Part shown: one piece after another, positions 1 to 64,000 of the stretch
How positions within the stretch are numbered: position 1 is the stretch's first letter
Layout: each line of letters opens with the position of its first letter
Assembly (NCBI GenBank): GCA_028724545.1
Contig: JAQYCU010000024.1
Coordinates: 62,001-126,000 of the forward strand
Direction: 5' to 3'
Origin: a bacterium
GTDB taxonomy: Bacteria; Bacillota; Clostridia; Lachnospirales; Lachnospiraceae
Length of the DNA stretch: 64,000 nt
Position numbers and translations under genes: made by a program
Notes under the pieces: generated by a model
The model's input: only the letters and a program-made list of their open reading frames with translations
What the model was told of the DNA's origin: nothing
Database searches by the model: none

Positions 1-72
1 CAAATTAAGAAAAAGAAACATCACATGATCCGAGATGTTCTGAAAGATAACATGTTATTTTATCCTGAGTGA
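1..72 (+). CDS. Possible C-terminal tail of an upstream gene (partial)
   Basis: Frame 1 is open from the first base to a TGA at 70-72 and would encode a basic 23-residue tail ending in DNMLFYPE. The other two plus frames stop within about 30 bases. The stretch is too short to identify a family, and chance openness cannot be excluded. Confidence 0.3.
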   Translation, partial: QIKKKKHHMIRDVLKDNMLFYPE

Positions 73-148
73 AAATGACGGATAAGGACTTGGACATGTA
101 TTCTGTCTTTGGAACTTCTCGGATTTTTAGTATATGGAGATAAATAAT

Positions 149-859
149 ATGGAAGAAATCAGAATTAATAAATTTTTAAGTGAGGCAGGTGTCTGTTCCC
201 GGCGTGAAGGTGACAGACTGATAGAACAGGGGCGTGTTACGATTGATGGGAAAATAGCACTTCCGGGAGAAAAAATTACAGAAGACCAGCTGGTTATGGT
301 GGATGGAAAAAAAGTAACGAAAGAGGAAGAAGAGATTTTTCTGGCTTTTTATAAACCAAGAGGAATTGTCTGCACAACAGCAAAAGAAGAAAATGGAGAG
401 AAGATTAAGAATGTTGTAGATTATATTGATTATCCAAAAAGAATATATCCGGTAGGCAGACTGGACCAGGCTTCGGAAGGACTTTTGCTTTTGACCAATC
501 AGGGAGATGCAATGGAAAAAATATTGAGAAGCCGTTATGAGCACGAAAAAGAATATTTTGTAAGGGTAGACCATAAAATAGAGCCTGGTTTTCTGAAGAA
601 AATGCAGGAGGGTGTGCCGATTCTCGATACGGTAACGAAGCCTTGTAAAATATGGCAGGAAGACGAGATGAGTTTTCACATCATTATTACACAGGGTCTG
701 AACCGTCAGATTCGCCGTATGTGTGAATATTTCGGTTATCGCGTAACATATCTGCGCCGTGACCGTGTTATGAATATTACACTAGAAGGATTAAAAAAAG
801 GACGGTACCGCCATCTGACAGCAAAAGAGATAGCCGAATTAAAAAGAGAATTGGGATAG
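149..859 (+). CDS. rluF: 23S rRNA pseudouridine synthase, RluF/RluB type
   Basis: Converts a specific uridine in 23S rRNA to pseudouridine. The 236-residue protein has an N-terminal S4 RNA-binding domain (INKFLSEAGVCSRREGDRLI, about residues 6-50), then the catalytic domain with the GRLDQASEGLLLLTN motif, whose Asp is the expected nucleophile. The LNRQIRRMCEYFGY motif near the C-terminus is typical of the RsuA/RluB/E/F group. The tail (RDRVMNITLEGLKKGRYRHL) resembles RluF more than RluB, so target specificity is inferred. An upstream in-frame ATG at 134 lacks a ribosome site; GGAG at 136-139 fits the ATG at 149. It lies 32 bases before ligA and is probably co-transcribed with it. Confidence 0.85.
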   Translation: MEEIRINKFLSEAGVCSRREGDRLIEQGRVTIDGKIALPGEKITEDQLVMVDGKKVTKEEEEIFLAFYKPRGIVCTTAKEENGEKIKNVVDYIDYPKRIYPVGRLDQASEGLLLLTNQGDAMEKILRSRYEHEKEYFVRVDHKIEPGFLKKMQEGVPILDTVTKPCKIWQEDEMSFHIIITQGLNRQIRRMCEYFGYRVTYLRRDRVMNITLEGLKKGRYRHLTAKEIAELKRELG

Positions 860-891
860 GTCAGAAAAATAGAACGGAAGGAAGGGCAAAA

Positions 892-2862
892 ATGTCAGAT
901 AAAAAGCAGAGAATGCAAGAGTTAACAGAGCAGTTAAATAATGCTGCAAAAGTGTATTATCAGGGAAAAGATGAAGTTATGAGCAATTATACTTATGACC
1001 GGTTATATGATGAATTAGTTGCCCTGGAAAAAGAAACTGGCGTTATTTTGTCGGGAAGTCCAACACAGAAAGTAGGATATGAAGTGTTAAGCGAACTTCC
1101 AAAAGAAGCCCATCCTTCTCCGATGCTTTCTCTGGATAAGACGAAAGAGGTAGAGGGATTGTCTTCGTGGCTGAATGACCAAACGGGACTTCTTTCGTGG
1201 AAGATGGATGGACTGACAGTAGTTTTAACATATGAAGAAGGAAAATTAGTAAAGGCAGTTACGCGAGGCAATGGGCAGATAGGCGAAGTCATAACGAACA
1301 ATGCGAAAGTATTTAAAAATCTGCCACTTGCCATTCCTTATAAAGGGCATCTGGTACTGCGTGGTGAGGCAGTAATCCCTTATTCTGAGTTTGAGAAGAT
1401 TAATCAGGCACTGCCAATAGATGAACAGTATAAAAATCCGAGAAATTTATGCAGTGGTTCCGTCCGGCAGCTGAATAATGAAATTACGGCAAAACGTAAT
1501 GTCAATTTCTTCGCATTTGCTTTGGTATCAGCAGATGGAATTGATTTTCAAAATTCGCAGGAGCAGAAGTATCTTTTCCTAAAGGAGCAGGGCTTTGAAG
1601 TAGTAGAATATGAAAAAGTCAATGCAGAAACGATTGCTGCAGCTGTAGAGAGATTTTCTAAAAAAATTGAAACAAATGATTTCCCGTCGGATGGTCTGGT
1701 GCTGTTGTATGATGATATCCGGTATGGAGAATCGTTAGGAAACACAGCAAAATTTCCACGGAATGCGATTGCATTTAAATGGGCAGATGAAATAGCAGAA
1801 ACGACTTTGAAAGAAATAGAGTGGAGTGCTTCCCGGACAGGACTGATTAATCCGGTTGCTGTTTTTGAACCGGTAGAGCTGGAAGGAACAACCGTCAGCC
1901 GTGCCAGCGTGCACAATGTCAGTATCGTAAAGCAGCTGGAACTGGGAATTGGCGATACCATCCAGGTATATAAAGCCAACATGATTATTCCACAGATTGC
2001 TGAAAATCTGACACGTTCGGGAAAATTGGAAATTGCAAAGGTATGTCCTGTATGCAAGAAGCCGACTGTGATTCAGAAAGAAAATGGCGTGGAAGTATTG
2101 TTATGTAGCAACAAAAATTGTCTTGCCAAGAAAATTAAATCGATATCTCATTTTGTCAGTCGAGATGCAATGAATATTGATGGAATGTCCGAAGCGACTA
2201 TTGAAAAGTTTATGGAAAAGGGACTCCTTCATCAGATAGGCGATTTGTTCCGTATAAAGGAACATCAGAATGAAATCGTAACAATGGAAGGATTTGGTGA
2301 AAAATCATTTAAAAAGCTTACTGCTGCAGTGGAAGCAGCAAGGGAAACAACGGTAGCAAGATTTTTATATAGTCTTGGTGTCCCAAATATAGGACCGGCT
2401 AATGCCAAGATGATTGCAAAGGCATTTCATCAGGATTTTGATGCAATCCGTCATGCAACGGAAGAGGAGTTGACAGAAATCGAAGGCGTAGGCCCTGTGA
2501 TTGCCAAAACATTTGTTGCTTTTTTTGAAAATGAAGATAATAATAATATGATAGATGACCTGCTTGCTGTTGTGACATTAGTAAAAGAGCAACAGGGAAA
2601 TGTTAATACGATGGAAGGACTTCAGTTTGTGATTACGGGCAGTGTTCATTATTTTGCAAACAGAAGCGAGTTAAAAGAACTGATTGAAAGCTATGGTGGC
2701 AAAGTAACAGGAAGTGTTACGGGAAGAACATCATATCTGATTAACAATGACAGTATGAGCAATTCTTCTAAAAATAAGAAAGCAAAGGAATTGAATGTAC
2801 CAATTCTGACGGAAGAAGAGTTTATGGATAAATTCCAAGTAGAAAAGAAAGGGGCGATTTGA
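892..2862 (+). CDS. ligA: NAD-dependent DNA ligase, divergent LigA
   Basis: Would seal nicks using NAD+. The 656-residue protein has the family order: Ia/adenylation domain with KMDG (Lys104 is the predicted AMP-accepting lysine), OB fold, a four-Cys zinc finger (CPVCKKP then CSNKNC), helix-hairpin-helix repeats (about 460-545) and a C-terminal BRCT domain (about 577-650). It is unusual in the active site. The TRGDG motif is TRGNG (Asn127). The position of E. coli Lys290, in DGVVIKVN, is Leu272 in DGLVLLYD. The residue two before the KxDG lysine is Ser rather than Glu. The later AFK lysine (Lys296) is kept. It may be a lineage-specific paralogue, and full activity is not assured. RBS GGAAGG precedes the ATG. 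Its TGA overlaps the metA ATG by one base. Confidence 0.85.
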   Translation: MSDKKQRMQELTEQLNNAAKVYYQGKDEVMSNYTYDRLYDELVALEKETGVILSGSPTQKVGYEVLSELPKEAHPSPMLSLDKTKEVEGLSSWLNDQTGLLSWKMDGLTVVLTYEEGKLVKAVTRGNGQIGEVITNNAKVFKNLPLAIPYKGHLVLRGEAVIPYSEFEKINQALPIDEQYKNPRNLCSGSVRQLNNEITAKRNVNFFAFALVSADGIDFQNSQEQKYLFLKEQGFEVVEYEKVNAETIAAAVERFSKKIETNDFPSDGLVLLYDDIRYGESLGNTAKFPRNAIAFKWADEIAETTLKEIEWSASRTGLINPVAVFEPVELEGTTVSRASVHNVSIVKQLELGIGDTIQVYKANMIIPQIAENLTRSGKLEIAKVCPVCKKPTVIQKENGVEVLLCSNKNCLAKKIKSISHFVSRDAMNIDGMSEATIEKFMEKGLLHQIGDLFRIKEHQNEIVTMEGFGEKSFKKLTAAVEAARETTVARFLYSLGVPNIGPANAKMIAKAFHQDFDAIRHATEEELTEIEGVGPVIAKTFVAFFENEDNNNMIDDLLAVVTLVKEQQGNVNTMEGLQFVITGSVHYFANRSELKELIESYGGKVTGSVTGRTSYLINNDSMSNSSKNKKAKELNVPILTEEEFMDKFQVEKKGAI

Positions 2863-3770
2863 TGCCAATTAAAGTAAAAAGTAATCTTCCTGCAAAAAAG
2901 GTTATGGAAAGAGAAAATATTTTTATGATGGATGAAACGAGAGCAGCTACGCAGGATATCCGTCCATTGTATATTGCAGTATTGAATTTGATGCCGTTAA
3001 AAGAGGATACAGAAGTTCAGCTGTTGCGCAGTCTTTCCAATACACCACTTCAGATTGATATTACTTTCTTGACAACGGCATCTTACATTGGAAAAAATAC
3101 GCCGGCCAGTCACCTGAATGAGTTTTATAAAACATTTGATGAAATAAAACAGCGCAAATTTGATGGTCTGATTATTACGGGAGCACCTGTAGAAAAAATG
3201 GAGTTTGAAGAGGTGCAGTATTGGGAAGAACTTACAGAAATTATGGAATGGTCCAAGACAAATGTAACAAGCACATTCCATATTTGCTGGGGCGCACAGG
3301 CAGGTCTTTATTATCATTATGGAATCCATAAGTATCAACTGGAAAAAAAGGTATTTGGTGTTTATGAATTTCAGGTACATCATAGAAAAGAGCCTTTATT
3401 GCGTGGATTTGATGATGTCTTTTTTGCACCACATTCCCGTTATACGCAAATGAATCATGAAGAAATTGAAAATTGTGATAAACTGCTGGTTCTGGCTGAT
3501 TCGGAGGAAGTCGGAGAATGTATTATCATTTCTAAAGACGGCAAGCAGGTTTTTGTGCTGGGACATCTTGAGTATGACAGACTGACATTAGACAGTGAAT
3601 ATAAGCGCGATATTGAAAAGAATATTCCGATTGATTTACCGGTTAATTATTATACCAATGATGATAGCAGCACCCGTCCACTGCTTCGCTGGCGTGGTGC
3701 ATCTAACGCACTCTATTCCAACTGGGTGAACTATTATGTTTATCAGAATACGCCGTATGAGTGGGAGTAG
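2862..3770 (+). CDS. metA: Homoserine O-acyltransferase, probably acetyl-specific
   Basis: Acylates homoserine in methionine synthesis. The protein is 302 residues, the usual MetA length. The catalytic Cys142 lies in ICWGAQAG, and the GHLEYDR motif supplies the His and Glu of the active site. Residue 111, in GAPVEKMEF, is Glu; in characterised MetA proteins Glu111 goes with acetyl-CoA use and Gly111 with succinyl-CoA, so O-acetylhomoserine is the inferred product despite the common label of succinyltransferase. The start is the ATG at 2862, coupled to the ligA stop (TGATG), with AAAGGGG upstream. No SAM riboswitch or Met T-box is seen, consistent with transcription from upstream. Confidence 0.9.
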   Translation: MPIKVKSNLPAKKVMERENIFMMDETRAATQDIRPLYIAVLNLMPLKEDTEVQLLRSLSNTPLQIDITFLTTASYIGKNTPASHLNEFYKTFDEIKQRKFDGLIITGAPVEKMEFEEVQYWEELTEIMEWSKTNVTSTFHICWGAQAGLYYHYGIHKYQLEKKVFGVYEFQVHHRKEPLLRGFDDVFFAPHSRYTQMNHEEIENCDKLLVLADSEEVGECIIISKDGKQVFVLGHLEYDRLTLDSEYKRDIEKNIPIDLPVNYYTNDDSSTRPLLRWRGASNALYSNWVNYYVYQNTPYEWE

Positions 3771-3819
3771 AGGGGAAGTGTTGTAGGGAAAAATGAAGGA
3801 TATAGCAGGGAAGACGTAT

Positions 3820-5367
3820 TTATTTCTTAGAAGCAAAGTACTCTTTTGGGCTGATGCATTTTCCGGCAAAGAGAATAAGAACATAAATACCACAAATGAG
3901 GAGGCAGAATCCTCCCAGTATGGCACATGATAAAATCCGGCTGCTGACAGATGGTATCATTTTGTAGAGTATTCTGCAAAAGGAACCGACTAATGCCAAA
4001 GTAAGGACAGGAAGCAGAAAACATTTATTTACAGCAAGTGCAAGATGCTGTCGTAAAAAGATGCCTTCCAGAATGGTCATTGTCATCTGGCTGATTAAAG
4101 AGCCGACGAGATAAGCATAAATGCCATATCGTGGTACTAATACGATGAGAAAATAGATTTTAATCAGTAAACTGATAACGGTTATGAAAAAGGTAAACTG
4201 TGTCTTTCCCAGACCGTTTATAATGCTGGTAAAAGTAGTGGAAAGATACAAAAACGGACAGAGCCAGGAAAGTACGCAGATATAAATGCCGGCATCTTTG
4301 CTTTGAAAAAGATAATATCCGAATTCTTTTCCAAATACCAGAAACAGACAGGTAAAAAGGTAACCAATCAGCAGGCTGTATTTGCTGGACAAAGTAACGT
4401 ATTTTTTGATGGTCTGTTGTCGGTGAGATGCCTGTGCCTGAGCAATGGCAGGCAAAAGCATAACGGCAAATGAGTTGGCAATCGTAGAAGGAAACATAAT
4501 AAAAGGAAGGGCAATGCCCGATAAAATACCGTAAATACTTAGGGCATCCTGGGCAGAACAGCCAAATTTTTTTAAGGCAGCAGGAATAAAGACGGCCTCG
4601 GCACTATGCAGAATGGAAATAACTAATTTTGTCGTTGTCAGGGTAAAAGCAAGAAAGAGCAGTGTAGAAGCTGTTTTTTTTATGCCTGAAAAAGAGGGAG
4701 TATCTGTCCTGTTTTTGGGACAGTACGAAATGAAGCGGCGCAATTGAAAACAGTTATAAAAACAAGAAGCAGCTTCTCCAATTACAAGACCGGTTACGGC
4801 AAGACGGCATCCTTCTTCACGGGTTGCTGTCAGAATAGTGCAAAGCAGAATAACACTGAAAACACGGAAAAGCTGTTCAATAATTTGTGTGACGGCAGGG
4901 ATTTTTGCTTCCTCTTTTCCGTAAAAATAGCCGTTAATGCAGGCTGATGTTCCACAAAACGGAAAGAGCATACATAAAATCCGTAAGTACGATTCGCAGG
5001 ACGGCTCCAGCAAAAAAAACGTAGCAATTGGTCTGGCAAAAGTAAAAACAATGGCTGTTAAGGACAGGGAAAGAGTAAGGGAAATCAAAAGCCCACATTT
5101 CAAAATGAAAAAATCCTTCTGTTTTTTCAAAGCATCCGTACCAACATTGGAAGCAATCAGCTGTGAGATGGCAGTCTGAAGACCGGCACCGTAAATGGTA
5201 AAACAAATGCTGTATACAGGGAAAACCAGCTGATAAGTACCAAGCAGCCGGGTGCCCAGAAGGTCAGCAAGGAAAATGCGATAGACAAAGCCGATAAGCC
5301 GTGTGACAAAGCCGGCAATCGTAAGTAAAAGAGTACCACGAATCAGTTTGTTTTTTATGATTTGCAA
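3820..5367 (-). CDS. SpoVB-like polysaccharide flippase (MOP superfamily)
   Basis: A 515-residue membrane protein with about 14 hydrophobic segments across its whole length. It begins IIKNKLIRGTLLLTIAGF and then TRLIGFVYRIFLADLLGT, the N-terminal pattern of SpoVB and related lipid-linked sugar flippases. In Bacillus SpoVB is needed for spore cortex synthesis; paralogues are common in Clostridia, so transport of lipid II-like or other polyprenyl-linked precursors is inferred. The start codon is TTG at 5367, with a GGGGGC ribosome site just upstream. It is transcribed towards metA and diverges from the cysteine desulfurase gene. Confidence 0.8.
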   Translation of the reverse strand: MQIIKNKLIRGTLLLTIAGFVTRLIGFVYRIFLADLLGTRLLGTYQLVFPVYSICFTIYGAGLQTAISQLIASNVGTDALKKQKDFFILKCGLLISLTLSLSLTAIVFTFARPIATFFLLEPSCESYLRILCMLFPFCGTSACINGYFYGKEEAKIPAVTQIIEQLFRVFSVILLCTILTATREEGCRLAVTGLVIGEAASCFYNCFQLRRFISYCPKNRTDTPSFSGIKKTASTLLFLAFTLTTTKLVISILHSAEAVFIPAALKKFGCSAQDALSIYGILSGIALPFIMFPSTIANSFAVMLLPAIAQAQASHRQQTIKKYVTLSSKYSLLIGYLFTCLFLVFGKEFGYYLFQSKDAGIYICVLSWLCPFLYLSTTFTSIINGLGKTQFTFFITVISLLIKIYFLIVLVPRYGIYAYLVGSLISQMTMTILEGIFLRQHLALAVNKCFLLPVLTLALVGSFCRILYKMIPSVSSRILSCAILGGFCLLICGIYVLILFAGKCISPKEYFASKK

Positions 5368-5572
5368 TAGTCTGCCCCCGGAAATTCCTGCTTATCATCA
5401 TCTTATGCAGCAATTGGGAAGATATGTGCAGCAAATAAGAGCAACAAATGTTTTATCTGATGGCAGATACCCATAAGCGCAGGAAACACATCTGCTGAAC
5501 AAACACATAACGAAAACAAATGCATATAGTAAGATAAGGTATCTACGGAATTATGCAGAAAGAGGAAGGCAT

Positions 5573-6760
5573 ATGATATATCTTGACCATGCAGCAACCA
5601 CGGCAGTGCATCCGGAAGTGTTTCAGGAAATGTATCCGTTTTTTATGCAGATGTATGCAAACCCATCAGCAGCTTATGAATTTGGAAGGGATGCAAAAAT
5701 AATGCTGCAATGTGTTCGTGAAACGATTGCAGAAAGCATTCATGCCAGGCCGGAAGAAATTTATTTTACAAGTGGGGGAACGGAGGCAGATAACTGGGCA
5801 TTAATTGGGATAGCAGAGGTAATGAAGGCAAAAGGAAAGCACATTATCACTTCTAGCATAGAACATCATGCGATTCTGAGAACGTGTCATTATCTGGAAA
5901 AAAGAGGATTTTTGGTCACCTATCTTCCAGTAAATGAAAATGGGGAAATTTCGTTAGAGGATTTGGAAAAAGCGATTCGTCCGGATACCATTTTAATCAG
6001 TATTATGTTTGCCAATAATGAGATTGGTACGGTGATGCCGGTAAAGCAGATTGGTAAGCTGGCAAAAAAGCATCATATTATTTTTCATACAGATGCCGTG
6101 CAGGCATATTTACATGAAAAAATAGACGTAAAAGAAATGCAAATTGATTTGCTGAGTGCCAGTGGACATAAATTTCAGGGACCAAAAGGTGTTGGTTTTT
6201 TGTATGTCCGGGATGGTATCCGTCTTTCGTCTTTTTTGCACGGTGGCAGTCAGGAGAGAAAAAAACGGGCAGGAACAGAAAATGTGCCCGGAATCGTTGG
6301 CTTGGGAAAGGCAGCAGCAATCGGCATCCGGGATTTTGAAAAAAATCATCTTCATTTGCTTGCCATGCAGAAATATCTGACAGAACAGATAACAAAACAA
6401 ATCCCGGACTGTAAAGTGAATGGTCTGGCAGCAAAACATCTGGATAACAATCTTAGTCTGAGTTTTCCTTTTTTAGAAGCAGCGTCGCTGATTGCATTGT
6501 TAGATATGGAACAAATTTATATATCGGCAGGTTCTGCCTGTAATTCGTCGGAAACAAAAATTTCCCATGTGTTGCAGGCAATCGGAATGCCAAAAGAAAT
6601 GGCAAGAGGAACTATCCGGATTTCGCTTGGCGCAGAAAATACGATGGAAGAAATGAAATATTTTGTGAAACGGCTTGTGTTTCTTGCAGAGCAGCTGCGT
6701 ATGTTTTCAGAAGAAAACAGCATAGCACCCAAAACGTCTGTCCGGCAGAGGGATTTATGA
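5573..6760 (+). CDS. Cysteine desulfurase (NifS/IscS family)
   Basis: PLP enzyme that removes sulfur from cysteine for Fe-S cluster or tRNA thiolation chemistry. The 395-residue protein opens with YLDHAATTAVHP. It has the GGTEADNWAL segment, a PLP lysine in SGHKFQGPKG (Lys200), and a catalytic loop cysteine in SAGSACNSSE (Cys323). No iscU, thiI or mnmA follows it, so the acceptor is unknown. The ATG at 5573 is preceded by AGAGGAAGG. Its last six bases overlap the convergent histidinol phosphatase gene. Confidence 0.88.
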   Translation: MIYLDHAATTAVHPEVFQEMYPFFMQMYANPSAAYEFGRDAKIMLQCVRETIAESIHARPEEIYFTSGGTEADNWALIGIAEVMKAKGKHIITSSIEHHAILRTCHYLEKRGFLVTYLPVNENGEISLEDLEKAIRPDTILISIMFANNEIGTVMPVKQIGKLAKKHHIIFHTDAVQAYLHEKIDVKEMQIDLLSASGHKFQGPKGVGFLYVRDGIRLSSFLHGGSQERKKRAGTENVPGIVGLGKAAAIGIRDFEKNHLHLLAMQKYLTEQITKQIPDCKVNGLAAKHLDNNLSLSFPFLEAASLIALLDMEQIYISAGSACNSSETKISHVLQAIGMPKEMARGTIRISLGAENTMEEMKYFVKRLVFLAEQLRMFSEENSIAPKTSVRQRDL

Positions 6761-7600
6761 CAATGGAATTTGTATCGGTTTCCGTTTTTTAAATTCCGTG
6801 TAAGAAGAAAAACCACATTTTACAAGGAGAAGTGGTATCTGCTCAAACTGATGGGCAAGAAATGCAGGCTCATGGGCATCCGAACCGACTGTGATAATTT
6901 CGCCACCGAATTTTTTGTACTGGGTGATAATTCTTTCATGGGGATTCGGATGTCCGAGTTTCGCTTTTAACCCACCTGTGTTCACTTCAATTCCTTTGCC
7001 TGTGTCAATCAGTTTTTTTAGAATTTCACAAATCAGCTCCCAGTTGTCATCCAGTGCGTTTTGCAGACAGGATTCCTTGTCTTGTCCGTTTGCAATCGCC
7101 TTTTTGACGGAAGGGCAGTAACGGATAATGTAATCAATATGCCCATAGACATCAAAATCAAAATCGCAGGACAGATTTTCATAAGTCGTTTCATAGTAAC
7201 GGCGAATACCATTTTCTTCGCCAAAGGCTTCCCAGTATTCCGGATAGTATGGGTCAATATTGTCTACCAGATGGGTAGAACCGATAATAAAGTCGAAAGG
7301 AAATGAGGCAGCTAATGTTATGGCTTTATCATAAATATCTTTTTTTAGTCCCAGTTCTACACCCGTTCTCAAAGTAATCTGAGGGTATTGCAAAGAAAAC
7401 TTCTGTATCGTTTCAAAATATTCTTTCACGGGAAATTGAAAATCCATATGGTAAAGTTCACTTGGAAATCCATAATCCATATGCTCTGTAAAACAAAGAG
7501 AGGACAGGTTAAGTTCGATGCCACGTTGTATCATGCTTTCCATCGGACTGTCGCTGTCAGCAGAAAAACTGGTATGAATATGATTATCGGATTGAATCAT
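6755..7600 (-). CDS. Histidinol-phosphatase, PHP family (HisJ/HisK type)
   Basis: Probably dephosphorylates histidinol phosphate in histidine synthesis. The 281-residue protein starts SDNHIHTSFSADSDSPMESM, giving the first metal-binding HxH of PHP domains. It keeps further metal-ligand blocks FTEHMDYGF, GSTHLVD, GHIDYIIRY and TVGSDAHEP. The ATG at 7600 is chosen over an in-frame ATG at 7624 because AAGGAG lies between them at proper spacing. No other his genes are nearby, so the substrate rests on family similarity; other PHP phosphoesterases look alike. Confidence 0.82.
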   Translation of the reverse strand: MIQSDNHIHTSFSADSDSPMESMIQRGIELNLSSLCFTEHMDYGFPSELYHMDFQFPVKEYFETIQKFSLQYPQITLRTGVELGLKKDIYDKAITLAASFPFDFIIGSTHLVDNIDPYYPEYWEAFGEENGIRRYYETTYENLSCDFDFDVYGHIDYIIRYCPSVKKAIANGQDKESCLQNALDDNWELICEILKKLIDTGKGIEVNTGGLKAKLGHPNPHERIITQYKKFGGEIITVGSDAHEPAFLAHQFEQIPLLLVKCGFSSYTEFKKRKPIQIPLS

Positions 7601-7711
7601 AATGAAGTCTCCTTTTTGTTTCATGTTACTTTTTGAATATCTAAAGTATCTGTCAGAAAAACTGTTATTCCATTGCTTTCCTGAAGTTTGAAATATTTGT
7701 CAGAAAAGTTG

Positions 7712-9499
7712 TTATTCTGTTACTTCTTTGATGCCTGTAATATCCGTCGGAATTGTCATAGAGTAGTTGGTATAATAAACGACAAATCCGGGCTTTGAGC
7801 CGTTTGGCTTTTTGATATGTTTTTTTTGCACATAATCAATTTCAGCTTTTTCCTGGTCACGGGATTTGGAGTAGTAGGCAGCAAGCCTTGCCGCTTCCTC
7901 AAAGGTTGCATCCGGCAATTCCTTTCCCTGCGTTTTCACGATGACGTGAGAACCTGCATTTTGTTTGGCGTGAAACCACCAGTCATTTCCAGTAGCTATT
8001 TTAAAAGTCAGCTCATCATTCTGGTAGTTGTTTTTTCCAACATACATATCAAATCCATCGGAAGAAATATAGTGCAGTGGTTTGCTTTTTGGCAGATTTC
8101 TTGTATTCTGTTTTTTGCCCGACAGATGCTTTTTGATATATCCTGCATCCGACAGTTCTTTTCGGATAACGGTTAAATCTTCTTCAAAACGGGCAATGTC
8201 CAAAGCGTTGCTGATAGAATTTAAATGTTCTATTTCTTCTTTGGTTTCTCTGATTTGTTCTGTCAATGCTTCATATGTCCGTTTCAGCTTTGTATATTTT
8301 TCAAAATAGTGTTTTGCATTTTCTACGGCACTTTTTGTTTCGTCCAGCGGAATCGTGATTTCAGAATTTGTATAATAGTTTTCACAGGTAAGTGACTTTT
8401 CCCCACCGTGCAGTTCATAGCCGTAGGTTGTCAGAAGTTCTCCATATACTTTATATTTGTCACGTTTCTGGGTATCTTTTAACTGCTTGCTCTGTAAATC
8501 GTATTTTTTCTGGCTGCGCTCTAAGGCAGTATGCGTAATTCTGCGTAAATCAGCAGATTTCTGACGGATTCTTCCTAAACTTTCCTTTGTATGATAATAA
8601 TCGTACAACATCTGGCTGGTATTTTCTGCCGGTACAATTTTATAATCAGAAAGATTTTCATAACTGGACAGACGGATACCTGCAAATTCAACCGGTTCGT
8701 CATTATGGTAGACGATATTAGGAGAAAACTCCTGATGACGCACAAGTTCCATAAATTCACAGAAATTCCGGTATAGATGCAGTTTTTCCATATCGGAAAA
8801 CTCCGTTGCCATATTATGACCCGTCAGGGAAGAACGGTAGAGCAGTTCATTTGCCATAACAGCACTAAATCCGGTCAGAGTCCGGTACAGGGCCTTGTCA
8901 ATCGGAGCCGGCTGAGAAAAAACGTGTTCCATAAACTCTTCTTCGGAAATCGTCAGTGGATTTAACTTTTTCTGTGTGTTTGGAATAAAATATTTTCGTC
9001 CGGGAAGAACTTCACGAACCGAACTGACGAGAAGTGAAATATGCTTGATACTGTCAATAATCGTATCCGTTTCATCGCAAAAAATAATATTACTGTGTTT
9101 TCCCATCAATTCCACATATAAATTCTTCTGACACAAGTCGCCCATTTCATTTAAATGCTCCAGATGAAAACATATCACACGTTCTAATCCGGCCTGCGTA
9201 ATACTTTTGATTTTGCAATTATTCAAATGCTTGCGCAATACCATACAGAAAGTCGGAGCCTGAAGAGGAGAAGGCTGGTTCTCCGGCGTCAGATAAAGCA
9301 GGGGAAGACTTGGGTTAACGGAAATGACCAGACGGTTTTGCGTCCGTGTGGTATTGCCTGTTTCATCTGTATAACTGTTCTTTATTGTTAATTGCAGTTT
9401 ATCTGCTTCTGTTTGTGCAATTTTTGTGATTCTGCCACCGGTCAGTTCTGCATTTAGTTCAGAAACCAGGCTGGCAATTACAATTCCATCAAATGCCAT
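7712..9499 (-). CDS. rqcH: RqcH, NFACT-family ribosome quality control factor
   Basis: Binds peptidyl-tRNA on stalled 50S subunits and directs C-terminal alanine tailing; older annotations call it fibronectin-binding protein. The 595-residue protein starts MAFDGIVIASLVSEL (NFACT-N), has central coiled coil (about 290-430) and a C-terminal NFACT-R domain (HYISSDGFDMYVGKNN, then NDWWFHAKQNAGSHVIVK). The Asp-Arg pair that I recall as needed for tailing in Bacillus RqcH appears here as Glu106-Arg107 in GLERVICF. The ATG at 9499 follows a GGAAAGGA site and a strong promoter (separate entry). Confidence 0.87.
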   Translation of the reverse strand: MAFDGIVIASLVSELNAELTGGRITKIAQTEADKLQLTIKNSYTDETGNTTRTQNRLVISVNPSLPLLYLTPENQPSPLQAPTFCMVLRKHLNNCKIKSITQAGLERVICFHLEHLNEMGDLCQKNLYVELMGKHSNIIFCDETDTIIDSIKHISLLVSSVREVLPGRKYFIPNTQKKLNPLTISEEEFMEHVFSQPAPIDKALYRTLTGFSAVMANELLYRSSLTGHNMATEFSDMEKLHLYRNFCEFMELVRHQEFSPNIVYHNDEPVEFAGIRLSSYENLSDYKIVPAENTSQMLYDYYHTKESLGRIRQKSADLRRITHTALERSQKKYDLQSKQLKDTQKRDKYKVYGELLTTYGYELHGGEKSLTCENYYTNSEITIPLDETKSAVENAKHYFEKYTKLKRTYEALTEQIRETKEEIEHLNSISNALDIARFEEDLTVIRKELSDAGYIKKHLSGKKQNTRNLPKSKPLHYISSDGFDMYVGKNNYQNDELTFKIATGNDWWFHAKQNAGSHVIVKTQGKELPDATFEEAARLAAYYSKSRDQEKAEIDYVQKKHIKKPNGSKPGFVVYYTNYSMTIPTDITGIKEVTE

Positions 9500-9537
9500 A
9501 ATCGTATGTCCTTTCCTATTTTATGCATTTCTGCCTT

Positions 9538-9566
9538 ATTATACTGTTTTTTTCTATGTAATTCAA
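9538..9566 (-). promoter_or_regulatory. SigA-type promoter of rqcH
   Basis: On the minus strand TTGAAT (9561-9566) is separated by 17 bases from a perfect TATAAT (9538-9543). It sits about 40 bases upstream of the rqcH start. Confidence 0.7.
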
Positions 9567-9641
9567 GAATGCCGGAAAATTCCTTTTTTCTTGTGACAGG
9601 GGATAAAAACAGTCGCATATTTGATATTAAAACATAAAATA

Positions 9642-9670
9642 TTGTATTTTAACTGTCAATAACGTATAAT
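9642..9670 (+). promoter_or_regulatory. SigA-type promoter of the tandem esterase gene
   Basis: TTGTAT at 9642-9647, a 17-base spacer, then TATAAT at 9665-9670, about 95 bases before the esterase start. The surrounding spacer (9500-9764) is strongly AT-rich and otherwise featureless. Confidence 0.55.
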
Positions 9671-9764
9671 ATTTCTATTATTTATGGTTGCATCGTATAG
9701 TCTGTGTGTGCTTATATGCAAACTAAATATTAAAAAATATGTATGTTGTGGATAAGGTGGCAGA

Positions 9765-11651
9765 ATGGAGAAAATAATGAATCGAAAAAGAATGTATATT
9801 GCTATATGCTTGATTTTGATGGTTGGCTTAATTATAATTGCTGTGTTTCAAAATAAAAGAAATTTGAAACAATCCTCAAAAATTAATACTACAGAACATG
9901 TGAAGGATGATTCTGCTAAAACAGAAGATTATATTGATAATAAAATGGAATCAGTACCGATAGGATATTTGGATTCTGTCAAAAAGGGTGGAACAATTAA
10001 AAAAATAGAATATGCAACAAAGAATTATGGACCAGGGGAAAAAGAGGAATATAATAAGAATGCTATGGTCTATCTTCCCTATGGATATGATGAAACAGAC
10101 AAAAACAAAAAATACGATATTCTATACCTAATGCATGGAGGCGGCGATGATGAATATTGGTATTTTGGTGATGGTTCATACGAATCTTCTTTGAAATGTA
10201 TTCTGGACCATATGATTACAAATGGCGATATTCCACCTTGCATCGTGTGCACACCGACATATCAAAATTCATATCTTTCTAATGAATCAGAAAGCGTCAA
10301 ATATTTTTGTGAAGAATTTAAAAACGACCTAATGCCTGCAGTAGAGGGAAAATATAATACATATTATGAAGCTGATTCTGTAAATACTTCCAGATGGCAT
10401 CGAGGATTCTCGGGTTTTTCTATGGGTGCTGCTACTACTTGGTGGATATTTGAAAAATGTATGGATGAAGTTGCCTATTTTATACCGATTAGTGGAGACA
10501 GTTGGTGTGGTGGTAGCAATGGAACAGAAAAGGTTAAACATTTGTCTGAAGTGGTAAAAAAGCAAGGATATTCTTCAGAGGACTTTAAGATTTTTTATAG
10601 TAGTGGAGATGTGAATGATATTGCTTATGAGGCTGTTTCATCACAGGTACAGGCAATGAAAGTGGACGAAGAAATGTTTCAATATTGTGATAATTATGAA
10701 TCCGGAAACTTCTTTTATGAGAAAAAGAAAGATGGAGGGCACGATATCAATACTGTATATGATGTAGTCTATAGTGGTATGCAGAGATTGTTTGCAAGAA
10801 CCAAAACAACTGAACAATATTATTTATGGTCGGAAAATAAGATGTCCGATAAAGAACCGGCAAAGATAGCAAAATATGAACCTAACTATTATTATGGTAA
10901 AATAAAAAAGTATCAGTATTATTCAACTACAGCCAAGAGAAAGACTAACGTTAATGTGTTTTTGCCACCAAATTATTCAAAGGATGAAACCTATCCAGTA
11001 TTATATCTTTTACATGGTTATTATGATAACGAGGATTGGATGGCAGGAGAGATGGTTGAGTTGAAAAAAATACTCAGTAATCTCATAAATCAGGGTGAGG
11101 CTCGTGATATGATAGTGGTAATGCCTTATATATTTTGTAGTCCTGAAATGGAAGTGTGTACGGGGATGGATTTGCAAAATTCTCTTTGTTATGACAATTT
11201 TGTAAATGACCTTATTACAGATTTGATGCCATTTATAGAAGAAAAATTTTCAGTTGCTACCGGAAGAGAGAATACTGCAATTACTGGATTCTCTATGGGA
11301 GGAAGAGAGTCACTCTTTATAGGAATTACACATCCTGAAATATTTGGTTATGTAGGAGCTGTATGTCCGGCACCAGGATTGACGCCAGGAAATGATTTGA
11401 ATCAGCATCCCGGACAACTAAAAGAAGACGAATTGACTTTTTCAGAAGAAAATAATCCATATCTGATGTTACTAAGTGCAGCCAAAGAAGATGGTGCGGT
11501 AGGGAACAATCCTGAAATTATCCATAATATATTGGTGAATAACGGTGTAAAACATCTTTGGAATGTGATACCAGATGGTGGGCATGATGCCAGCAGTGTA
11601 AGAGTTCATTTATATAACTATTTTAGAATGATATTTAGATATAAAAAATAA
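9765..11651 (+). CDS. Membrane-anchored protein with two tandem CE1-like esterase domains
   Basis: A 628-residue protein with one N-terminal membrane segment (about residues 10-30) and then two alpha/beta-hydrolase domains of the esterase D / feruloyl and acetyl-xylan esterase type. Domain 1 (about 65-345) has YDILYLMHGGG, nucleophile Ser219 in GFSMG and GGHD for the histidine. Domain 2 (about 365-628) has YPVLYLLHGYYDNEDW, Ser510 in GFSMGG and GGHD. Both nucleophile elbows are intact, so both may be active. Without a lipobox, it should sit on the outer face of the membrane, removing acyl or feruloyl groups from plant polysaccharide; the substrate is inferred. The ATG at 9765 follows AAGGTGG; an ATG at 9777 preceded by GGAG is an alternative. 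Base composition looks more AT-rich than its neighbours. Confidence 0.75.
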   Translation: MEKIMNRKRMYIAICLILMVGLIIIAVFQNKRNLKQSSKINTTEHVKDDSAKTEDYIDNKMESVPIGYLDSVKKGGTIKKIEYATKNYGPGEKEEYNKNAMVYLPYGYDETDKNKKYDILYLMHGGGDDEYWYFGDGSYESSLKCILDHMITNGDIPPCIVCTPTYQNSYLSNESESVKYFCEEFKNDLMPAVEGKYNTYYEADSVNTSRWHRGFSGFSMGAATTWWIFEKCMDEVAYFIPISGDSWCGGSNGTEKVKHLSEVVKKQGYSSEDFKIFYSSGDVNDIAYEAVSSQVQAMKVDEEMFQYCDNYESGNFFYEKKKDGGHDINTVYDVVYSGMQRLFARTKTTEQYYLWSENKMSDKEPAKIAKYEPNYYYGKIKKYQYYSTTAKRKTNVNVFLPPNYSKDETYPVLYLLHGYYDNEDWMAGEMVELKKILSNLINQGEARDMIVVMPYIFCSPEMEVCTGMDLQNSLCYDNFVNDLITDLMPFIEEKFSVATGRENTAITGFSMGGRESLFIGITHPEIFGYVGAVCPAPGLTPGNDLNQHPGQLKEDELTFSEENNPYLMLLSAAKEDGAVGNNPEIIHNILVNNGVKHLWNVIPDGGHDASSVRVHLYNYFRMIFRYKK

Positions 11652-11655
11652 GCAT

Positions 11656-11698
11656 AAACACCTGAGATAAATCATGTTAAAGTGTATCTCAGGTGTTT
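11656..11698 (+). terminator. Hairpin after the tandem esterase gene
   Basis: Perfect 14-bp stem (11656-11669 with 11685-11698) around a 15-base loop, starting four bases after the stop. There is no long T-run, so it may be a weak terminator or an mRNA-end stabiliser. Confidence 0.6.
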
Positions 11699-11952
11699 AC
11701 TATTTGTAGGACTTTTGTTCGATTTTGTGAGTGGTTAACAGAATTTCGGTGTTGTGGATTTAGAAATAATGATAACGGTATATCACATGCCCCTAAAAAG
11801 GGTACAGCGAAAATAATTCCTTTGAAGAAAAAGTTGTAAAAAAGGTGGTTGTATGATAAATTAGTATAGTATGTCATAAAATACATATGGCAGGTGACGG
11901 ATGAAAAGAAAGCCGTACAGAACGATAAGCAACAGAAAGTCGGGGAAAAGAA
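11699..11952. other. Gene-poor spacer with a small degenerate sequence relic
   Basis: About 250 bases between the esterase hairpin and the acyltransferase. No supported gene. Minus-strand bases about 11778-11826 resemble a block near 63582-63630 (shared GGGGCATGTGATA and an AAGGRATT...CGCT segment), suggesting a decayed copy of the same sequence. On the plus strand a 50-codon frame opens at 11901 with AGGTG upstream and runs out of frame into the acyltransferase gene. Confidence 0.35.
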
Positions 11953-12687
11953 TTGATTCGTTTTTTTTATGTAATTTTAGGAAATGTCCATCGTATCTGG
12001 ATGATACCAAAAATGGGATATTATGCAAAGCATCCGGAGAAATATTCGGAAGAGTTTCGTTATGAATATGACCAGCATGTTATCCGTCTGATGAATAAAA
12101 GGGGACGGATTCACACAATTGCCTATGGAGAAGAAAATTTGCCAAAAGAGGGTGGCTATGTTATGTTTGCCAATCATCAGGGTAAATATGACGCATTGGG
12201 CATTATGCTGACGCATAAGAAACCTTGCTCGGTTGTAATGGACGAAGCAAGGTCACATATGCCACTGGTAAAGCAGTTTATTGATTTGGTACAGGGAAAA
12301 CGACTGAAACTGGACGATTTGCGTCAGGCAGTCGGCGTTATCCGTGAAGTGGCAAAAGAGGTGGCACAGGGACGAAAATTTATTATTTTTCCGTCGGGTG
12401 GTTATCAGCACCGGAATGGAAATTTTGTAGATGCCTTTAAGCCGGGATGCTTCAAAAGTGCAATGAAAGCGAAAGCACCGATTGTCCCGGTTGCATTAGT
12501 AGATTCGTGGAAAGTATTTGACTTATGGTCGTTACGCTCGGTAGAAACCAAAGTTGTTTATTTAAAGCCGATTTACTATGATGAATACAAGGATTTGTCA
12601 TCAAAAGAAATCTGCAATATGGTATATCAGCAGATTTGTGATGTGATTAAAAGAGTAATAAGTGAAGGGAAAATAGTACAGTGCTAA
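11953..12687 (+). CDS. PlsC-like 1-acylglycerol-3-phosphate acyltransferase
   Basis: Probably transfers an acyl chain to a lysophospholipid or related acceptor at the membrane. The 244-residue protein has the HX4D catalytic motif as NHQGKYD (about residues 75-81) and the second-substrate motif as FPSGGYQHRNG, a variant of the usual FPEGTR. A hydrophobic N-terminus precedes it. No ATG suits; TTG at 11953 follows GGGGAAAAG, and an ATG at 12001 would remove the hydrophobic start. Its last seven bases overlap the next gene's GTG, implying translational coupling with the L,D-transpeptidase. Confidence 0.75.
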   Translation: MIRFFYVILGNVHRIWMIPKMGYYAKHPEKYSEEFRYEYDQHVIRLMNKRGRIHTIAYGEENLPKEGGYVMFANHQGKYDALGIMLTHKKPCSVVMDEARSHMPLVKQFIDLVQGKRLKLDDLRQAVGVIREVAKEVAQGRKFIIFPSGGYQHRNGNFVDAFKPGCFKSAMKAKAPIVPVALVDSWKVFDLWSLRSVETKVVYLKPIYYDEYKDLSSKEICNMVYQQICDVIKRVISEGKIVQC

Positions 12688-14222
12688 AAGAGAACAGAAC
12701 GAAAAAAATAGCTGCCCTTGTAGCCGGTGGTATTTTATTAGTGGCAGTCATTGGTTATGCAGTAGTTTATATGCAGGCAAAGACAAAGTTTATGTCAGGC
12801 ACGGTTATTAACAACATTGATGTGTCGGGAATGAAACTTTCAGAATTGAAGGAAAGAATGCAGAAATATTCCATTTCTGTAGAAGAAAGAAATAAAGACG
12901 GTAAAACGACAACAGAAACGGTGAAAGGTCAGGATTTTGACGTAAAAATAGGAGAAAATGAGCAGGCAGCAGAAAATATTCTCAAAGAGCAGAGTGTCTG
13001 GAAATATCTGACAAGACAGGGAAGAGAATATACGATTTCTGACTGGCTGGAATATGATGAGAAAAAATTAACAGATAAAATCAGAAGTTTAAAATGTTTT
13101 GATTCTGATTTTGCTACAGCACCAAGTAATGCCAAAATCTCAGAATATACGACAAACGGATATTCTATTATTGCCGAAAATGAAGGCAATAGGATAGAGG
13201 AAGAAAAGGTAGTGGAAACGGTTGTGAATGCCATTCATCAGATGGATGAAAAGGTAAGTCTTGAAAAGGAGGACTGCTATCAGAAGCCTGCCATTACTTC
13301 TGACAGTGAAGTGCTGAAAAAGGCATTAGAAAAAGCAAACCGTTATACAAGTACCAGGATTACATATCAGTTTGGTGATAGTCAGGAAGTTTTGGACGGT
13401 GCTGCCATTTCAAAGTGGATAAAGGTAAACCAGAAGAATCAGGTTATAATCGACAAGAATCAGATAACAGAATATGTTGCAACATTACGAAAAAAATATG
13501 ACACGATTTTTAGCAGTCGTAAGTTTAAAACCAGTTATGGAAATACCGTTACCGTCAACGGAGGAGATTATGGCTGGTGGATGAATTACCAGAAAGAAGA
13601 AAAAGAACTTCTGAAACTGATAAAAAAGGGAACTGTTACGGAAAGAACACCGGAGTATTTCCAGACAGCAGAAAAATATGGAAAGAAAGATTATGGGAAT
13701 ACTTATGTAGAAATTAATCTGACAACACAGCATCTTTTCTTATATGTAAAGGGCAAGAAAATACTGGACTCAGGCTGTGTAACAGGAAATGCGTCGCGTG
13801 GGTATGATACGCCGGCAGGAACGTATGGCGTAACATATACACAAAAAGATGCCACATTAAATGGAGAAAACTATTCCACACCGGTAAAATACTGGATGCC
13901 ATTTAATGGTAACATTGGTATGCATGATGCTTCGTGGAGAAGTAGTTTTGGTGGCACGATTTATAAATACAATGGTTCGCACGGTTGTGTTAACCTTCCA
14001 CCGGCAGTAGCAAAGAAAGTATTTCAGTATGTAAAGGCAGGAACACCTGTTATCTGCTATAAGTCGGAAGGAAAGAAAGCAAGCGAAAAGAAGACAACGG
14101 TAAAAAAATCAAACGAGAAAAAAGCAACGGTAAAGAAAACAAGTAAGAAGAAGCCCGATAAAAAAACGTCTTCTGCAGCAAAAAGTAAAAAGAAAGCCAA
14201 AGCAAAGAAGAAAAACAAGTAA
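12681..14222 (+). CDS. L,D-transpeptidase (YkuD) with peptidoglycan-binding region
   Basis: Makes 3-3 crosslinks or anchors proteins in peptidoglycan. The 513-residue protein has an N-terminal membrane anchor (about 9-31), a long region resembling two peptidoglycan-binding (PG_binding_4-like) repeats (about 40-330), and a YkuD catalytic domain (about 345-455) with GMHDAS and the catalytic SHGCVNLP. The last 50 or so residues are a Lys/Ser/Thr-rich low-complexity tail that could contact anionic wall polymers. The start is GTG at 12681, overlapping the acyltransferase stop; AAGGGA lies upstream. Outer-surface location is inferred from the anchor. Confidence 0.88.
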   Translation: MLKENRTKKIAALVAGGILLVAVIGYAVVYMQAKTKFMSGTVINNIDVSGMKLSELKERMQKYSISVEERNKDGKTTTETVKGQDFDVKIGENEQAAENILKEQSVWKYLTRQGREYTISDWLEYDEKKLTDKIRSLKCFDSDFATAPSNAKISEYTTNGYSIIAENEGNRIEEEKVVETVVNAIHQMDEKVSLEKEDCYQKPAITSDSEVLKKALEKANRYTSTRITYQFGDSQEVLDGAAISKWIKVNQKNQVIIDKNQITEYVATLRKKYDTIFSSRKFKTSYGNTVTVNGGDYGWWMNYQKEEKELLKLIKKGTVTERTPEYFQTAEKYGKKDYGNTYVEINLTTQHLFLYVKGKKILDSGCVTGNASRGYDTPAGTYGVTYTQKDATLNGENYSTPVKYWMPFNGNIGMHDASWRSSFGGTIYKYNGSHGCVNLPPAVAKKVFQYVKAGTPVICYKSEGKKASEKKTTVKKSNEKKATVKKTSKKKPDKKTSSAAKSKKKAKAKKKNK

Positions 14223-14340
14223 TTACGGACAGTAAAAGAAAAATGAGATAAAGCAGGAGCATATAGCCGGACTGGGCTGCAGAAAAATCCTGATTAGAAG
14301 AGCAAAAAGGAAAATGCAGAAATGTAAAGGAGATGGAAGT

Positions 14341-15552
14341 ATGATAAAGATACAGACAATTGCCATGACAAGTGAACTGGATGCTATTACGGCAGAAGAA
14401 TTAAATCATGAGCAGACACTGTTAGGAGGTAAGTTTGCAGGAACCTGTTATGCAAAGGAAGGTTATGCCACGATTCGCACCCAGCCGGAGGAAAAGGCAC
14501 TCAGACGTGCAAATTCTACGGCACAGAGGGGACATCATTCTGTCTTTCAGCATGGTATGGTAACAATGGAAGTTATCTGTCCTAAAATTATTGCCATGCT
14601 GCTCAATTCTATCGGTGTGTCCAATACTTCCGAAAAAAGTGCCAGATACACACAGATGCATCCGGAAACAGAACGGGAGCAGGAGTTATATCAGAAATGG
14701 CACGATATTATTTTTGAACGGATTACCCAATGCTACCCGGAACGTTTTTCGGAAGTGGAAATGGATAAACTTGCCTATGAAAATGCAAGATATATGATTT
14801 CTGTTTTTTGTGAAACTTCTATGGTGTATTCGCTGCCATTCCGGAATATTTTTTATGTATTAGACTGGATTGAAAAAATGCAGAACAATTTAAAGCAGAT
14901 GGACGGAGAGTTTAATAGAAGACTGCTAAAGGAACTTTCTTCTTTGCAGGAGGCATTTTTGTCGGTAGTAGGCAAGCGCAGTTTTCATGATAATAAAAAT
15001 GAATATTTCCGTTTTATGCCGGTGCAGGCAACCGGAGAATATGATGATGATAATCAGGAATATTATGGGGATGTCTATACGGCAAAGTTCCTGGCATCCT
15101 TTGCACAGGTAGCGCAGGAACAGCGTCACCGTACAACAAGGGTAAAAATTAATTTTTCCGGCAACAATCCGGAAGAGTTCGGCTTTTTTGTGCCACCAAT
15201 CTTAAAAGATACAGACTGGGAGCAGAAATGGCTGCGTGATATTGCAAGCGTGGGAAATGTTTATCCACAGGGAATGTTAGTTTCTGTCACAGAACAGGGA
15301 CTGTTTGAGGATTTTGTCGTGAAATGCAAAGATCGTATGTGTGGCCGTGCCCAGCTGGAAATTATGCAGATAACAGAACAGATAGCAGCACGCTTTGTTA
15401 CAAACAGGGAAAATCTTTCTGCTGCAAACAGGAAGCGTCTGGATAATATTACGGATGCAGGCAAACCGTGTGCCAGATGTGGATATCCGGATTTTGTATG
15501 TCAGGAAGGATGCACCTGGGGAAAGAAAGAGACCTTACAGCGCCTGATATAG
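14341..15552 (+). CDS. Oversized ThyX-like flavin-dependent thymidylate synthase
   Basis: Probably makes dTMP from dUMP using FAD and methylene-folate. At 403 residues it is far longer than usual ThyX (about 220-250). The N-terminal half has GHHSVFQHGMVTMEV and later SEKSARYTQM, reminiscent of the ThyX S/T-x-x-S-RY pattern. The C-terminal half has QRHRTTRVKINF with the RHR triplet (262-264). The tail carries CARCGYPDFVCQEGC, a possible metal site. The two halves suggest an internal duplication. The start at 14341 follows AAAGGAG; an upstream ATG at 14314 has no ribosome site. Family assignment is moderately firm; biochemical activity is inferred. Confidence 0.6.
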   Translation: MIKIQTIAMTSELDAITAEELNHEQTLLGGKFAGTCYAKEGYATIRTQPEEKALRRANSTAQRGHHSVFQHGMVTMEVICPKIIAMLLNSIGVSNTSEKSARYTQMHPETEREQELYQKWHDIIFERITQCYPERFSEVEMDKLAYENARYMISVFCETSMVYSLPFRNIFYVLDWIEKMQNNLKQMDGEFNRRLLKELSSLQEAFLSVVGKRSFHDNKNEYFRFMPVQATGEYDDDNQEYYGDVYTAKFLASFAQVAQEQRHRTTRVKINFSGNNPEEFGFFVPPILKDTDWEQKWLRDIASVGNVYPQGMLVSVTEQGLFEDFVVKCKDRMCGRAQLEIMQITEQIAARFVTNRENLSAANRKRLDNITDAGKPCARCGYPDFVCQEGCTWGKKETLQRLI

Positions 15553-15700
15553 AAAATACCGGAGAGAGGCCTGACATTGCCGGATTTAGAAAAGGCTAGA
15601 CAGAGAAGTAAAAATGATGTAAAATTTTACTATTGTAGTATCACGGTCTTATGGGGGGAGGCTTTGTGTACACGCTCTAAAATAATGATGAGGTGAAACA

Positions 15701-17545
15701 ATGAAAAACATTGAGTTTACTGTAGAACAAGTTGAGATACGTGGATGGAAACTTTGGATATCGGTTAATATCCGGGGAGAATATGATAACCGTGTCCGGA
15801 ACCCAAAAGTTGCCGTTATCTTTAACAGTGGAACGCAGACACGAAGAGTACCGGTTGTCATCCGGTCCTATACGGAAAAAAATGGAGAATTTTTAATCTA
15901 TGCACAATATTCATATGATGTGCGCTACATTTTTTATCATGAACCACTAGGCAGACAAATCAATTTCTGGTTTGATGTGATGTATGGTGATGATTATTAT
16001 GAACATATTTCGTACCGGTTAGGTGAAATTGCAAATCAGGAATATGGTCTGGAAGATTCAGAGGCTTCCGAGGAAGCAGATGAAGATGAGGAAGAAGAAG
16101 GAACAACACGTGGTGGATACTATGATATTGTTTTTTCAACAGAAAAGTCAGAAATTGATTTGATTGCACGTTTTGATACTTCTGCACCGTCACTATTTTC
16201 CAGAGCCGTAGGAAAAGTTCGTGCATTTGTAGGAAAACTATGGGGAGCCGTTCTGTTTCTGATGGGATTTCTGCTTCTTCCGGTCTTTTTTGTAGATGCA
16301 TTGCTTGCAGTGCTAAAATGTATTCCACGAAAAGAAGAAATTGCCGGAAGCAATTGGATTATTTATTTGATAAAACACGCCCGTTGGAAATGGACTGTTT
16401 TTTGTAAGATGCAGATTGGTATTCTGCCAATGAAACTGAGCTGTATGCGTCTGGCGAACAAAATCGCTTCCTGGTTCCCGGTTAAGAAAAACAGAATTGC
16501 ATTTCTGTCTAACAGAAGAAATGATTTAAGTGGAAACTTTGAATTTGTATATGACATATTAAAAGAAGATGAATCGTTAGATATCCGTTTTGTATTGGAC
16601 AACCATGATACGAAGCATATGAAATTCAGAAATATGATTCGTCTGGCAATTTATTTTGCCAACTCTAAAATCATTCTGGTTGACGATTATATGGAACTGC
16701 TGTTTAAACTGCCAAGAAGGGAAGGCACGACGCTGATTCAGTTGTGGCATGCCTGTGGCGCATTTAAAACATTTGGATGCAGCCGTATGGGTAAAAGTGG
16801 TGGACAGGGCTTGCAAAGTCCAAATCACCGTAGTTATGATTTTGCAACAGTCAGTTCACAGGAGATAGCCAAATTCTACGCAGAAGGATTTGGTCTGTCA
16901 TTGGAAAAAGTGGTTGCAACGGGTGTTCCTCGTACTGATATTTTCTTTGACAAAGCGTATAAGAAAAAAGTGGTGCGTCAGTTCTATAAGAAATACCCAC
17001 AGTTAAAAGACAAAAAGATTCTTCTGTTTGCACCGACATTTCGTGGTAATGGAAAGAATACCGGTTATTATCCGGTAGAACTGTTTGATGTCAATAAGCT
17101 GTATGAGCAGCTGGGTGGAGAATATGCAATTATTGTAAAACATCATCCTTTTGTAAAGAACAGAAATCCGATTCAGGAAGAGTATCAGGATTATATTATC
17201 GATTTATCTAAAAACTCCGAATTGAATGATTTGCTGTTTGTAACGGATGCGCTGATTACTGACTATTCTTCCGTTGTGTTTGAAGCGTCGCTTCTGGATA
17301 TCCCAATGCTGTTTTATGTATTTGATTTGGAGCAGTATATCGCAACAAGAGGATTTTATTACGAATATGAAACGTTCGTTCCAGGAAAAATCGTATATCA
17401 TTTTGATGAAATCGCATCTGCTGTTAAGCAGAATGATTTTGAGCAGGAAAAGATTGAGCCATTCAAAGAACGTTTCTTCGATGGAAAAGATGGTAAGAGT
17501 GCCGAGCGCACGGTAGAGTTGATTTATGACAATTTAAAAAAATAA
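15701..17545 (+). CDS. CDP-glycerol/ribitol polyol-phosphate transferase, TagF-like
   Basis: Adds glycerol- or ribitol-phosphate units to a teichoic-acid-like chain at the cytoplasmic membrane. The 614-residue protein has a beta-rich N-terminal region (about 1-110), an acidic linker (about 112-138), a hydrophobic amphipathic segment (about 180-212), then a CDP-glycerol glycerophosphotransferase domain (about 260-610). The latter has LWHACGAFKTFG with the catalytic His, TGVPRTD, LLFAPTFRGNG and LITDYSSVVFEASLLDIP. All expected motifs are present. GAGGTGAAAC precedes the ATG. It is followed after 27 bases by leuC and then tarI-tarJ in the same direction. Confidence 0.88.
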   Translation: MKNIEFTVEQVEIRGWKLWISVNIRGEYDNRVRNPKVAVIFNSGTQTRRVPVVIRSYTEKNGEFLIYAQYSYDVRYIFYHEPLGRQINFWFDVMYGDDYYEHISYRLGEIANQEYGLEDSEASEEADEDEEEEGTTRGGYYDIVFSTEKSEIDLIARFDTSAPSLFSRAVGKVRAFVGKLWGAVLFLMGFLLLPVFFVDALLAVLKCIPRKEEIAGSNWIIYLIKHARWKWTVFCKMQIGILPMKLSCMRLANKIASWFPVKKNRIAFLSNRRNDLSGNFEFVYDILKEDESLDIRFVLDNHDTKHMKFRNMIRLAIYFANSKIILVDDYMELLFKLPRREGTTLIQLWHACGAFKTFGCSRMGKSGGQGLQSPNHRSYDFATVSSQEIAKFYAEGFGLSLEKVVATGVPRTDIFFDKAYKKKVVRQFYKKYPQLKDKKILLFAPTFRGNGKNTGYYPVELFDVNKLYEQLGGEYAIIVKHHPFVKNRNPIQEEYQDYIIDLSKNSELNDLLFVTDALITDYSSVVFEASLLDIPMLFYVFDLEQYIATRGFYYEYETFVPGKIVYHFDEIASAVKQNDFEQEKIEPFKERFFDGKDGKSAERTVELIYDNLKK

Positions 17546-17572
17546 AAGCAGATAAGAAATGGAGGCAATAAT

Positions 17573-18838
17573 ATGGGAATGACAATGACACAGAAAATTC
17601 TGGCAGCACATGCAGGATTACCTTCTGTAGAAGCAGGGCAGTTAATTGAGGCAAATTTGGATTTAGTACTTGCCAATGATATTACAGGACCGGTTGCAAT
17701 TCATGAAGTAGAAAAATTGAACAAAAAAACAGTTTTTGACAAAGATAAGGTCGCACTGGTACCGGACCACTTTGCTCCAAATAAAGATATTAAGTCTGCA
17801 GAGCATTGCAAATGTGTCAGAGAATATGCAAAAGAGCATGATATTACAAATTATTTTGAAGTAGGACAGATGGGTATTGAGCATGCACTTCTTCCTGAAA
17901 AAGGTTTGATTGTAGCAGGCGAAACCTGTATCGGTGCAGACTCACATACTTGTACTTATGGCGCACTGGGTGCATTTTCTACCGGTGTCGGAAGTACAGA
18001 TATGGGTTGTGGCATGATTACAGGACAGGCATGGTTTAAAGTACCATCTGCCATCAAATTTGTTTTAACGGGAAAACCTTCCAAGTGGGTAAGTGGAAAA
18101 GATGTTATTCTGCACATTATCGGAATGATTGGTGTAGACGGTGCTTTATATAAGTCAATGGAATTTGTAGGGGATGGCATTGCAAACTTATCTATGGATG
18201 ACCGTTTCACAATTGCAAATATGGCAATTGAAGCAGGTGCCAAGAATGGCATTTTCCCAGTTGATGAGAAAACAATTGCTTATATGGAAGAACATTCTAC
18301 AAAGCCATATACGGTATATGAAGCAGATGAAGATGCTGTATATGATGCAGAATACACCATTGATTTAAGCAAACTGGAACCGACGGTAGCATTTCCACAT
18401 CTTCCGGAAAATACTAAGACTGTTCGTGAAGCAGGAGAAGTTGCCATTGACCAGGTAGTAATTGGTTCTTGTACAAATGGACGTATTGAAGATTTACGGG
18501 TAGCAGCAAAAGTTTTAGAAGGAAGAAAAGTTGCTGACGGCATCCGTGTTATTGTGATTCCTGCTACACAGGCAATTTATATGCAGGCAATTGAGGAAGG
18601 GTTAGTTCAGACATTTATTAATGCAGGTGCTATTGTGAGTACACCAACCTGTGGACCTTGTCTTGGTGGATATATGGGTATCCTTGCAGCAGGTGAAAGA
18701 GCTATTTCCACTACGAACCGTAACTTTGTCGGACGTATGGGACATGTGGATTCAGAAGTATATCTGGCAAGTCCGGCAGTTGCAGCAGCAAGTGCCGTTA
18801 CCGGAAAGATTTCACAGCCTTCCGATTTAGGATTATAA
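17573..18838 (+). CDS. leuC: 3-Isopropylmalate dehydratase large subunit
   Basis: Catalyses isomerisation of 2- to 3-isopropylmalate in leucine synthesis together with LeuD. The 421-residue length matches the short HacA-like LeuC type. It has the 4Fe-4S ligand cysteines in [11 protein letters not shown] and [10 protein letters not shown], plus the N-terminal [12 protein letters not shown] segment. GGAGG sits correctly before the ATG. There is no leucine T-box or own promoter obvious in the 27-base gap, so it seems to be read with the upstream polymer transferase. leuA and leuB are not in the window. Confidence 0.93.
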
Positions 18839-18861
18839 AAGAATAGCAAAACAAATAAAAA

Positions 18862-18920
18862 GAAACGATATTTTGTCGTTTCCAGCCGGTCGGCAAATGC
18901 ACTGTATCACTGACCGGCTG
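18862..18920 (+). terminator. Two hairpins in the leuC-leuD spacer
   Basis: A 7-bp hairpin (18862-18868 with 18876-18882) is followed directly by a 9-bp GC-rich hairpin (18883-18891 with 18912-18920). No T-run follows, so attenuation or mRNA processing between leuC and leuD is as likely as termination. Confidence 0.45.
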
Positions 18921-18954
18921 ATAAAACAGCGACAGTGCAGAAAAGAGGTAAAAT

Positions 18955-19443
18955 ATGAAAGCATGTGGTACTGTTCATAAATATGGCGATAATGTAGATA
19001 CAGATGTTATCATTCCGGCAAGATATTTAAATTCTTCTGACCCGGCAGAACTGGCAAAAAGCTGTATGGAAGATATTGACCCGGATTTTGTAAAGCGTGT
19101 CAAAAAAGGAGATATTATGGTAGCCAATAAGAATTTTGGCTGTGGTTCTTCCAGAGAGCATGCGCCGATTGCAATCAAGGCTTCTGGTATTGGTTGCGTT
19201 ATCGCAGAAACATTTGCACGTATTTTTTACAGAAATGCAATTAATATCGGACTTCCAATTATCGAGTGTCCGGAAGCAGCAAAAGAGATTGAAGCCGGTG
19301 ATACGGTAGAAATTGATTTTGACAGTGGAATGATTTATGATAAGACAAAAGGGACAGAATATAAAGGTCAGGCTTTCCCACCATTTATGCAGAAAATTAT
19401 TGAGTCAGAGGGTCTGATTAACTACATTAACGAGAATAAGTAG
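18955..19443 (+). CDS. leuD: 3-Isopropylmalate dehydratase small subunit
   Basis: Partner of LeuC, supplying the swivel domain of the aconitase-like enzyme. The 162-residue protein matches the short LeuD type. It has [16 protein letters not shown] near the N-terminus and the substrate loop [12 protein letters not shown], and ends with the [18 protein letters not shown] region. AGAGGTAAAAT precedes the ATG. The next gene, tarI, starts 19 bases downstream, so leuCD lie inside a wall-polymer gene run. Confidence 0.93.
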
Positions 19444-19462
19444 TCAAATAAGGAGGAAAATC

Positions 19463-20182
19463 ATGGTATTTGGAGTGATTCTTGCCGGTGGTATCGGCAG
19501 TCGTATGGGAAATGTTGAAAAACCAAAGCAGTATTTAAAAGTAGGAGATAAGCCAATTATTATTCATACAATCGAAAAGTTTTTCGTACATGATGAATTT
19601 GTAAAACTGATTGTGCTTTGTCCTAAGCAATGGGTAGAAACTACAAAGAATCTGGTTCAGAAGTACCTCGGAGAGGGTGCAGAGCGTGTTGTTGTTTTAG
19701 AAGGTGGCAGCACAAGAAATGAAACAATTATGAATTCTATCAACTATATTGAAACAGAATATGGACTGGATGAGGAAACATTGATTGTAACGCATGATTC
19801 GGTTCGTCCTTTCCTGACATACCGTATTATTGAAGAAAATATTAAATATGGTAAAATGTATGGTGCCGTAGATACTGTTATTCCGGCAACAGATACTATT
19901 GTAGAAAGCCAGACGGGAGATGTGATTACATCCGTGCCTGACCGTAAAAATATGTATCAGGGACAGACTCCACAGACATTTAATGCAAAAAAATTAAAAG
20001 AACTGTATCTGTCATTATCAGAGGAAGAAAAAGACATTCTGACAGACGCTTCTAAGATTTTTGTTATTAAAGGCGAAAAAGTACATTTAGTACAGGGTGA
20101 AGTTTTCAATATTAAAATCACATATCCTTATGATTTGCGTGTTGCTGAATCACTGATTAAGGATGAAAAGAATATGAAATAG
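19463..20182 (+). CDS. tarI: D-ribitol-5-phosphate cytidylyltransferase (TarI/IspD family)
   Basis: Activates ribitol 5-phosphate to CDP-ribitol. The 239-residue protein has the nucleotidyltransferase signature LAGGIGSRMGNVEKPKQYL, the THDSVRPF segment and DRKNMYQGQTPQTF, as in IspD and TarI. Sequence alone does not separate IspD (isoprenoid) from TarI; the following TarJ-like reductase 13 bases downstream makes TarI the better call. AAGGAGG precedes the ATG. Confidence 0.85.
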   Translation: MVFGVILAGGIGSRMGNVEKPKQYLKVGDKPIIIHTIEKFFVHDEFVKLIVLCPKQWVETTKNLVQKYLGEGAERVVVLEGGSTRNETIMNSINYIETEYGLDEETLIVTHDSVRPFLTYRIIEENIKYGKMYGAVDTVIPATDTIVESQTGDVITSVPDRKNMYQGQTPQTFNAKKLKELYLSLSEEEKDILTDASKIFVIKGEKVHLVQGEVFNIKITYPYDLRVAESLIKDEKNMK

Positions 20183-20195
20183 AAGGGGAGAGCTT

Positions 20196-21221
20196 ATGTT
20201 AAATGCAGTATATCGTTTGGTAGCACCACGGCGTTTTGAAGTGGAATTTAATGATATTGATTTACAGGCAGGACAGATTATTGTCCGTCCGACACATTTA
20301 TCGATTTGCCATGCCGACCAGCGCTATTATCAGGGTTCACGTCCGGCAGAAATATTAAAACAGAAACTGCCTATGGCATTGATACATGAGGGCATAGGAG
20401 AAGTTGTCTATGACCCGACAGGAACATTCAAATGTGGCGATTCTGTCATTATGATACCAAATACGCCAACCGTAAAAGATGATGTGATAGCAGAAAACTA
20501 TTTACGTTCCAGCAAATTCCGTGCCAGTGGATTTGATGGATTTATGCAGGAACATGTTGCTTTGGCTCCGGACCGTGTGGTACCGTTGGATTCGTCAATT
20601 GATAAAGTGATTGCAGCATTTACAGAGTTAGTTTCCGTTAGTGTGCATGCAATTCGCCGGTTTGATTCCATTGCACATGCAAGAAGAAATGTAGTAGGTA
20701 TCTGGGGAGATGGTAACTTAGGTTACATTACGGCAATCTTTTTCAAAGCAATGTTCCCGGACACAAAATTATACATTTTCGGTGTTGACCAGGAAAAAAT
20801 GTCGCAATTTTCTTTTGCAGACGATACTTTTTCCGTTACCGATATTCCAGAGGATTTACTGATTGACCATGCTTTTGAATGCGTAGGAGGGGCTGCATCA
20901 CAAAAGGCAATCAATCAGATTATTGACCATATCCAGCCGGAGGGAACCATTTCGATTCTGGGTGTATCAGAATATCCTGTTCCAATCAATACCCGTATGG
21001 TTCTGGAAAAAGGACTTCGTATATTTGGAAGCAGTCGCAGTGGAAGAGAAGATTTTTTGAAAACCGTATCGTTGTATCAGGAGCATCCGGAAATTATTGG
21101 ATACCTGCGCAATATTGTCGGTGCACAGATTGAGGTTCACTCGATTGCTGATATGAATAAAGCGTTTGAAACAGATATTCATAAGAGCATTGGAAAGACA
21201 ATTATGATATGGAATCAATAG
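20196..21221 (+). CDS. tarJ: Ribulose-5-phosphate reductase (TarJ-like)
   Basis: NADPH- and zinc-dependent medium-chain dehydrogenase predicted to reduce ribulose 5-phosphate to ribitol 5-phosphate. The 341-residue protein has LSICHADQRYY with the zinc-ligand cysteine, the LIHEGIGEVV block, a GIWGDGNLGY nucleotide-binding turn and DHAFECVGG. The pairing with TarI matches known tarIJ operons. AAGGGGAG precedes the ATG. Confidence 0.88.
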   Translation: MLNAVYRLVAPRRFEVEFNDIDLQAGQIIVRPTHLSICHADQRYYQGSRPAEILKQKLPMALIHEGIGEVVYDPTGTFKCGDSVIMIPNTPTVKDDVIAENYLRSSKFRASGFDGFMQEHVALAPDRVVPLDSSIDKVIAAFTELVSVSVHAIRRFDSIAHARRNVVGIWGDGNLGYITAIFFKAMFPDTKLYIFGVDQEKMSQFSFADDTFSVTDIPEDLLIDHAFECVGGAASQKAINQIIDHIQPEGTISILGVSEYPVPINTRMVLEKGLRIFGSSRSGREDFLKTVSLYQEHPEIIGYLRNIVGAQIEVHSIADMNKAFETDIHKSIGKTIMIWNQ

Positions 21222-21237
21222 AAAGCAGTTGCAACAC

Positions 21238-21266
21238 TTGTGTTTTTGACAAGTTAGCAGTATAAT
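21238..21266 (+). promoter_or_regulatory. Promoter with overlapping inverted repeat ahead of the tri-domain polymerase
   Basis: TTGTGT (21238-21243) and TATAAT (21261-21266) with a 17-base spacer. The hexamers ACTTGT (21236-21241) and ACAAGT (21249-21254) form a small inverted repeat over the -35, a possible operator. It would let the large gene be expressed apart from tarIJ. Confidence 0.45.
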
Positions 21267-21320
21267 GTTATGAATGTGTTTTCATAGTTAATGACAAAGA
21301 GGTTGATGAGGGGAAGCAGT

Positions 21321-24300
21321 ATGGTAAAAGGAACGAACAAAGTGAAACAGATGGTTAAAAAAATAAAAAAGAAATTATCAAGGAAGACAGTTGCTAAGCA
21401 GCCGTCATATGACATCGAGATTACGCAGAAAGATAAGAATTTAGTCTGGGCATTTAATGCAGGACAGACTGGAAATGATTTCCGTGGTAATCCAAAGTAT
21501 CTTTTTATTTATATCAATAAATATCGTAAAGACATTACAGCATACTGGTTATGTGAAGATGAGCAGTTAGTCGAATTTATCCGTAATCTGGGATATCTGG
21601 CATACCAGCTGGGTACGGTAGAGGCAGAGTGTGCCATTAACCGGACCGGTGTATATGTAGCAGAGCAGGTAAAATTAGCTTTGCCGGGTGGTTTGGAAAA
21701 TGTTAAGTTTTTGAACCTGTATCACGGTGTCGGTGCTAAGGATGTAGAGCGTGTTCTGCTGACAGGTGGTCTGGCAGAAGGTCTTGCTAAGAAATATATT
21801 ATTCATAACAGCTTTTACCGGAATAACCAGTTATTCCTCTGTCCTTCGCCTATGATGGTAGATGACTTCAGAAGAATGTGTGGTGTGGATGAAGATAAAG
21901 TAGTAAGGGCAGGCTATCCGAGAAATATTTATCAGAAGTATTTCGATAAGATTGCTACATTTGACCATGATTTATTAGGTAAAAAAGGCTTGTCTGAGGA
22001 TTATAAGATTGCTGTCTACGCACCTACTTATCGTCAGGGACTCCAGAGTGATACGTTTACTCTGGCCATTCCGAATATGAAAAAGTTAATTGAGCACTGT
22101 AAGAAAAACAAAATTCTTTTTGTATTTAAAATGCATCCGTTAATGGAAAATGAGTTTGCATTTCTGAATGCAAAGGAAAATTATGAAGACAGTCCATATC
22201 TTTATTTCTGGGATAACAAAGATGATATTTATGAGATTATAGACCAGATTGACTTGGCTATTGTCGATTATTCCTCTATTTTCACGGATTTTGTCAGTGC
22301 CGGTGTGCCACATTATATCCGTTATGTGTTTGATTATGACGAGGCTGTTTTAGGCTTAAATCATGATTATATGGAAGTTACAACAGGTGCTTTGTGCTAT
22401 TCCTTTGATGAATTGTTATCAGCAATTGATAATTACCATAATGTATCGGATGAGGAAGGTTATCAGAGAATTTCTGACTTATATTGGAAATATTCTGACA
22501 AGGATTCCTTTGAAAAGATTATTGACCAGACGCTGGAATTTGTGCCTCAGAAGCGCGAATTTCCGACTTTGTACAGTTTTGATATATTTGACACCCTGAT
22601 ATCCAGAAAAGTACTTGCACCAAGAGGTATTTTCTATCTGGTGCAGGAGCGCATGAAACAGAGTGATTTGCAGTTCCCAGCCTATCTGGTGGAAAACTAT
22701 CCTTTGATTCGTGTCTTTACAGAAAATGATGTTCGTGAATATTATCATAAAACACTGGAAGAGCGTGAAGATGAGCGACGCGAAATTTTTATGGTTGATA
22801 TTTTTGAAAAAATGCAGACCATTTATAATCTGACAGACGAACAGACAGCATTTTTGATGGAAACAGAACAGCAGGAAGAAATCGAGAATACCATTCCTGT
22901 CCAGGAAAATGTTGACTACTTTAAGCAGTTAGTATCAGCAGGAGAAACGGTTGTTTTAATCAGTGATATGTATCTGCCAAAAGATATTATTTTAAAAATG
23001 CTCCACAAGGTAGACCCTATGCTTTGTGAAGTGCCATTATTCCTCTCCAGCGAATATGGTGTGCAGAAAACAACAAAGAAGTTATTCCTGGAAGTATATA
23101 AGAGTTTCAAGCCGTTTTATGATTTTGGCAAATGGATTCATATCGGTGATACGCAGTTCCCGGATGTTACAATGCCTAGAAAACTCGGCATTATTGCCAA
23201 CAAGGTAATTAAACCGGAGTTTAATGAATATGAGAAGAGATTAGTTGAAGAACTGGATTCTTATGATGCTTACTTAGTTGCAGCATTGTTTGCACGATTC
23301 CGTGAAAAACATATTTTTGATAAGCAGCAGTTCGCATATTCATATGCTTCGCTTTGTTTTGTACCATATATTAACTGGGTAATAGACGATGCACTGGAGC
23401 GTGGATACCAGACTTTGTACTTTATCTCACGCGATGGCCATCATCTGAAACGGATTGCAGATGAAATGATTCGCATTCGTGGTCTTTCCTTAAAGACAAA
23501 ATATATTTATGCATCACGCCGTGCATGGCGACTGCCATCTCTTATTGATGAGATTGATGATGGTTTCTGGAGAAGTTATGGTAACTTCTCTGGTGTATCT
23601 GACTTTGAGAAACTGTTAAAAGCAATGGGAATGGATGAGGCGTTATTCCAGAAAATGTTCCCAGAGTTAATGGGACTCAAAGAAAAAGAAGTAATAGAAC
23701 CGGATGAAAAAGAAAGAGTAGTAGAAATCTTAAAGAACTCAAAAGAATACAATGATTACCTTTTGGCAAAAGCGAAGGAAGACCGTGTTAGTGTCTGCGG
23801 ATATTTAGAGCAGCAGATTGACCGGAATGAGAAATTTGCATTTGTAGAGTTCTGGGGACGTGGTTACACACAGGATTGCTTTACTATGCTCTGGAAGCAG
23901 ATTGCCGGACCGTATGCGAAGTCAGAATTTTATTATTCGCGTACAATATTGCCATCCCAGGGTGACAACATCCGTTATAATTTCACGGTAAATAGTGGAA
24001 GCCAGCTGTTTATTGAAGCCATTTTTGCCAATATGCCATATAAGAGTGTAGAATCTTATACAATGGACAAGGATGGAATGTACCAGCCGGATATTCATTC
24101 CTGTGATTATGATGTTGAGCTGTTTGATGATATGGAAAAATATCTGATTCAGTTTACAAGAGATTATTTGGAACTTCCTGTTTTGAACCGTGAGAAATTA
24201 AACCGGGAATTATTTGATTATATTCTGGAGTGCTACCGTAATTATCAGGATGACCCACTCTTTGTATCGACACTGGCACCACTTGTTGATTCCGTGGCAT

Positions 24301-25649
24301 TATACGGAAAGAAACGTGAGTTTGCCCCTAAGATTGATGCAAAAATGCTGGAAAGCATGCAGGAGGGTGAACCAAGAGGTAAGTTTACACGCAGTATGAA
24401 GATGTCACTTGCCCGGACAGATGATAATACAAAACAGCAGTATTTAGAAATGTATCAGTTACAACCGGACGATAATCCAAACTCCGGAAGACTGATTGCA
24501 GAAAACAGACAACATAGCAATGCGCATTATCGCAGATTGGCTGATGCACATATCTTACGCCAGCAGCGTATTCAGGCAAAATATAATGCCATTGTTGATG
24601 ATGTGCAGGTAGAAAAGAAAATTCTTGTGCTTACGGGTGCAAAGGACTTTAAGGGTACTGTTTTCTATAGCCTGAATAAAGAATTAAAGAAGCAGGATGA
24701 ATATGAGGTTGTTAAAATCTCGATGAAGACAGATAAAATGCCGGAAGAAGAATTAGTAAGGCTGATTGCTTCTGCCATGTATATTATTGTTGCCAAGAAT
24801 ATGTCTATTCTCAGTAAATTAAAATTGCGTACGGAAACGCAGATTATTGTATTAAACAGTTATCCGTTCCCATACTGGAAGAAACTTCTTGCGAAGAATT
24901 ATCCGTTAAAGGAACAGAACCGTCTGATGAAAATGAGATTAGATATGCAGGTAGACCAGTTAATGTGTCCTTCGGAAAAATTAGTTCCGATTATCAAGGA
25001 AATGTATGGTGTACAGCATCGCTGTAGTTTTGAAATCTTTGGAAACTGTGCTACTGATATTTATTTTGACAGACATTTCATTGACAATGCCTGGGCAAAA
25101 TTATGGCGTGTTTTCCCTGAGGCAGAAGGAAAGAAAGTTATTCTGTATATTCCTAGAAAACGTGTTCGTAATACGGAAAGCACATATAAGGCTTTTATCG
25201 ATTTGGAAGAATTGCGTGAAAAGTTAGGCGATGATTATGTCGTTGTTTCTTATGTCAAACTTTTGAAACGAGATGTGGCACAATCCCTGGAACTGGAAGG
25301 ATTTGCCAAAAATGTTGCAGGCAGTATGATACTTCGTGAGGCTATCTGCGCCTGTGATTATGTAGTAGGTGATTACAGAGAAAGTTTATTTGAAGTACCA
25401 TTGCTGCATAAACCGGTTTATATGATGGCTTCCGATTGGAAAGAGTATTTACAGAATAAAAGCATTATTTACCCATATGATGAAGTTCAGATTGGACCAT
25501 TAGTGAATGGAATTGATGAATTGGTCGAACAAATAAATAATGTGGACTCTTATGATTATTCTTTGTCAGAAAGATTCCGTGAGAAATATTTGACATACTG
25601 TGATGGTAAGTCAGCAAAAAGACTTATGAAATATATATTAAAGAAATAA
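21321..25649 (+). CDS. Tri-domain wall-polymer protein: GPT, HAD-like, degenerate GPT
   Basis: A 1442-residue protein with a basic N-terminus (about 1-30). Domain 1 (about 35-400) is a CDP-glycerol/ribitol phosphotransferase with catalytic His135 in LYHGVGAK, AVYAPTYRQG and IVDYSSIFTDF (Asp316). Domain 2 (from about 415) is HAD-like with SFDIFDTLISR (Asp421; Phe423 at the usual general-acid position), LISDMYLP and HIGDTQFPD, followed to about 1090 by a segment with LYFISRDGHHL, as in the COG5610 HAD group. Domain 3 (about 1105-1442) resembles a second GPT, but the His motif reads VLNSYPFPYW and TDYSS reads GDYRES (1351-1355), so it is probably inactive. No membrane segment is seen. The start at 21321 follows GAGGGG; an upstream ATG at 21291 has no such site. 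Placement after tarIJ suggests ribitol-phosphate polymerisation; the role of the HAD part is unknown. Confidence 0.8.
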   Translation: MVKGTNKVKQMVKKIKKKLSRKTVAKQPSYDIEITQKDKNLVWAFNAGQTGNDFRGNPKYLFIYINKYRKDITAYWLCEDEQLVEFIRNLGYLAYQLGTVEAECAINRTGVYVAEQVKLALPGGLENVKFLNLYHGVGAKDVERVLLTGGLAEGLAKKYIIHNSFYRNNQLFLCPSPMMVDDFRRMCGVDEDKVVRAGYPRNIYQKYFDKIATFDHDLLGKKGLSEDYKIAVYAPTYRQGLQSDTFTLAIPNMKKLIEHCKKNKILFVFKMHPLMENEFAFLNAKENYEDSPYLYFWDNKDDIYEIIDQIDLAIVDYSSIFTDFVSAGVPHYIRYVFDYDEAVLGLNHDYMEVTTGALCYSFDELLSAIDNYHNVSDEEGYQRISDLYWKYSDKDSFEKIIDQTLEFVPQKREFPTLYSFDIFDTLISRKVLAPRGIFYLVQERMKQSDLQFPAYLVENYPLIRVFTENDVREYYHKTLEEREDERREIFMVDIFEKMQTIYNLTDEQTAFLMETEQQEEIENTIPVQENVDYFKQLVSAGETVVLISDMYLPKDIILKMLHKVDPMLCEVPLFLSSEYGVQKTTKKLFLEVYKSFKPFYDFGKWIHIGDTQFPDVTMPRKLGIIANKVIKPEFNEYEKRLVEELDSYDAYLVAALFARFREKHIFDKQQFAYSYASLCFVPYINWVIDDALERGYQTLYFISRDGHHLKRIADEMIRIRGLSLKTKYIYASRRAWRLPSLIDEIDDGFWRSYGNFSGVSDFEKLLKAMGMDEALFQKMFPELMGLKEKEVIEPDEKERVVEILKNSKEYNDYLLAKAKEDRVSVCGYLEQQIDRNEKFAFVEFWGRGYTQDCFTMLWKQIAGPYAKSEFYYSRTILPSQGDNIRYNFTVNSGSQLFIEAIFANMPYKSVESYTMDKDGMYQPDIHSCDYDVELFDDMEKYLIQFTRDYLELPVLNREKLNRELFDYILECYRNYQDDPLFVSTLAPLVDSVALYGKKREFAPKIDAKMLESMQEGEPRGKFTRSMKMSLARTDDNTKQQYLEMYQLQPDDNPNSGRLIAENRQHSNAHYRRLADAHILRQQRIQAKYNAIVDDVQVEKKILVLTGAKDFKGTVFYSLNKELKKQDEYEVVKISMKTDKMPEEELVRLIASAMYIIVAKNMSILSKLKLRTETQIIVLNSYPFPYWKKLLAKNYPLKEQNRLMKMRLDMQVDQLMCPSEKLVPIIKEMYGVQHRCSFEIFGNCATDIYFDRHFIDNAWAKLWRVFPEAEGKKVILYIPRKRVRNTESTYKAFIDLEELREKLGDDYVVVSYVKLLKRDVAQSLELEGFAKNVAGSMILREAICACDYVVGDYRESLFEVPLLHKPVYMMASDWKEYLQNKSIIYPYDEVQIGPLVNGIDELVEQINNVDSYDYSLSERFREKYLTYCDGKSAKRLMKYILKK

Positions 25650-25656
25650 ATCATGG

Positions 25657-25700
25657 GGCAGATGGAACATTGTAATGAGAAGTTACAGCATTCATCTGCC
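25657..25700 (+). terminator. Hairpin after the tri-domain gene
   Basis: Eight-bp outer stem (25657-25664 with 25693-25700) with an inner TGTAA/TTACA stem. It lies just downstream of the stop at 25649 and before queA. No strong T-run. Confidence 0.45.
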
Positions 25701-25731
25701 TTATGTCATTTGAGTGAGGAATGGTGTATTT

Positions 25732-26766
25732 ATGAAAACAGCAGATTTTGCTTATGATTTGCCGGAAGAACTGATTGCACAGGACCCATTGCAGGACAGG
25801 GCCTCTTCCCGGCTGATGTTATTGGATAAAAAAACAGGAGAAAGAAAACATACGAATTTTCATCATATTATTGATTATTTGAAAAAGGGCGATTGCTTAG
25901 TTATCAATGATACAAAAGTAATTCCTGCCAGACTGATTGGCGAACGTGCCCAGACAGGGGGAAAAGTCGAAGTTCTCTTATTAAAACGCAAAGAAAATAA
26001 TATCTGGGAAACCTTAGTAAAACCGGGCAAAAAGGCGCGTCCGGGCACGGAACTGGTATTTGGTGGGGGATTGTTAAAGGCAAAAGTATTGGAAGTTGTG
26101 GAGGAAGGAAACCGTCTGATACAATTTCAGTATGACGGCATTTTTGAAGAAATCCTGGACCAGCTGGGACAAATGCCGTTGCCTCCTTATATTACACATG
26201 AATTAAAAGATAAAAATCGTTATCAGACAGTGTATGCAAAATACGAGGGCTCAGCTGCAGCACCGACAGCCGGATTACATTTTACGGAAGAACTGTTACG
26301 TGCCATTGAGCAGAAAGGAATTGCCATTGCGCGTGTGACACTGCATGTTGGTCTTGGCACATTCCGGCCTGTCAAGGTGGATGATGTGACACAGCATCAT
26401 ATGCATACAGAATTTTACCGTGTTTCGCAGGAAGCAGCCGACACGATTAACAGCACAAAGGCAAATGGTGGCAGGGTTATCTGTGTAGGTACAACAAGCT
26501 GTCGTACCATTGAGTCAGCAGCAGATGAGAATGGTCTGGTAACAGCCGGAGAAGGTGATACGGATATCTTCATTTACCCGGGGTATTCATTTAAAGTGTT
26601 AGATTGTCTGGTTACAAATTTCCATTTGCCGGAATCAACTCTTCTGATGCTGGTTTCTGCCCTGGCAGGTAAAGACCATATTATGGATGCCTACAAAGAG
26701 GCAGTAGAGATGAAATATCGCTTTTTCTCTTTTGGAGATGCTATGTTTATAACAGATGAAATATAG
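25732..26766 (+). CDS. queA: tRNA preQ1(34) S-adenosylmethionine ribosyltransferase-isomerase
   Basis: Transfers and rearranges the ribosyl group of SAM onto preQ1 in tRNA, giving epoxyqueuosine. The 344-residue protein has the family length. It starts [19 protein letters not shown] and contains [28 protein letters not shown] and the THVGLGTF-like [11 protein letters not shown] segments. The ATG at 25732 fits other QueA starts; a GTG at 25714 would add six unsupported residues. The QueH-Nudix fusion at 37108 may carry out the next step of the pathway. Confidence 0.93.
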
Positions 26767-26790
26767 AAAACCGACGAGGAGGATATTATC

Positions 26791-27753
26791 GTGAAGAAGA
26801 TGCTTTTTATTTATAATCCGATGGCAGGAAAAGAACAGATTAAGAACAAATTATCGGATATCGTACAGATTCTTTGCAAAGGTGGCTTTGAAATAACGAT
26901 TTTTGCAACACAGAAGGCAGGGGATGCCACAGATATTGTCAAAGAAAAAGGGATGGACTATGAATATATCGTATGCTCCGGTGGTGACGGAACGATGAAT
27001 GAAGTAGCAACCGGACTGATGCAGCTGGAAAAACATCCAATTTGTGGTTATATTCCTGCCGGAACGGTTAATGATTTTGCCTCTAGTCTGAAAATACCAA
27101 AAATTATGAAGAAAGCTGCTGCTTTGATTACAGAAGGCAGTGTGTTTAAGTGTGATTTAGGACAGTTCAACGAACGATATTTTACATATGTCTGTGGATT
27201 TGGTGCTTTTACGGAAGTATCATATCAGACACCACAGGAGTGGAAGAATGCATTGGGAAAGGTTGCCTATTTTATTGAGGCATTGAAACATATTGCTGAA
27301 ATCAAAACACATCATATGCGAATTGAATATGATGGAAATGTAGTAGAAGATAATTTTATCCTGGGACTTATCAGCAATTCCGTATCAGTAGCAGGATACA
27401 AGGCATATAGCAAAATGAACATTATGATGGACGACGGATTGTTTGAAGCATTATTTATCAAAGAAATCCGAAATCCACTGGAACTGCAGGCTACATTAAA
27501 TTCTCTTATGTCAAAGAAATTTGATTCGGAAAGAATTTTTCAGTTCAGTGCCAGCCAGATTAAGATAATTAGCGATGACGATTTACAGTGGACTCTGGAT
27601 GGTGAAGACGGTGGCTCTTGCAGTGAAGTAACAATGACAAATCATCAATATGCACTTCCGATTATCTGCGATAAGAGAGTGTCGCGTGATGTTTCGCAGA
27701 AATATCTGGAAAAGAAGCAGGCAGGAGAAGATGGGAATGGGAAAGAAGTATAA
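26791..27753 (+). CDS. Diacylglycerol kinase family lipid kinase
   Basis: Predicted ATP-dependent lipid kinase of the DagK/YegS family, recycling diacylglycerol released by membrane-derived polymer synthesis. The 320-residue protein begins [19 protein letters not shown], with the nucleotide-binding [15 protein letters not shown] (about residues 66-80) and [12 protein letters not shown]. The start is GTG at 26791 after GAGGAGG. The end overlaps deoB by 17 bases. Confidence 0.87.
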
Positions 27754-28927
27754 AAGAGTATTTGTAGTTGTTCTGGATTCGCTGGGCGTTGGAGCAATGC
27801 CGGATGCAGAACAGTATGGCGATACCGGTGTCGATACGCTGGGACATATCAGTGAAGAGATGAAGCAGTTACAGATTCCACATCTGCAGGAATTGGGAAT
27901 AGCGAATCTTCACACGTTGACGGGTGTTTCCCCGGTCAATCAGCCAAAGGCTGTTTATACGAAATTATTGGAGAAAAGTCTGGGAAAAGACACGATGACA
28001 GGTCACTGGGAGATGATGGGACTCTATGTGACAAAGCCATTTATTACCTTTACGGAGCATGGATTTCCGAAGGAACTGATTGATGCTCTGGAAAAAGAAA
28101 CAGGACGGAAAATCATTGGAAATAAAAGTGCCAGTGGAACGCAGATATTAGACGAATTAGGGGAAGAAGAAATAGAAAAAGGACATCTGATTGTCTATAC
28201 CTCTGCAGATTCTGTGCTTCAGATTTGTGGAAATGAAGAAACGATGGGACTGGAAACGCTGTATCATTATTGTGAAATAGCAAGACGTCTGACGATGAGA
28301 GATGAGTGGAAAGTAGGGCGCGTGATAGCCAGACCATATACCGGCAGGAAAAAAGGCGAGTTTGTAAGAACAGCAAACCGTCATGATTATGCATTAAAAC
28401 CGTTTGGAAAAACTGTACTGAATGCCATGAAAGAGGAAGGTTATGATGTGATTTCTGTCGGAAAGATTTTTGATATTTTTGACGGAGAAGGCCTGACGGA
28501 ATCTAACAAATCCAAAAGTTCGGTTCATGGGATGGAGCAGACGATAGAAATTGCAAAGCGCGATTTTACAGGAATGTGTTTTACCAATCTGGTAGATTTT
28601 GATGCACTCTGGGGACATAGAAGAAATCCAATTGGCTATGGACAGGAAATCGAACGTTTTGACAAAAAACTGGGAGAACTGCTTTCGGTTCTCCGTGAAG
28701 ATGATTTGCTGATTCTGACAGCAGACCACGGCAATGACCCGACTTATCGTGGAACAGACCATACAAGGGAAAAAGTACCATTTTTGGCATATTCTCCATC
28801 TATGCAGCAAGGTCATAAACTGCAAGAACAGGATACATTTGCCGTTATTGGGGCAACTATAGCTGACAATTTCAACGTGGCAATGCCAGATGGAACGATA
28901 GGTCATTCTTTGCTGAACGAATTATAA
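27737..28927 (+). CDS. deoB: Phosphopentomutase
   Basis: Interconverts (deoxy)ribose 1- and 5-phosphates in nucleoside salvage. About 396 residues, normal for DeoB. Metal-site motifs include [13 protein letters not shown] at the N-terminus, [11 protein letters not shown], and [20 protein letters not shown] near the end. Two in-frame ATGs (27731 and 27737) lie behind AGGAG at 27723-27727; spacing favours 27737. It overlaps the end of the lipid kinase gene. Confidence 0.93.
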
Positions 28928-28968
28928 TACTATTTTGCAGTTTTTTATCTGCTTTTTTTGAGTATCCT

Positions 28969-29006
28969 TATGGTTTAAGCAACATTTTTAAACCATATCA
29001 TATAAT
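28969..29006 (+). promoter_or_regulatory. Operator-like palindrome and -10 upstream of asnB
   Basis: A perfect 10-bp inverted repeat (28969-28978 with 28988-28997, 9-base spacer) ends three bases before TATAAT at 29001-29006. The palindrome covers where the -35 should be, and no good -35 hexamer is visible, which suggests regulator control. It could also serve as a weak deoB terminator. Confidence 0.45.
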
Positions 29007-29038
29007 AGAAAAAATAGCAGGAAAAAGGCAATGATATT

Positions 29039-30895
29039 ATGTGTGGAATTGCAGGTTTTTTTCAGACACAGCCGAAAGACTATTTGCAGCAAAGAGAATA
29101 TTATGAATCTATTTTGGAAGAAATGAAAAAAAGACTGATACCACGGGGACCGGACAGTAACGGAATACGGTTAACCGGACGTTGTGGACTGGCGCACACC
29201 AGATTGTCAGTAATCGATTTAAAAGAGGGCAGACAGCCAATGACATACTGTCTGGAGGGCTTTGATTATACCATTGTTTATAATGGGGAATTATATAATA
29301 CAAGAGAATTACGGGATGATTTAAAGACACATGGATGGCAATTTCAGACAACTTCTGATACAGAAGTGATTTTGCTGTCCTTTTTGCATTATGGGAGTGA
29401 TTTCGTAAAAAAACTGGATGGCATTTTTGCATTTGCCATATATGATGAAAGGCACCAGAAAATCATCTTATACCGGGATGCATTTGGAGTAAAACCACTT
29501 TTTTATGCCATTTGCGGACAGGAAATTATTTTTGCATCAGAGATTAAGGCGTTATTTTGTCATCCTGCCTGCAAGCCTGTTGCAGACTGGAATAGTCTTC
29601 GGGAAGTTTTTGGTATAGGACCGGCAAGAATCCCGGGTTCTGGTGTTTATCAGGGGATTTACGAACTGGAGCCCGGATGCTATCTGAGTTGCAGCAACCA
29701 CGGCTTTCAGAAAACAGTTTACTGGAAACTGGAAAGCCATCCACATGAAGATGATTATTGCCATACGATTCAAAAAACAAGAGAACTTGTCTGTTCGGCA
29801 ATTAAGCGTCAGATGGTTTCGGATGTACCTGTCTGTACCTTTTTGTCAGGAGGGGTGGATTCAAGCCTTGTAACATCTGTCTGTAGCAGGGAACTGCGAA
29901 AAAAAGGCGAAACGCTTACTACCTTTTCCTTTGATTTTGATGGCAATGAGAAATATTTTAAGGCAAATACATTTCAGCCGTCACAGGACCGTCCTTATGT
30001 GGAGTGTATGACAGATTTTTTGCATACAGACCACCGGTACTTGTCCTGCGATTATGAAACGCAGGCAGCTTTATTGAAAGAATCGGTAAAAGCACATGAT
30101 TTGCCTTGTATGACAGATGTGGATTCGTCATTGCTTTATTTTTGCAGGGAAGTCAGTAAATCGCACAAAGTTGTTTTAACAGGAGAATGTGCCGATGAAG
30201 TGTTTGGTGGATATCCGTGGTTTCACAGAAAAGAATTTTTTGAAAAGGATTCTTTCCCATGGACACCGGATTTGTCACCACGGACGGAATTGCTTCAGAA
30301 AGACTTTGCAGAAGAGTTAAAATTAGAGGATTTTGTCTGCAATGCCTATCATAATGCTGTCAGCCAGATAGAAACGCTGCCTGCTGAGAATGAAACAGAA
30401 ACAAAGAGAAGGCAGATTGGCTATCTGAATATTCGTTTTTTTATGCAGACGCTGCTGAACCGGATGGACCGTACCAGTATGCATTGGGGGCTTGAGGCAA
30501 GAGTACCTTTTGCTGACAGGGCATTGGTGGAATATATTTTTAATGTGCCGTGGCAGATGAAGGCAAAAGACGGCATTGTAAAAAATGTGCTGCGTCAGAG
30601 TGGAAGAGGAATTTTGCCGGATGAAATCCTGTTTCGCAAAAAGAGTCCGTATCCGAAAAGTTATCATCCCTATTATGAAGAACTGCTGGGGAAAGAATTG
30701 CTGCAGGTAATGGAAGATTCTAATGCACCTATTTTACGGTTTATCGATAAAAAGAAAGTAGAAAAGTTCATAGGCAGTGTGAAAGATTATGGAAAGCCGT
30801 GGTATGGACAGCTGATGGCAGGACCACAGATGCTTGCCTATTTGCTGCAGATTAATTTCTGGTTAGAAGAATATAAAATAGATTTGCGTATCTGA
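29039..30895 (+). CDS. asnB: Asparagine synthase, glutamine-hydrolysing
   Basis: ATP-dependent amidation of aspartate. The 618-residue protein has an N-terminal class II glutaminase domain starting with catalytic Cys2 (MCGIAGFFQ), RLSVIDLKEG and NGELYN. The C-terminal synthetase domain has the PP-loop LSGGVDSSLV and the GECADEVFGGYPWF and RVPFADRALVEY blocks. It is longer than E. coli AsnB (554) and matches the larger Firmicute group. The ATG follows AAAAAGG. No T-box is seen ahead of it. Confidence 0.92.
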   Translation: MCGIAGFFQTQPKDYLQQREYYESILEEMKKRLIPRGPDSNGIRLTGRCGLAHTRLSVIDLKEGRQPMTYCLEGFDYTIVYNGELYNTRELRDDLKTHGWQFQTTSDTEVILLSFLHYGSDFVKKLDGIFAFAIYDERHQKIILYRDAFGVKPLFYAICGQEIIFASEIKALFCHPACKPVADWNSLREVFGIGPARIPGSGVYQGIYELEPGCYLSCSNHGFQKTVYWKLESHPHEDDYCHTIQKTRELVCSAIKRQMVSDVPVCTFLSGGVDSSLVTSVCSRELRKKGETLTTFSFDFDGNEKYFKANTFQPSQDRPYVECMTDFLHTDHRYLSCDYETQAALLKESVKAHDLPCMTDVDSSLLYFCREVSKSHKVVLTGECADEVFGGYPWFHRKEFFEKDSFPWTPDLSPRTELLQKDFAEELKLEDFVCNAYHNAVSQIETLPAENETETKRRQIGYLNIRFFMQTLLNRMDRTSMHWGLEARVPFADRALVEYIFNVPWQMKAKDGIVKNVLRQSGRGILPDEILFRKKSPYPKSYHPYYEELLGKELLQVMEDSNAPILRFIDKKKVEKFIGSVKDYGKPWYGQLMAGPQMLAYLLQINFWLEEYKIDLRI

Positions 30896-30919
30896 GAATA
30901 TGTCCCAAATACGCAAATC
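30881..30919 (+). terminator. Hairpin at the end of asnB
   Basis: Eleven-bp perfect stem (30881-30891 with 30909-30919) whose left arm lies within the last asnB codons. It sits between convergent asnB and typA and could serve both strands; the minus side lacks a clear T-run. Confidence 0.5.
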
Positions 30920-30938
30920 CAGAAAAGAATATTAAAAT

Positions 30939-32771
30939 TTATTTTCCATTTTTCTTAGCACGGAATCTCTGTGTTGAATCCAGAATTTTTTTACGGATAC
31001 GCAGGTTTTCCGGTGTAATTTCCAAAAGTTCGTCCGTATCAATAAACTCCAGAGCTTCTTCCAGGCTTAATACTTTAGGCGGAACTAATTTTAAAGCATC
31101 ATCAGCACTGGAAGAACGGGTATTTGTAAGATGTTTTGTCTTACAAACGTTTAATTCGATATCTTCCGCTTTTCCATTTTGACCGATAACCATACCGGCA
31201 TAGACTTTTTCGCCAGGGCCGACAAATAAAGTTCCACGGTCCTGTGCGTTAAATAAACCATAGGTAACGGTTTCGCCGGATTCAAAGGCAATCAGGGAAC
31301 CCTGTTTACGGTAAGCAATATCGCCCTTGTAAGGACCATATTCTTCAAATACAGTATTGATGACACCATTTCCCTTTGTATCTGTTAAAAATTCGCCACG
31401 GTAGCCAATCAGACCACGGGAAGGAATCAGAAATTCTAGACGGGTATATCCACCACCGATGGAACCCATACCCTGTAATTCGCCCTTACGGTTGCTGAGT
31501 TTTTCGATAACACTGCCGGAAAATTCTTCCGGAACGTCAATATAAGCACGCTCCATTGGCTCCAATTTCCGGTTGCGTTCGTCGGTTTTATAGAGAACTT
31601 CGGCTTTGCTTACGGCAAATTCATAACCTTCACGGCGCATATTTTCAATTAATACAGAAAGATGCAATTCACCACGTCCGGATACTTTGAAACTATCCAT
31701 ATTATCCGTTTCTTCGACACGAAGACTGACATCAGAATTGAGTTCGCTAAAAAGACGGTCTCTTAAATGACGGGAAGTAACAAACTTTCCTTCCTGACCG
31801 GCAAGAGGACTGTCATTTACCATAAAATGCATAGCAATGGTAGGCTCTGAAATCTTCTGGAATGGAATGGCAACAGGATTTTCAGGAGAGCAGAGAGTAT
31901 CTCCGATATGAATATCAGAAATACCGGAAATAGCAACAATGGAACCAATGGTTGCTTCCGGAACCTCTACTTTTTTCAAGCCTTCAAATTCATATAATTT
32001 GCTGATTTTTACTTTGGTACATTTGTCTTTATCGTGAGCATTTACAATAACAACGTCCTGATTGACTTTGATAGTACCATTATCAACTTTTCCAACACCG
32101 ATACGGCCAACGTATTCGTTATAATCAATTGTGCTGATAAGTACCTGTGTATCTGCATCCGGGTCGCCTTCCGGAGCAGGGATGTAGTCTAAAATTGTAT
32201 CAAATAACGGAACCATATCTGTGCCGGGTTCATCAGCACTGTAAGAAGCAATTCCGTCTTTTGCAGATGCAAAAATGAAAGGACAGTCAAGCTGTTCTTC
32301 ACTGGCATCCAAATCGATGAAAAGTTCTAATACTTCATCAACAACTTCATCCGGGCGTGCTTCCGGACGGTCAATTTTATTGATACATACGATAACGGGA
32401 AGGTCTAATTCCAACGCCTTTTTTAAAACGAATTTTGTCTGTGGCATAGCACCTTCAAAAGCATCAACAACGAGAACAACACCGTTTACCATTTTCAAAA
32501 CACGTTCTACCTCGCCACCGAAGTCAGCATGTCCGGGTGTGTCAATAATATTTATTTTTGTATCTTTATATGTGATAGCAGTATTTTTAGAAAGAATGGT
32601 AATTCCACGTTCACGCTCAATATCGCCGGAATCCATTACACGTTCTGCTACTTCCTGATTGGCACGGAATACACCACTTTGTTTGAGCAATTCATCTACC
32701 AAAGTCGTTTTACCATGGTCAACGTGGGCAATAATTGCGATATTCCGTACATCCTCTCGTTTCATAATCAT
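30939..32771 (-). CDS. typA: Ribosome-associated GTPase TypA/BipA
   Basis: Translational GTPase that binds the 70S ribosome and aids 50S assembly and stress adaptation. The 610-residue protein has G1 AHVDHGKTT, switch I RGITI, G3 DTPGHADFGGEV and G4 NKIDRPEARP. EF-G-like domains III and V and the BipA C-terminal domain follow (GLFNAQDRGTLFVGPG). GAGGTAAGAC precedes the ATG at 32771; a second ATG two codons later is also possible. Confidence 0.95.
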   Translation of the reverse strand: MIMKREDVRNIAIIAHVDHGKTTLVDELLKQSGVFRANQEVAERVMDSGDIERERGITILSKNTAITYKDTKINIIDTPGHADFGGEVERVLKMVNGVVLVVDAFEGAMPQTKFVLKKALELDLPVIVCINKIDRPEARPDEVVDEVLELFIDLDASEEQLDCPFIFASAKDGIASYSADEPGTDMVPLFDTILDYIPAPEGDPDADTQVLISTIDYNEYVGRIGVGKVDNGTIKVNQDVVIVNAHDKDKCTKVKISKLYEFEGLKKVEVPEATIGSIVAISGISDIHIGDTLCSPENPVAIPFQKISEPTIAMHFMVNDSPLAGQEGKFVTSRHLRDRLFSELNSDVSLRVEETDNMDSFKVSGRGELHLSVLIENMRREGYEFAVSKAEVLYKTDERNRKLEPMERAYIDVPEEFSGSVIEKLSNRKGELQGMGSIGGGYTRLEFLIPSRGLIGYRGEFLTDTKGNGVINTVFEEYGPYKGDIAYRKQGSLIAFESGETVTYGLFNAQDRGTLFVGPGEKVYAGMVIGQNGKAEDIELNVCKTKHLTNTRSSSADDALKLVPPKVLSLEEALEFIDTDELLEITPENLRIRKKILDSTQRFRAKKNGK

Positions 32772-33221
32772 GTCTTACCTCATTTCTGCAACAATTTGTT
32801 GCTATCCTGTCGTTACGTTACTATTTTTCTGACGGTTTTTCTATATAAATGAAAACACATATATATAGGAAAATAATCCACAATGTATTAGTATACTATA
32901 AATTTTCAATTATACAAGATAAAAAATCAACAAAACGAAAAAAATAATTTACTTGATGTTAATAACAGTGTATAATGATAGGGTATGTAGGTAGAGGTAT
33001 TACCGGTGCCTGTACTGGTACAAAAGAAAAAACAGTATGCTAATGTGTAGGATTATCGTCTATTTTATCAGATTATGCAGCAGACAGTCGAACAGTGTCT
33101 TACATATGCAGTGTAAAATATGGTGTTCTTGTTCTAAAATGAATTATGCATTAGTAAAATATACTAAAACCAAAATACAAAAAGGACAATATGTGTCCAC
33201 ATGAAAAAGGGAGGAAAAAAT
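32772..33221. other. AT-rich divergent intergenic region between typA and the SSB-like gene
   Basis: Nearly 450 bases without a supported gene. It holds the predicted plus-strand promoter at 32948-32976 and thus an untranslated leader of about 240 bases for the SSB-like gene. The leader contains a small imperfect hairpin near 33000-33020 and a weak one around the AGACA...TGTCT pair near 33080. For typA, TTGTAT-16-TATACT on the minus strand around 32890-32920 is a possible promoter. No recognised riboswitch class was identified. Confidence 0.4.
32948..32976 (+). promoter_or_regulatory. SigA-type promoter for the SSB-like gene
   Basis: TTTACT (32948-32953), 17-base spacer, TATAAT (32971-32976). 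The predicted start lies about 240 bases before the coding start. Confidence 0.5.
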
Positions 33222-33866
33222 ATGTTGGATAAAGTATTTACAAACAACCAGGTTACGATTGCCGGTGAGGTAGTTAGTGAGTTCGTGTTTAGCCATGAGG
33301 TGTATGGAGAACATTTCTATGTGGTAAACATTGCAGTATGCCGTTTAAGCAATTCTTATGATATTATTCCGGTAATGGTATCAGACAGACTGTTAGACGT
33401 AAAGAACGATTATCGTGGTTGTATTTTGCAGGCAACAGGTCAGTTCCGTTCGTACAATCGTCACGAAGAATCAAAGAACCGTCTGGTATTGTCTGTATTT
33501 GCAAGAGAGGTTGCTATTTTAGACAGTGAAGGTGAAAACGAGGAGCAGAATCCAAATCAAATCTTTTTGGACGGATTTGTTTGCAAGAAACCTGTATATC
33601 GTAAAACACCACTTGGCAGGGAGATTGCAGATGTATTATTAGCAGTTAACCGTCCTTATGGAAAATCGGACTATATTCCATGTATCTGTTGGGGAAGAAA
33701 TGCCCGTTTTGCTGACCAGTTTGAAGTGGGTTCTCATATTCAGCTCTGGGGAAGAATTCAGAGTAGGGAATACCAGAAAAAAATCAGCGAAGAAGAGTTT
33801 GAAAAGCGTGTGGCATATGAAGTCTCTGTCAGTAAATTAGAACTGATGGAAGATGAAGAGGAATAG
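33222..33866 (+). CDS. SSB-like protein with two tandem OB folds
   Basis: A 214-residue protein with two similar single-stranded-DNA-binding-like OB folds. The first (about 1-105) has NNQVTIAGEVVSEFVFSHE, HFYVVNIAVCRLS and ILQATGQFRSYN. The second (about 115-214) has NQIFLDGFVCKKPVYRKTPL, EIADVLLAVNRPYG, CICWGRNARFADQFEVG and IQLWGRIQSREYQKK, very close to the SSB/PriB pattern. The usual acidic SSB C-terminal tip (DDDIPF-like) is absent, though the end is acidic (EDEEE). It is probably not the main replication SSB. GGGAGG before 33222 decides the start over an ATG at 33201. Confidence 0.7.
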   Translation: MLDKVFTNNQVTIAGEVVSEFVFSHEVYGEHFYVVNIAVCRLSNSYDIIPVMVSDRLLDVKNDYRGCILQATGQFRSYNRHEESKNRLVLSVFAREVAILDSEGENEEQNPNQIFLDGFVCKKPVYRKTPLGREIADVLLAVNRPYGKSDYIPCICWGRNARFADQFEVGSHIQLWGRIQSREYQKKISEEEFEKRVAYEVSVSKLELMEDEEE

Positions 33867-33939
33867 ACATAGTATCCTGTAAAGGGAAGACGAAAAAAAC
33901 TATGGATTTTTCATATAAGATGTGATAGAATGGCTAGAG

Positions 33940-33967
33940 TTGACAATATGGGTAGTTTTGTTATTCT
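33940..33967 (+). promoter_or_regulatory. SigA-type promoter for cobO-dapA
   Basis: A perfect TTGACA (33940-33945), 16-base spacer, then TATTCT (33962-33967), about 75 bases ahead of cobO. Confidence 0.55.
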
Positions 33968-34042
33968 GGCCATTTTATTTATGGAGCAGGGAAACGCTTG
34001 GACAGCAAGAGGGGATGCAGTGCAAAGCGCAGGAGGTTATCT

Positions 34043-34540
34043 ATGGAGCGAAAAATTGTTCAGGTCTTTTATGGTGCAGGAAAGGGAAAGACTTCTGCAG
34101 CAGTAGGACAATGCATTCGTGCAGCAAGTCTGGGACAATCTGTTATTATTATTCAGTTCCTCAAGGGAAATGACGCAGAAGAGTTTAATTTTTTGGAAAA
34201 ATTAGAGCCGGATATCAAGTTGTTCCGTTTTGAAAAAGAGAAGGAATCTTATGATGCACTTCTGGCTTCAAAACAAAAAGAAGAACGGCAAAATATTTTA
34301 AATGGATTTAATTTTGCAAGAAAAGTGATTGATACCGGGGAATGTGATGTGCTGGTTCTGGACGAAGTACTGGGATTGTTGGATTTTGACATTGTTTCAG
34401 TAGAAGATATTATTAATCTGATTAAACTAAAGGATGATTATTGTCGTCTGGTTTTAACCGGAAGGGACCTTCCAAAAGAAATTGCAGAATATGCTGATGT
34501 AATTTCCAAAATTGAATTGGAAAAGGATTTACTGAATTAA
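34043..34540 (+). CDS. Corrinoid adenosyltransferase, CobO/BtuR family
   Basis: Transfers the 5'-deoxyadenosyl group of ATP to cob(I)alamin or precursor. The 165-residue protein has the P-loop FYGAGKGKTSAAVGQC near the N-terminus, VIIIQFLKGN, and LVLDEVLGLLDFDIVS as the Walker B-like region. No other cobalamin gene is in the window, so the substrate is uncertain. AGGAGG six bases before 34043 sets the start. dapA follows by 52 bases, so the two may share the promoter at 33940. Confidence 0.78.
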   Translation: MERKIVQVFYGAGKGKTSAAVGQCIRAASLGQSVIIIQFLKGNDAEEFNFLEKLEPDIKLFRFEKEKESYDALLASKQKEERQNILNGFNFARKVIDTGECDVLVLDEVLGLLDFDIVSVEDIINLIKLKDDYCRLVLTGRDLPKEIAEYADVISKIELEKDLLN

Positions 34541-34592
34541 TTTATTTGCATATAATGATAATGAGAAAGATACAAATAAGGAGGAGATAAAA

Positions 34593-35486
34593 ATGTCTAT
34601 TTTTACAGGTGCAGGTGTTGCATTAATTACACCAATGCATGAAGATGGCTCTATCAATTATGATGAAATGGAGCGTATTGTAAATGACCAGATTACAAAT
34701 GGCACAGATGCCATTATTGTATGTGGTACAACAGGGGAAGCGTCTACAATGACGCACGAAGAGCACATTGAAACAATCAGGGCGTGTGTGGAAATGACAA
34801 AGAAACGTGTTCCGGTAATTGCCGGTTCTGGTTCTAATTGTACAAGTACAGCCGTATATTTGTCGAAAGAAGCACAGAAAGCAGGAGCAGATGGTCTTTT
34901 GCTGGTCTCTCCTTATTACAATAAAGCAACACAGAATGGTTTAAAACAGCATTTTACAGAAGTAGCAAAAAATGTTGATATTCCGATTATTTTATATAAT
35001 ATACAGGGACGTACCGGTGTTAATATTCTTCCAAAGACAATTGCTGATTTAGTAAAAGAAGTTGACAATATCGTTGGTGTTAAGGAAGCATCCGGTGACC
35101 TTTCACAGATTGCAACCCTGCTGTCTATGTCACAGGGAGATATTGATGTATATTCTGGAAATGATGACCAGATTGTTCCAATTGTGGCACTGGGTGGAAA
35201 AGGTGTTATTTCCGTATTATCACATGTGGCACCAAAAGACACGCATGATATTGTAGCAAAATTAATGGCAGGAGATGTAAAGGGCAGCAGTGAACTGCAG
35301 TTAAAATACATTCCATTAATCAAAGCTCTCTTTAGTGAAGTAAATCCGATTCCGGTAAAGGCTGCCATGAATATGATGGGCTATCAGGCAGGACCACTTC
35401 GTATGCCTTTGACAGAGATGGAAGAAGCAAATAAGAAAGTTCTTCGTCAGGCTATGATAGATGCAGGAATCAAGGTAACAGCATAA
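34593..35486 (+). CDS. dapA: 4-Hydroxy-tetrahydrodipicolinate synthase
   Basis: Condenses pyruvate and aspartate semialdehyde in the diaminopimelate/lysine pathway. The 297-residue protein has the TIM-barrel family landmarks GTTGEASTMTHEEH, PYYNKATQNGLKQHF, YNIQGRTGVNI and the Schiff-base lysine in GVKEASGDL. AAGGAGG precedes the ATG. No lysine riboswitch is visible in the short leader. A strong terminator follows. Confidence 0.95.
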   Translation: MSIFTGAGVALITPMHEDGSINYDEMERIVNDQITNGTDAIIVCGTTGEASTMTHEEHIETIRACVEMTKKRVPVIAGSGSNCTSTAVYLSKEAQKAGADGLLLVSPYYNKATQNGLKQHFTEVAKNVDIPIILYNIQGRTGVNILPKTIADLVKEVDNIVGVKEASGDLSQIATLLSMSQGDIDVYSGNDDQIVPIVALGGKGVISVLSHVAPKDTHDIVAKLMAGDVKGSSELQLKYIPLIKALFSEVNPIPVKAAMNMMGYQAGPLRMPLTEMEEANKKVLRQAMIDAGIKVTA

Positions 35487-35517
35487 AAGGATGTCAGTAA
35501 AAGTAAAGAAAAAGTTT

Positions 35518-35550
35518 ATGGCCGGCAGAAATTTCTGCCGGTCATTTTTG
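35518..35550 (+). terminator. Rho-independent terminator after dapA
   Basis: A GC-rich palindrome of about 14 bp (35518-35545, centre at 35531/35532) followed by a short T-run. Confidence 0.8.
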
Positions 35551-35599
35551 TAGTAGCAGGAATTGCCTGTAGCGCAGGACAGAGGCAGCAGAAATTTAT

Positions 35600-35738
35600 T
35601 TGTAATATCGAATCTTACAACAGGAATTTTCAAGAAATCACAAATTCTTTCTTGAAATATGAAAGTCAGTAAAGTACTATAGAAGCATAGGGTTGGAAAA
35701 ATTAAAGACAATAAAATGAGTAAGATACCGTAATCTTA
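35600..35738 (+). promoter_or_regulatory. Leader of dapB with successive inverted repeats
   Basis: Within 210 bases between the dapA terminator and dapB there are three small perfect inverted repeats: 6 bp (35600-35605 with 35614-35619), 10 bp (35628-35637 with 35648-35657) and 6 bp (35721-35726 with 35733-35738). No known riboswitch motif was recognised. Confidence 0.35.
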
Positions 35739-35758
35739 ACAGGAAAAGGAGATACAAA

Positions 35759-36514
35759 ATGACAAAGATTATATTAGTCGGCTGCAGTGGCCGTATGGGA
35801 CAGATGATTACCAATATTGTTGCAGAGGATGCCGAGGCAGAGATTGTGGCAGGTGTTGACATTGTTGAGAATGCACAGGCAACATATCCTATTTATAAAG
35901 ACATTACTGCGTGTGATGTACCTGCAGATGCAATTATTGATTTCTCTTCTGCAAATGAGATTGAAAAAAGAATTGATTATGCAATGGAAAAGCAGATTCC
36001 TTTGGTGGAATGTTCGACAGGACTTTCACAGGAACAGACAGATTACCTTCTGAATGCAGGAAAAAAGGTAGCCGTACTGCGCTCAGCCAATATGTCTGTT
36101 GGTGTCAATCTGTTAATCAAGTTAGTAAAAGAAGCAGCACAGAAACTGGCAGGAGAAGGTTTTGATATTGAAATCGTAGAAAAGCATCATAACCAGAAAC
36201 TGGATGCACCATCAGGAACAGCCCTTGCATTGGCAGATTCTATTAACGAAGCAATGGACAACCAGTATGAATATGTTTATGACCGTTCCCAGGTACGTCA
36301 GAAAAGAGGCAAAAAAGAACTTGGTATATCTGCTGTCCGTGGTGGCACAATTGTCGGTGACCATGATGTTATTTTTGCCGGAACGGATGAAGTAGTTACT
36401 TTTTCACATACAGCATATTCACGTGGCGTTTTTGCCAAAGGTTCCGTTGTCGCTGCAAAATATCTTAAAGGAAAGGGTGCCGGTCTGTATGATATGGCAG
36501 ATGTAGTATTATAA
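35759..36514 (+). CDS. dapB: 4-Hydroxy-tetrahydrodipicolinate reductase
   Basis: NAD(P)H-dependent second step after DapA. The 251-residue protein starts TKIILVGCSGRMGQMI (Rossmann glycine loop). It has IIDFSSANEIEKR, the catalytic VEKHHNQKLDAPSGTAL and the GTDEVVTFSHTAYSR region. AAGGAG precedes the ATG. Its TAA overlaps the next ATG (TAATG), coupling it to the CvpA-like gene. Confidence 0.94.
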   Translation: MTKIILVGCSGRMGQMITNIVAEDAEAEIVAGVDIVENAQATYPIYKDITACDVPADAIIDFSSANEIEKRIDYAMEKQIPLVECSTGLSQEQTDYLLNAGKKVAVLRSANMSVGVNLLIKLVKEAAQKLAGEGFDIEIVEKHHNQKLDAPSGTALALADSINEAMDNQYEYVYDRSQVRQKRGKKELGISAVRGGTIVGDHDVIFAGTDEVVTFSHTAYSRGVFAKGSVVAAKYLKGKGAGLYDMADVVL

Positions 36515-37059
36515 TGCAGTTAACAGTAGGCAATTGGATTGACATTGCATTTGCTGTCTGCCTGCTGGTTGCCATTATCAAAGGATGGCACCGGGGGCTG
36601 GTAATGAAACTGGCACATCTGGCTGCGATGTTGATAGCGTATGCGCTTGCATATGGCATTGCAACATCATTAAAAAGCCAAATGGGAAGCAAAGTGATTT
36701 TGCCAATGATAGAAAAAAAGGCAGGCAAAGAAGTGCTGTCAATTCCTTATGCAAAAGAAAGTATTACTATGGCAGCAGATAATTTGGCATATTATCTGAT
36801 TATGGCTGTCAGCTTTTTTGTCATACTGATTATTTTATATCAGCTTATAAAAGTTCTGCACATTGTAGATTATATTCCGGTTATAGGGAAAGTAAATAAA
36901 CTGGGAGGCGCAGTGGCAGGTTTTCTGGTAGAGTTTCTCTTCCTGTTTATGATATGTGCCATTTTATCAGGGGTAGTTCCGCAAACCGTTCTGGACCAGT
37001 GGGGATTGACAAAAGATGTGATTTCCCATACATACCTGTTGCAGGCATTTATGTCATAG
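36514..37059 (+). CDS. CvpA family membrane protein
   Basis: A 181-residue protein with about four hydrophobic segments (roughly 10-28, 33-50, 88-112, 130-155), as in CvpA/YshB proteins. The family is linked to colicin V production in E. coli, but its function in Firmicutes is not settled. The N-terminal NWIDIAFAVCLLVAIIKGWHRG matches the family start (D...G..RG). It has no separate ribosome site and starts within the dapB stop, so it depends on translational coupling. Confidence 0.75.
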   Translation: MQLTVGNWIDIAFAVCLLVAIIKGWHRGLVMKLAHLAAMLIAYALAYGIATSLKSQMGSKVILPMIEKKAGKEVLSIPYAKESITMAADNLAYYLIMAVSFFVILIILYQLIKVLHIVDYIPVIGKVNKLGGAVAGFLVEFLFLFMICAILSGVVPQTVLDQWGLTKDVISHTYLLQAFMS

Positions 37060-37107
37060 TAAAAAATAGTATACGCGTGAAATGACAGATTAGAAAAGAG
37101 GATTATT

Positions 37108-38235
37108 TTGAATAAAGTAAATTATCAGTTAGCATTAGACAGGATAATTGAAAAAAATCAACAGGAAAACAAAGTGCCGACACTATTGCTGCACAGCTGC
37201 TGTGCTCCGTGCAGCAGTTATTGCCTGAGTTACCTGGCTGAATATTTCAGGATTACCGTTTTATACTATAATCCTAATATTTCGCCACGGGAAGAATATG
37301 ACAAAAGGGTGCAGGAACAGATACGGCTGATACAGCAGTTACCGGTAAAATATCCGGTATCTTTTGTGGAAGGACGTTATGAACCGGAGCGTTTTTATGA
37401 AATGGCAAAAGGTTTAGAACAGTGCAAAGAAGGTGGCAGCAGGTGCTTTCAGTGTTATGAAATGCGTCAGAGAGAGGCAGCAGTTTATGCAAAAGAACAC
37501 GGATTTGATTATTTTTGTACAACATTATCCGTCAGTCCACATAAAAATGCGCAGAAATTAAACGAGATTGGTCTTGCATTGGAAGAAGAATACGGAGTGC
37601 GTTATCTGGTTTCTGATTTTAAGAAACGGGACGGGTATTTGAAATCCATTGCATTTTCAAAGGAATATGATTTATATCGTCAGAATTATTGTGGGTGTGA
37701 ATTTAGTAAACAACAGGCAGCAGGAAATGAGGAAGATATGACAGAAATATGGGATGTTTATGATGAGAATGGTAATCTGACAGGAAAGACGATGCAAAGA
37801 GGTGTACCAAAAAAGGGAGAGTATATGCTTTGCGTTCATGTTTACCTGCATACACCCGAAGGAAAGTTTCTGGTGCAGAAACGTTCCAGCACAAAAGAAA
37901 GCCATCCGGGAGAATGGGATGTAACAGTAGGTGCTGTTCTTCGTGGAGAAGACAGTCTGAAAGGTGCCAGAAGAGAAACATTGGAAGAAGTTGGCATTGA
38001 CATCACAAATGCGAAGATTCGTTTTATCGGCAGAGTGAAGAAGAGAAAAAGTTTTGCAGACATTTATTTTGCTGAGAAAGAGTTTTCGATAGAAGATTGT
38101 GTATTGCAAAAAGAAGAGGTAGATGCTGTCCGGTTTGTGGACGGAAAGGAATTGCTGGCACTGCAGAAAAACGAAAGACTGCGTGAAGACAGTTATATGG
38201 AAGTCCTGAATAAAGCCGTACAGGAAATGTCTTGA
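37108..38235 (+). CDS. Fusion of epoxyqueuosine reductase QueH with a Nudix hydrolase
   Basis: A 375-residue two-domain protein. Residues about 1-205 are QueH (DUF208): LLHSCCAPCSSYCL, YYNPNISPREEY, a GGSRCFQCYEMR cysteine pair, TTLSVSPHKN and a CGCEFSKQQ end, which provide the Fe-S and redox cysteines for reducing epoxyqueuosine to queuosine in tRNA. Residues about 210-370 are a Nudix domain resembling the IPP-isomerase/YfcD subgroup (EIWDVYDENGNLTGKTMQRG), with an intact Nudix box from GAVLRGE to RRETLEEVGI. Its substrate is unknown. TTG at 37108 is the start, after GAGG. The proS promoter overlaps its 3' end. Confidence 0.85.
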   Translation: MNKVNYQLALDRIIEKNQQENKVPTLLLHSCCAPCSSYCLSYLAEYFRITVLYYNPNISPREEYDKRVQEQIRLIQQLPVKYPVSFVEGRYEPERFYEMAKGLEQCKEGGSRCFQCYEMRQREAAVYAKEHGFDYFCTTLSVSPHKNAQKLNEIGLALEEEYGVRYLVSDFKKRDGYLKSIAFSKEYDLYRQNYCGCEFSKQQAAGNEEDMTEIWDVYDENGNLTGKTMQRGVPKKGEYMLCVHVYLHTPEGKFLVQKRSSTKESHPGEWDVTVGAVLRGEDSLKGARRETLEEVGIDITNAKIRFIGRVKKRKSFADIYFAEKEFSIEDCVLQKEEVDAVRFVDGKELLALQKNERLREDSYMEVLNKAVQEMS

Positions 38236-38260
38236 CATTTTTCTGGTTTTATGATAGAAA
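38232..38260 (+). promoter_or_regulatory. Promoter of the proS T-box leader
   Basis: TTGACA at 38232-38237, 17-base spacer, TAGAAA at 38255-38260. The -35 overlaps the stop of the QueH-Nudix gene. Confidence 0.55.
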
Positions 38261-38264
38261 TGAT

Positions 38265-38546
38265 TAGAAAGCGTTGATTAGAAATAGTAAGCATTTGAAA
38301 ATCACAGAGAGAAGCTGGATGGTGCGAAGCTTTGATGGGAGGATGCTGAACCAGTCTATGAGTTGTAAGATGAAAGCACAGATTTGTTAGGAACAGGTAT
38401 TTCTGTGAAGAAATCTTATCGGCAGCCTCCGTTATCATAGGCAGATAAGTGATAGGCTTATAGTGAGAGCAGACATAGTCTGAAGTTAGGTGGTAACACG
38501 GAGAAATTCGCCCTAAACCGTTTATTCGGTTTAGGGTTTTTATTTT
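38265..38546 (+). ncRNA. T-box leader (proline) controlling proS
   Basis: The leader has the conserved T-box AGGTGGTAACACGG at 38488-38501, which pairs with the uncharged tRNA acceptor end. An intrinsic terminator follows. A likely specifier is CCA (proline) at 38351-38353 in the context GCTGAACCAGTC, matching the downstream prolyl-tRNA synthetase. Exact Stem I limits are estimated. Confidence 0.85.
38511..38546 (+). terminator. T-box terminator hairpin
   Basis: Perfect 10-bp stem (38511-38520 with 38527-38536), 6-base loop, and a T-rich run to 38546. It should compete with an antiterminator containing the T-box sequence. Confidence 0.85.
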
Positions 38547-38609
38547 ATGAAAAAAGATACGGCAAAAGCAGTATATTTTTAAAATCAGCAAGGAGGATTT
38601 ATCGTTATT

Positions 38610-40358
38610 ATGAAAGTTTCAAAGTTAATTGGTTCCAGATTTAAGGAAAGACCGGCAGATTGTGTGATTGACAGCCATGCACTGATGGTACGTGGCGGAT
38701 ACATGAAAAATGTGGGAAATGGTATTTTTTCAGAGTTTCCGACATTAAAAAGAATTACGGCAAAAATCGAAAATATTATTCGTCAGGAGATGGATGCCAT
38801 TGATGGACAGGAAGTATTATTCCCTGTTGTTTTGCCGGCAGATTTGTGGGATGAATCTGGAAGATATGAATCGGTAGGAAGTGAACTGCTGCGTTTTACA
38901 GACCGTAACGACTCAAAAATGGTTTTGGCAATGACGCATGAAGAGGCAGCCGTACATTTAGTCAGAGAGTATGCACAGTCTTATACAAAATATCCGTTTA
39001 TGATATATCAGATTCAGAGAAAGTTCCGTGATGAAGCAAGACCAAGAGCCGGTATGATTCGTGTTCGTGAATTTACAATGAAAGATGCGTATTCTTTCCA
39101 TACTTCACAGGAAGATTTGGAGCGTTACTATAACAAATGTTATGATGCATACAACCGTATTTTTGCAAGGGCAGGAATCCCAGAGGTTGTGACAGTGGCT
39201 TCTGACTCTGGTATGATGGGGGGAAATATCTCTCACGAATATATGCTTCTGACACCGGTTGGAGAAGATTCTATTGTACTTTGTACAGAATGTGACTACC
39301 GTGCCAATATGGAGGCAGCAGAAAATAAAATAGACGATAATGTGTCAGGCGAATTAGAAGAATTACAGTGTATTGAAACACCGGACTGCAAGACAATTGA
39401 GGATGTCTGCAAGTTCTTAAAGAGTGATGTGACTTCTTCCTGCAAAGCTGTTGTATATCAGAAGAATGCAGATGATACATTTGTCGTAGCATTTGTGCGT
39501 GGTGATTATGAAGTAAATGAAACGAAACTTCGTAACCTGGTAGGCGAAGAAATCCATCCTGCTGAGATTACGGAAGAGGATTGTCTGGTAGCGGGTTATA
39601 TCGGACCATATGATATTGCAAAAGAAGCAGAATTTTATCTTGATGTCACATTAAAGGGAATCCCTTCTTTAGTGGCTGGTGCAAACAAAGAAGGATATCA
39701 TTATACAGGATTAAATCTGGAAAGAGATTTGGAAAAAGCAGAGTATGTTGATATTTCCAAAATACAGGAGGGAAGTATCTGCCCGTGCTGTGGAAAGAAA
39801 GCCATTACAATTCAGCGTGGTATTGAAGTAGGAAATATTTTCCAGCTTGGTACAAAATATACAGAGTCTATGGGAATGCAGTATACAGACGAAAATGGAA
39901 AGCAGCAGTATCCGATTATGGGATGTTATGGTATTGGTGTAGGCCGTCTGGCAGCGTCTATTTGTGAAGCACATCATGATGATTTCGGACCAATCTGGCC
40001 GATTTCCATTGCACCGTGGGAAGTTCACGTATGTTGTCTGCGTGCTGATGATGAAGAAACAAAGCAGACAGCTGACAAACTGTATCAGGATTTGCTAAAT
40101 GCCGGCGTGGAAGTTATTTATGACGACAGAGAGGGGATTCGTCCAGGGGCAATGTTCTCAGATGCTGACTTGCTGGGTGTTCCAATTCGTGTTGTTGTCA
40201 GCCCTAGAAATTTAAAAGAGTCCTGTGTTGAGATTACAACAAGAGATAAATCTGTCAAGGAAATGGTTCCTGTAGAGGAAGCAATGGCATTTATCCAGAA
40301 TCTGAAAAATGACCTGTATCAGAAAATCCAGGATAAGGTTGAGCCTTATAAAGAATAA
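38610..40358 (+). CDS. proS: Prolyl-tRNA synthetase, bacterial type
   Basis: Charges tRNA-Pro. The 582-residue length and the editing (INS) region between class II motifs 2 and 3 mark the bacterial type. Seen: motif 2 QRKFRDEARPRAGMIRVREF, INS domain (about 230-385), motif 3 IGVGRLAA and a C-terminal anticodon-binding domain (VYDDREGIRPGAMF-like IYDDREG). It is controlled by the proline T-box upstream. AAGGAGG lies 11 bases before the ATG. Confidence 0.95.
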   Translation: MKVSKLIGSRFKERPADCVIDSHALMVRGGYMKNVGNGIFSEFPTLKRITAKIENIIRQEMDAIDGQEVLFPVVLPADLWDESGRYESVGSELLRFTDRNDSKMVLAMTHEEAAVHLVREYAQSYTKYPFMIYQIQRKFRDEARPRAGMIRVREFTMKDAYSFHTSQEDLERYYNKCYDAYNRIFARAGIPEVVTVASDSGMMGGNISHEYMLLTPVGEDSIVLCTECDYRANMEAAENKIDDNVSGELEELQCIETPDCKTIEDVCKFLKSDVTSSCKAVVYQKNADDTFVVAFVRGDYEVNETKLRNLVGEEIHPAEITEEDCLVAGYIGPYDIAKEAEFYLDVTLKGIPSLVAGANKEGYHYTGLNLERDLEKAEYVDISKIQEGSICPCCGKKAITIQRGIEVGNIFQLGTKYTESMGMQYTDENGKQQYPIMGCYGIGVGRLAASICEAHHDDFGPIWPISIAPWEVHVCCLRADDEETKQTADKLYQDLLNAGVEVIYDDREGIRPGAMFSDADLLGVPIRVVVSPRNLKESCVEITTRDKSVKEMVPVEEAMAFIQNLKNDLYQKIQDKVEPYKE

Positions 40359-40409
40359 AGAGCAGGTTTTCGTCTTAGAAAAATAGCAAATGAATAACAA
40401 AGCAAAATG

Positions 40410-40444
40410 GAAAGCGTATGGCAAAATACTTGCAATACGCTTTC
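40410..40444 (+). terminator. Hairpin terminator after proS
   Basis: Ten-bp perfect stem (40410-40419 with 40435-40444), 15-base loop, followed by a short T-rich stretch. Confidence 0.6.
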
Positions 40445-40538
40445 GTTTCGTGTAAAATAATTATGTTTATGTCTAAAAGTGTCTTCCTTTTCAGGAAAGA
40501 CATTCTTTATAAAAATGATACGAAAGGCGGAAAGCAGC

Positions 40539-41768
40539 ATGTTTAAAATTAATGACAACTATTTGAAATTACCGGGAAGTTACCTTTTTTCTAACATTGC
40601 AAAGAAAGTAGCAGCCTATTCGGAAGCCCATCCGGAAAAAGCAGATAATATCATCCGTTTGGGAATTGGTGATGTTACATTACCATTGGCTCCAGCAGTT
40701 ATTGACAGACTGCACGGTGCTGTCGATGAAATGGCGGACCAGAGCACATTTAAAGGATATGCCCCTGATTTGGGATATGAGTTTTTACGTACAACGATAG
40801 TAGAGAATGATTATAAAACCCGTGGCTGTGATATTACGGCAGATGAGATATTTGTCAGTGACGGAGCAAAAAGTGATTCCGGAAATATCGGTGATATTTT
40901 CAGCGTAGACAATAAGATAGCAGTATGTGACCCTGTTTATCCTGTTTATGTAGATTCCAATGCGATGGCCGGACGTACCGGTGTATATAATCCGGAAACA
41001 GAAAAGTGGTCTAATGTTATTTATATGCCATGTACAAGGGAAAATGATTTTTGTCCGGAACTTCCAGAGGAGACACCGGATATTATTTATCTTTGCTTCC
41101 CTAACAATCCTACTGGTACGACGATTACAAAAGACCAGTTGCAGGTATGGGTTGATTACGCATTAAAGGTTGGTGCCGTTATCATTTATGATGCAGCATA
41201 TGAGGCATATATCACATCAGAAAATGTACCTCATTCTATTTATGAATGTGAAGGCGCAAAAGGCTGTGCAATTGAAATCAGAAGTTTTTCAAAAAATGCA
41301 GGATTCACGGGAACACGTCTTGGATTTACGGTAGTACCAAAGGATTTGAAGTGTGGAGATGTTTCTTTACATTCTTTATGGGCACGCCGTCATGGTACAA
41401 AATTTAATGGTGCACCTTATATCATCCAGGCTGCAGGTGCTGCTGTTTACACAGAAGAAGGTAAAAAGCAGACACAGGAGCAGATTGCATATTATATGAA
41501 TAATGCAAAGACAATTCGTGAAGGTCTGGTTGCAGCAGGTTATGAAGTTTATGGTGGAGTAGATGCACCATATATCTGGTTAAAGACACCGGACAATATG
41601 AAGTCTTGGGATTTCTTTGACTATCTGTTAGAAGACTTAAATGTAGTTGGTACACCTGGTTCAGGATTTGGTCCAAGTGGAGAAGGATATTTCCGTCTGA
41701 CAGCATTTGGCAGTGCCGAGAATACGGTAAAAGCAATGGAACGTATTAAAAGTGGCAAAGCAGACTAA
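40539..41768 (+). CDS. dapL: LL-diaminopimelate aminotransferase
   Basis: PLP enzyme converting tetrahydrodipicolinate directly to LL-diaminopimelate. The 409-residue protein is typical: INDNYLKLPGSYLFSNIAKK at the N-terminus, FVSDGAKSDSGNI, CFPNNPTGTT and the PLP lysine in RSFSKNAGFTGTRLG. With dapA and dapB this indicates the aminotransferase variant of lysine synthesis. AAAGGCGG before 40539 sets the start over an in-frame ATG at 40479. Confidence 0.94.
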   Translation: MFKINDNYLKLPGSYLFSNIAKKVAAYSEAHPEKADNIIRLGIGDVTLPLAPAVIDRLHGAVDEMADQSTFKGYAPDLGYEFLRTTIVENDYKTRGCDITADEIFVSDGAKSDSGNIGDIFSVDNKIAVCDPVYPVYVDSNAMAGRTGVYNPETEKWSNVIYMPCTRENDFCPELPEETPDIIYLCFPNNPTGTTITKDQLQVWVDYALKVGAVIIYDAAYEAYITSENVPHSIYECEGAKGCAIEIRSFSKNAGFTGTRLGFTVVPKDLKCGDVSLHSLWARRHGTKFNGAPYIIQAAGAAVYTEEGKKQTQEQIAYYMNNAKTIREGLVAAGYEVYGGVDAPYIWLKTPDNMKSWDFFDYLLEDLNVVGTPGSGFGPSGEGYFRLTAFGSAENTVKAMERIKSGKAD

Positions 41769-41820
41769 AAGGAAAGCATAATATCTGTGATATTGCAGGT
41801 ATTACAAAATAAAGAAAAAT

Positions 41821-41895
41821 AATGTGGTCAGAATCCGTATGGTTCTGGCTACATTCATTCAGAAAACTGCCGGAACATAACAACAGTTTTCTGAA
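41821..41895 (+). promoter_or_regulatory. Two hairpins between dapL and the DUF1002 gene
   Basis: An imperfect hairpin (41821-41833 with 41843-41855) is followed by a perfect 12-bp stem (41858-41869 with 41884-41895, 14-base loop) that ends 30 bases before the start codon. The first may terminate dapL; the second has no T-run and could be a leader element or operator. Confidence 0.4.
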
Positions 41896-41925
41896 AGGCA
41901 ACCGAATATGGAAAGGGAGCAGATT

Positions 41926-42855
41926 ATGAGAAAATTCAAAAATATCATTTTGGCAGGATTACTATCATTTGCAGTACTGGTGCCGGGTGGAATGGCTTCG
42001 GCAGATGCAGTTGTAGAAGAAGAAGATACCAGTTTTGACCGTTATATTGCGTTTGGTGCTGATTTGTCAGCATCTGACAAGCAGAAGGTACTGGATAACT
42101 TCGGCATTACAAAAGCAGATTTGGATGATTATAAAACAATAGAAATTACAAACAAAGAAGAGCATGAATATCTTGGAGATTATATTGATGCTTCCCTGAT
42201 TGGCAAGAGAGCACTTTCTTCTGTTATGATTGTCAAAACAGAAAAAGGAAGTGGTATTGATGTCAGTACGGAAAACATTACATATTGTACTTCCGGAATG
42301 TACTGTAACGCATTGGTAACGGCAGGTATGACAGATGCCCAGGTTACGGTTACAGGTCCTTTTGAAATTTCAGGAACATCTGCCCTGGTAGGAGCAATGA
42401 AAGCATACGCTACTATGACAGGACAGGAAATATCAGAAAGTACAATGGATACGGCAACAAATGAGCTGGTTGCAACAGCAGAACTGGCAGACAGTCTGGG
42501 GGATAAAGAGCAGGCAGCAGAACTGGTAGCAGCTGTAAAGCAAAAGGTATTTTCTGATGGCCTGACAACGCCAACAGATATCCGGGATGCTGTTACATCT
42601 TCAGCAGATGCGTTAAATATGAATATTTCTGACGAAGATGTAGACAAGATTGTTGATATGATGGAAAAAGTTTCAAGAGAAGACATTGATGTAGATGCCA
42701 TTACAGAACAGGCAAAAGAAATTTATGATAAATTAAAAGATGAAGGCATCGATTTTGGTGATGTCGATACGAGCGGCTTAATCGAAACGGTAGGAGATTT
42801 CTTTGCAAATATTTTTGAAGCAATTGCAGATTTCTTTACCGGATTATTTGGCTAG
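41926..42855 (+). CDS. Secreted DUF1002 protein
   Basis: A 309-residue protein with a clear signal peptide (RKFKNIILAGLLSFAVLVPG then GMASADA, cleavage near residue 25). The core resembles DUF1002: ALSSVMIVKTEKGSGIDV, ENITYCTSGMYCNALVTAG and VTVTGPFEISGTSALVGAMK. The end is hydrophobic (FFANIFEAIADFFTGLFG) and may associate with the membrane. The function of the family is unknown to me. GGGAG before 41926 sets the start. gatC begins 21 bases after it. Confidence 0.75.
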   Translation: MRKFKNIILAGLLSFAVLVPGGMASADAVVEEEDTSFDRYIAFGADLSASDKQKVLDNFGITKADLDDYKTIEITNKEEHEYLGDYIDASLIGKRALSSVMIVKTEKGSGIDVSTENITYCTSGMYCNALVTAGMTDAQVTVTGPFEISGTSALVGAMKAYATMTGQEISESTMDTATNELVATAELADSLGDKEQAAELVAAVKQKVFSDGLTTPTDIRDAVTSSADALNMNISDEDVDKIVDMMEKVSREDIDVDAITEQAKEIYDKLKDEGIDFGDVDTSGLIETVGDFFANIFEAIADFFTGLFG

Positions 42856-42876
42856 TCGCCAGAAAGGAAGGAAAAT

Positions 42877-43167
42877 ATGGCAAACATTATTTCAGACGAA
42901 ACAATCGAATATGTAGGAATCCTTGCAAAATTAGAACTGGATGAGCAGGAAAAGGAACGTGCCAAAAAAGATATTGGCGAGATGTTAGATTATATTGATA
43001 AATTAAATGAACTGGACACATCCAATGTAGAACCAATGTCCCATGTATTTCCTGTAAAGAATGTATTTCGAGAAGATGTGGTAGAAAATGAAGATGGACG
43101 CAGCCAGACGCTTGCCAACGCACCGGAGTGCAAGGAAGACAGTTTTGTTGTGCCAAAGACAATCTAG
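42877..43167 (+). CDS. gatC: Asp/Glu-tRNA amidotransferase subunit C
   Basis: Small chaperone-like subunit of the GatCAB complex, which makes Gln-tRNA and/or Asn-tRNA from mischarged tRNA. The 96-residue protein has [41 protein letters not shown] and the FVVPKTI end typical of GatC. AAGGAAGG precedes the ATG; gatA follows after 33 bases. Confidence 0.94.
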
Positions 43168-43200
43168 AATGACAGGAAAAAAGAGTAGGAGGATTGGTTT

Positions 43201-44661
43201 ATGTCTTTAATGAGTTTAACGGCAGTTGAATTAGGCAAAAAAATAAGGGCAAAAGAAGTATCCGTAGCAGAGGCAACGCAGGCTGCATTGGACGCAATCG
43301 CTGCCAAAGAAAGCAGTATCAACAGTTTTGTAACAGTTGATGCAAAAGGTGCATTGGAACGTGCAGCAAAAATTCAGGCAGGAATTGATGATGGAAGTCT
43401 GACAAGCCCTCTTGCGGGTGTTCCGGTAGCCATCAAGGATAATATGTGTACAAAGGGAATGCTGACAACCTGCAGTTCCAAAATATTAGGAAATTTCATT
43501 CCGACTTATACTTCAGAAGCAGTAGTAAATCTGGAGAAGGCAGGAGCAGTTATTCTGGGAAAAACAAATATGGATGAGTTTGCGATGGGAAGTACAACAG
43601 AAACTTCTGCTTATGGCCCGACAAAAAATCCATGGAATACAGAACATGTTCCAGGAGGTTCTTCCGGTGGTTCCTGTGCAGCAGTAGCAGCAGAAGAATG
43701 TCCGTATGCACTTGGTTCTGATACGGGTGGTTCTATCCGTCAGCCAAGTTCATTTTGTGGAGTTACCGGTATCAAACCAACGTATGGTACGGTATCACGT
43801 TATGGTCTGATTGCATATGGTTCTTCTTTGGACCAGATTGGACCGGTTGCAAAAGATGTAACAGACTGTGCAACAGTTCTGGAAACAATTGCATCCCACG
43901 ATAAAAAAGATTCTACTTCGGTAAAACGTGATTCCTATGATTTTACATCTGCATTAAAAGATGATGTCAAAGGAATGAAGATTGGTATTCCAAGAGATTA
44001 TTTTGGTGATGGTCTGGATGCAGAAGTTCGTGATGCAGTGATGGCTGCAGCAAAGGAACTGGAAAAGAAAGGGGCTATTGTCGAAGAGTTTGATTTAAGC
44101 CTGGTAGAATATGCGATTCCGGCATATTATGTAATTGCCTGTGCAGAAGCAAGTTCTAACCTTGCACGTTTTGACGGCGTGAAATATGGATACCGTACAG
44201 AAGAATTCAATGGTCTTCATAATATGTATAAAAAATCACGTTCGGAAGGTTTTGGAACAGAAGTAAAACGCCGTATTATGTTAGGTTCTTTCGTATTGAG
44301 TTCTGGATATTATGATGCATACTATCTGAAAGCACTTCGTACAAAAGCGTTGATTAAACAGGCGTTTGATAAGGCTTTTGAAAAGTATGACGTAATTCTG
44401 GGACCGGCAGCACCGACAACGGCACCACGCATTGGCGACAGTTTAAGTGACCCGATTAAAATGTATCTGGGAGATATCTATACGATTTCTGTCAATCTTG
44501 CCGGACTTCCGGGAATTTCACTTCCATGTGGTACAGATTCAAAGGGACTTCCGATAGGATTACAGTTAATTGGTAATTGTTTTGAAGAAAAGAAAATCAT
44601 TCGTGCAGCATATGCTTTTGAACAGACAAGAGATTATGTGCACAGCCCTATGGCAGATTAA
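43201..44661 (+). CDS. gatA: Asp/Glu-tRNA amidotransferase subunit A
   Basis: Glutaminase subunit of GatCAB. The 486-residue amidase-signature protein has the catalytic Lys in PVAIKDNMCTKG and the Ser-cisSer-Lys triad region GGSSGGSCAAVAA and SDTGGSIRQPSSFCG. TAGGAGG precedes the ATG. Confidence 0.96.
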   Translation: MSLMSLTAVELGKKIRAKEVSVAEATQAALDAIAAKESSINSFVTVDAKGALERAAKIQAGIDDGSLTSPLAGVPVAIKDNMCTKGMLTTCSSKILGNFIPTYTSEAVVNLEKAGAVILGKTNMDEFAMGSTTETSAYGPTKNPWNTEHVPGGSSGGSCAAVAAEECPYALGSDTGGSIRQPSSFCGVTGIKPTYGTVSRYGLIAYGSSLDQIGPVAKDVTDCATVLETIASHDKKDSTSVKRDSYDFTSALKDDVKGMKIGIPRDYFGDGLDAEVRDAVMAAAKELEKKGAIVEEFDLSLVEYAIPAYYVIACAEASSNLARFDGVKYGYRTEEFNGLHNMYKKSRSEGFGTEVKRRIMLGSFVLSSGYYDAYYLKALRTKALIKQAFDKAFEKYDVILGPAAPTTAPRIGDSLSDPIKMYLGDIYTISVNLAGLPGISLPCGTDSKGLPIGLQLIGNCFEEKKIIRAAYAFEQTRDYVHSPMAD

Positions 44662-44774
44662 AATATTGCAGCAATATGGCTTGAAATTGATGAAAGAGTA
44701 GTAATTTGAGCGTGTCGGGACAGCATTTTGCAAAGAATGTCATAAAAGTACACCGGCACAGAAAAGAGGAAAGC

Positions 44775-46208
44775 ATGAAACAGTTTGAAACCGTAATTGG
44801 ACTTGAGGTACATGTGGAATTGGCAACAAAAACCAAGATTTTCTGTTCCTGTTCCACAGAGTTTGGAGGAGAACCAAATTCCCATACCTGTCCGGTATGT
44901 ACCGGTATGCCGGGTTCTTTGCCGGTATTAAATAAACAGGTGGTAGAATATGCAGTTGCCGTCGGACTTGCGACAAATTGCAAGATTACACAGAATTGCA
45001 AATTTGACCGAAAAAATTATTTTTATCCGGATAATCCACAGAATTATCAGATTTCTCAATTATATCTGCCAATCTGCCGGGATGGTGGAATCGAAATCGA
45101 AACAGAAGATGGCACCAAAAAGACAATCGGCATTCACGAAATCCATATGGAAGAGGATGCAGGTAAATTAGTACATGATGAATGGGGAGAAAATTCATTA
45201 GTTGACTTTAACCGTTCTGGCGTTCCATTGATTGAAATTGTATCAGAACCGGATATGCGCTCAGCAGATGAAGTGATTGCCTATCTTGAAAAACTGCGTC
45301 TGATTATTCAATATCTGGGTGCGTCAGATTGTAAATTACAGGAAGGTTCGATGAGAGCCGATGTAAACCTGTCTGTTCGTGAAGCAGGCTCTACGGAATT
45401 TGGAACACGTACGGAAATGAAAAACTTAAATTCATTCAAGGCGATACGCAGGGCAATCGAAGGAGAAACAGAGCGTCAGATAGATTTGATTGAGTCAGGT
45501 CAGAAAGTGATTCAGGAAACAAGACGTTGGGATGATGCAAAAGAATATTCTTATGCGATGCGTTCTAAAGAAGATGCACAGGATTACCGTTATTTTCCAG
45601 AACCTGATTTGGTTCCAATTGTTATCAGTGATGAATGGCTTGCAGAAATTAAAAGCTGTCAGCCAGAGTTAAGAACAGAAAAACTGGAGCGTTATAAGAA
45701 GGAATTTAATATTCCGGATTATGATGCCAAGATAATTACTTCTAATAAAAAACTGGCTGATATTTTTGAAGAAACAACAGCAATTTGCAACAACCCAAAG
45801 AAAGCAGCTAACTGGCTGATGGGCGAAACCATGCGTTTGTTAAAGGAACATGAGATGGACGTTGAAGACATCTCCTTTGCACCTGCAAATCTGGCAAAAC
45901 TGATTCAGCTGACAGAGGACAGGGCAATTAACAGTTCGGTTGCAAAAGAAGTATTTGAAAAGATTTTTGAAGAAAATATTGACCCGGAGAAATATGTAGA
46001 AGAGAATGGACTAAAAACAGTAGCAGATGACGGGGCATTGCGCAGCACTATCGAGAAGATTGTTGCAGAAAATCCACAGTCGGTAGAAGATTATAAGAGT
46101 GGCAAGAAAAAAGCTATCGGATTCCTGGTTGGACAGACAATGAAAGCAACACAGGGAAAAGCAGACCCTGGTATGGTCAACCAGATTCTGACAGAATTAT
46201 TGAAGTAG
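44775..46208 (+). CDS. gatB: Asp/Glu-tRNA amidotransferase subunit B
   Basis: tRNA-binding kinase subunit of GatCAB. The 477-residue protein starts KQFETVIGLEVHVELATKTK. It has the zinc cysteines in CSCSTEFGGEPN and CPVCTGMPG, RKNYFYPDNPQNYQISQ, and the C-terminal YqeY-like domain ending GMVNQILTELL. The start at 44775 follows AAGAGG. The 113-base gap after gatA holds nothing I can support. Confidence 0.95.
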   Translation: MKQFETVIGLEVHVELATKTKIFCSCSTEFGGEPNSHTCPVCTGMPGSLPVLNKQVVEYAVAVGLATNCKITQNCKFDRKNYFYPDNPQNYQISQLYLPICRDGGIEIETEDGTKKTIGIHEIHMEEDAGKLVHDEWGENSLVDFNRSGVPLIEIVSEPDMRSADEVIAYLEKLRLIIQYLGASDCKLQEGSMRADVNLSVREAGSTEFGTRTEMKNLNSFKAIRRAIEGETERQIDLIESGQKVIQETRRWDDAKEYSYAMRSKEDAQDYRYFPEPDLVPIVISDEWLAEIKSCQPELRTEKLERYKKEFNIPDYDAKIITSNKKLADIFEETTAICNNPKKAANWLMGETMRLLKEHEMDVEDISFAPANLAKLIQLTEDRAINSSVAKEVFEKIFEENIDPEKYVEENGLKTVADDGALRSTIEKIVAENPQSVEDYKSGKKKAIGFLVGQTMKATQGKADPGMVNQILTELLK

Positions 46209-46248
46209 CGTATGTGTTAGTTCTTTCACAAAAGGAGGGAGTGCCAGT

Positions 46249-46611
46249 ATGGAAAAGATGGAGCAGAGAAGGGCAAAGAGAATACCGGTTTCTTTAAGTC
46301 TGGAAGTTTCGTCACTTTTTAAGCAGGACAATGTAAAAGTAAATAATATCAATGCACCGATTATAGTGCATGATATTTCCAAAAGTGGAATTGGCTTTTC
46401 CACGGAAAGTACATTGCCGATTGGTTATTATTTTAATGCCAGATTAGAGTTCGCCAGAAAGGATGAAGTGCTAAATTGTGTTGTCCGGATTATCAGACAG
46501 GGCAATACGGAAGATGGCAGAAAATTCTACGGATGTGAATTTGTAGGTCTGTCACCTGTTTTAGACTATATCTTTGAAAATATCGAAAAAGAAAGCGAAA
46601 AAAAGGAATAA
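46249..46611 (+). CDS. PilZ domain protein, probable c-di-GMP sensor
   Basis: A 120-residue single-domain protein. RRAKRIPV supplies the RxxxR motif and HDISKSGIGF the D/NxSxxG motif, both needed for c-di-GMP binding. The following beta-strands (ARLEFARKDEVLNCVVRIIR) fit the PilZ barrel. No output domain is present, so it would act through a partner. GGAGGGAG precedes the ATG. The convergent neighbour is a FliK-like protein. Confidence 0.82.
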   Translation: MEKMEQRRAKRIPVSLSLEVSSLFKQDNVKVNNINAPIIVHDISKSGIGFSTESTLPIGYYFNARLEFARKDEVLNCVVRIIRQGNTEDGRKFYGCEFVGLSPVLDYIFENIEKESEKKE

Positions 46612-46615
46612 AAAG

Positions 46616-46652
46616 AAAAACCTTCACAGGAAAAGTCTTGTGAAGGTTTTTT
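46616..46652 (+). terminator. Bidirectional terminator between the PilZ and FliK-like genes
   Basis: Stem 46621-46628 with 46639-46646, extended by flanking A and T runs, so it can terminate on both strands. Confidence 0.8.
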
Positions 46653-46670
46653 ATATCTTTCTAAGATAAT

Positions 46671-48830
46671 CTATGCACGAATATCGAAAGAAAAGCGTTT
46701 CATATCTGCCGTTGCATGCGTATTTACTTTTGTATTAATAAAGTCGTCTACGGTAGGAGATGGCTGTTCTTTTTCCTGCACATGCATCCTGCACTGGTAT
46801 CCATGACGACTTAAAGCATCTTTTAACATATCAGCATTGACTTCGAGCAAATGCACAGAATCCGAATCATTTAATAAAAAGTCGGCATTGATATCCTGTC
46901 TGTTTTTATCGATTTTAATATCGATTTTTCCTAAATGCTCCATATCTAGATGGAGAAGAATGCTTGCCTTGTCCGGATTCTGCTGTAATTTCTCTTTTTT
47001 TGTATAAACATATAAATCTCCGTGTGCATCCTGACTTGGCAGTTTTAAAGGCACCTGAAAATAAGAAAAGGTTTCATTTAATGTTTTCATAAAAGAAATA
47101 TTTTGTTCGATATTTTTTGCAAAACCACTTAACTGTGAGGAATCAGAACCACTCAGTGTACTTTGAATCAGATGCCGGTATTCTTTGACCTGAGAATGCA
47201 TTTTCGTATAAAAATCGGACAAATTTTCTTTTTGTAATTGTTCCGGAGTAACAGTCCAGGAACTTTGCAATTCACGCGCAAAGAGTTTTTCAAATACATT
47301 TGTCTGGAATAGTGCGCGTACGGATTCGCTGTCAGTCAGGGAAATGGTATTGTAGATAACCGTCAATACTTCCTTTGTGGTCGCTTCACCGGACACAATC
47401 TTTGACAGCAGGAAACGGCTGATTGGCATATTTTGTAAGGAATCGGCCAGTTGTGTTCTTTCTTTATCGGAAAGATAGCTGTTTAATAAGTCATTGCTGC
47501 GTGCGTAATTTTCATAAGTTCTTATTAAGGTATCCAAAGCGTGGTTTCCTGTTGTAGTACCGGAATAATCTGTTGCGGTGTTGCTTTTTAAAGAATTGAG
47601 TGTATCAGAAAACGTATTTTTGGCATTTTCTGATAATGTCTGCAACAATTTTCCGGCAAAAGAAAACCTGTTTTCTGATTTTCCTTCTATATTTTCGGCA
47701 TCCTGTTCTGCATTGGCAGTCTGATTGGAAATATTTTCTTCTGCACCCACGTCGGAAGTATCAGTTGTGGATAACTGAAGGATATTTTTGACATAATTTT
47801 CCGAAACGACAGGAGTGTCTGCTACTGTCGGCTCCAGTATTTCGCTTAACTGTGAAAATTGGGAAGCCAGGACAGAAGGGGAAGTATCCTGTGGCAGTTT
47901 TATGGTACCACCCGATACGGCATCCCGGAGAAGTGTTACGGCATCCTGCAAAGATAATGTTTTCTGGTTTAACTGTGCCGTGATATCCTCTGTCAGTGGA
48001 GTATCGGATAACATATCAGCAATTTCCGTTTGCACATCAGACGGAAGAAGGGCAATGGTAGCCGGCTCAGAACCGGAAGAAGACAGCCCGATAGAGAGCA
48101 TGCTTTTTCCAAAGTTTGCTACGGCATCAGCCTGACTGTTTGCTGCCAGTGCACTTAATAAAGAAGGAATATCTTTTGAAAAATTCTGTAACTGTTCTAA
48201 TAACTGATAGTTATCATTACGGTAATTGCTGAACTGACGGACAGAATCTTCGTTAATTTCCATCATAAGACGGTTCATTACAGCAAGTGTATTCATATCG
48301 GTTGTGTGGCAGTCATATGCCTGCTGCATTAAATTCTGAATGGAATCCCTGTTGATAGGCAGTAAATTGTCCATAAGGGCTTTTACTGTTGTCTGATTGT
48401 GCTCTGTGGCAGGAAGGTTTGCCTCGCTTAGTGCTTTATTGATTAAGGTACGTTCAGTATCGGTATATCCCTTTGTGACATTTTCAAGATAGAGCGTGCC
48501 CCCAGCAATATCAATCAGGCGAAATGCGCGTGTCTGTCCGATGGCATAGGTTGCACTGTCTGGAATGCATCCACGCACAATTGTATTATTTTCCAATGTG
48601 ATAGAAATTTCATTGTTTCTTAAATCTGTAATTTCACCACGCAGAATATCGCCCACATGCAGGGAAGAAGCACCTCTGGCTACGCCGTAATTGCTTGACA
48701 TTCCAACGGTTCTGCCGGGCTGGGAAGAAGCATTGTGCTGATTGGCAATCCGGCGTTGTGCTGCGTGCTGTGTACTGTTGCCGGATTGTTTATTCTGATT
48801 TGTCTGAAGTGGATTAACGCGCTGTTCCAT
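46671..48830 (-). CDS. Large protein with FliK-like hook-length C-terminal domain
   Basis: A 719-residue protein. The N-terminus (about 1-50) is Gln/Asn/Ser-rich and disordered. Residues about 55-120 look like a small beta-barrel (LHVGDILRGEITDLRNNEIS). A long helical middle follows. About residues 610-680 (SILLHLDMEHLGKIDIKIDK to LKDALSRHGYQC) match the flagellar hook-length control C-terminal pattern. Related large proteins occur in Lachnospiraceae as an uncharacterised family. No other flagellar gene is in the window; a link to flagella is inferred from this domain and the PilZ neighbour. Confidence 0.55.
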   Translation of the reverse strand: MEQRVNPLQTNQNKQSGNSTQHAAQRRIANQHNASSQPGRTVGMSSNYGVARGASSLHVGDILRGEITDLRNNEISITLENNTIVRGCIPDSATYAIGQTRAFRLIDIAGGTLYLENVTKGYTDTERTLINKALSEANLPATEHNQTTVKALMDNLLPINRDSIQNLMQQAYDCHTTDMNTLAVMNRLMMEINEDSVRQFSNYRNDNYQLLEQLQNFSKDIPSLLSALAANSQADAVANFGKSMLSIGLSSSGSEPATIALLPSDVQTEIADMLSDTPLTEDITAQLNQKTLSLQDAVTLLRDAVSGGTIKLPQDTSPSVLASQFSQLSEILEPTVADTPVVSENYVKNILQLSTTDTSDVGAEENISNQTANAEQDAENIEGKSENRFSFAGKLLQTLSENAKNTFSDTLNSLKSNTATDYSGTTTGNHALDTLIRTYENYARSNDLLNSYLSDKERTQLADSLQNMPISRFLLSKIVSGEATTKEVLTVIYNTISLTDSESVRALFQTNVFEKLFARELQSSWTVTPEQLQKENLSDFYTKMHSQVKEYRHLIQSTLSGSDSSQLSGFAKNIEQNISFMKTLNETFSYFQVPLKLPSQDAHGDLYVYTKKEKLQQNPDKASILLHLDMEHLGKIDIKIDKNRQDINADFLLNDSDSVHLLEVNADMLKDALSRHGYQCRMHVQEKEQPSPTVDDFINTKVNTHATADMKRFSFDIRA

Positions 48831-49031
48831 AAATTACCATGCCTTTCTGTGTTCTATCCTATAAAATGCGTATTATTTCTATAAAAGTACAATGGCATAT
48901 TTTGAAAGGAAAAGTCATTGCATTTTTATAGAAAGCAGTGTGTCTGCCAGAATAAATTTCTCGAAAATAGTATACCATATGTATATTTATCGTCAAACAG
49001 GAAAAAAAATAAAAGAAATTTGAGAAAAAAC

Positions 49032-49060
49032 TTGACAAGAAATATAATGCGTGTTATCGT
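49032..49060 (+). promoter_or_regulatory. SigA promoter of the heat-shock operon
   Basis: TTGACA at 49032-49037, 17-base spacer, TATCGT at 49055-49060, directly upstream of the CIRCE operator. Confidence 0.7.
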
Positions 49061-49072
49061 ACTAGATAGAAA

Positions 49073-49099
49073 TTAGCACTCTACATTATTGAGTGCTAA
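49073..49099 (+). promoter_or_regulatory. CIRCE operator (HrcA binding site)
   Basis: Perfect consensus: TTAGCACTC at 49073-49081, nine bases, GAGTGCTAA at 49091-49099. It lies at the expected transcription start, so HrcA would repress its own operon. Confidence 0.97.
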
Positions 49100-49122
49100 C
49101 AAAAACAGAAGGGAGAGGTTGC

Positions 49123-50166
49123 ATGGAGTTAGACGAAAGAAAGTTAAAGATTCTGCAGGCAATTATCCGTACTTATCTTGATACAGGCGAGCCGGTTGGT
49201 TCCCGTACGATTTCAAAATATTCGGATTTGAACCTGAGTTCAGCAACGATTCGCAATGAAATGTCTGATTTGGAAGAAATGGGATATATTATCCAGCCTC
49301 ATACATCAGCAGGGCGAATTCCTTCTGATAAAGGTTATCGCCTTTATGTAGATACGATGTTGGATGCAAAGACCAGTGAAGTAGAAAACCTTAGGGAAGA
49401 GCTGGAAGAAAAGGCAGGCAAGATTGATGATGTCTTAAAGCAGGTTGCTAAGGTGCTGGCAGCCAACACAAATTATGCAACAATGGTTTCCGGACCACGT
49501 TATCAGACAAAGCGTGTTAAGTTTATTCAAATCACAACCGTGGATGAAGAAAATCTGCTGGCCGTCATTGTCTTAGATAACAATGTTGTAAAGAATCAGA
49601 TGATTCATATTGAAGATACCATTGAAGAAGAGATGATAGTGAAGTTAAACTTCATTTTGAATACGACATTAAATGGTTTAGATGTATTAGATATGAATCT
49701 GGCAGTGATTCAGAAAATCAAAGAGCAGGTTGGTGCTCATACACAGGTAATTGACTCCGTTCTTGAAGTCATTGGAAAGACTCTGGTTGAGGAAGATGAC
49801 TTGGAAGTATATACAAGTGGAGCTACTAATATTTTGAAGTATCCTGAGTTGTCAGACAAGGCAAAAGCTGCTGAAATTATCAATGCTTTTGAAGAAAAGC
49901 AGATTGTTCACAACTGGCTGGGGCTTCCGGACAAAGACAATAAAGCCGATAATGAAACACATGATATTCAAGTCTATATTGGCAATGAAACACATATGGA
50001 TTCTATGAAAGACTGTTCTATGGTAACAGCGACATACAAAATCCAGGAAGGTGTTTATGGAAAAATCGGTATTGTCGGACCAAAGCGAATGGATTATGAC
50101 AAGGTTGTGGGTACATTAAATTCTTTGATGGGACAATTAGATGACATCTTCAAAGAGAAAAAATAA
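49123..50166 (+). CDS. hrcA: Heat-inducible transcription repressor HrcA
   Basis: Represses hrcA-grpE-dnaK-dnaJ by binding CIRCE. The 347-residue protein has the winged-helix start LDERKLKILQAIIRTYLDTG, GSRTISKYSDLNLSSATIRN and HTSAGRIPSDKGYRLYVD, followed by the dimerisation domain ending GPKRMDYDKVVGTLN. GAAGGGAGAGG precedes the ATG at 49123; an ATG at 49093 lies inside the operator and is unlikely. Confidence 0.96.
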   Translation: MELDERKLKILQAIIRTYLDTGEPVGSRTISKYSDLNLSSATIRNEMSDLEEMGYIIQPHTSAGRIPSDKGYRLYVDTMLDAKTSEVENLREELEEKAGKIDDVLKQVAKVLAANTNYATMVSGPRYQTKRVKFIQITTVDEENLLAVIVLDNNVVKNQMIHIEDTIEEEMIVKLNFILNTTLNGLDVLDMNLAVIQKIKEQVGAHTQVIDSVLEVIGKTLVEEDDLEVYTSGATNILKYPELSDKAKAAEIINAFEEKQIVHNWLGLPDKDNKADNETHDIQVYIGNETHMDSMKDCSMVTATYKIQEGVYGKIGIVGPKRMDYDKVVGTLNSLMGQLDDIFKEKK

Positions 50167-50193
50167 TTAGAAAGTATAAGAGGTGATAGAAAA

Positions 50194-50787
50194 GTGGCAG
50201 AAGAAAAGAAAGAAGTAGAAGAAGAAATTTTGGAAAACAAAAACGAGGAAGAAACTTCTGAAAACGCGTCAGAAGAGGCAGTAAATGAAGCAGAAGATGC
50301 TAAGCCGGAAGAGAAAAAGAAATCTGGCAGAAAGAAAGATAAAAATATTGCTAAATTAGAAGAAAAACTTGCTGATTTGGAAGATAAACGGGTTCGCCAG
50401 CTTGCAGAATTTGAAAATTTCAGAAAACGTTCTGAAAAAGAAAAATCACAGATGTTTGAAGTTGGTGCAAAGACGGTTATCGAAAAGATGCTGCCGGTTA
50501 TTGACAACTTTGAAAGAGGTTTACAGGCAGTACCGGAAGATGAAAAGGATACTCCGTTTGTACAGGGAGTAGAGTTAGTATATAAGCAGTTACTGACAGC
50601 TTTTGAAGAGTTAGGCGTACAGCCAATAGAGGCAGTAGGCAAAGAGTTTGACCCAAATCTTCACAATGCAGTTATGATGGTGGATGATGAAGATTTGGAA
50701 AGTGGCACCGTTGCTGAGGAAATGCAGAAAGGATATATGTTCAAGGAGAGCGTTGTCCGACATAGTATGGTAAAGGTAGTCAACTAA
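50194..50787 (+). CDS. grpE: Nucleotide exchange factor GrpE
   Basis: Releases ADP from DnaK. The 197-residue protein has a highly acidic N-terminus (about 1-50), the long coiled coil (about 55-105, with LAEFENFRKRSEKEK) and the C-terminal wing with DPNLHNAVMMVDDE and GYMFKESVVRHSMVKV. The start is GTG at 50194, after AGAGGTGATAG. Confidence 0.95.
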   Translation: MAEEKKEVEEEILENKNEEETSENASEEAVNEAEDAKPEEKKKSGRKKDKNIAKLEEKLADLEDKRVRQLAEFENFRKRSEKEKSQMFEVGAKTVIEKMLPVIDNFERGLQAVPEDEKDTPFVQGVELVYKQLLTAFEELGVQPIEAVGKEFDPNLHNAVMMVDDEDLESGTVAEEMQKGYMFKESVVRHSMVKVVN

Positions 50788-50834
50788 AAGCGTAACCCCC
50801 GGTTATCCGGATACAATAAATAAGTAAAAAATAA

Positions 50835-52733
<1,899 letters not shown>

Positions 52734-52760
52734 AAAATAACAACTGAAAATATAGTGAAG

Positions 52761-52791
52761 ATAGGCTACTGTAATTATTGCAGTAGCCTAT
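52761..52791 (+). terminator. Hairpin between dnaK and dnaJ
   Basis: Perfect 11-bp stem (52761-52771 with 52781-52791) and a 9-base loop, without a T-run. It could lower dnaJ expression relative to dnaK or stabilise the dnaK mRNA. Confidence 0.55.
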
Positions 52792-52824
52792 ACAAGATAG
52801 AATGAAAAAGCAGGGAGCAGTATT

Positions 52825-53979
52825 ATGGCAGATAAAAGAGATTATTACGAGGTTCTTGGAGTTAGCAAGACGGCATCTGACTCGGAACTGAAGTCGGCTT
52901 ATCGAAAGTTGGCAAAAAAATATCATCCGGACACAAATCCAGGAGATAAAGAAGCCGAAGCAAAGTTTAAAGAGGCATCTGAAGCGTATGCTGTATTAAG
53001 CGATCCGGATAAACGTCGTCAATATGATCAATTTGGTCATGCTGCCTTTGACGGTAGTGCCGGTGGTGGTGGATTTGATTTCAACAATATGGATATGGGC
53101 GATATCTTTGGCGATATTTTTGGCGATTTCTTCGGTGGTGGAAGCCGTTCACGTGCCAGAAATAATGGCCCAATGAAGGGACAAAACCTTCGTACATCAG
53201 TCCGTATTACTTTTCAGGAGGCATGCTTTGGTGTTGACAAGGAAATTGATATTGTCCTGAAAGATGAGTGTACTTCCTGTCATGGAACCGGTGCAAAAGC
53301 AGGAACAACGCCACAGACATGTTCTAAATGTGGAGGAAAAGGCCAGGTTGTATTTACGCAGCAGTCGCTTTTTGGTGTTGTGCGTAATGTGCAGTCATGT
53401 CCGGACTGTCACGGAACCGGTAAGATTATAAAAGAACGCTGCCCGGATTGTAGTGGTTCCGGTTACATCAGTAAGAAGAAAAATATTTCCGTATCAATTC
53501 CGGCTGGTATTGACAATGGACAGTGCGTCCGTATCCGTGAAAAAGGTGAGCCGGGTGTAAATGGTGGTGGAAGAGGCGATTTGCTGGTAGAAGTTATCGT
53601 CGGAAATGACCCGATTTTCAAACGTCAGGACAGAGATATTTACTCTACTGTACCAATTACTTTCCCGAAAGCTGCACTGGGTGGAGATATCCGTATCAAA
53701 ACCATCGATGGTGATGTGATTTATAATGTCAAGCCGGGAACGCAGACGGATACCAAAGTCCGTTTACGTGGCAAGGGAGTTCCTTCATTGCGTAATAAGC
53801 AGATTCGTGGTGACCATTATGTTACATTAGTAGTTCAGGTCCCAACAAAAATGGATGCAGAGCAGAAAGAAGCATTAAAGGCATTTGAAAAAGCAATGTA
53901 TGGAGAAGAACAGGAAGTTCCGGAAGAAGAAGCAGATGCCAGCAAACATAAAAAGAAAGGCTTCAAACGCAAAAAATAG
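52825..53979 (+). CDS. dnaJ: Co-chaperone DnaJ (Hsp40)
   Basis: Stimulates DnaK ATPase and delivers substrates. The 384-residue protein has a J domain (about 4-70) with [10 protein letters not shown], a Gly/Phe-rich linker, and the four zinc motifs [24 protein letters not shown] and CPDCSGSG (about 150-220). The C-terminal substrate domains end in a Lys-rich tail. GGGAG precedes the ATG. Confidence 0.97.
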
Positions 53980-53982
53980 TTA

Positions 53983-54011
53983 TTGAATCAAAATATAAAA
54001 TACGGTATACT
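53983..54011 (+). promoter_or_regulatory. SigA-type promoter after dnaJ
   Basis: TTGAAT (53983-53988), 17-base spacer, TATACT (54006-54011), about 87 bases before the start of the small acidic protein gene. Confidence 0.55.
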
Positions 54012-54097
54012 GTTAAAAGAGAAATCCTTAGATAAGCTGTAAATGGGCAATGTATCAGATGACTGTCCCAGCTTATTATGAGGAAGGAGGCAGTGCT

Positions 54098-54541
54098 ATG
54101 GGGAATGCAGCCCGTTCAATGAATATAGTTTCTCAAAAATATGATGCAACATTGGATTATCATGTTACAATGTATGATAATCTTCCTTATAAACGTGATG
54201 CAGAATATTGTAATATTGAAAAAGTTGCATTATATAGTGGAAGAGTGATTAAATACTATGCATGCGCTAATCAGCCAGACTGTGTTTTGATTGATAACAA
54301 GGACAATCAGATGGAACAGATATTGGCACGGTTACAGATGGAGATGGAGTCTTTAAAGGCACATCAGGAACCGGAAGTACTCAATGCAGTGCCGTCGGAT
54401 GAGGTGACAGCCGAACAGATTCAGTCGCTTCTGGATGATAAAAATGACACACCGGACAGAGAGATTTCTGAAGAAGATGATAATCTGACGGATGCACCGG
54501 AAGATGCCGTAAATGCATTTAGTGATGTAGAAGACTGGTAA
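54098..54541 (+). CDS. Uncharacterised acidic protein downstream of dnaJ
   Basis: A 147-residue soluble protein I do not recognise. Residues 1-80 look folded (MNIVSQKYDATLDYHVTMYD, YYACANQPDCVLIDN, with two cysteines). About 80-97 is a short helix with coiled-coil character (QMEQILARLQMEMESLKAHQ). The rest is highly acidic and probably disordered (EISEEDDNLTDAPEDAV). AAGGAGG before 54098 sets the start; an upstream ATG at 54050 lacks a site. It has its own promoter and a terminator, so it is separable from the heat-shock operon. Confidence 0.75.
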   Translation: MGNAARSMNIVSQKYDATLDYHVTMYDNLPYKRDAEYCNIEKVALYSGRVIKYYACANQPDCVLIDNKDNQMEQILARLQMEMESLKAHQEPEVLNAVPSDEVTAEQIQSLLDDKNDTPDREISEEDDNLTDAPEDAVNAFSDVEDW

Positions 54542-54564
54542 AAAAGCAGTCTATAAAATGAGAT

Positions 54565-54602
54565 AAAAAGAATCAAAGCAGTTATTGTTTTGATTCTTTT
54601 TG
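54565..54602 (+). terminator. Intrinsic terminator after the acidic protein gene
   Basis: Thirteen-bp stem (54565-54577 with 54589-54601), 11-base loop, ending in T's. It is A/T symmetric, so it could work on both strands. Confidence 0.75.
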
Positions 54603-54749
54603 TGTTGTTGACATTTTATGGGGGTGTGTTATAATAATGTGCGTATTGTCAAAATGAAAAACAGTTTTAGAAACAGTATTTTGGAGAGTGATTTCAAGGC
54701 AAAAAAAAAGCACTCTTTTCAAAATGCAGAAAGTAAAGATGGAGAGATT

Positions 54750-55535
54750 ATGGCTATAAAAAGATATATGAAGAACTTTCTTCGTTATAAGTATTTATTA
54801 TTTGAATTAGTGAAGAAAAATATTAAATTAAAATACCGTCGTTCCTATCTGGGTATTTTATGGACATTGATTGAACCGTTATTAACGATGATGGTATTGA
54901 CATTAGTATTTGGAACATTTTTTGGAAATGACGACCCACAATATCCTGTATATATTCTTTGTGGACGCTTGTTATATAGTTTCTTTTCATCAGCAAGCAA
55001 GTCGGCATTAAAGTCAATTAGCAGCAATTCTTCTATGATAAAGAAAGTATATGTACCAAAATATATCTATGTCATTTCGACAATTATATCAAATTTTGTG
55101 ACGTTCCTTATTTCTTTAATTGTATTAGTTGGAGTAGGAGCTGTCCTGAAGGTAAAAGTAACTCCGTATTTAGTGCAGGCGATTGTACCATTGCTGATTT
55201 TATTTGTACTGACACTCGGAATTGGTTTGATTTTAGCAACATTAAATGTATTCTTCCGTGATATTGAATATATCTGGACGGTAGCAACCATGCTGATTAT
55301 GTATGCATCTGCTATTTTCTATCAGACAGACCGTGTTATTAATACAGGAAATGGCTGGATTTTTAATATCAATCCGGTATATATGTGTATTTCTAACTTC
55401 CGTGATGCTGTTTTGTATGGTGTGCCAATGAATATGACGTACTGTGTAACGTCTGCTATTGTGGCAGTTGTTATGTTAATATTTGGTTCCGTTTTGTTCT
55501 GCAAGGAGCAAGACAAGTTTATCTTGCATGTATAG
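54750..55535 (+). CDS. ABC-2 type permease, TagG/Wzm-like polymer exporter
   Basis: Membrane half of an exporter for teichoic acid or another lipid-linked polysaccharide. The 261-residue protein starts AIKRYMKNFLRYKYLLFELV, then KKNIKLKYRRSYLGILWTLI, the usual TagG/Wzm N-terminus, followed by about six membrane segments. GGAGAG before 54750 supports this start over an ATG at 54618, whose extra 44 residues look non-coding. The ATPase gene follows after nine bases. Confidence 0.9.
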   Translation: MAIKRYMKNFLRYKYLLFELVKKNIKLKYRRSYLGILWTLIEPLLTMMVLTLVFGTFFGNDDPQYPVYILCGRLLYSFFSSASKSALKSISSNSSMIKKVYVPKYIYVISTIISNFVTFLISLIVLVGVGAVLKVKVTPYLVQAIVPLLILFVLTLGIGLILATLNVFFRDIEYIWTVATMLIMYASAIFYQTDRVINTGNGWIFNINPVYMCISNFRDAVLYGVPMNMTYCVTSAIVAVVMLIFGSVLFCKEQDKFILHV

Positions 55536-55544
55536 GAGGCTGTT

Positions 55545-56285
55545 ATGAAGAAAGATGTCGCAGTTAGTGTAAATAATGTTGGTATGCGATTTAATCTTAG
55601 TCAGGAAAGAGTAGACAACCTGAAAGAATTTGTTATCAAATTTCTGAGAAGAGATTTAAAGTATAATGAGTTCTGGGCTCTTAAAGATATTGATTTTGAA
55701 ATTAAAAAAGGCGAACGTGTCGGTGTTTTAGGATTGAATGGTTCCGGCAAAAGTACATTGTTAAAAGTCGTTTCCGGCGTTTTAAAACCATCTGTAGGTT
55801 CGATTGAAACACGAGGTGTTATCGCTCCTTTGCTGGAGTTAGGTGCAGGATTCAGTGCCGAATATACCGGAAGAGAAAATATCTATCTGTATGGTTCGGT
55901 ATTAGGATATACGAAAGAATTTCTGGATGAAAAATTTGATGAAATCGTAGATTTTTCCGGATTGGGAGAATTTATTGAAGTACCATTAAAAAATTATTCT
56001 TCTGGTATGAAAGCAAGACTTGGTTTTTCGATTGCTACGGTAGTAGAACCGGATATTTTGATTTTGGATGAAGTTTTATCCGTAGGAGATAAGAAGTTTC
56101 GTAAGAAGAGCGAAAACAAGATTATGAGTATGTTTGATGAAGGGGTTACTGTACTTTTCGTTTCACATTCTTTAGAGCAGGTAAAAAGACTTTGTGATAA
56201 AGCGATTATTCTGGATAGTGGCCGTCTTGTGGCAAAAGGACCAGTAGAAAAAGTTGCCAGAATCTACAAAAATATGACGGAATAG
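55545..56285 (+). CDS. ABC transporter ATPase, TagH/Wzt-like
   Basis: Powers the adjacent permease. The 246-residue protein has Walker A LGLNGSGKST, the signature YSSGMKARLGFS and Walker B ILILDEVLSVGDK, with the FVSHSLEQVKRLCDKAIIL H-loop. It has no C-terminal carbohydrate-binding extension, so substrate selection should not depend on a Wzt-C domain. AGGAGG precedes the ATG. The tar genes at 15.7-25.6 kb are the likely source of substrate. Confidence 0.92.
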   Translation: MKKDVAVSVNNVGMRFNLSQERVDNLKEFVIKFLRRDLKYNEFWALKDIDFEIKKGERVGVLGLNGSGKSTLLKVVSGVLKPSVGSIETRGVIAPLLELGAGFSAEYTGRENIYLYGSVLGYTKEFLDEKFDEIVDFSGLGEFIEVPLKNYSSGMKARLGFSIATVVEPDILILDEVLSVGDKKFRKKSENKIMSMFDEGVTVLFVSHSLEQVKRLCDKAIILDSGRLVAKGPVEKVARIYKNMTE

Positions 56286-56317
56286 TAATAGATTTTTTGA
56301 GGAGGTTATCGAAAAAA

Positions 56318-57931
56318 ATGATAGTATCAAAACAGTCACGAAACAAAATTAAATTACTGATTGCATTTACTTTTGGTATTTTTCTGGGAAGCCTTTGCTA
56401 TCAGAACTCTGTAAAAGCAGCTTCCGATTACCTGGTTAAAATCAATAAGCAGGCAAACTGTGTTACCATTTACAAGCAAAAAAGCGATGGTACCTATAAG
56501 CCGGTAAAAGCACTGATTTGTTCCACCGGTCAGGCTACAAAACTGGGAACCTATTCATTAGGCGAAAAACTGCGCTGGCATACACTGGATGGCCCGTGCT
56601 ATGGACAGTATTGTACAAGAATTTATGGTGGTGTCTTATTCCATTCGGTGTGGTATACTGGCAAAAACAATCCGGCCACGCTTTCCATTTCTTCGTACAA
56701 CAAACTGGGAACAACGGCATCTCACGGATGTGTGCGTCTGACAGTAGCCGGTGCAAAATGGATATATAAAAATGTACCGTCCGGTACTAAGGTTGTGATT
56801 TATTCCAGCAAGAATCCGGGCCCATTAGGAAAACCTAAGGCAATTAAGCTGCCATATACATATGGCTGGGACCCTACCGATACCGACAACCCAAAGAATC
56901 CGTGGAATAAAAAGAAACCTGTTATTACAGGTGTTAAAAACCAGACAGTAGATTACAATTCTTCTTTTAACATTTTAAAAGGAGTCAAGGCAAAGAATAC
57001 AACCGGTTTTAATGCAAAATCCCTTTTGAAGACGAAAATCACATATAGGGGAAAGAAAGTATCGAAAGTAGATACCAAAACACCGGGAACATATAAAGTA
57101 ACTTATTCACTGACAGATGAAATCGGACGAAAAGCAAAAGCAAAAGCCGTATATAAAGTAACGGCACCGAAGAAAATGCCGGTGATTAGTGGAACCAAAA
57201 ATGTATATGTTACATCTAAGAAGAAGTTAACAAAGAAATATCTGTTAAAGGGTGTAACCGTAAAACAGTCTGGTAAGAAACTGGCATCAAAATATATCAA
57301 GGTTTCCTTAAAGAAGATTAAGAAAAATGTATATAAAGTTACTTATACAGCGAAGAAAGCAAGTGTGCCTGCTGTAGCAACAGCAAAAGCGTATATTGAT
57401 ACAAAGGCACCTGCTATCAAGGGAATTGCAAATAATGCTTCTTATCGTGTAGACAAATCGACAGCGATTACAAAAGCATATGCAAAGAGCCTGATAAAGA
57501 GTGTAACAGACAATTATACAAAGTTAACGGTGTCAGATGTATCAGTTACCCTTACAAAGGTAAGTGCAGAGGATAAATACAAGGCTGTTTATAAGGTAAA
57601 TGACCAGGCTGGAAATAAAACAACAATTACAGTTTATCTGATTCCTACGGAATTTGTTACGATTTCCGGACCGTCATCCATTAATGTATCTGCTGCAGCA
57701 TTGGGATGTACAGAAACAACAACGACAGCACAGTTAGAGAGCAAGTTAAGAGCCTATTTATTAAACAATGCAGGAATTACGGCAAAGACTTATACGAATG
57801 CCAATATTACCGGACAGTTAGAAATCACTCTGGTACAAAATGGCACAAAGGTGTATGAGGCAACATTTACCGTGGCAGATGCTGCGAATCATAAGGCTAC
57901 TAAGAAAGTACAGGTTACGGTAACAGAGTAG
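56318..57931 (+). CDS. Secreted L,D-transpeptidase with C-terminal Ig-like repeats
   Basis: A 537-residue protein with a signal or anchor segment (about 12-35, ending near VKAASD). A YkuD domain follows (about 40-170), with the catalytic SHGCVRLTVAGAKWIY. Beyond a Pro/Asp-rich linker are three or four repeated beta-sandwich units of about 80 residues (for example TPGTYKVTYSLTDEIGRKAK), very rich in Lys and Thr, resembling bacterial Ig-like domains. These may bind wall polymers. ATG at 56318 is preferred; AGGAGG at 56300-56305 is 12 bases upstream. Confidence 0.85.
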   Translation: MIVSKQSRNKIKLLIAFTFGIFLGSLCYQNSVKAASDYLVKINKQANCVTIYKQKSDGTYKPVKALICSTGQATKLGTYSLGEKLRWHTLDGPCYGQYCTRIYGGVLFHSVWYTGKNNPATLSISSYNKLGTTASHGCVRLTVAGAKWIYKNVPSGTKVVIYSSKNPGPLGKPKAIKLPYTYGWDPTDTDNPKNPWNKKKPVITGVKNQTVDYNSSFNILKGVKAKNTTGFNAKSLLKTKITYRGKKVSKVDTKTPGTYKVTYSLTDEIGRKAKAKAVYKVTAPKKMPVISGTKNVYVTSKKKLTKKYLLKGVTVKQSGKKLASKYIKVSLKKIKKNVYKVTYTAKKASVPAVATAKAYIDTKAPAIKGIANNASYRVDKSTAITKAYAKSLIKSVTDNYTKLTVSDVSVTLTKVSAEDKYKAVYKVNDQAGNKTTITVYLIPTEFVTISGPSSINVSAAALGCTETTTTAQLESKLRAYLLNNAGITAKTYTNANITGQLEITLVQNGTKVYEATFTVADAANHKATKKVQVTVTE

Positions 57932-57969
57932 TAAGTAAAATTCATGTAAAAAAAGTAATGTAATATATA

Positions 57970-58020
57970 AAAATAAGTGGTATAATAATTCGTAGTCTGG
58001 ACTATCATGCCACTTATTTT
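57970..58020 (+). terminator. Terminator after the L,D-transpeptidase gene
   Basis: Eleven-bp outer stem (57970-57980 with 58010-58020) with an inner TAGTC/GACTA pairing; T-rich after the right arm. Confidence 0.65.
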
Positions 58021-58134
58021 CTTGTTATGATTTACATCTGTTCTCAGATGTATTCTGAAAGGTAGTGACAGATACCGGCAGGATTTTTATGGATGAAAAA
58101 GGCTTCCATTCTGTGGAGTAAGAGAGGGGAAACT

Positions 58135-60207
58135 ATGGAACAGAAGGATAGAAAAAGGTTTGACAAAAAAACAATAGAGAAATTTATTCAATATGGATTA
58201 CGGTATTTAGGGATTCCTATTGTATTAGAATTGATTATTGAGTCGCTAAATAGGAAATCAGTAGTAGAAGGTTTTCTGTATATGGTACACTGGCCGTCGC
58301 TATTTGTATTTAATACATTGATTATTATGCTGACCGTTTCCATTGCTATGTTTTTTAAACGTGAAATATTTGTTTTTACTACGATTTCTGCAGTATGGCT
58401 GATATTTGGCATTGTAAATTTTGTGATTTTGAATTTCAGGGTAACGCCATTTTCGGCAGTTGATATTACGCTGCTAGACAGTGCGCTCAGTGTGTCCAAT
58501 CACTATTTAAGTGCGCAGAATATAGCGATGATTGTACTGGCTGTCATAGTTGTAATTGTCAGTATTATCTGTTTATACCGGAAGGCACCAAAACATACGC
58601 ATATGACGCAGAAAAAGTTAGTGATTGCCGGAATTTCAGTAGCATTAATTGTAATGGCAATTTTTATTTTAAAAAGCAAGAGCAATTCTGTGCAGGCATT
58701 GTCAACAAAATATACCAATATTTCCGAGGCATATGAAAATTATGGTTTTGTATATTGTTTTACCAACAGTATTATTGATACGGGTATTTCTAAACCGGAG
58801 GATTACTCTAAGGAAAGTGTACAGAAAGTGATTTCCGGTTTACAGCAAAGCGAAAAGACAAACACGGTAAAACCAAATATTATTTTTGTGCAGTTAGAAT
58901 CATTTTTTGATGTGGATACCTTGAAATCCCTGAAATTGTCAGAGGATGCAATTCCGAATTTTCATAATTTACAGCAGAAGTATTCCGGTGGTCTTCTGAC
59001 GGTGCCGACTGTCGGAGCAGGAACAGTAAATACAGAATTTGAAGTGCTTACCGGAATGAGCCAGAAGGACTTTGGAACATCGGAATATCCGTACAAAACG
59101 GTTTTGCGTGATACTACTTCAGAAAGTATTTGCTATGATTTGAAATCGCTGGGTTACAGCAGTCATTGTGTTCATAATAACGAAGGTACTTTTTATGGAA
59201 GAAACAAAGTATTTGCCAATCTTGGCTTTGATACATTTACTTCTATGGAATTTATGAATGGACTGGAAGATAATCCAAACGGATGGAAAAAAGATAAAAC
59301 CCTGACGCAGGAAATTATCAATAAACTGGACTCTACGACGGGACCGGACTTTACAATGGGAATTACGGTGCAAAGTCACGGAAAATATGCCGGCTTTGAG
59401 GCAGATAAAAATGCAAAAATCAAAGTGAACCAGGCACCCGAAGGGATGGAAGATTCCTATGCATATTATGTTAATCAGCTGTATGAAGTAGACCAGATGA
59501 TTGGAGAACTGGTTACGGCATTGAACAATCGTCAGGAAAAAACGATTCTTGTTTTGTATGGGGACCATCTGCCAAGTCTGGATATCAAAAAAGAAGATTT
59601 GAAAGATACCAACTTATACCAGACGCAATATGTTGTATGGGATAATATGGGCCTTGCTAAAGAAAATAAAAATTTGAGTTCTTATCAGTTATATGCTGAG
59701 ATTCTTGACCGGGTGGGCATTCACGAAGGAAATATTACAAAGTTCCATCAGCAGGCAGAATGGAAGACGAAGACATATCATGAGAATTTAAAACTCTTAG
59801 AGTATGATATGTTATATGGTCAGAACTATGCTTATAATGAAAATAAACCATACCAGCCGACTAATTTACGGATGGGAACAAAGGCAATTACGATAAGTGA
59901 TGTTTCTAAAAACGAAAAAGGTTATCTGGTGACAGGCACGGGCTTTACACCGTATTGTTATGTGCTCTTCCAGGGAGATGACCTTTCGGCAGAATGGATA
60001 GATGAAAATCATATGCAGATTACCGAAGAAATATCATATGATACAGAGGCACAGCAGGAGCAGAGCCAGGAAAATACAACACAGGAGCAGGTTGAAAAGA
60101 AAAAGATACCAAATGCCTTTCTGATACAGGTTCAGACGGATGGTGGAACTGTTTTGGGAGAGAGCGAAGTAAAAAAATGGGAAGAAACTTCTCTTGCCAG
60201 ACAATAA
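58135..60207 (+). CDS. LtaS-like lipoteichoic acid synthase / phosphoglycerol transferase
   Basis: Predicted to polymerise or transfer glycerol phosphate from phosphatidylglycerol on the outer membrane face. The 690-residue protein has about five N-terminal membrane segments (to about residue 195), then a sulfatase-fold domain (about 240-560). This has FVQLESFFDVD, the nucleophile region VGAGTVNTEFEVLTG with the likely catalytic Thr, HNNEGTFYGR and LYGDHLPSLD. A C-terminal extension (about 580-690) contains a small beta domain and a Gln/Glu-rich linker not found in Bacillus LtaS. The start at 58135 follows GAGGGG. Confidence 0.85.
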   Translation: MEQKDRKRFDKKTIEKFIQYGLRYLGIPIVLELIIESLNRKSVVEGFLYMVHWPSLFVFNTLIIMLTVSIAMFFKREIFVFTTISAVWLIFGIVNFVILNFRVTPFSAVDITLLDSALSVSNHYLSAQNIAMIVLAVIVVIVSIICLYRKAPKHTHMTQKKLVIAGISVALIVMAIFILKSKSNSVQALSTKYTNISEAYENYGFVYCFTNSIIDTGISKPEDYSKESVQKVISGLQQSEKTNTVKPNIIFVQLESFFDVDTLKSLKLSEDAIPNFHNLQQKYSGGLLTVPTVGAGTVNTEFEVLTGMSQKDFGTSEYPYKTVLRDTTSESICYDLKSLGYSSHCVHNNEGTFYGRNKVFANLGFDTFTSMEFMNGLEDNPNGWKKDKTLTQEIINKLDSTTGPDFTMGITVQSHGKYAGFEADKNAKIKVNQAPEGMEDSYAYYVNQLYEVDQMIGELVTALNNRQEKTILVLYGDHLPSLDIKKEDLKDTNLYQTQYVVWDNMGLAKENKNLSSYQLYAEILDRVGIHEGNITKFHQQAEWKTKTYHENLKLLEYDMLYGQNYAYNENKPYQPTNLRMGTKAITISDVSKNEKGYLVTGTGFTPYCYVLFQGDDLSAEWIDENHMQITEEISYDTEAQQEQSQENTTQEQVEKKKIPNAFLIQVQTDGGTVLGESEVKKWEETSLARQ

Positions 60208-60230
60208 TTTATTTAAAATCAGAATGATAG

Positions 60231-60272
60231 AAGAGTCATATTTTGTCGAAGAACGGAATATGACTCTTTTTT
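60231..60272 (+). terminator. Terminator after the LtaS-like gene
   Basis: Perfect 12-bp stem (60231-60242 with 60257-60268), 14-base loop and a T-run of eight. The loop contains a Spo0A-box-like sequence (separate entry). Confidence 0.85.
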
Positions 60273-60318
60273 TTCATACCTTCTTTTGACATCTTTCACA
60301 GTTTTTATCCGTTATACT
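60241..60318 (+). promoter_or_regulatory. Candidate Spo0A-activated spoIIGA promoter
   Basis: TTTGTCGAA at 60242-60250 matches the Spo0A box (TGTCGAA core). TTGACA at 60286-60291 and TATACT at 60313-60318 are separated by 21 bases. The spoIIG promoter of Bacillus is known for a similarly long spacer and upstream 0A boxes; the box here would lie about 80 bases before the transcription start. The role is inferred from this match and from the gene that follows. Confidence 0.6.
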
Positions 60319-60419
60319 GACTTCAGAAACAAATTGAAGAAAATGAATTGGTAATGAGGTTCCATCAAGGGGAGTAGAAAGCAGATGCGTGAAGTTAAAA
60401 TAAAGGCGTGGAGGTTAAA

Positions 60420-61205
60420 ATGAAGACATATTTATATCTTGACGTTTATATTTTTTTGAACTTCATTATGAATTTATTTTTAATTATGATTACGGCAATT
60501 GTCCGACAAAAGAAAAGCCGCATATTTTGTATGATTTTGGTATCTTTGGCCGTATCTTTGTTTTCGGCAGCAACTACGTGGCTTTTGTGGGGAAAAAATG
60601 GATGGCAGTTAGTCTGTGCAGTTTTCCAGATGATGATATTGGTTTTTTTCTCTTTTCCGTATGAAGGAAAAAGCGTATTTGCCGGTGATTTCCTTGCATT
60701 TTTGTTTCTGGCTTTTTTTTCGGGTGGCTGTATCGGGGCATGTATGAATTTTTTGTCGCGATGGACGCATTCGGGAAAGGGGATTGCATGTGGGGAAATT
60801 ATAACAGCCGTAGTCATTTTATTCATTTTGTTTTTTCTGTTTCGCTGGGAAATTTTAAAGCAGCGAAATCAAAAAAGAAATGTTTTGTCGGCAAAAATCA
60901 TACATAGGAAAAAAGAATATCAGATAAGGGCATTATTTGATACCGGAAACAGTCTGGTCAGCCCGTATACGGGAGAACGGGTTGCCGTAATTTCTAAAAA
61001 ACTGGCACAGCAGATGGCACTGGAAAAAGAACAAAATCCGATTTTGATTCCTTATTCTTCCATAGGGGGAAAGGGATTGATGAAGGCCTATCGGATTGAG
61101 GAAATCTGTTTTGCAGATGACAGGACGGAAAAAGATTTTCTGGCTGCTGTCAGTGAAAATCTGGGAACAGAAAATGAAATACAAATGATATTTAATAACA
61201 GATAA
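60420..61205 (+). CDS. spoIIGA: Sporulation sigma-E processing protease SpoIIGA
   Basis: Membrane aspartic protease that removes the SigE pro-sequence in the mother cell. The 261-residue protein starts KTYLYLDVYIFLNFIMNLFL and has about five membrane segments (to about residue 150). The protease domain follows with ALFDTGNSLVSPYTGERVAV, where FDTGNSL holds the catalytic Asp, then IPYSSIGGKGLM. It is shorter than the Bacillus protein (309). GGAGG before 60420 sets the start. Its target gene, sigE, follows after 56 bases. Confidence 0.92.
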   Translation: MKTYLYLDVYIFLNFIMNLFLIMITAIVRQKKSRIFCMILVSLAVSLFSAATTWLLWGKNGWQLVCAVFQMMILVFFSFPYEGKSVFAGDFLAFLFLAFFSGGCIGACMNFLSRWTHSGKGIACGEIITAVVILFILFFLFRWEILKQRNQKRNVLSAKIIHRKKEYQIRALFDTGNSLVSPYTGERVAVISKKLAQQMALEKEQNPILIPYSSIGGKGLMKAYRIEEICFADDRTEKDFLAAVSENLGTENEIQMIFNNR

Positions 61206-61261
61206 TTACCGTGGTACAAAATTTCATATTACCGTAATGGTCAGACAGAATGGAGGAAATT

Positions 61262-62008
61262 ATGCTTAAGATATCAATGTCAAACCGGTTTCAGTTCCGG
61301 GTAATGCCGGAATTTCGAGGACTGTTTTGCTCACACAAAAACGGGGAAATTCATTATATTGGTGGCGCAGAAATATTGCCGGCACCTTTTACGGCAGAAG
61401 AAGAAAAAGAAGTATTAGGAAAACTAGGCAGTGCGCAGGATAAAGAAGCAAGAAGCAGACTGATTGAACATAATTTAAGACTTGTTGTATATATAGCAAA
61501 AAAATTTGATAATACGGGAATTGGTGTGGAGGACCTGATATCCATTGGCACGATAGGCTTAATTAAAGCCATTAATACCTTTAATCCGTTGAAAAACATT
61601 AAACTGGCAACGTATGCTTCCCGTTGCATTGAAAACGAAATTTTAATGTATTTGAGGCGAAATAACAGGATTCGGTATGAAGTGTCTATTGATGAACCAC
61701 TGAATGTAGACTGGGACGGCAATGAATTGCTGCTATCGGATATTCTTGGAACGGATGAAAATATTATTTCTAAAGATATGGAAGAGGAAGTCGATAAAAG
61801 ACTGTTACGGATGGCACTTGAAAAACTGAATGAACGGGAACGTGCCATTATTGAACTGCGTTTTGGCATTAACAGCCCGGATGGCAGGGAACGCACGCAG
61901 AAGGAAGTCGCCGATATGATGGGGATTTCCCAGTCGTATATCTCACGGCTAGAAAAAAAGATTATGAAACGGTTAAAAAAAGAAATTCTTAAGATGGAGC
62001 AGGTATAA
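61262..62008 (+). CDS. sigE: Sporulation sigma factor SigE (precursor)
   Basis: Early mother-cell sigma factor. The 248-residue protein has an N-terminal extension before region 1.2/2 (about 1-45, including [17 protein letters not shown]), fitting a SpoIIGA-cleaved pro-sequence. Region 2 has [26 protein letters not shown] and [16 protein letters not shown]; region 4 has [30 protein letters not shown] before 61262 sets the start. Confidence 0.95.
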
Positions 62009-62062
62009 TTCATTTCTTTTGGTAAATCCTACTTTATATTAGCTTTGACGGAGGGAAGCATT

Positions 62063-62839
62063 ATGGCGATGTATAAAGTGGAGATTTGTGGTGTGAATAC
62101 GTCGAAATTACCACTCCTTACGGATGAAGAGAAAAAAGTGCTGATAGACAAGATTCAGAATGGAGATAAAAAAGCAAGGGAAGAATTTATTAAAGGCAAT
62201 TTACGGCTGGTGCTGAGCATTATTCAGCGTTTTTCTAATTCCGGGGAAAACATTGATGATTTGTTTCAGATTGGCTGCATTGGCCTGATGAAGTCGATTG
62301 ACCATTTTGATGTGACAATGAATGTGAAATTTAGCACATATGCAGTTCCGATGATTATCGGTGAAATCAGAAGATACCTGCGTGATAATAACAGCATCCG
62401 TGTCAGCCGTTCACTTCGGGATACAGCATATAAGGCAATATATGCGAAAGAAGCGATGATGAAGGAAAATGATAAAGAGCCTACTGTAGAAGAAATTGCA
62501 AAAAAAATCGGGACGACACCCGAGAATATAGTGGTTGCACTGGATGCCATTCAAAATCCGGTTTCTTTGTATGAGCCGGTTTTTGGGGAAAGTGGGGATA
62601 CACTGCATATTATGGACCAGATTAGTGACAAGAAAAATAAAGAAGATTGCTGGATAGAAGAGATATCATTAAAAGCAGCGATTGAACGTCTGTCTGGCAG
62701 GGAACACAGGATTATACAGCTTCGCTATTTTGAAGGAAAGACACAAATGGAAGTGGCAGAAGAAATCCATATTTCGCAGGCGCAGGTCAGCAGACTGGAA
62801 AAAAAGGCCTTGCAATCGATGAAACAGTATTTAAACTGA
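62063..62839 (+). CDS. sigG: Sporulation sigma factor SigG
   Basis: Late forespore sigma factor. The 258-residue protein begins YKVEICGVNTSKLPLLTDEE, the SigG signature. Region 2 has NLRLVLSIIQRFSNSGENID, CIGLMKSIDHFD and KFSTYAVPMIIGEIRRYLRD; region 4 has EGKTQMEVAEEIHISQAQVS. GGAGGG before 62063 sets the start. The order spoIIGA-sigE-sigG is conserved in spore formers. Confidence 0.95.
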   Translation: MAMYKVEICGVNTSKLPLLTDEEKKVLIDKIQNGDKKAREEFIKGNLRLVLSIIQRFSNSGENIDDLFQIGCIGLMKSIDHFDVTMNVKFSTYAVPMIIGEIRRYLRDNNSIRVSRSLRDTAYKAIYAKEAMMKENDKEPTVEEIAKKIGTTPENIVVALDAIQNPVSLYEPVFGESGDTLHIMDQISDKKNKEDCWIEEISLKAAIERLSGREHRIIQLRYFEGKTQMEVAEEIHISQAQVSRLEKKALQSMKQYLN

Positions 62840-62864
62840 ATATGCCGTTTCTTTTCTCATATGA
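62837..62864 (+). promoter_or_regulatory. Possible sporulation-type promoter before the YlmC-like gene
   Basis: GAATA at 62837-62841 and CATATGAT around 62857-62864 are separated by about 15 bases, loosely matching SigE/SigG-type elements. The match is imperfect and the stretch is AT-rich, so this is tentative. Confidence 0.25.
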
Positions 62865-62893
62865 TAGTAAAAATGAGATTAGGAGCAGAAAAA

Positions 62894-63160
62894 ATGAGGT
62901 TATGCGAACTTCGGGAAAAAGAAGTAATTAATATTTGTGATGGGGAACGTCTGGGAAATGTGTGCGATATCGATTTTGAGGTGAAAACAGGGAGAATCTG
63001 CGCACTCATCATTCCCGGACCATGCAAAATATTTGGTATACTGGGACGGGACCACGAATATATTATCCCGTATTGCGATGTGCAACGGATAGGAACAGAT
63101 GTGATTCTTGTGGAAGTAGACGCAGAAAAATGTCTTCATAAATGCAACTGGGGAGAGTGA
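62894..63160 (+). CDS. YlmC/YmxH family PRC-barrel sporulation protein
   Basis: An 88-residue protein: MRLCELREKEVINICDGERL then GNVCDIDFEVKTGRICALII, followed by YIIPYCDVQRIGTDVILVEV. This is the PRC-barrel-like YlmC/YmxH family, which accompanies sporulation sigma genes in Firmicutes; its molecular role is not established. AGGAG before 62894 sets the start over an ATG at 62861. It is the last gene of the sporulation cluster. Confidence 0.82.
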   Translation: MRLCELREKEVINICDGERLGNVCDIDFEVKTGRICALIIPGPCKIFGILGRDHEYIIPYCDVQRIGTDVILVEVDAEKCLHKCNWGE

Positions 63161-63171
63161 AAATATTGTCT

Positions 63172-63316
63172 CTGCCAGCACAGTCTTCCTATTTTAACAA
63201 GGGCACGCTCTCGCTGCGCAAACTACGCAGCAGTACATAGTATCCTAAAAAACAGGATACAAGTACTGGCGAGTTTGTAAGCACCCTTTCATAGAATAGG
63301 AAGACTGTGCTGGCAG
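63172..63316. repeat. 145-base structured inverted repeat element
   Basis: The ends are perfect 22-base inverted repeats (63172-63193 and 63295-63316). Inside are a 6-bp stem with 7-base loop (63213-63218 with 63226-63231) and a stem made of AGTAC/GTACT (63232-63236 with 63263-63267) enclosing a 7-bp stem (63240-63246 with 63254-63260). The whole can fold as a branched RNA or cruciform. Nothing in it codes. It may be a MITE-like or REP-like element, or a structured RNA. Confidence 0.75.
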
Positions 63317-63560
63317 GCAATTTCTATTGTGGTTCGCTGGAAAAGTTTCAAGTCTACACTTTTGGCAAAACAGCCGGTTAACAGATATTGGTGTATAGTA
63401 GAAAGTAATTACAGAGAAGAATATTCTAGAGCAGCCAATTTGTAAATGGGCTGTGATGCAACCGGGGTTCCTGAAAGCAACTGTAAAAAAACACTGGTGC
63501 TTAGTTGGCGTATTTTGCCAACTTATGCACCACTGTGTTTTTTTCCAAGCGAGAGCGTGC
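63203..63560. repeat. Inverted 13-base repeat pair flanking the spacer
   Basis: GCACGCTCTCGCT at 63203-63215 recurs as its exact reverse complement at 63548-63560. Seven further bases (TTCCTAT) match close by on the outer side of each copy, at different distances, suggesting two diverged copies of one longer sequence. Confidence 0.6.
63485..63544. terminator. Strong bidirectional hairpin upstream of nrdR
   Basis: A-run, then a long nearly paired stem with a 7-bp apical part (63503-63509 with 63517-63523) and a 6-bp lower part (63495-63500 with 63527-63532), then a T-run of eight. Works on either strand. Confidence 0.8.
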
Positions 63561-63702
63561 TGCTATAGGAAATCTGTTTTATCACATGCCCCTTAAAAAC
63601 AGCTGTAGCGTAAACAATCCCTTCTTCGCAGTTAACACTTGCATTGTCTGCAGGTAACGTGATATATTTACTATCAGAATAAGATGAAGGCACGACAGGC
63701 AT
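63523..63702 (-). pseudogene. Possible small-protein relic on the minus strand
   Basis: From an ATG at 63702 the frame reads 59 residues, including YITLPADNASVNCEEG then IVYATAVFKGHVIKQ, ending inside the terminator hairpin. There is no ribosome site, and the frame continues open upstream as antisense of nrdR. The part around GIVYATAVFKGHVI matches a decayed block at about 11778-11826, which hints that this was once a real sequence family. Not recognised; coding status is uncertain. Confidence 0.3.
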
Positions 63703-63730
63703 CTGTTGTGTTACGGAAAGGTGGAAAACT

Positions 63731-64000
63731 ATGAAGTGTCCATTTTGTGGAGAAGAAGATACCAGGGTAATTGATTCCCGTCCAGCTGATGAGGGAGCAT
63801 CTATCAGACGAAGAAGACAGTGTGATAAATGCAGCAAGCGTTTTACTACATATGAAAAGGTGGAAGCAATTCCACTGGTTGTTATCAAAAAGGATTTGAC
63901 GAGAGAACCGTATGACCGGACAAAAATTGAACGTGGAGTTTTCCGTTCCTGTCACAAAAGACCTGTTTCTGTTACCGAGATGAATGGTCTGGTGGACAGG
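63731..64000 (+). CDS. nrdR: Transcriptional repressor NrdR (cut by window end)
   Basis: Represses ribonucleotide reductase genes in response to ATP/dATP. The first 90 codons are present. The zinc ribbon has [20 protein letters not shown], then [20 protein letters not shown]. The start of the ATP-cone follows ([20 protein letters not shown]). AAGGTGG precedes the ATG. The 3' end lies beyond the window. Confidence 0.95.

Follow-up and report, generated by a model that had tools for sequence, protein, structure and literature searches.

Which polymer would be made by the long, multi-domain protein encoded beside the CDP-ribitol genes of this locus, and what would its C-terminal domain contribute? 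The window, a stretch of 64,000 nucleotides from a Lachnospiraceae-like bacterium, holds the gene as one intact open reading frame of 1442 residues on the forward strand (ATG at 21321, stop ending at 25649), in agreement with an earlier note on this DNA. A second in-frame ATG at 21291 would add 10 residues; the start at 21321 is likelier because GAGGGGA lies six bases 5' of it. The placement of the gene in a tarIJ locus also holds, with tarI and tarJ directly upstream and leuC/leuD-type genes (assigned by eye from their translations) between tarI and a TarL-like gene. The features of the locus and the predicted domains of the protein are:

15701..17545, + strand: TarL-like polyol-phosphate transferase with intact active motifs
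19463..20182, + strand: tarI, D-ribitol-5-phosphate cytidylyltransferase (NF001183, 363.8 bits, cut-off 166)
20196..21221, + strand: tarJ-type zinc alcohol dehydrogenase (assigned from its position after tarI and its fold; NCBIfam gave no specific name)
21321..25649, + strand: predicted Bcs3-type polymerase with a C-terminal pseudo-GPT domain, 1442 aa
21429..22544, + strand: CroT-like ribitol-phosphate transferase domain, residues 37-408 (H135, G138, K140 and H272 correspond to Bcs3 H96, G99, K101 and H233)
22545..23204, + strand: CrpP-like HAD phosphatase domain, residues 409-628 (D421 and K583 correspond to Bcs3 D386 and K548; the +2 position of motif I is Phe423, the same residue as in Bcs3)
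23205..24443, + strand: CriT-like PRPP-dependent ribofuranosyltransferase domain, residues 629-1041 (active-site residues match Bcs3)
24444..24611, + strand: linker, residues 1042-1097, of which 1061-1092 are predicted to form one long helix
24612..25649, + strand: C-terminal pseudo-GPT domain of TarL/TagF fold, residues 1098-1442 (without the catalytic His pair; conserved GD[YF]R[ED] in place of TDYSS)

The N-terminal domain had been read as a CDP-polyol phosphotransferase, and it is one by homology: the Pfam model PF04464 matches residues 37-403 (whole-protein score 239.8 bits, E 5.9e-71; two stretches pass). A phmmer search of PDB sequences placed residues 54-1041 with Bcs3 (9h50, 8a0c) at E ~2e-200, with 40% identity over the 875 aligned positions counted (CroT 34%, CrpP 42%, mapped part of CriT 44%). 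Bcs3 is the capsule polymerase of Haemophilus influenzae type b (Hib), whose polymer is built from ribose and ribitol phosphate; its layout runs from CroT (1-373) through CrpP (374-591) and CriT (592-1036) to a polymer-binding SH3b domain (1037-1115) and then amphipathic helices (PMC10299916). The HAD region of the earlier note is therefore real and homologous to CrpP, but a fourth region at ~629-1041, corresponding to CriT, had been overlooked; as judged from the sequence, what had been called HAD is two enzymes, a CrpP phosphatase and a CriT PRPP-dependent ribofuranosyltransferase.

All 16 of the published Bcs3 functional positions that we checked, spread over CroT, CrpP and CriT, are identical in the window protein. 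In CroT these are H135, K140 and H272 together with G138, the counterpart of the Gly (Bcs3 G99) that marks the use of ribitol rather than glycerol (PMC10299916); in CrpP they are the nucleophile D421 and K583; and in CriT they are S703, R704, D705, S732, R733, R737, E843, T850, E899 and S909, equivalent to Bcs3 S678, R679, D680, S707, R708, R712, E818, T825, E874 and S884. Counted apart from these, F423, the Phe in the +2 position of motif I (DIFDTL), is also identical, and all of these residues are invariant across the four orthologues described below (the window protein, L016, L017 and L018). The earlier note had taken this Phe as a departure from the usual general-acid Asp. The residue is indeed present, but only the first Asp of the DxD motif is conserved in Bcs3 CrpP (PMC10299916), and active Bcs3 carries the identical Phe; it is the normal state of a CrpP-type phosphatase and not a disabling change.

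Residues 54-1041 thus very probably form a Bcs3-type CroT-CrpP-CriT polymerase core, an architecture that has been published, and the suggestion of an undescribed wall-polymer machine is not supported; novelty is confined to the C-terminal domain. The earlier note held that known TarL/TagF enzymes have a single catalytic domain; multi-enzyme polymerases with TagF-like domains exist (Bcs3; Cps3D, PMC11666461). Nor does it seem likely that the HAD domain trims, caps or edits the polymer. Bcs3 CrpP strips the 5-phosphate from each PRPP-derived ribose, once per elongation cycle (PMC10299916), and every checked residue of the window domain matches CrpP; editing or capping was rejected as a first choice.

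From the Bcs3 homology we infer the activities of the three domains and a cycle of the following kind. CriT would transfer ribofuranose-5-phosphate from PRPP to the terminal ribitol of the chain, CrpP would remove the 5-phosphate from the added ribose, and CroT would then add ribitol-5-phosphate from CDP-ribitol, supplied by the neighbouring TarI and TarJ. Repeated cycles would yield a ribofuranosyl-ribitol-phosphate polymer for export to the wall or capsule. Such a product is likely because the Bcs3-like core lies just downstream of CDP-ribitol genes, and the arrangement recurs in a Blautia sp. MAG, where the orthologue L017 sits beside tarI, tarJ, a GPT, an ABC exporter pair, LicD and a bacterial sugar transferase. 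The Hib locus likewise contains a CDP-ribitol synthesis gene, bcs1.

It is conceivable that the resemblance to Bcs3 is one of fold only and that the product of the core is a different polymer, for instance one of glycerol phosphate or a glycan that does not draw on PRPP. Homology does not fix linkage or acceptor, and linkage is the one difference between the polymers of Hib and E. coli K18 (PMC10299916). Moreover, tarIJ is not adjacent to the orthologues L016 and L018. In the L018 genome a cytidylyltransferase adjoins an SDR reductase, the other type (G743:C69), and in the 1.6 Mb L016 MAG a weak cytidylyltransferase match was all that turned up, with no reductase of either type, so that a clear CDP-ribitol pathway was not found there, which is a gap in the CDP-ribitol argument. 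Against this, every checked active-site residue of CroT, CrpP and CriT equals that of Bcs3, including the ribitol-marker Gly, and tarI and tarJ adjoin the gene both in the window and in L017, making a different polymer very unlikely.

Homology to Bcs3 ends at residue 1041 and is followed by the helical linker and a GT-B domain. An AlphaFold2 model of the C-terminal domain (seven-row alignment) has a mean pLDDT of 79.6, and its best match among solved structures is TarL (8va1; Z 30.0, rmsd 5.9, 367 residues), followed by TagF (3l7i; Z 27.9, rmsd 4.0, 355 residues), Cps3D (Z 24.9), the CroT domain of Bcs3 (22.6) and then UDP-GlcNAc 2-epimerases (18.4). The NCBIfam TarL and TarF models also match the C terminus, at residues 1133-1440 and 1269-1440. 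As modelled, the domain is a GT-B/GPT fold, and structure prediction thereby upholds the earlier assignment of a second phosphotransferase to residues 1105-1442.

The loss of catalytic motifs from this domain, reported before for the one protein, is shared by its three orthologues. Compared with active GPTs in a MAFFT alignment (16-22% identity to the active rows, which leaves the exact His columns somewhat uncertain), the WHG His column reads Y/E/S/D in the four orthologues and the HP-motif His column K/S/P/Q; the catalytic histidines of TagF are H444 and H584. Independently of this uncertainty, the HP motif is absent from all four C-terminal domains. The Pro-Arg of GxPR is lost, and TDYSS has become GDYRE, GDYRD, GDYRE and GDFRD, giving GD[YF]R[ED] in 4/4. 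Elements of the donor site are kept (P1278, R1281, D1351, E1358), and these together with R1353 are invariant cleft residues across the four orthologues. Read from the sequences, this is the pattern of a site without transfer chemistry whose cleft has been retained, and the domain is probably dead for polyol-phosphate transfer.

The invariant cleft could nonetheless belong to a working GT-B transferase whose donor or mechanism has changed and which, for example, decorates the product with a sugar or starts the chain with its first unit. The histidines of TagF are dispensable in many GT-B glycosyltransferases, the closest folds after TagF and TarL are nucleotide-sugar enzymes, and Cps7A, in which Tyr occupies one of the two His positions, is an active enzyme (PMC11666461). 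However, Cps7A retains its second His, whereas neither position is conserved in the four orthologues; they also lack the SS pair that contacts CDP, and their C-terminal domain has diverged more quickly than the three catalytic ones (27-36% identity among orthologues, compared with 48-62%). We therefore regard a live transferase as unlikely.

What such a domain might do instead is suggested chiefly by its position. In Hib Bcs3 the SH3b domain is essential, its disruption abolishing activity (PMC10299916). No SH3b was present after CriT in the window protein, and the linker model contained no beta barrel at the place of the Bcs3 SH3b. By analogy, the most likely role of the C-terminal domain is to grip the anionic chain or its phosphates (or to stabilise the dimer), doing the job of SH3b; the main reason is that the extra domain occupies the place expected for a polymer-binding module. 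The idea in the earlier note that the dead domain may hold the chain is plausible on this view. Direct holding of the polymer, taken by itself, has somewhat less than an even chance. The fuller proposal, that a dead polyol-phosphate transferase was recruited once as a clamp or ruler replacing SH3b and setting processivity or length for the three live domains, is more tentative.

The C-terminal domain might otherwise be a structural or regulatory module that never touches the chain: a dimer brace, a docking site for membrane or partner, or a CDP/CMP sensor. Bcs3 functions as a head-to-tail dimer (PMC10299916), and a catalytically inactive TagF-like Cps7A still boosts long-chain synthesis by its partner (PMC11666461). 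Relatives lacking both modules also exist: the clostridial Bcs3-like proteins L002, L012, L030 and L031 share the CroT-CrpP-CriT core (~39-50% identity per domain) and stop directly after HB-3 of CriT, with neither SH3b nor the extra domain. L002, of 1015 aa, is a paralogue in the window's own genome. A built-in polymer grip may therefore not be obligatory in these proteins. The altered yet invariant GD[YF]R[ED] motif points instead to a retained function of the cleft, leaving a purely structural or regulatory role somewhat unlikely. Two further comparisons bear on placement and charge. A model of CriT together with the C-terminal domain (AlphaFold2, pLDDT 59.9, pTM 0.41) was too poor to place the domain near the active sites; and the C-terminal domain, though more basic than the core, is matched in this by an ordinary TarL domain.

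The layout appears to be rare in the genomes searched. Profile and protein searches for the same domain order returned, besides the protein of the window's genome, three further full-length proteins (L016, L017 and L018). With a four-sequence profile, 2 of the 397 genomes in the family sample contained a full-length protein (the window's own and G415, taken as the L018 record), and about 1180 overlapping genome searches in the order, class and phylum samples yielded none beyond the own genome; at most two candidates were scored per genome, making this rarity approximate. A contig scan with six exact peptides, an insensitive method, recovered the three relatives only.

Within this small group the domain is maintained. 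Codon differences in the C-terminal domain amount to 0.33-0.47 at position 2 and 0.66-0.71 at position 3, and this far lower divergence at position 2 indicates purifying selection. A recent pseudogene or chance fusion was rejected, the gene being intact in four diverged genomes. A maximum-likelihood tree was built from 20 GPT domains, leaving out the 604-aa protein of L026 (GT2/GlfT2-like, not GPT) and one long-branch row. It unites the four C-terminal domains (100/100) and puts them with stand-alone TarL-like proteins, not with CroT. Origin as a duplicate of the N-terminal GPT is thus not supported, that domain lying on the opposite side of the 100/100 branch. The branching among the C-terminal domains (window with L018, L016 with L017) equals that of CroT in the same proteins. 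Because the group is monophyletic and its branching order matches that of the core, the simplest reading of these sequences is a single old fusion of a stand-alone TarL-like transferase, co-inherited since. We hold with moderate confidence that the whole is best explained as a Bcs3-type polymerase of a Lachnospiraceae-like bacterium with a ribosyl-ribitol-phosphate product and a dead, chain-gripping C-terminal domain acquired in one fusion.

Compared with known systems, the protein shares with Bcs3 (8a0c, 8a0m, 9h50, 9h5i; PMC10299916) the CroT-CrpP-CriT order and nearby genes for CDP-ribitol supply. Unlike Bcs3, it lacks SH3b and the C-terminal amphipathic helices, carries a pseudo-GPT domain of ~345 residues after a helical linker, and lies in a Gram-positive-type gene context. 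Its C-terminal domain has the GT-B fold of TarL/TagF (8va1, 3l7i; Z 28-30) and clusters in the tree with stand-alone TarL-like proteins, but differs from those enzymes in having lost both catalytic His residues and the TDYSS donor-phosphate motif and in being fused behind three enzymes. Cps3D/Cps7D (8qoy; PMC11666461) are likewise multi-enzyme polymerases with a TagF-like domain; these have two active GT-B domains plus TPR, with no CrpP/CriT and no pseudo-GPT domain.

This is a known machine with a new C-terminal variant, in which a pseudo-GPT domain stands in place of SH3b in four diverged clostridial proteins. A literature search, which covered few subscription journals, found no description of a pseudo-GPT tail on a Bcs3-type enzyme, and the list of Gram-positive homologues in the Bcs3 paper (Supplementary Data 1) may include such proteins without comment. 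According to the authors of that paper, polymerases for complex Gram-positive wall teichoic acids are unidentified, and they considered it an open question whether wall teichoic acid clusters contain the Gram-positive Bcs3 homologues (PMC10299916). The presence of the pseudo-GPT tail makes the holding or measuring of chains by a polymerase testable by simple truncation. Bcs3 homologues beside tarI/tarJ, and beside exporters of the TagGH kind, are concrete candidates for wall teichoic acid polymerases; the latter setting is seen in L017 and at the second Bcs3-like locus of the window's own genome, which adjoins ABC polysaccharide exporters of this kind.

Within the window, the TarL-like protein encoded at 15701-17545 carries approximately 250 N-terminal residues beyond its GPT (CDP-polyol phosphotransferase) domain, and this part had no match in Pfam. 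Its gene is separated from tarI and tarJ by leuC-like and leuD-like genes (17573-19443).

The same genome harbours another wall-polymer cluster, located on contig C50 (L026:4459-12117) and including the following:
L026:4459-12117 (within), ABC exporter pair
L026:4459-12117 (within), GlfT2-like glycosyltransferase
L026:4459-12117 (within), 386-aa GPT
L026:4459-12117 (within), 1015-aa Bcs3-like protein
This Bcs3-like protein lacks both the SH3b domain and the pseudo-GPT tail. On contig C15 (L027:7086-8995) a further cytidylyltransferase is paired with an SDR-type reductase, possibly providing a second CDP-alditol pathway besides tarI/tarJ.

Two further proteins are encoded in the window: one of 719 aa (46671-48830), in which the FliK C-terminal domain (Flg_hook) is present, and one with a sulfatase fold (PF00884; 58093-60207), the latter a candidate LtaS-like enzyme.

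Follow-up and report, generated by a model that had tools for sequence, protein, structure and literature searches.

What is the tightly folded stretch of 145 bp that separates two genes near the end of the window (the whole 64,000-nucleotide stretch of DNA analysed here), and how did it come to be there? It is non-coding, begins 12 nt after the stop codon of one gene (ending at 63160) and precedes the start of the next (63731); judged from their protein sequences, we take these neighbours to be a ylmC-like gene and nrdR. The initial annotation had described a structured non-coding element with 22-base perfect inverted ends, and this was borne out. The 22 bases of each arm (63172-63193 and 63295-63316) pair without a mismatch, a repeat search extends them to 32 nt at 88%, and the fold energy of the element with 10-nt flanks is -81.6 kcal/mol, compared to -37.6 (sd 3.75) in shuffled sequences (z -11.73, 0 of 200 equal or better). 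The element (A), its parts and its neighbour (B) are laid out as follows:

63172..63316, minus strand: element A, a foldback hairpin with its conserved core fold (R) on the minus strand
63172..63196: left outer arm of A (P1), which varies among copies and pairs with the right arm (22-copy arm alignment)
63292..63316: right outer arm of A (P1'), from the same 22-copy arm alignment
63202..63215, minus strand: P5 of A, conserved GGCACGCTCTCGCT, with the minus reading AGC-GAGA-GCGTGCC, a GC stem with a GNRA tetraloop that adjoins the inner end of P1
63317..63425: A-B spacer, which differs from copy to copy in both length and sequence
63426..63600, plus strand: element B, sister copy in reverse orientation with R on the plus strand, core match at 63463-63577

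An inverted pair and its copies in the genome

Element B starts ca. 110 bp downstream of A (fold z -4.76). When its reverse complement is aligned with A, both have the conserved string CACGCTCTCGCT, an ATA/AA internal loop and a hairpin arm, and B is therefore an oppositely oriented sister of A. The covariance model of the core matches A at contig C24:125186-125301 on the minus strand (window 63186-63301, 106.6 bits) and, with a training set that excluded B, finds B on the opposite strand (C24:125463-125577, plus, E 8.6e-19). The initial annotation, which saw no other copy in the window by eye, had thus missed a diverged relative at ca. 63426-63600.

The genome to which the window belongs (G000, 2.27 Mb in 75 contigs) contains many more. 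BLAST with A gave 49 matches (40 of 55 candidates scored), the stretch downstream of A, i.e., the B region, gave 58, and the core model gave 77 at E<=0.001 (132 of 501 candidates scored), 42 of them of type A and 34 of type B, the latter read on the other strand. As many as 23 of the 34 B copies have an A within 700 bp, where ca. 0.9 would be expected, and in all 23 pairs the R strands point apart. The same polarity was found in nine out of ten close pairs of other genomes, five of the nine coming from a single genome (G014). The best explanation for our locus is that A is one half of an inverted A-spacer-B pair of ca. 430 bp that was inserted between ylmC and nrdR. At two other loci of this genome (C33 and C68), A is nested inside B-type arms. 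Several spacers of the genome (63317-63425 and its homologues) contain, judged by eye, degenerate direct units of ca. 70 bp with CAGCCAATTTGTAAA-like starts. Divergent promoters in the spacer were considered and rejected, as promoters were not enriched in the 23 A-B spacers (5/23 and 7/23, against 6.15 and 7.07 in shuffled sequences).

The conserved core and a proposed renewal of the arms

The string AGC-GNRA-GCGTGCC is conserved on the reverse strand (R). From a 20-sequence alignment, the R fold is composed of P1 ending in GGCAY/GUGCC, P2, a CGY with a CU bulge, P3 (CGGURC/GYACCG), a UU/UAU internal loop, a variable P4, and P5, a GC stem with a GNRA loop. As a predicted structure, the core makes sense on this strand, opposite to the one read in the initial annotation, as a three-way junction with a GNRA tetraloop hairpin. 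In the core alignment 90.2% of the cells are paired, and changes on both sides of a pair number 145, compared to 51.3 in shuffled alignments (0 of 500) and at most 29 in slid versions; further pair types (50 vs. 50.5 shuffled) do not rise above the control. A covariance model (R1) applied to 100 loci gave 109 matches in 106 distinct rows, and all of the 105 with a full loop had GNRA, most of these loci having been preselected by a pattern that itself requires it. In the 12 rows without the search pattern, GNRA was found in 12 and so was a purine at loop position 3, with some residual bias since R1 itself is GNRA-trained. Five of these 12 rows had stem changes on both sides (GT/AC in three and AC/GT in two) and pairing was kept in all. 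The BLAST-found copies of the window genome, which are close kin, have the GNRA loop in 37 of the 39 A that could be parsed, from a total of 42, and in 32 of the 34 parsable B, from a total of 36.

The two strands are not equivalent in this core. Over the 106 rows the R strand carries 155 G-U pairs vs. 67 A-C, and the bias is concentrated in the three innermost pairs of P1 (G-U 70, A-C 0) and in one pair of P3 (19 to 0). In the same rows it is reversed in the five outer P1 pairs (G-U 7, A-C 27) and in one other P3 pair (0 to 11), and the long arms have no clear preference (G-U 279 vs. A-C 237 on the motif strand, summing own A, own B and other genomes). In other words, one strand is strongly constrained at the junction, a preference that disappears or is inverted beyond it. 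RNA-level selection would thus not span the whole hairpin, and we consider that version unsupported. We also rejected a single functional RNA on the strand of the initial annotation, where the loop would be TYNC and the inner P1 would carry A-C mismatches. The GNRA loop, the covariation and the strand-specific G-U pairs are RNA-like, so that the earlier suggestion of an RNA stands as regards the fold, fails as regards the strand, and would leave R as a putative RNA. However, ssDNA would be expected to give an excess of G-U over A-C too, and the likely situation is that R is used as a single strand, be it RNA or ssDNA. A known RNA family as the identity of the core was rejected: Rfam 15 had no match at the gathering cut-off in the window or in nine loci, and permissive scans (the window element and six loci) gave nothing on the core of A and, on B, only mir-338, STnc240 and YenS far below the cut-off. 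A scan for intrinsic terminators found none.

The outer arms behave very differently. Among 22 aligned A copies the core is near-invariant and the arms are far more diverged, and yet 96.5% of the arm cells are paired. Both sides have changed in 18 of the 25 pairs, few one-sided states are seen, and arm cells changed on both sides amount to 85 vs. 18.9 in shuffled alignments (0 of 500). This pattern and the missing strand bias suggest that the arms are copied one from the other. Such hairpin-templated copying (template switch) would be the main means by which the perfect, copy-specific arms stay complementary. A template switch of this kind has been proposed as the origin of compensated, perfectly paired stems in RNA hairpins (PMC8794818). 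The compensated stems in that account are like the arms of A, but what it describes is a mutation mechanism whereas A is an element, and the link is by analogy.

Ends, target duplications and distribution

Among 24 nrdR loci, 21 have ylmC and nrdR on one strand. The gap between both genes is 570 nt in the window, 68-256 nt in 19 of the 21 genomes (92 nt in G022, the one with the most similar NrdR) and 786 nt in G018. In the latter an R element of its own is found within the same gap (locus L087), which suggests that the gap is a repeated target. In G001, elements of ca. 213 bp have the ends TAGGTAATTGCGAAACTA and target duplications of 10-14 bp in 8 of the 10 copies with resolved ends (17 tried). 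In G005, elements of ca. 680 bp have the ends CACGGAAATCAATTTTCAG and target duplications of 7-10 bp, mostly 9, in eight out of nine (10 tried). In controls with mismatched flanks, no match longer than 6 was seen in 90 and none longer than 4 in 72. By eye, the ends of these two groups are unrelated, and the core is the same. The check for target duplications was thus positive in these two relatives, from which the evidence of ends and duplications comes, while for the window's own A-B composite neither was defined. The dispersed copies, the short gaps in relatives and the terminal inverted repeats with target duplications support the mobile (non-autonomous) element that had been one of the options of the initial annotation. 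The elements have no coding capacity and are dispersed in high copy, as are miniature elements of the MITE type; that they are structured, dispersed and were inserted in the past is a matter of observation.

A possible source of the ends was found in G001, in which an insertion sequence of 1.76 kb (717223-718979) has ends like those of the hairpin elements, with one or two mismatches. It lies in locus L324 (C5:716800-719400) and codes for a DUF772 transposase domain, the gene being split into two ORFs. The same genome has elements of 66-81 bp with the same ends and no core, which could be deletions rather than ancestors. The core sits at the apex of foldbacks that go from ca. 145 to 680 bp. 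At two G001 loci (L151 and L153) the apical P4 loop of the core contains a second palindrome of ca. 130 bp, so that one hairpin is nested in another.

With A as query, weak matches appeared in 5 of the 27 other genomes of the genus group and revealed the common GGCACGCTYNCGCT. This pattern is present in 20 of the 28 genus-group genomes (39 times in G000 and 32 in G001; the reversed control gave 0 in all 28) and in 60 of 250 genomes sampled from the family (control matches, 10 in all). The core model found matches in 25 of the 28 genomes of the genus group, 30 of 295 of the order and 11 of 391 of the class. Hence, the element is neither single-copy (77 model matches in its genome) nor unconserved, and it is not the species-specific palindromic repeat that had also been suggested. 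All the matches of the order and class searches fall in the family of the window, although weak or rare relatives elsewhere may have been missed, as at most 12 and 9 candidates per genome, respectively, were scored with strict filters. A longer core pattern was found in at least 108 stretches, and among the 80 loci listed most records are titled Lachnospiraceae, the others being Blautia, Clostridium, Ruminococcus, Butyribacter and unclassified MAGs, with a handful under other MAG names, Muribaculaceae among them. The sequence of A itself is lineage-specific, so that its exact subtype 26-mer had 0 matches in the genome-contig collection. A phage origin was rejected, as an exact-pattern scan of viral contigs with the core pattern gave 0 matches.

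What the tip might do

We think it somewhat probable that these statements hold jointly: the family consists of non-autonomous, MITE-like foldback elements of Lachnospiraceae, the R tip is a separate module that serves their spread, and the arms are template-copied. The elements would be moved in trans by the transposases of whichever insertion sequence gave their ends. The tip (P1, the three-way junction, the GNRA hairpin and the P2-P3-P4 arm) would be an independent module that ended up at the apex of unrelated palindromes. It would act in folded, single-stranded form, as RNA or ssDNA, and most likely aid the spread of the element itself by being recognised by a putative trans-acting factor. 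With modest confidence, we regard R as a candidate mobility signal rather than a regulator of host genes, because this better accounts for one fold on unrelated ends, for the nesting and for the fixed polarity of the pairs. More tentatively, R might be a new class of functional bacterial RNA or ssDNA fold, a mobile tip that invades the apices of the palindromes of unrelated transposons, in some genomes mostly spreads as pairs that point outward, and within a single family has reached tens of copies per genome.

The placement of the copies bears on a different and rather unlikely reading, in which R would be an RNA that regulates or insulates its neighbours in cis (a leader, a 3'-UTR stabiliser or a processing site), spread by transposition and kept for the benefit of the host. 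Copies are intergenic in 49 clusters of the window genome, where the flanking genes are in tandem the motif strand of A follows their direction 19 to 7 (p 0.029), and 15 of 20 copies in G001 are 19-35 nt from a start codon; a core that is near-invariant while arms differ and spacers look unalike (by eye) would also be expected of a regulator. However, within tandem genes of other genomes R is mostly antisense (25, vs. 11 sense, among 54 chosen matches of which 12 overlap an ORF of at least 80 aa), and the preferred orientation differs between genomes, 14 to 5 one way in G001 and 1 to 7, the opposite way, in G014. Besides, as A and B here have R on opposite strands, every site has one of the two in antisense.

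Still less probable is that these are ordinary MITEs, the core being the mere internal sequence of one old family that has been conserved through recent spread. The G001 copies, mostly 92-99% identical, and the MITE-like ends with target duplications would fit, but the same fold is found in elements with unrelated ends and, with changed stems, across many genera, and divergence in the window genome is much greater in the arms than in the core. The least likely alternative is a DNA-level device that stabilises long palindromes (blocking apex extrusion or cutting) or a recombination or replication site, since the position at the apex, the outer arms free of strand bias and the stability that mini-hairpins of the d(GCGNRAGC) type have in DNA too would agree with it, but it leaves unexplained the purine at loop position 3 in the 12 pattern-free rows and the G-U bias of the inner P1.

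Bacterial MITEs such as Correia, ERIC, RUP and QMITE2 are described as short, non-coding, intergenic and of high copy number (PMC10969869). As portrayed there, they resemble the R family in their inverted ends, target duplications and strong fold, and in the transposase in trans on which the R elements too would depend, and differ in that here the conserved part is the folded centre, common to elements with unrelated ends, and that copies in the window genome are arranged as R-divergent pairs. The GC clusters of yeast mitochondria are also palindromic selfish repeats with constrained structure and modules that merge and shuffle, but they are organellar and much shorter (GC42 is 42 nt), and the portion of that account used here names no three-way junction or GNRA tip (PMC4478555). 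Mitochondrial double-hairpin elements are likewise mobile palindromic repeats and likewise organellar. REP/BIME and REPIN are high-copy extragenic palindromes in inverted pairs, but REP units have 20-40 bp and are not known to have a multi-helix core (PMC3733652, PMC3116915); with 145 bp, our element is a misfit in size for this class, which is marked by a GTAG tag and a RAYT transposase.

No description of the R family was found among the papers that our literature searches brought up. A catalogue of candidate RNAs comprises 3161 unnamed models, 250 of them palindromic (PMC8040213), and may include this family as one of them. Most bacterial palindromic repeats have been left as anonymous MITEs, and here one precise, GNRA-looped multi-helix fold recurs on unrelated ends across a major gut family, which lets one ask about the persistence of hairpin repeats, the factors that read them and the renewal of their perfect arms. 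The core model can be used on any Lachnospiraceae genome, where it would annotate dozens of insertions adjoining the starts and ends of genes. Elsewhere in the window, a T-box leader (Rfam RF00230, 111.7 bits) is found at 38265-38518 on the plus strand.
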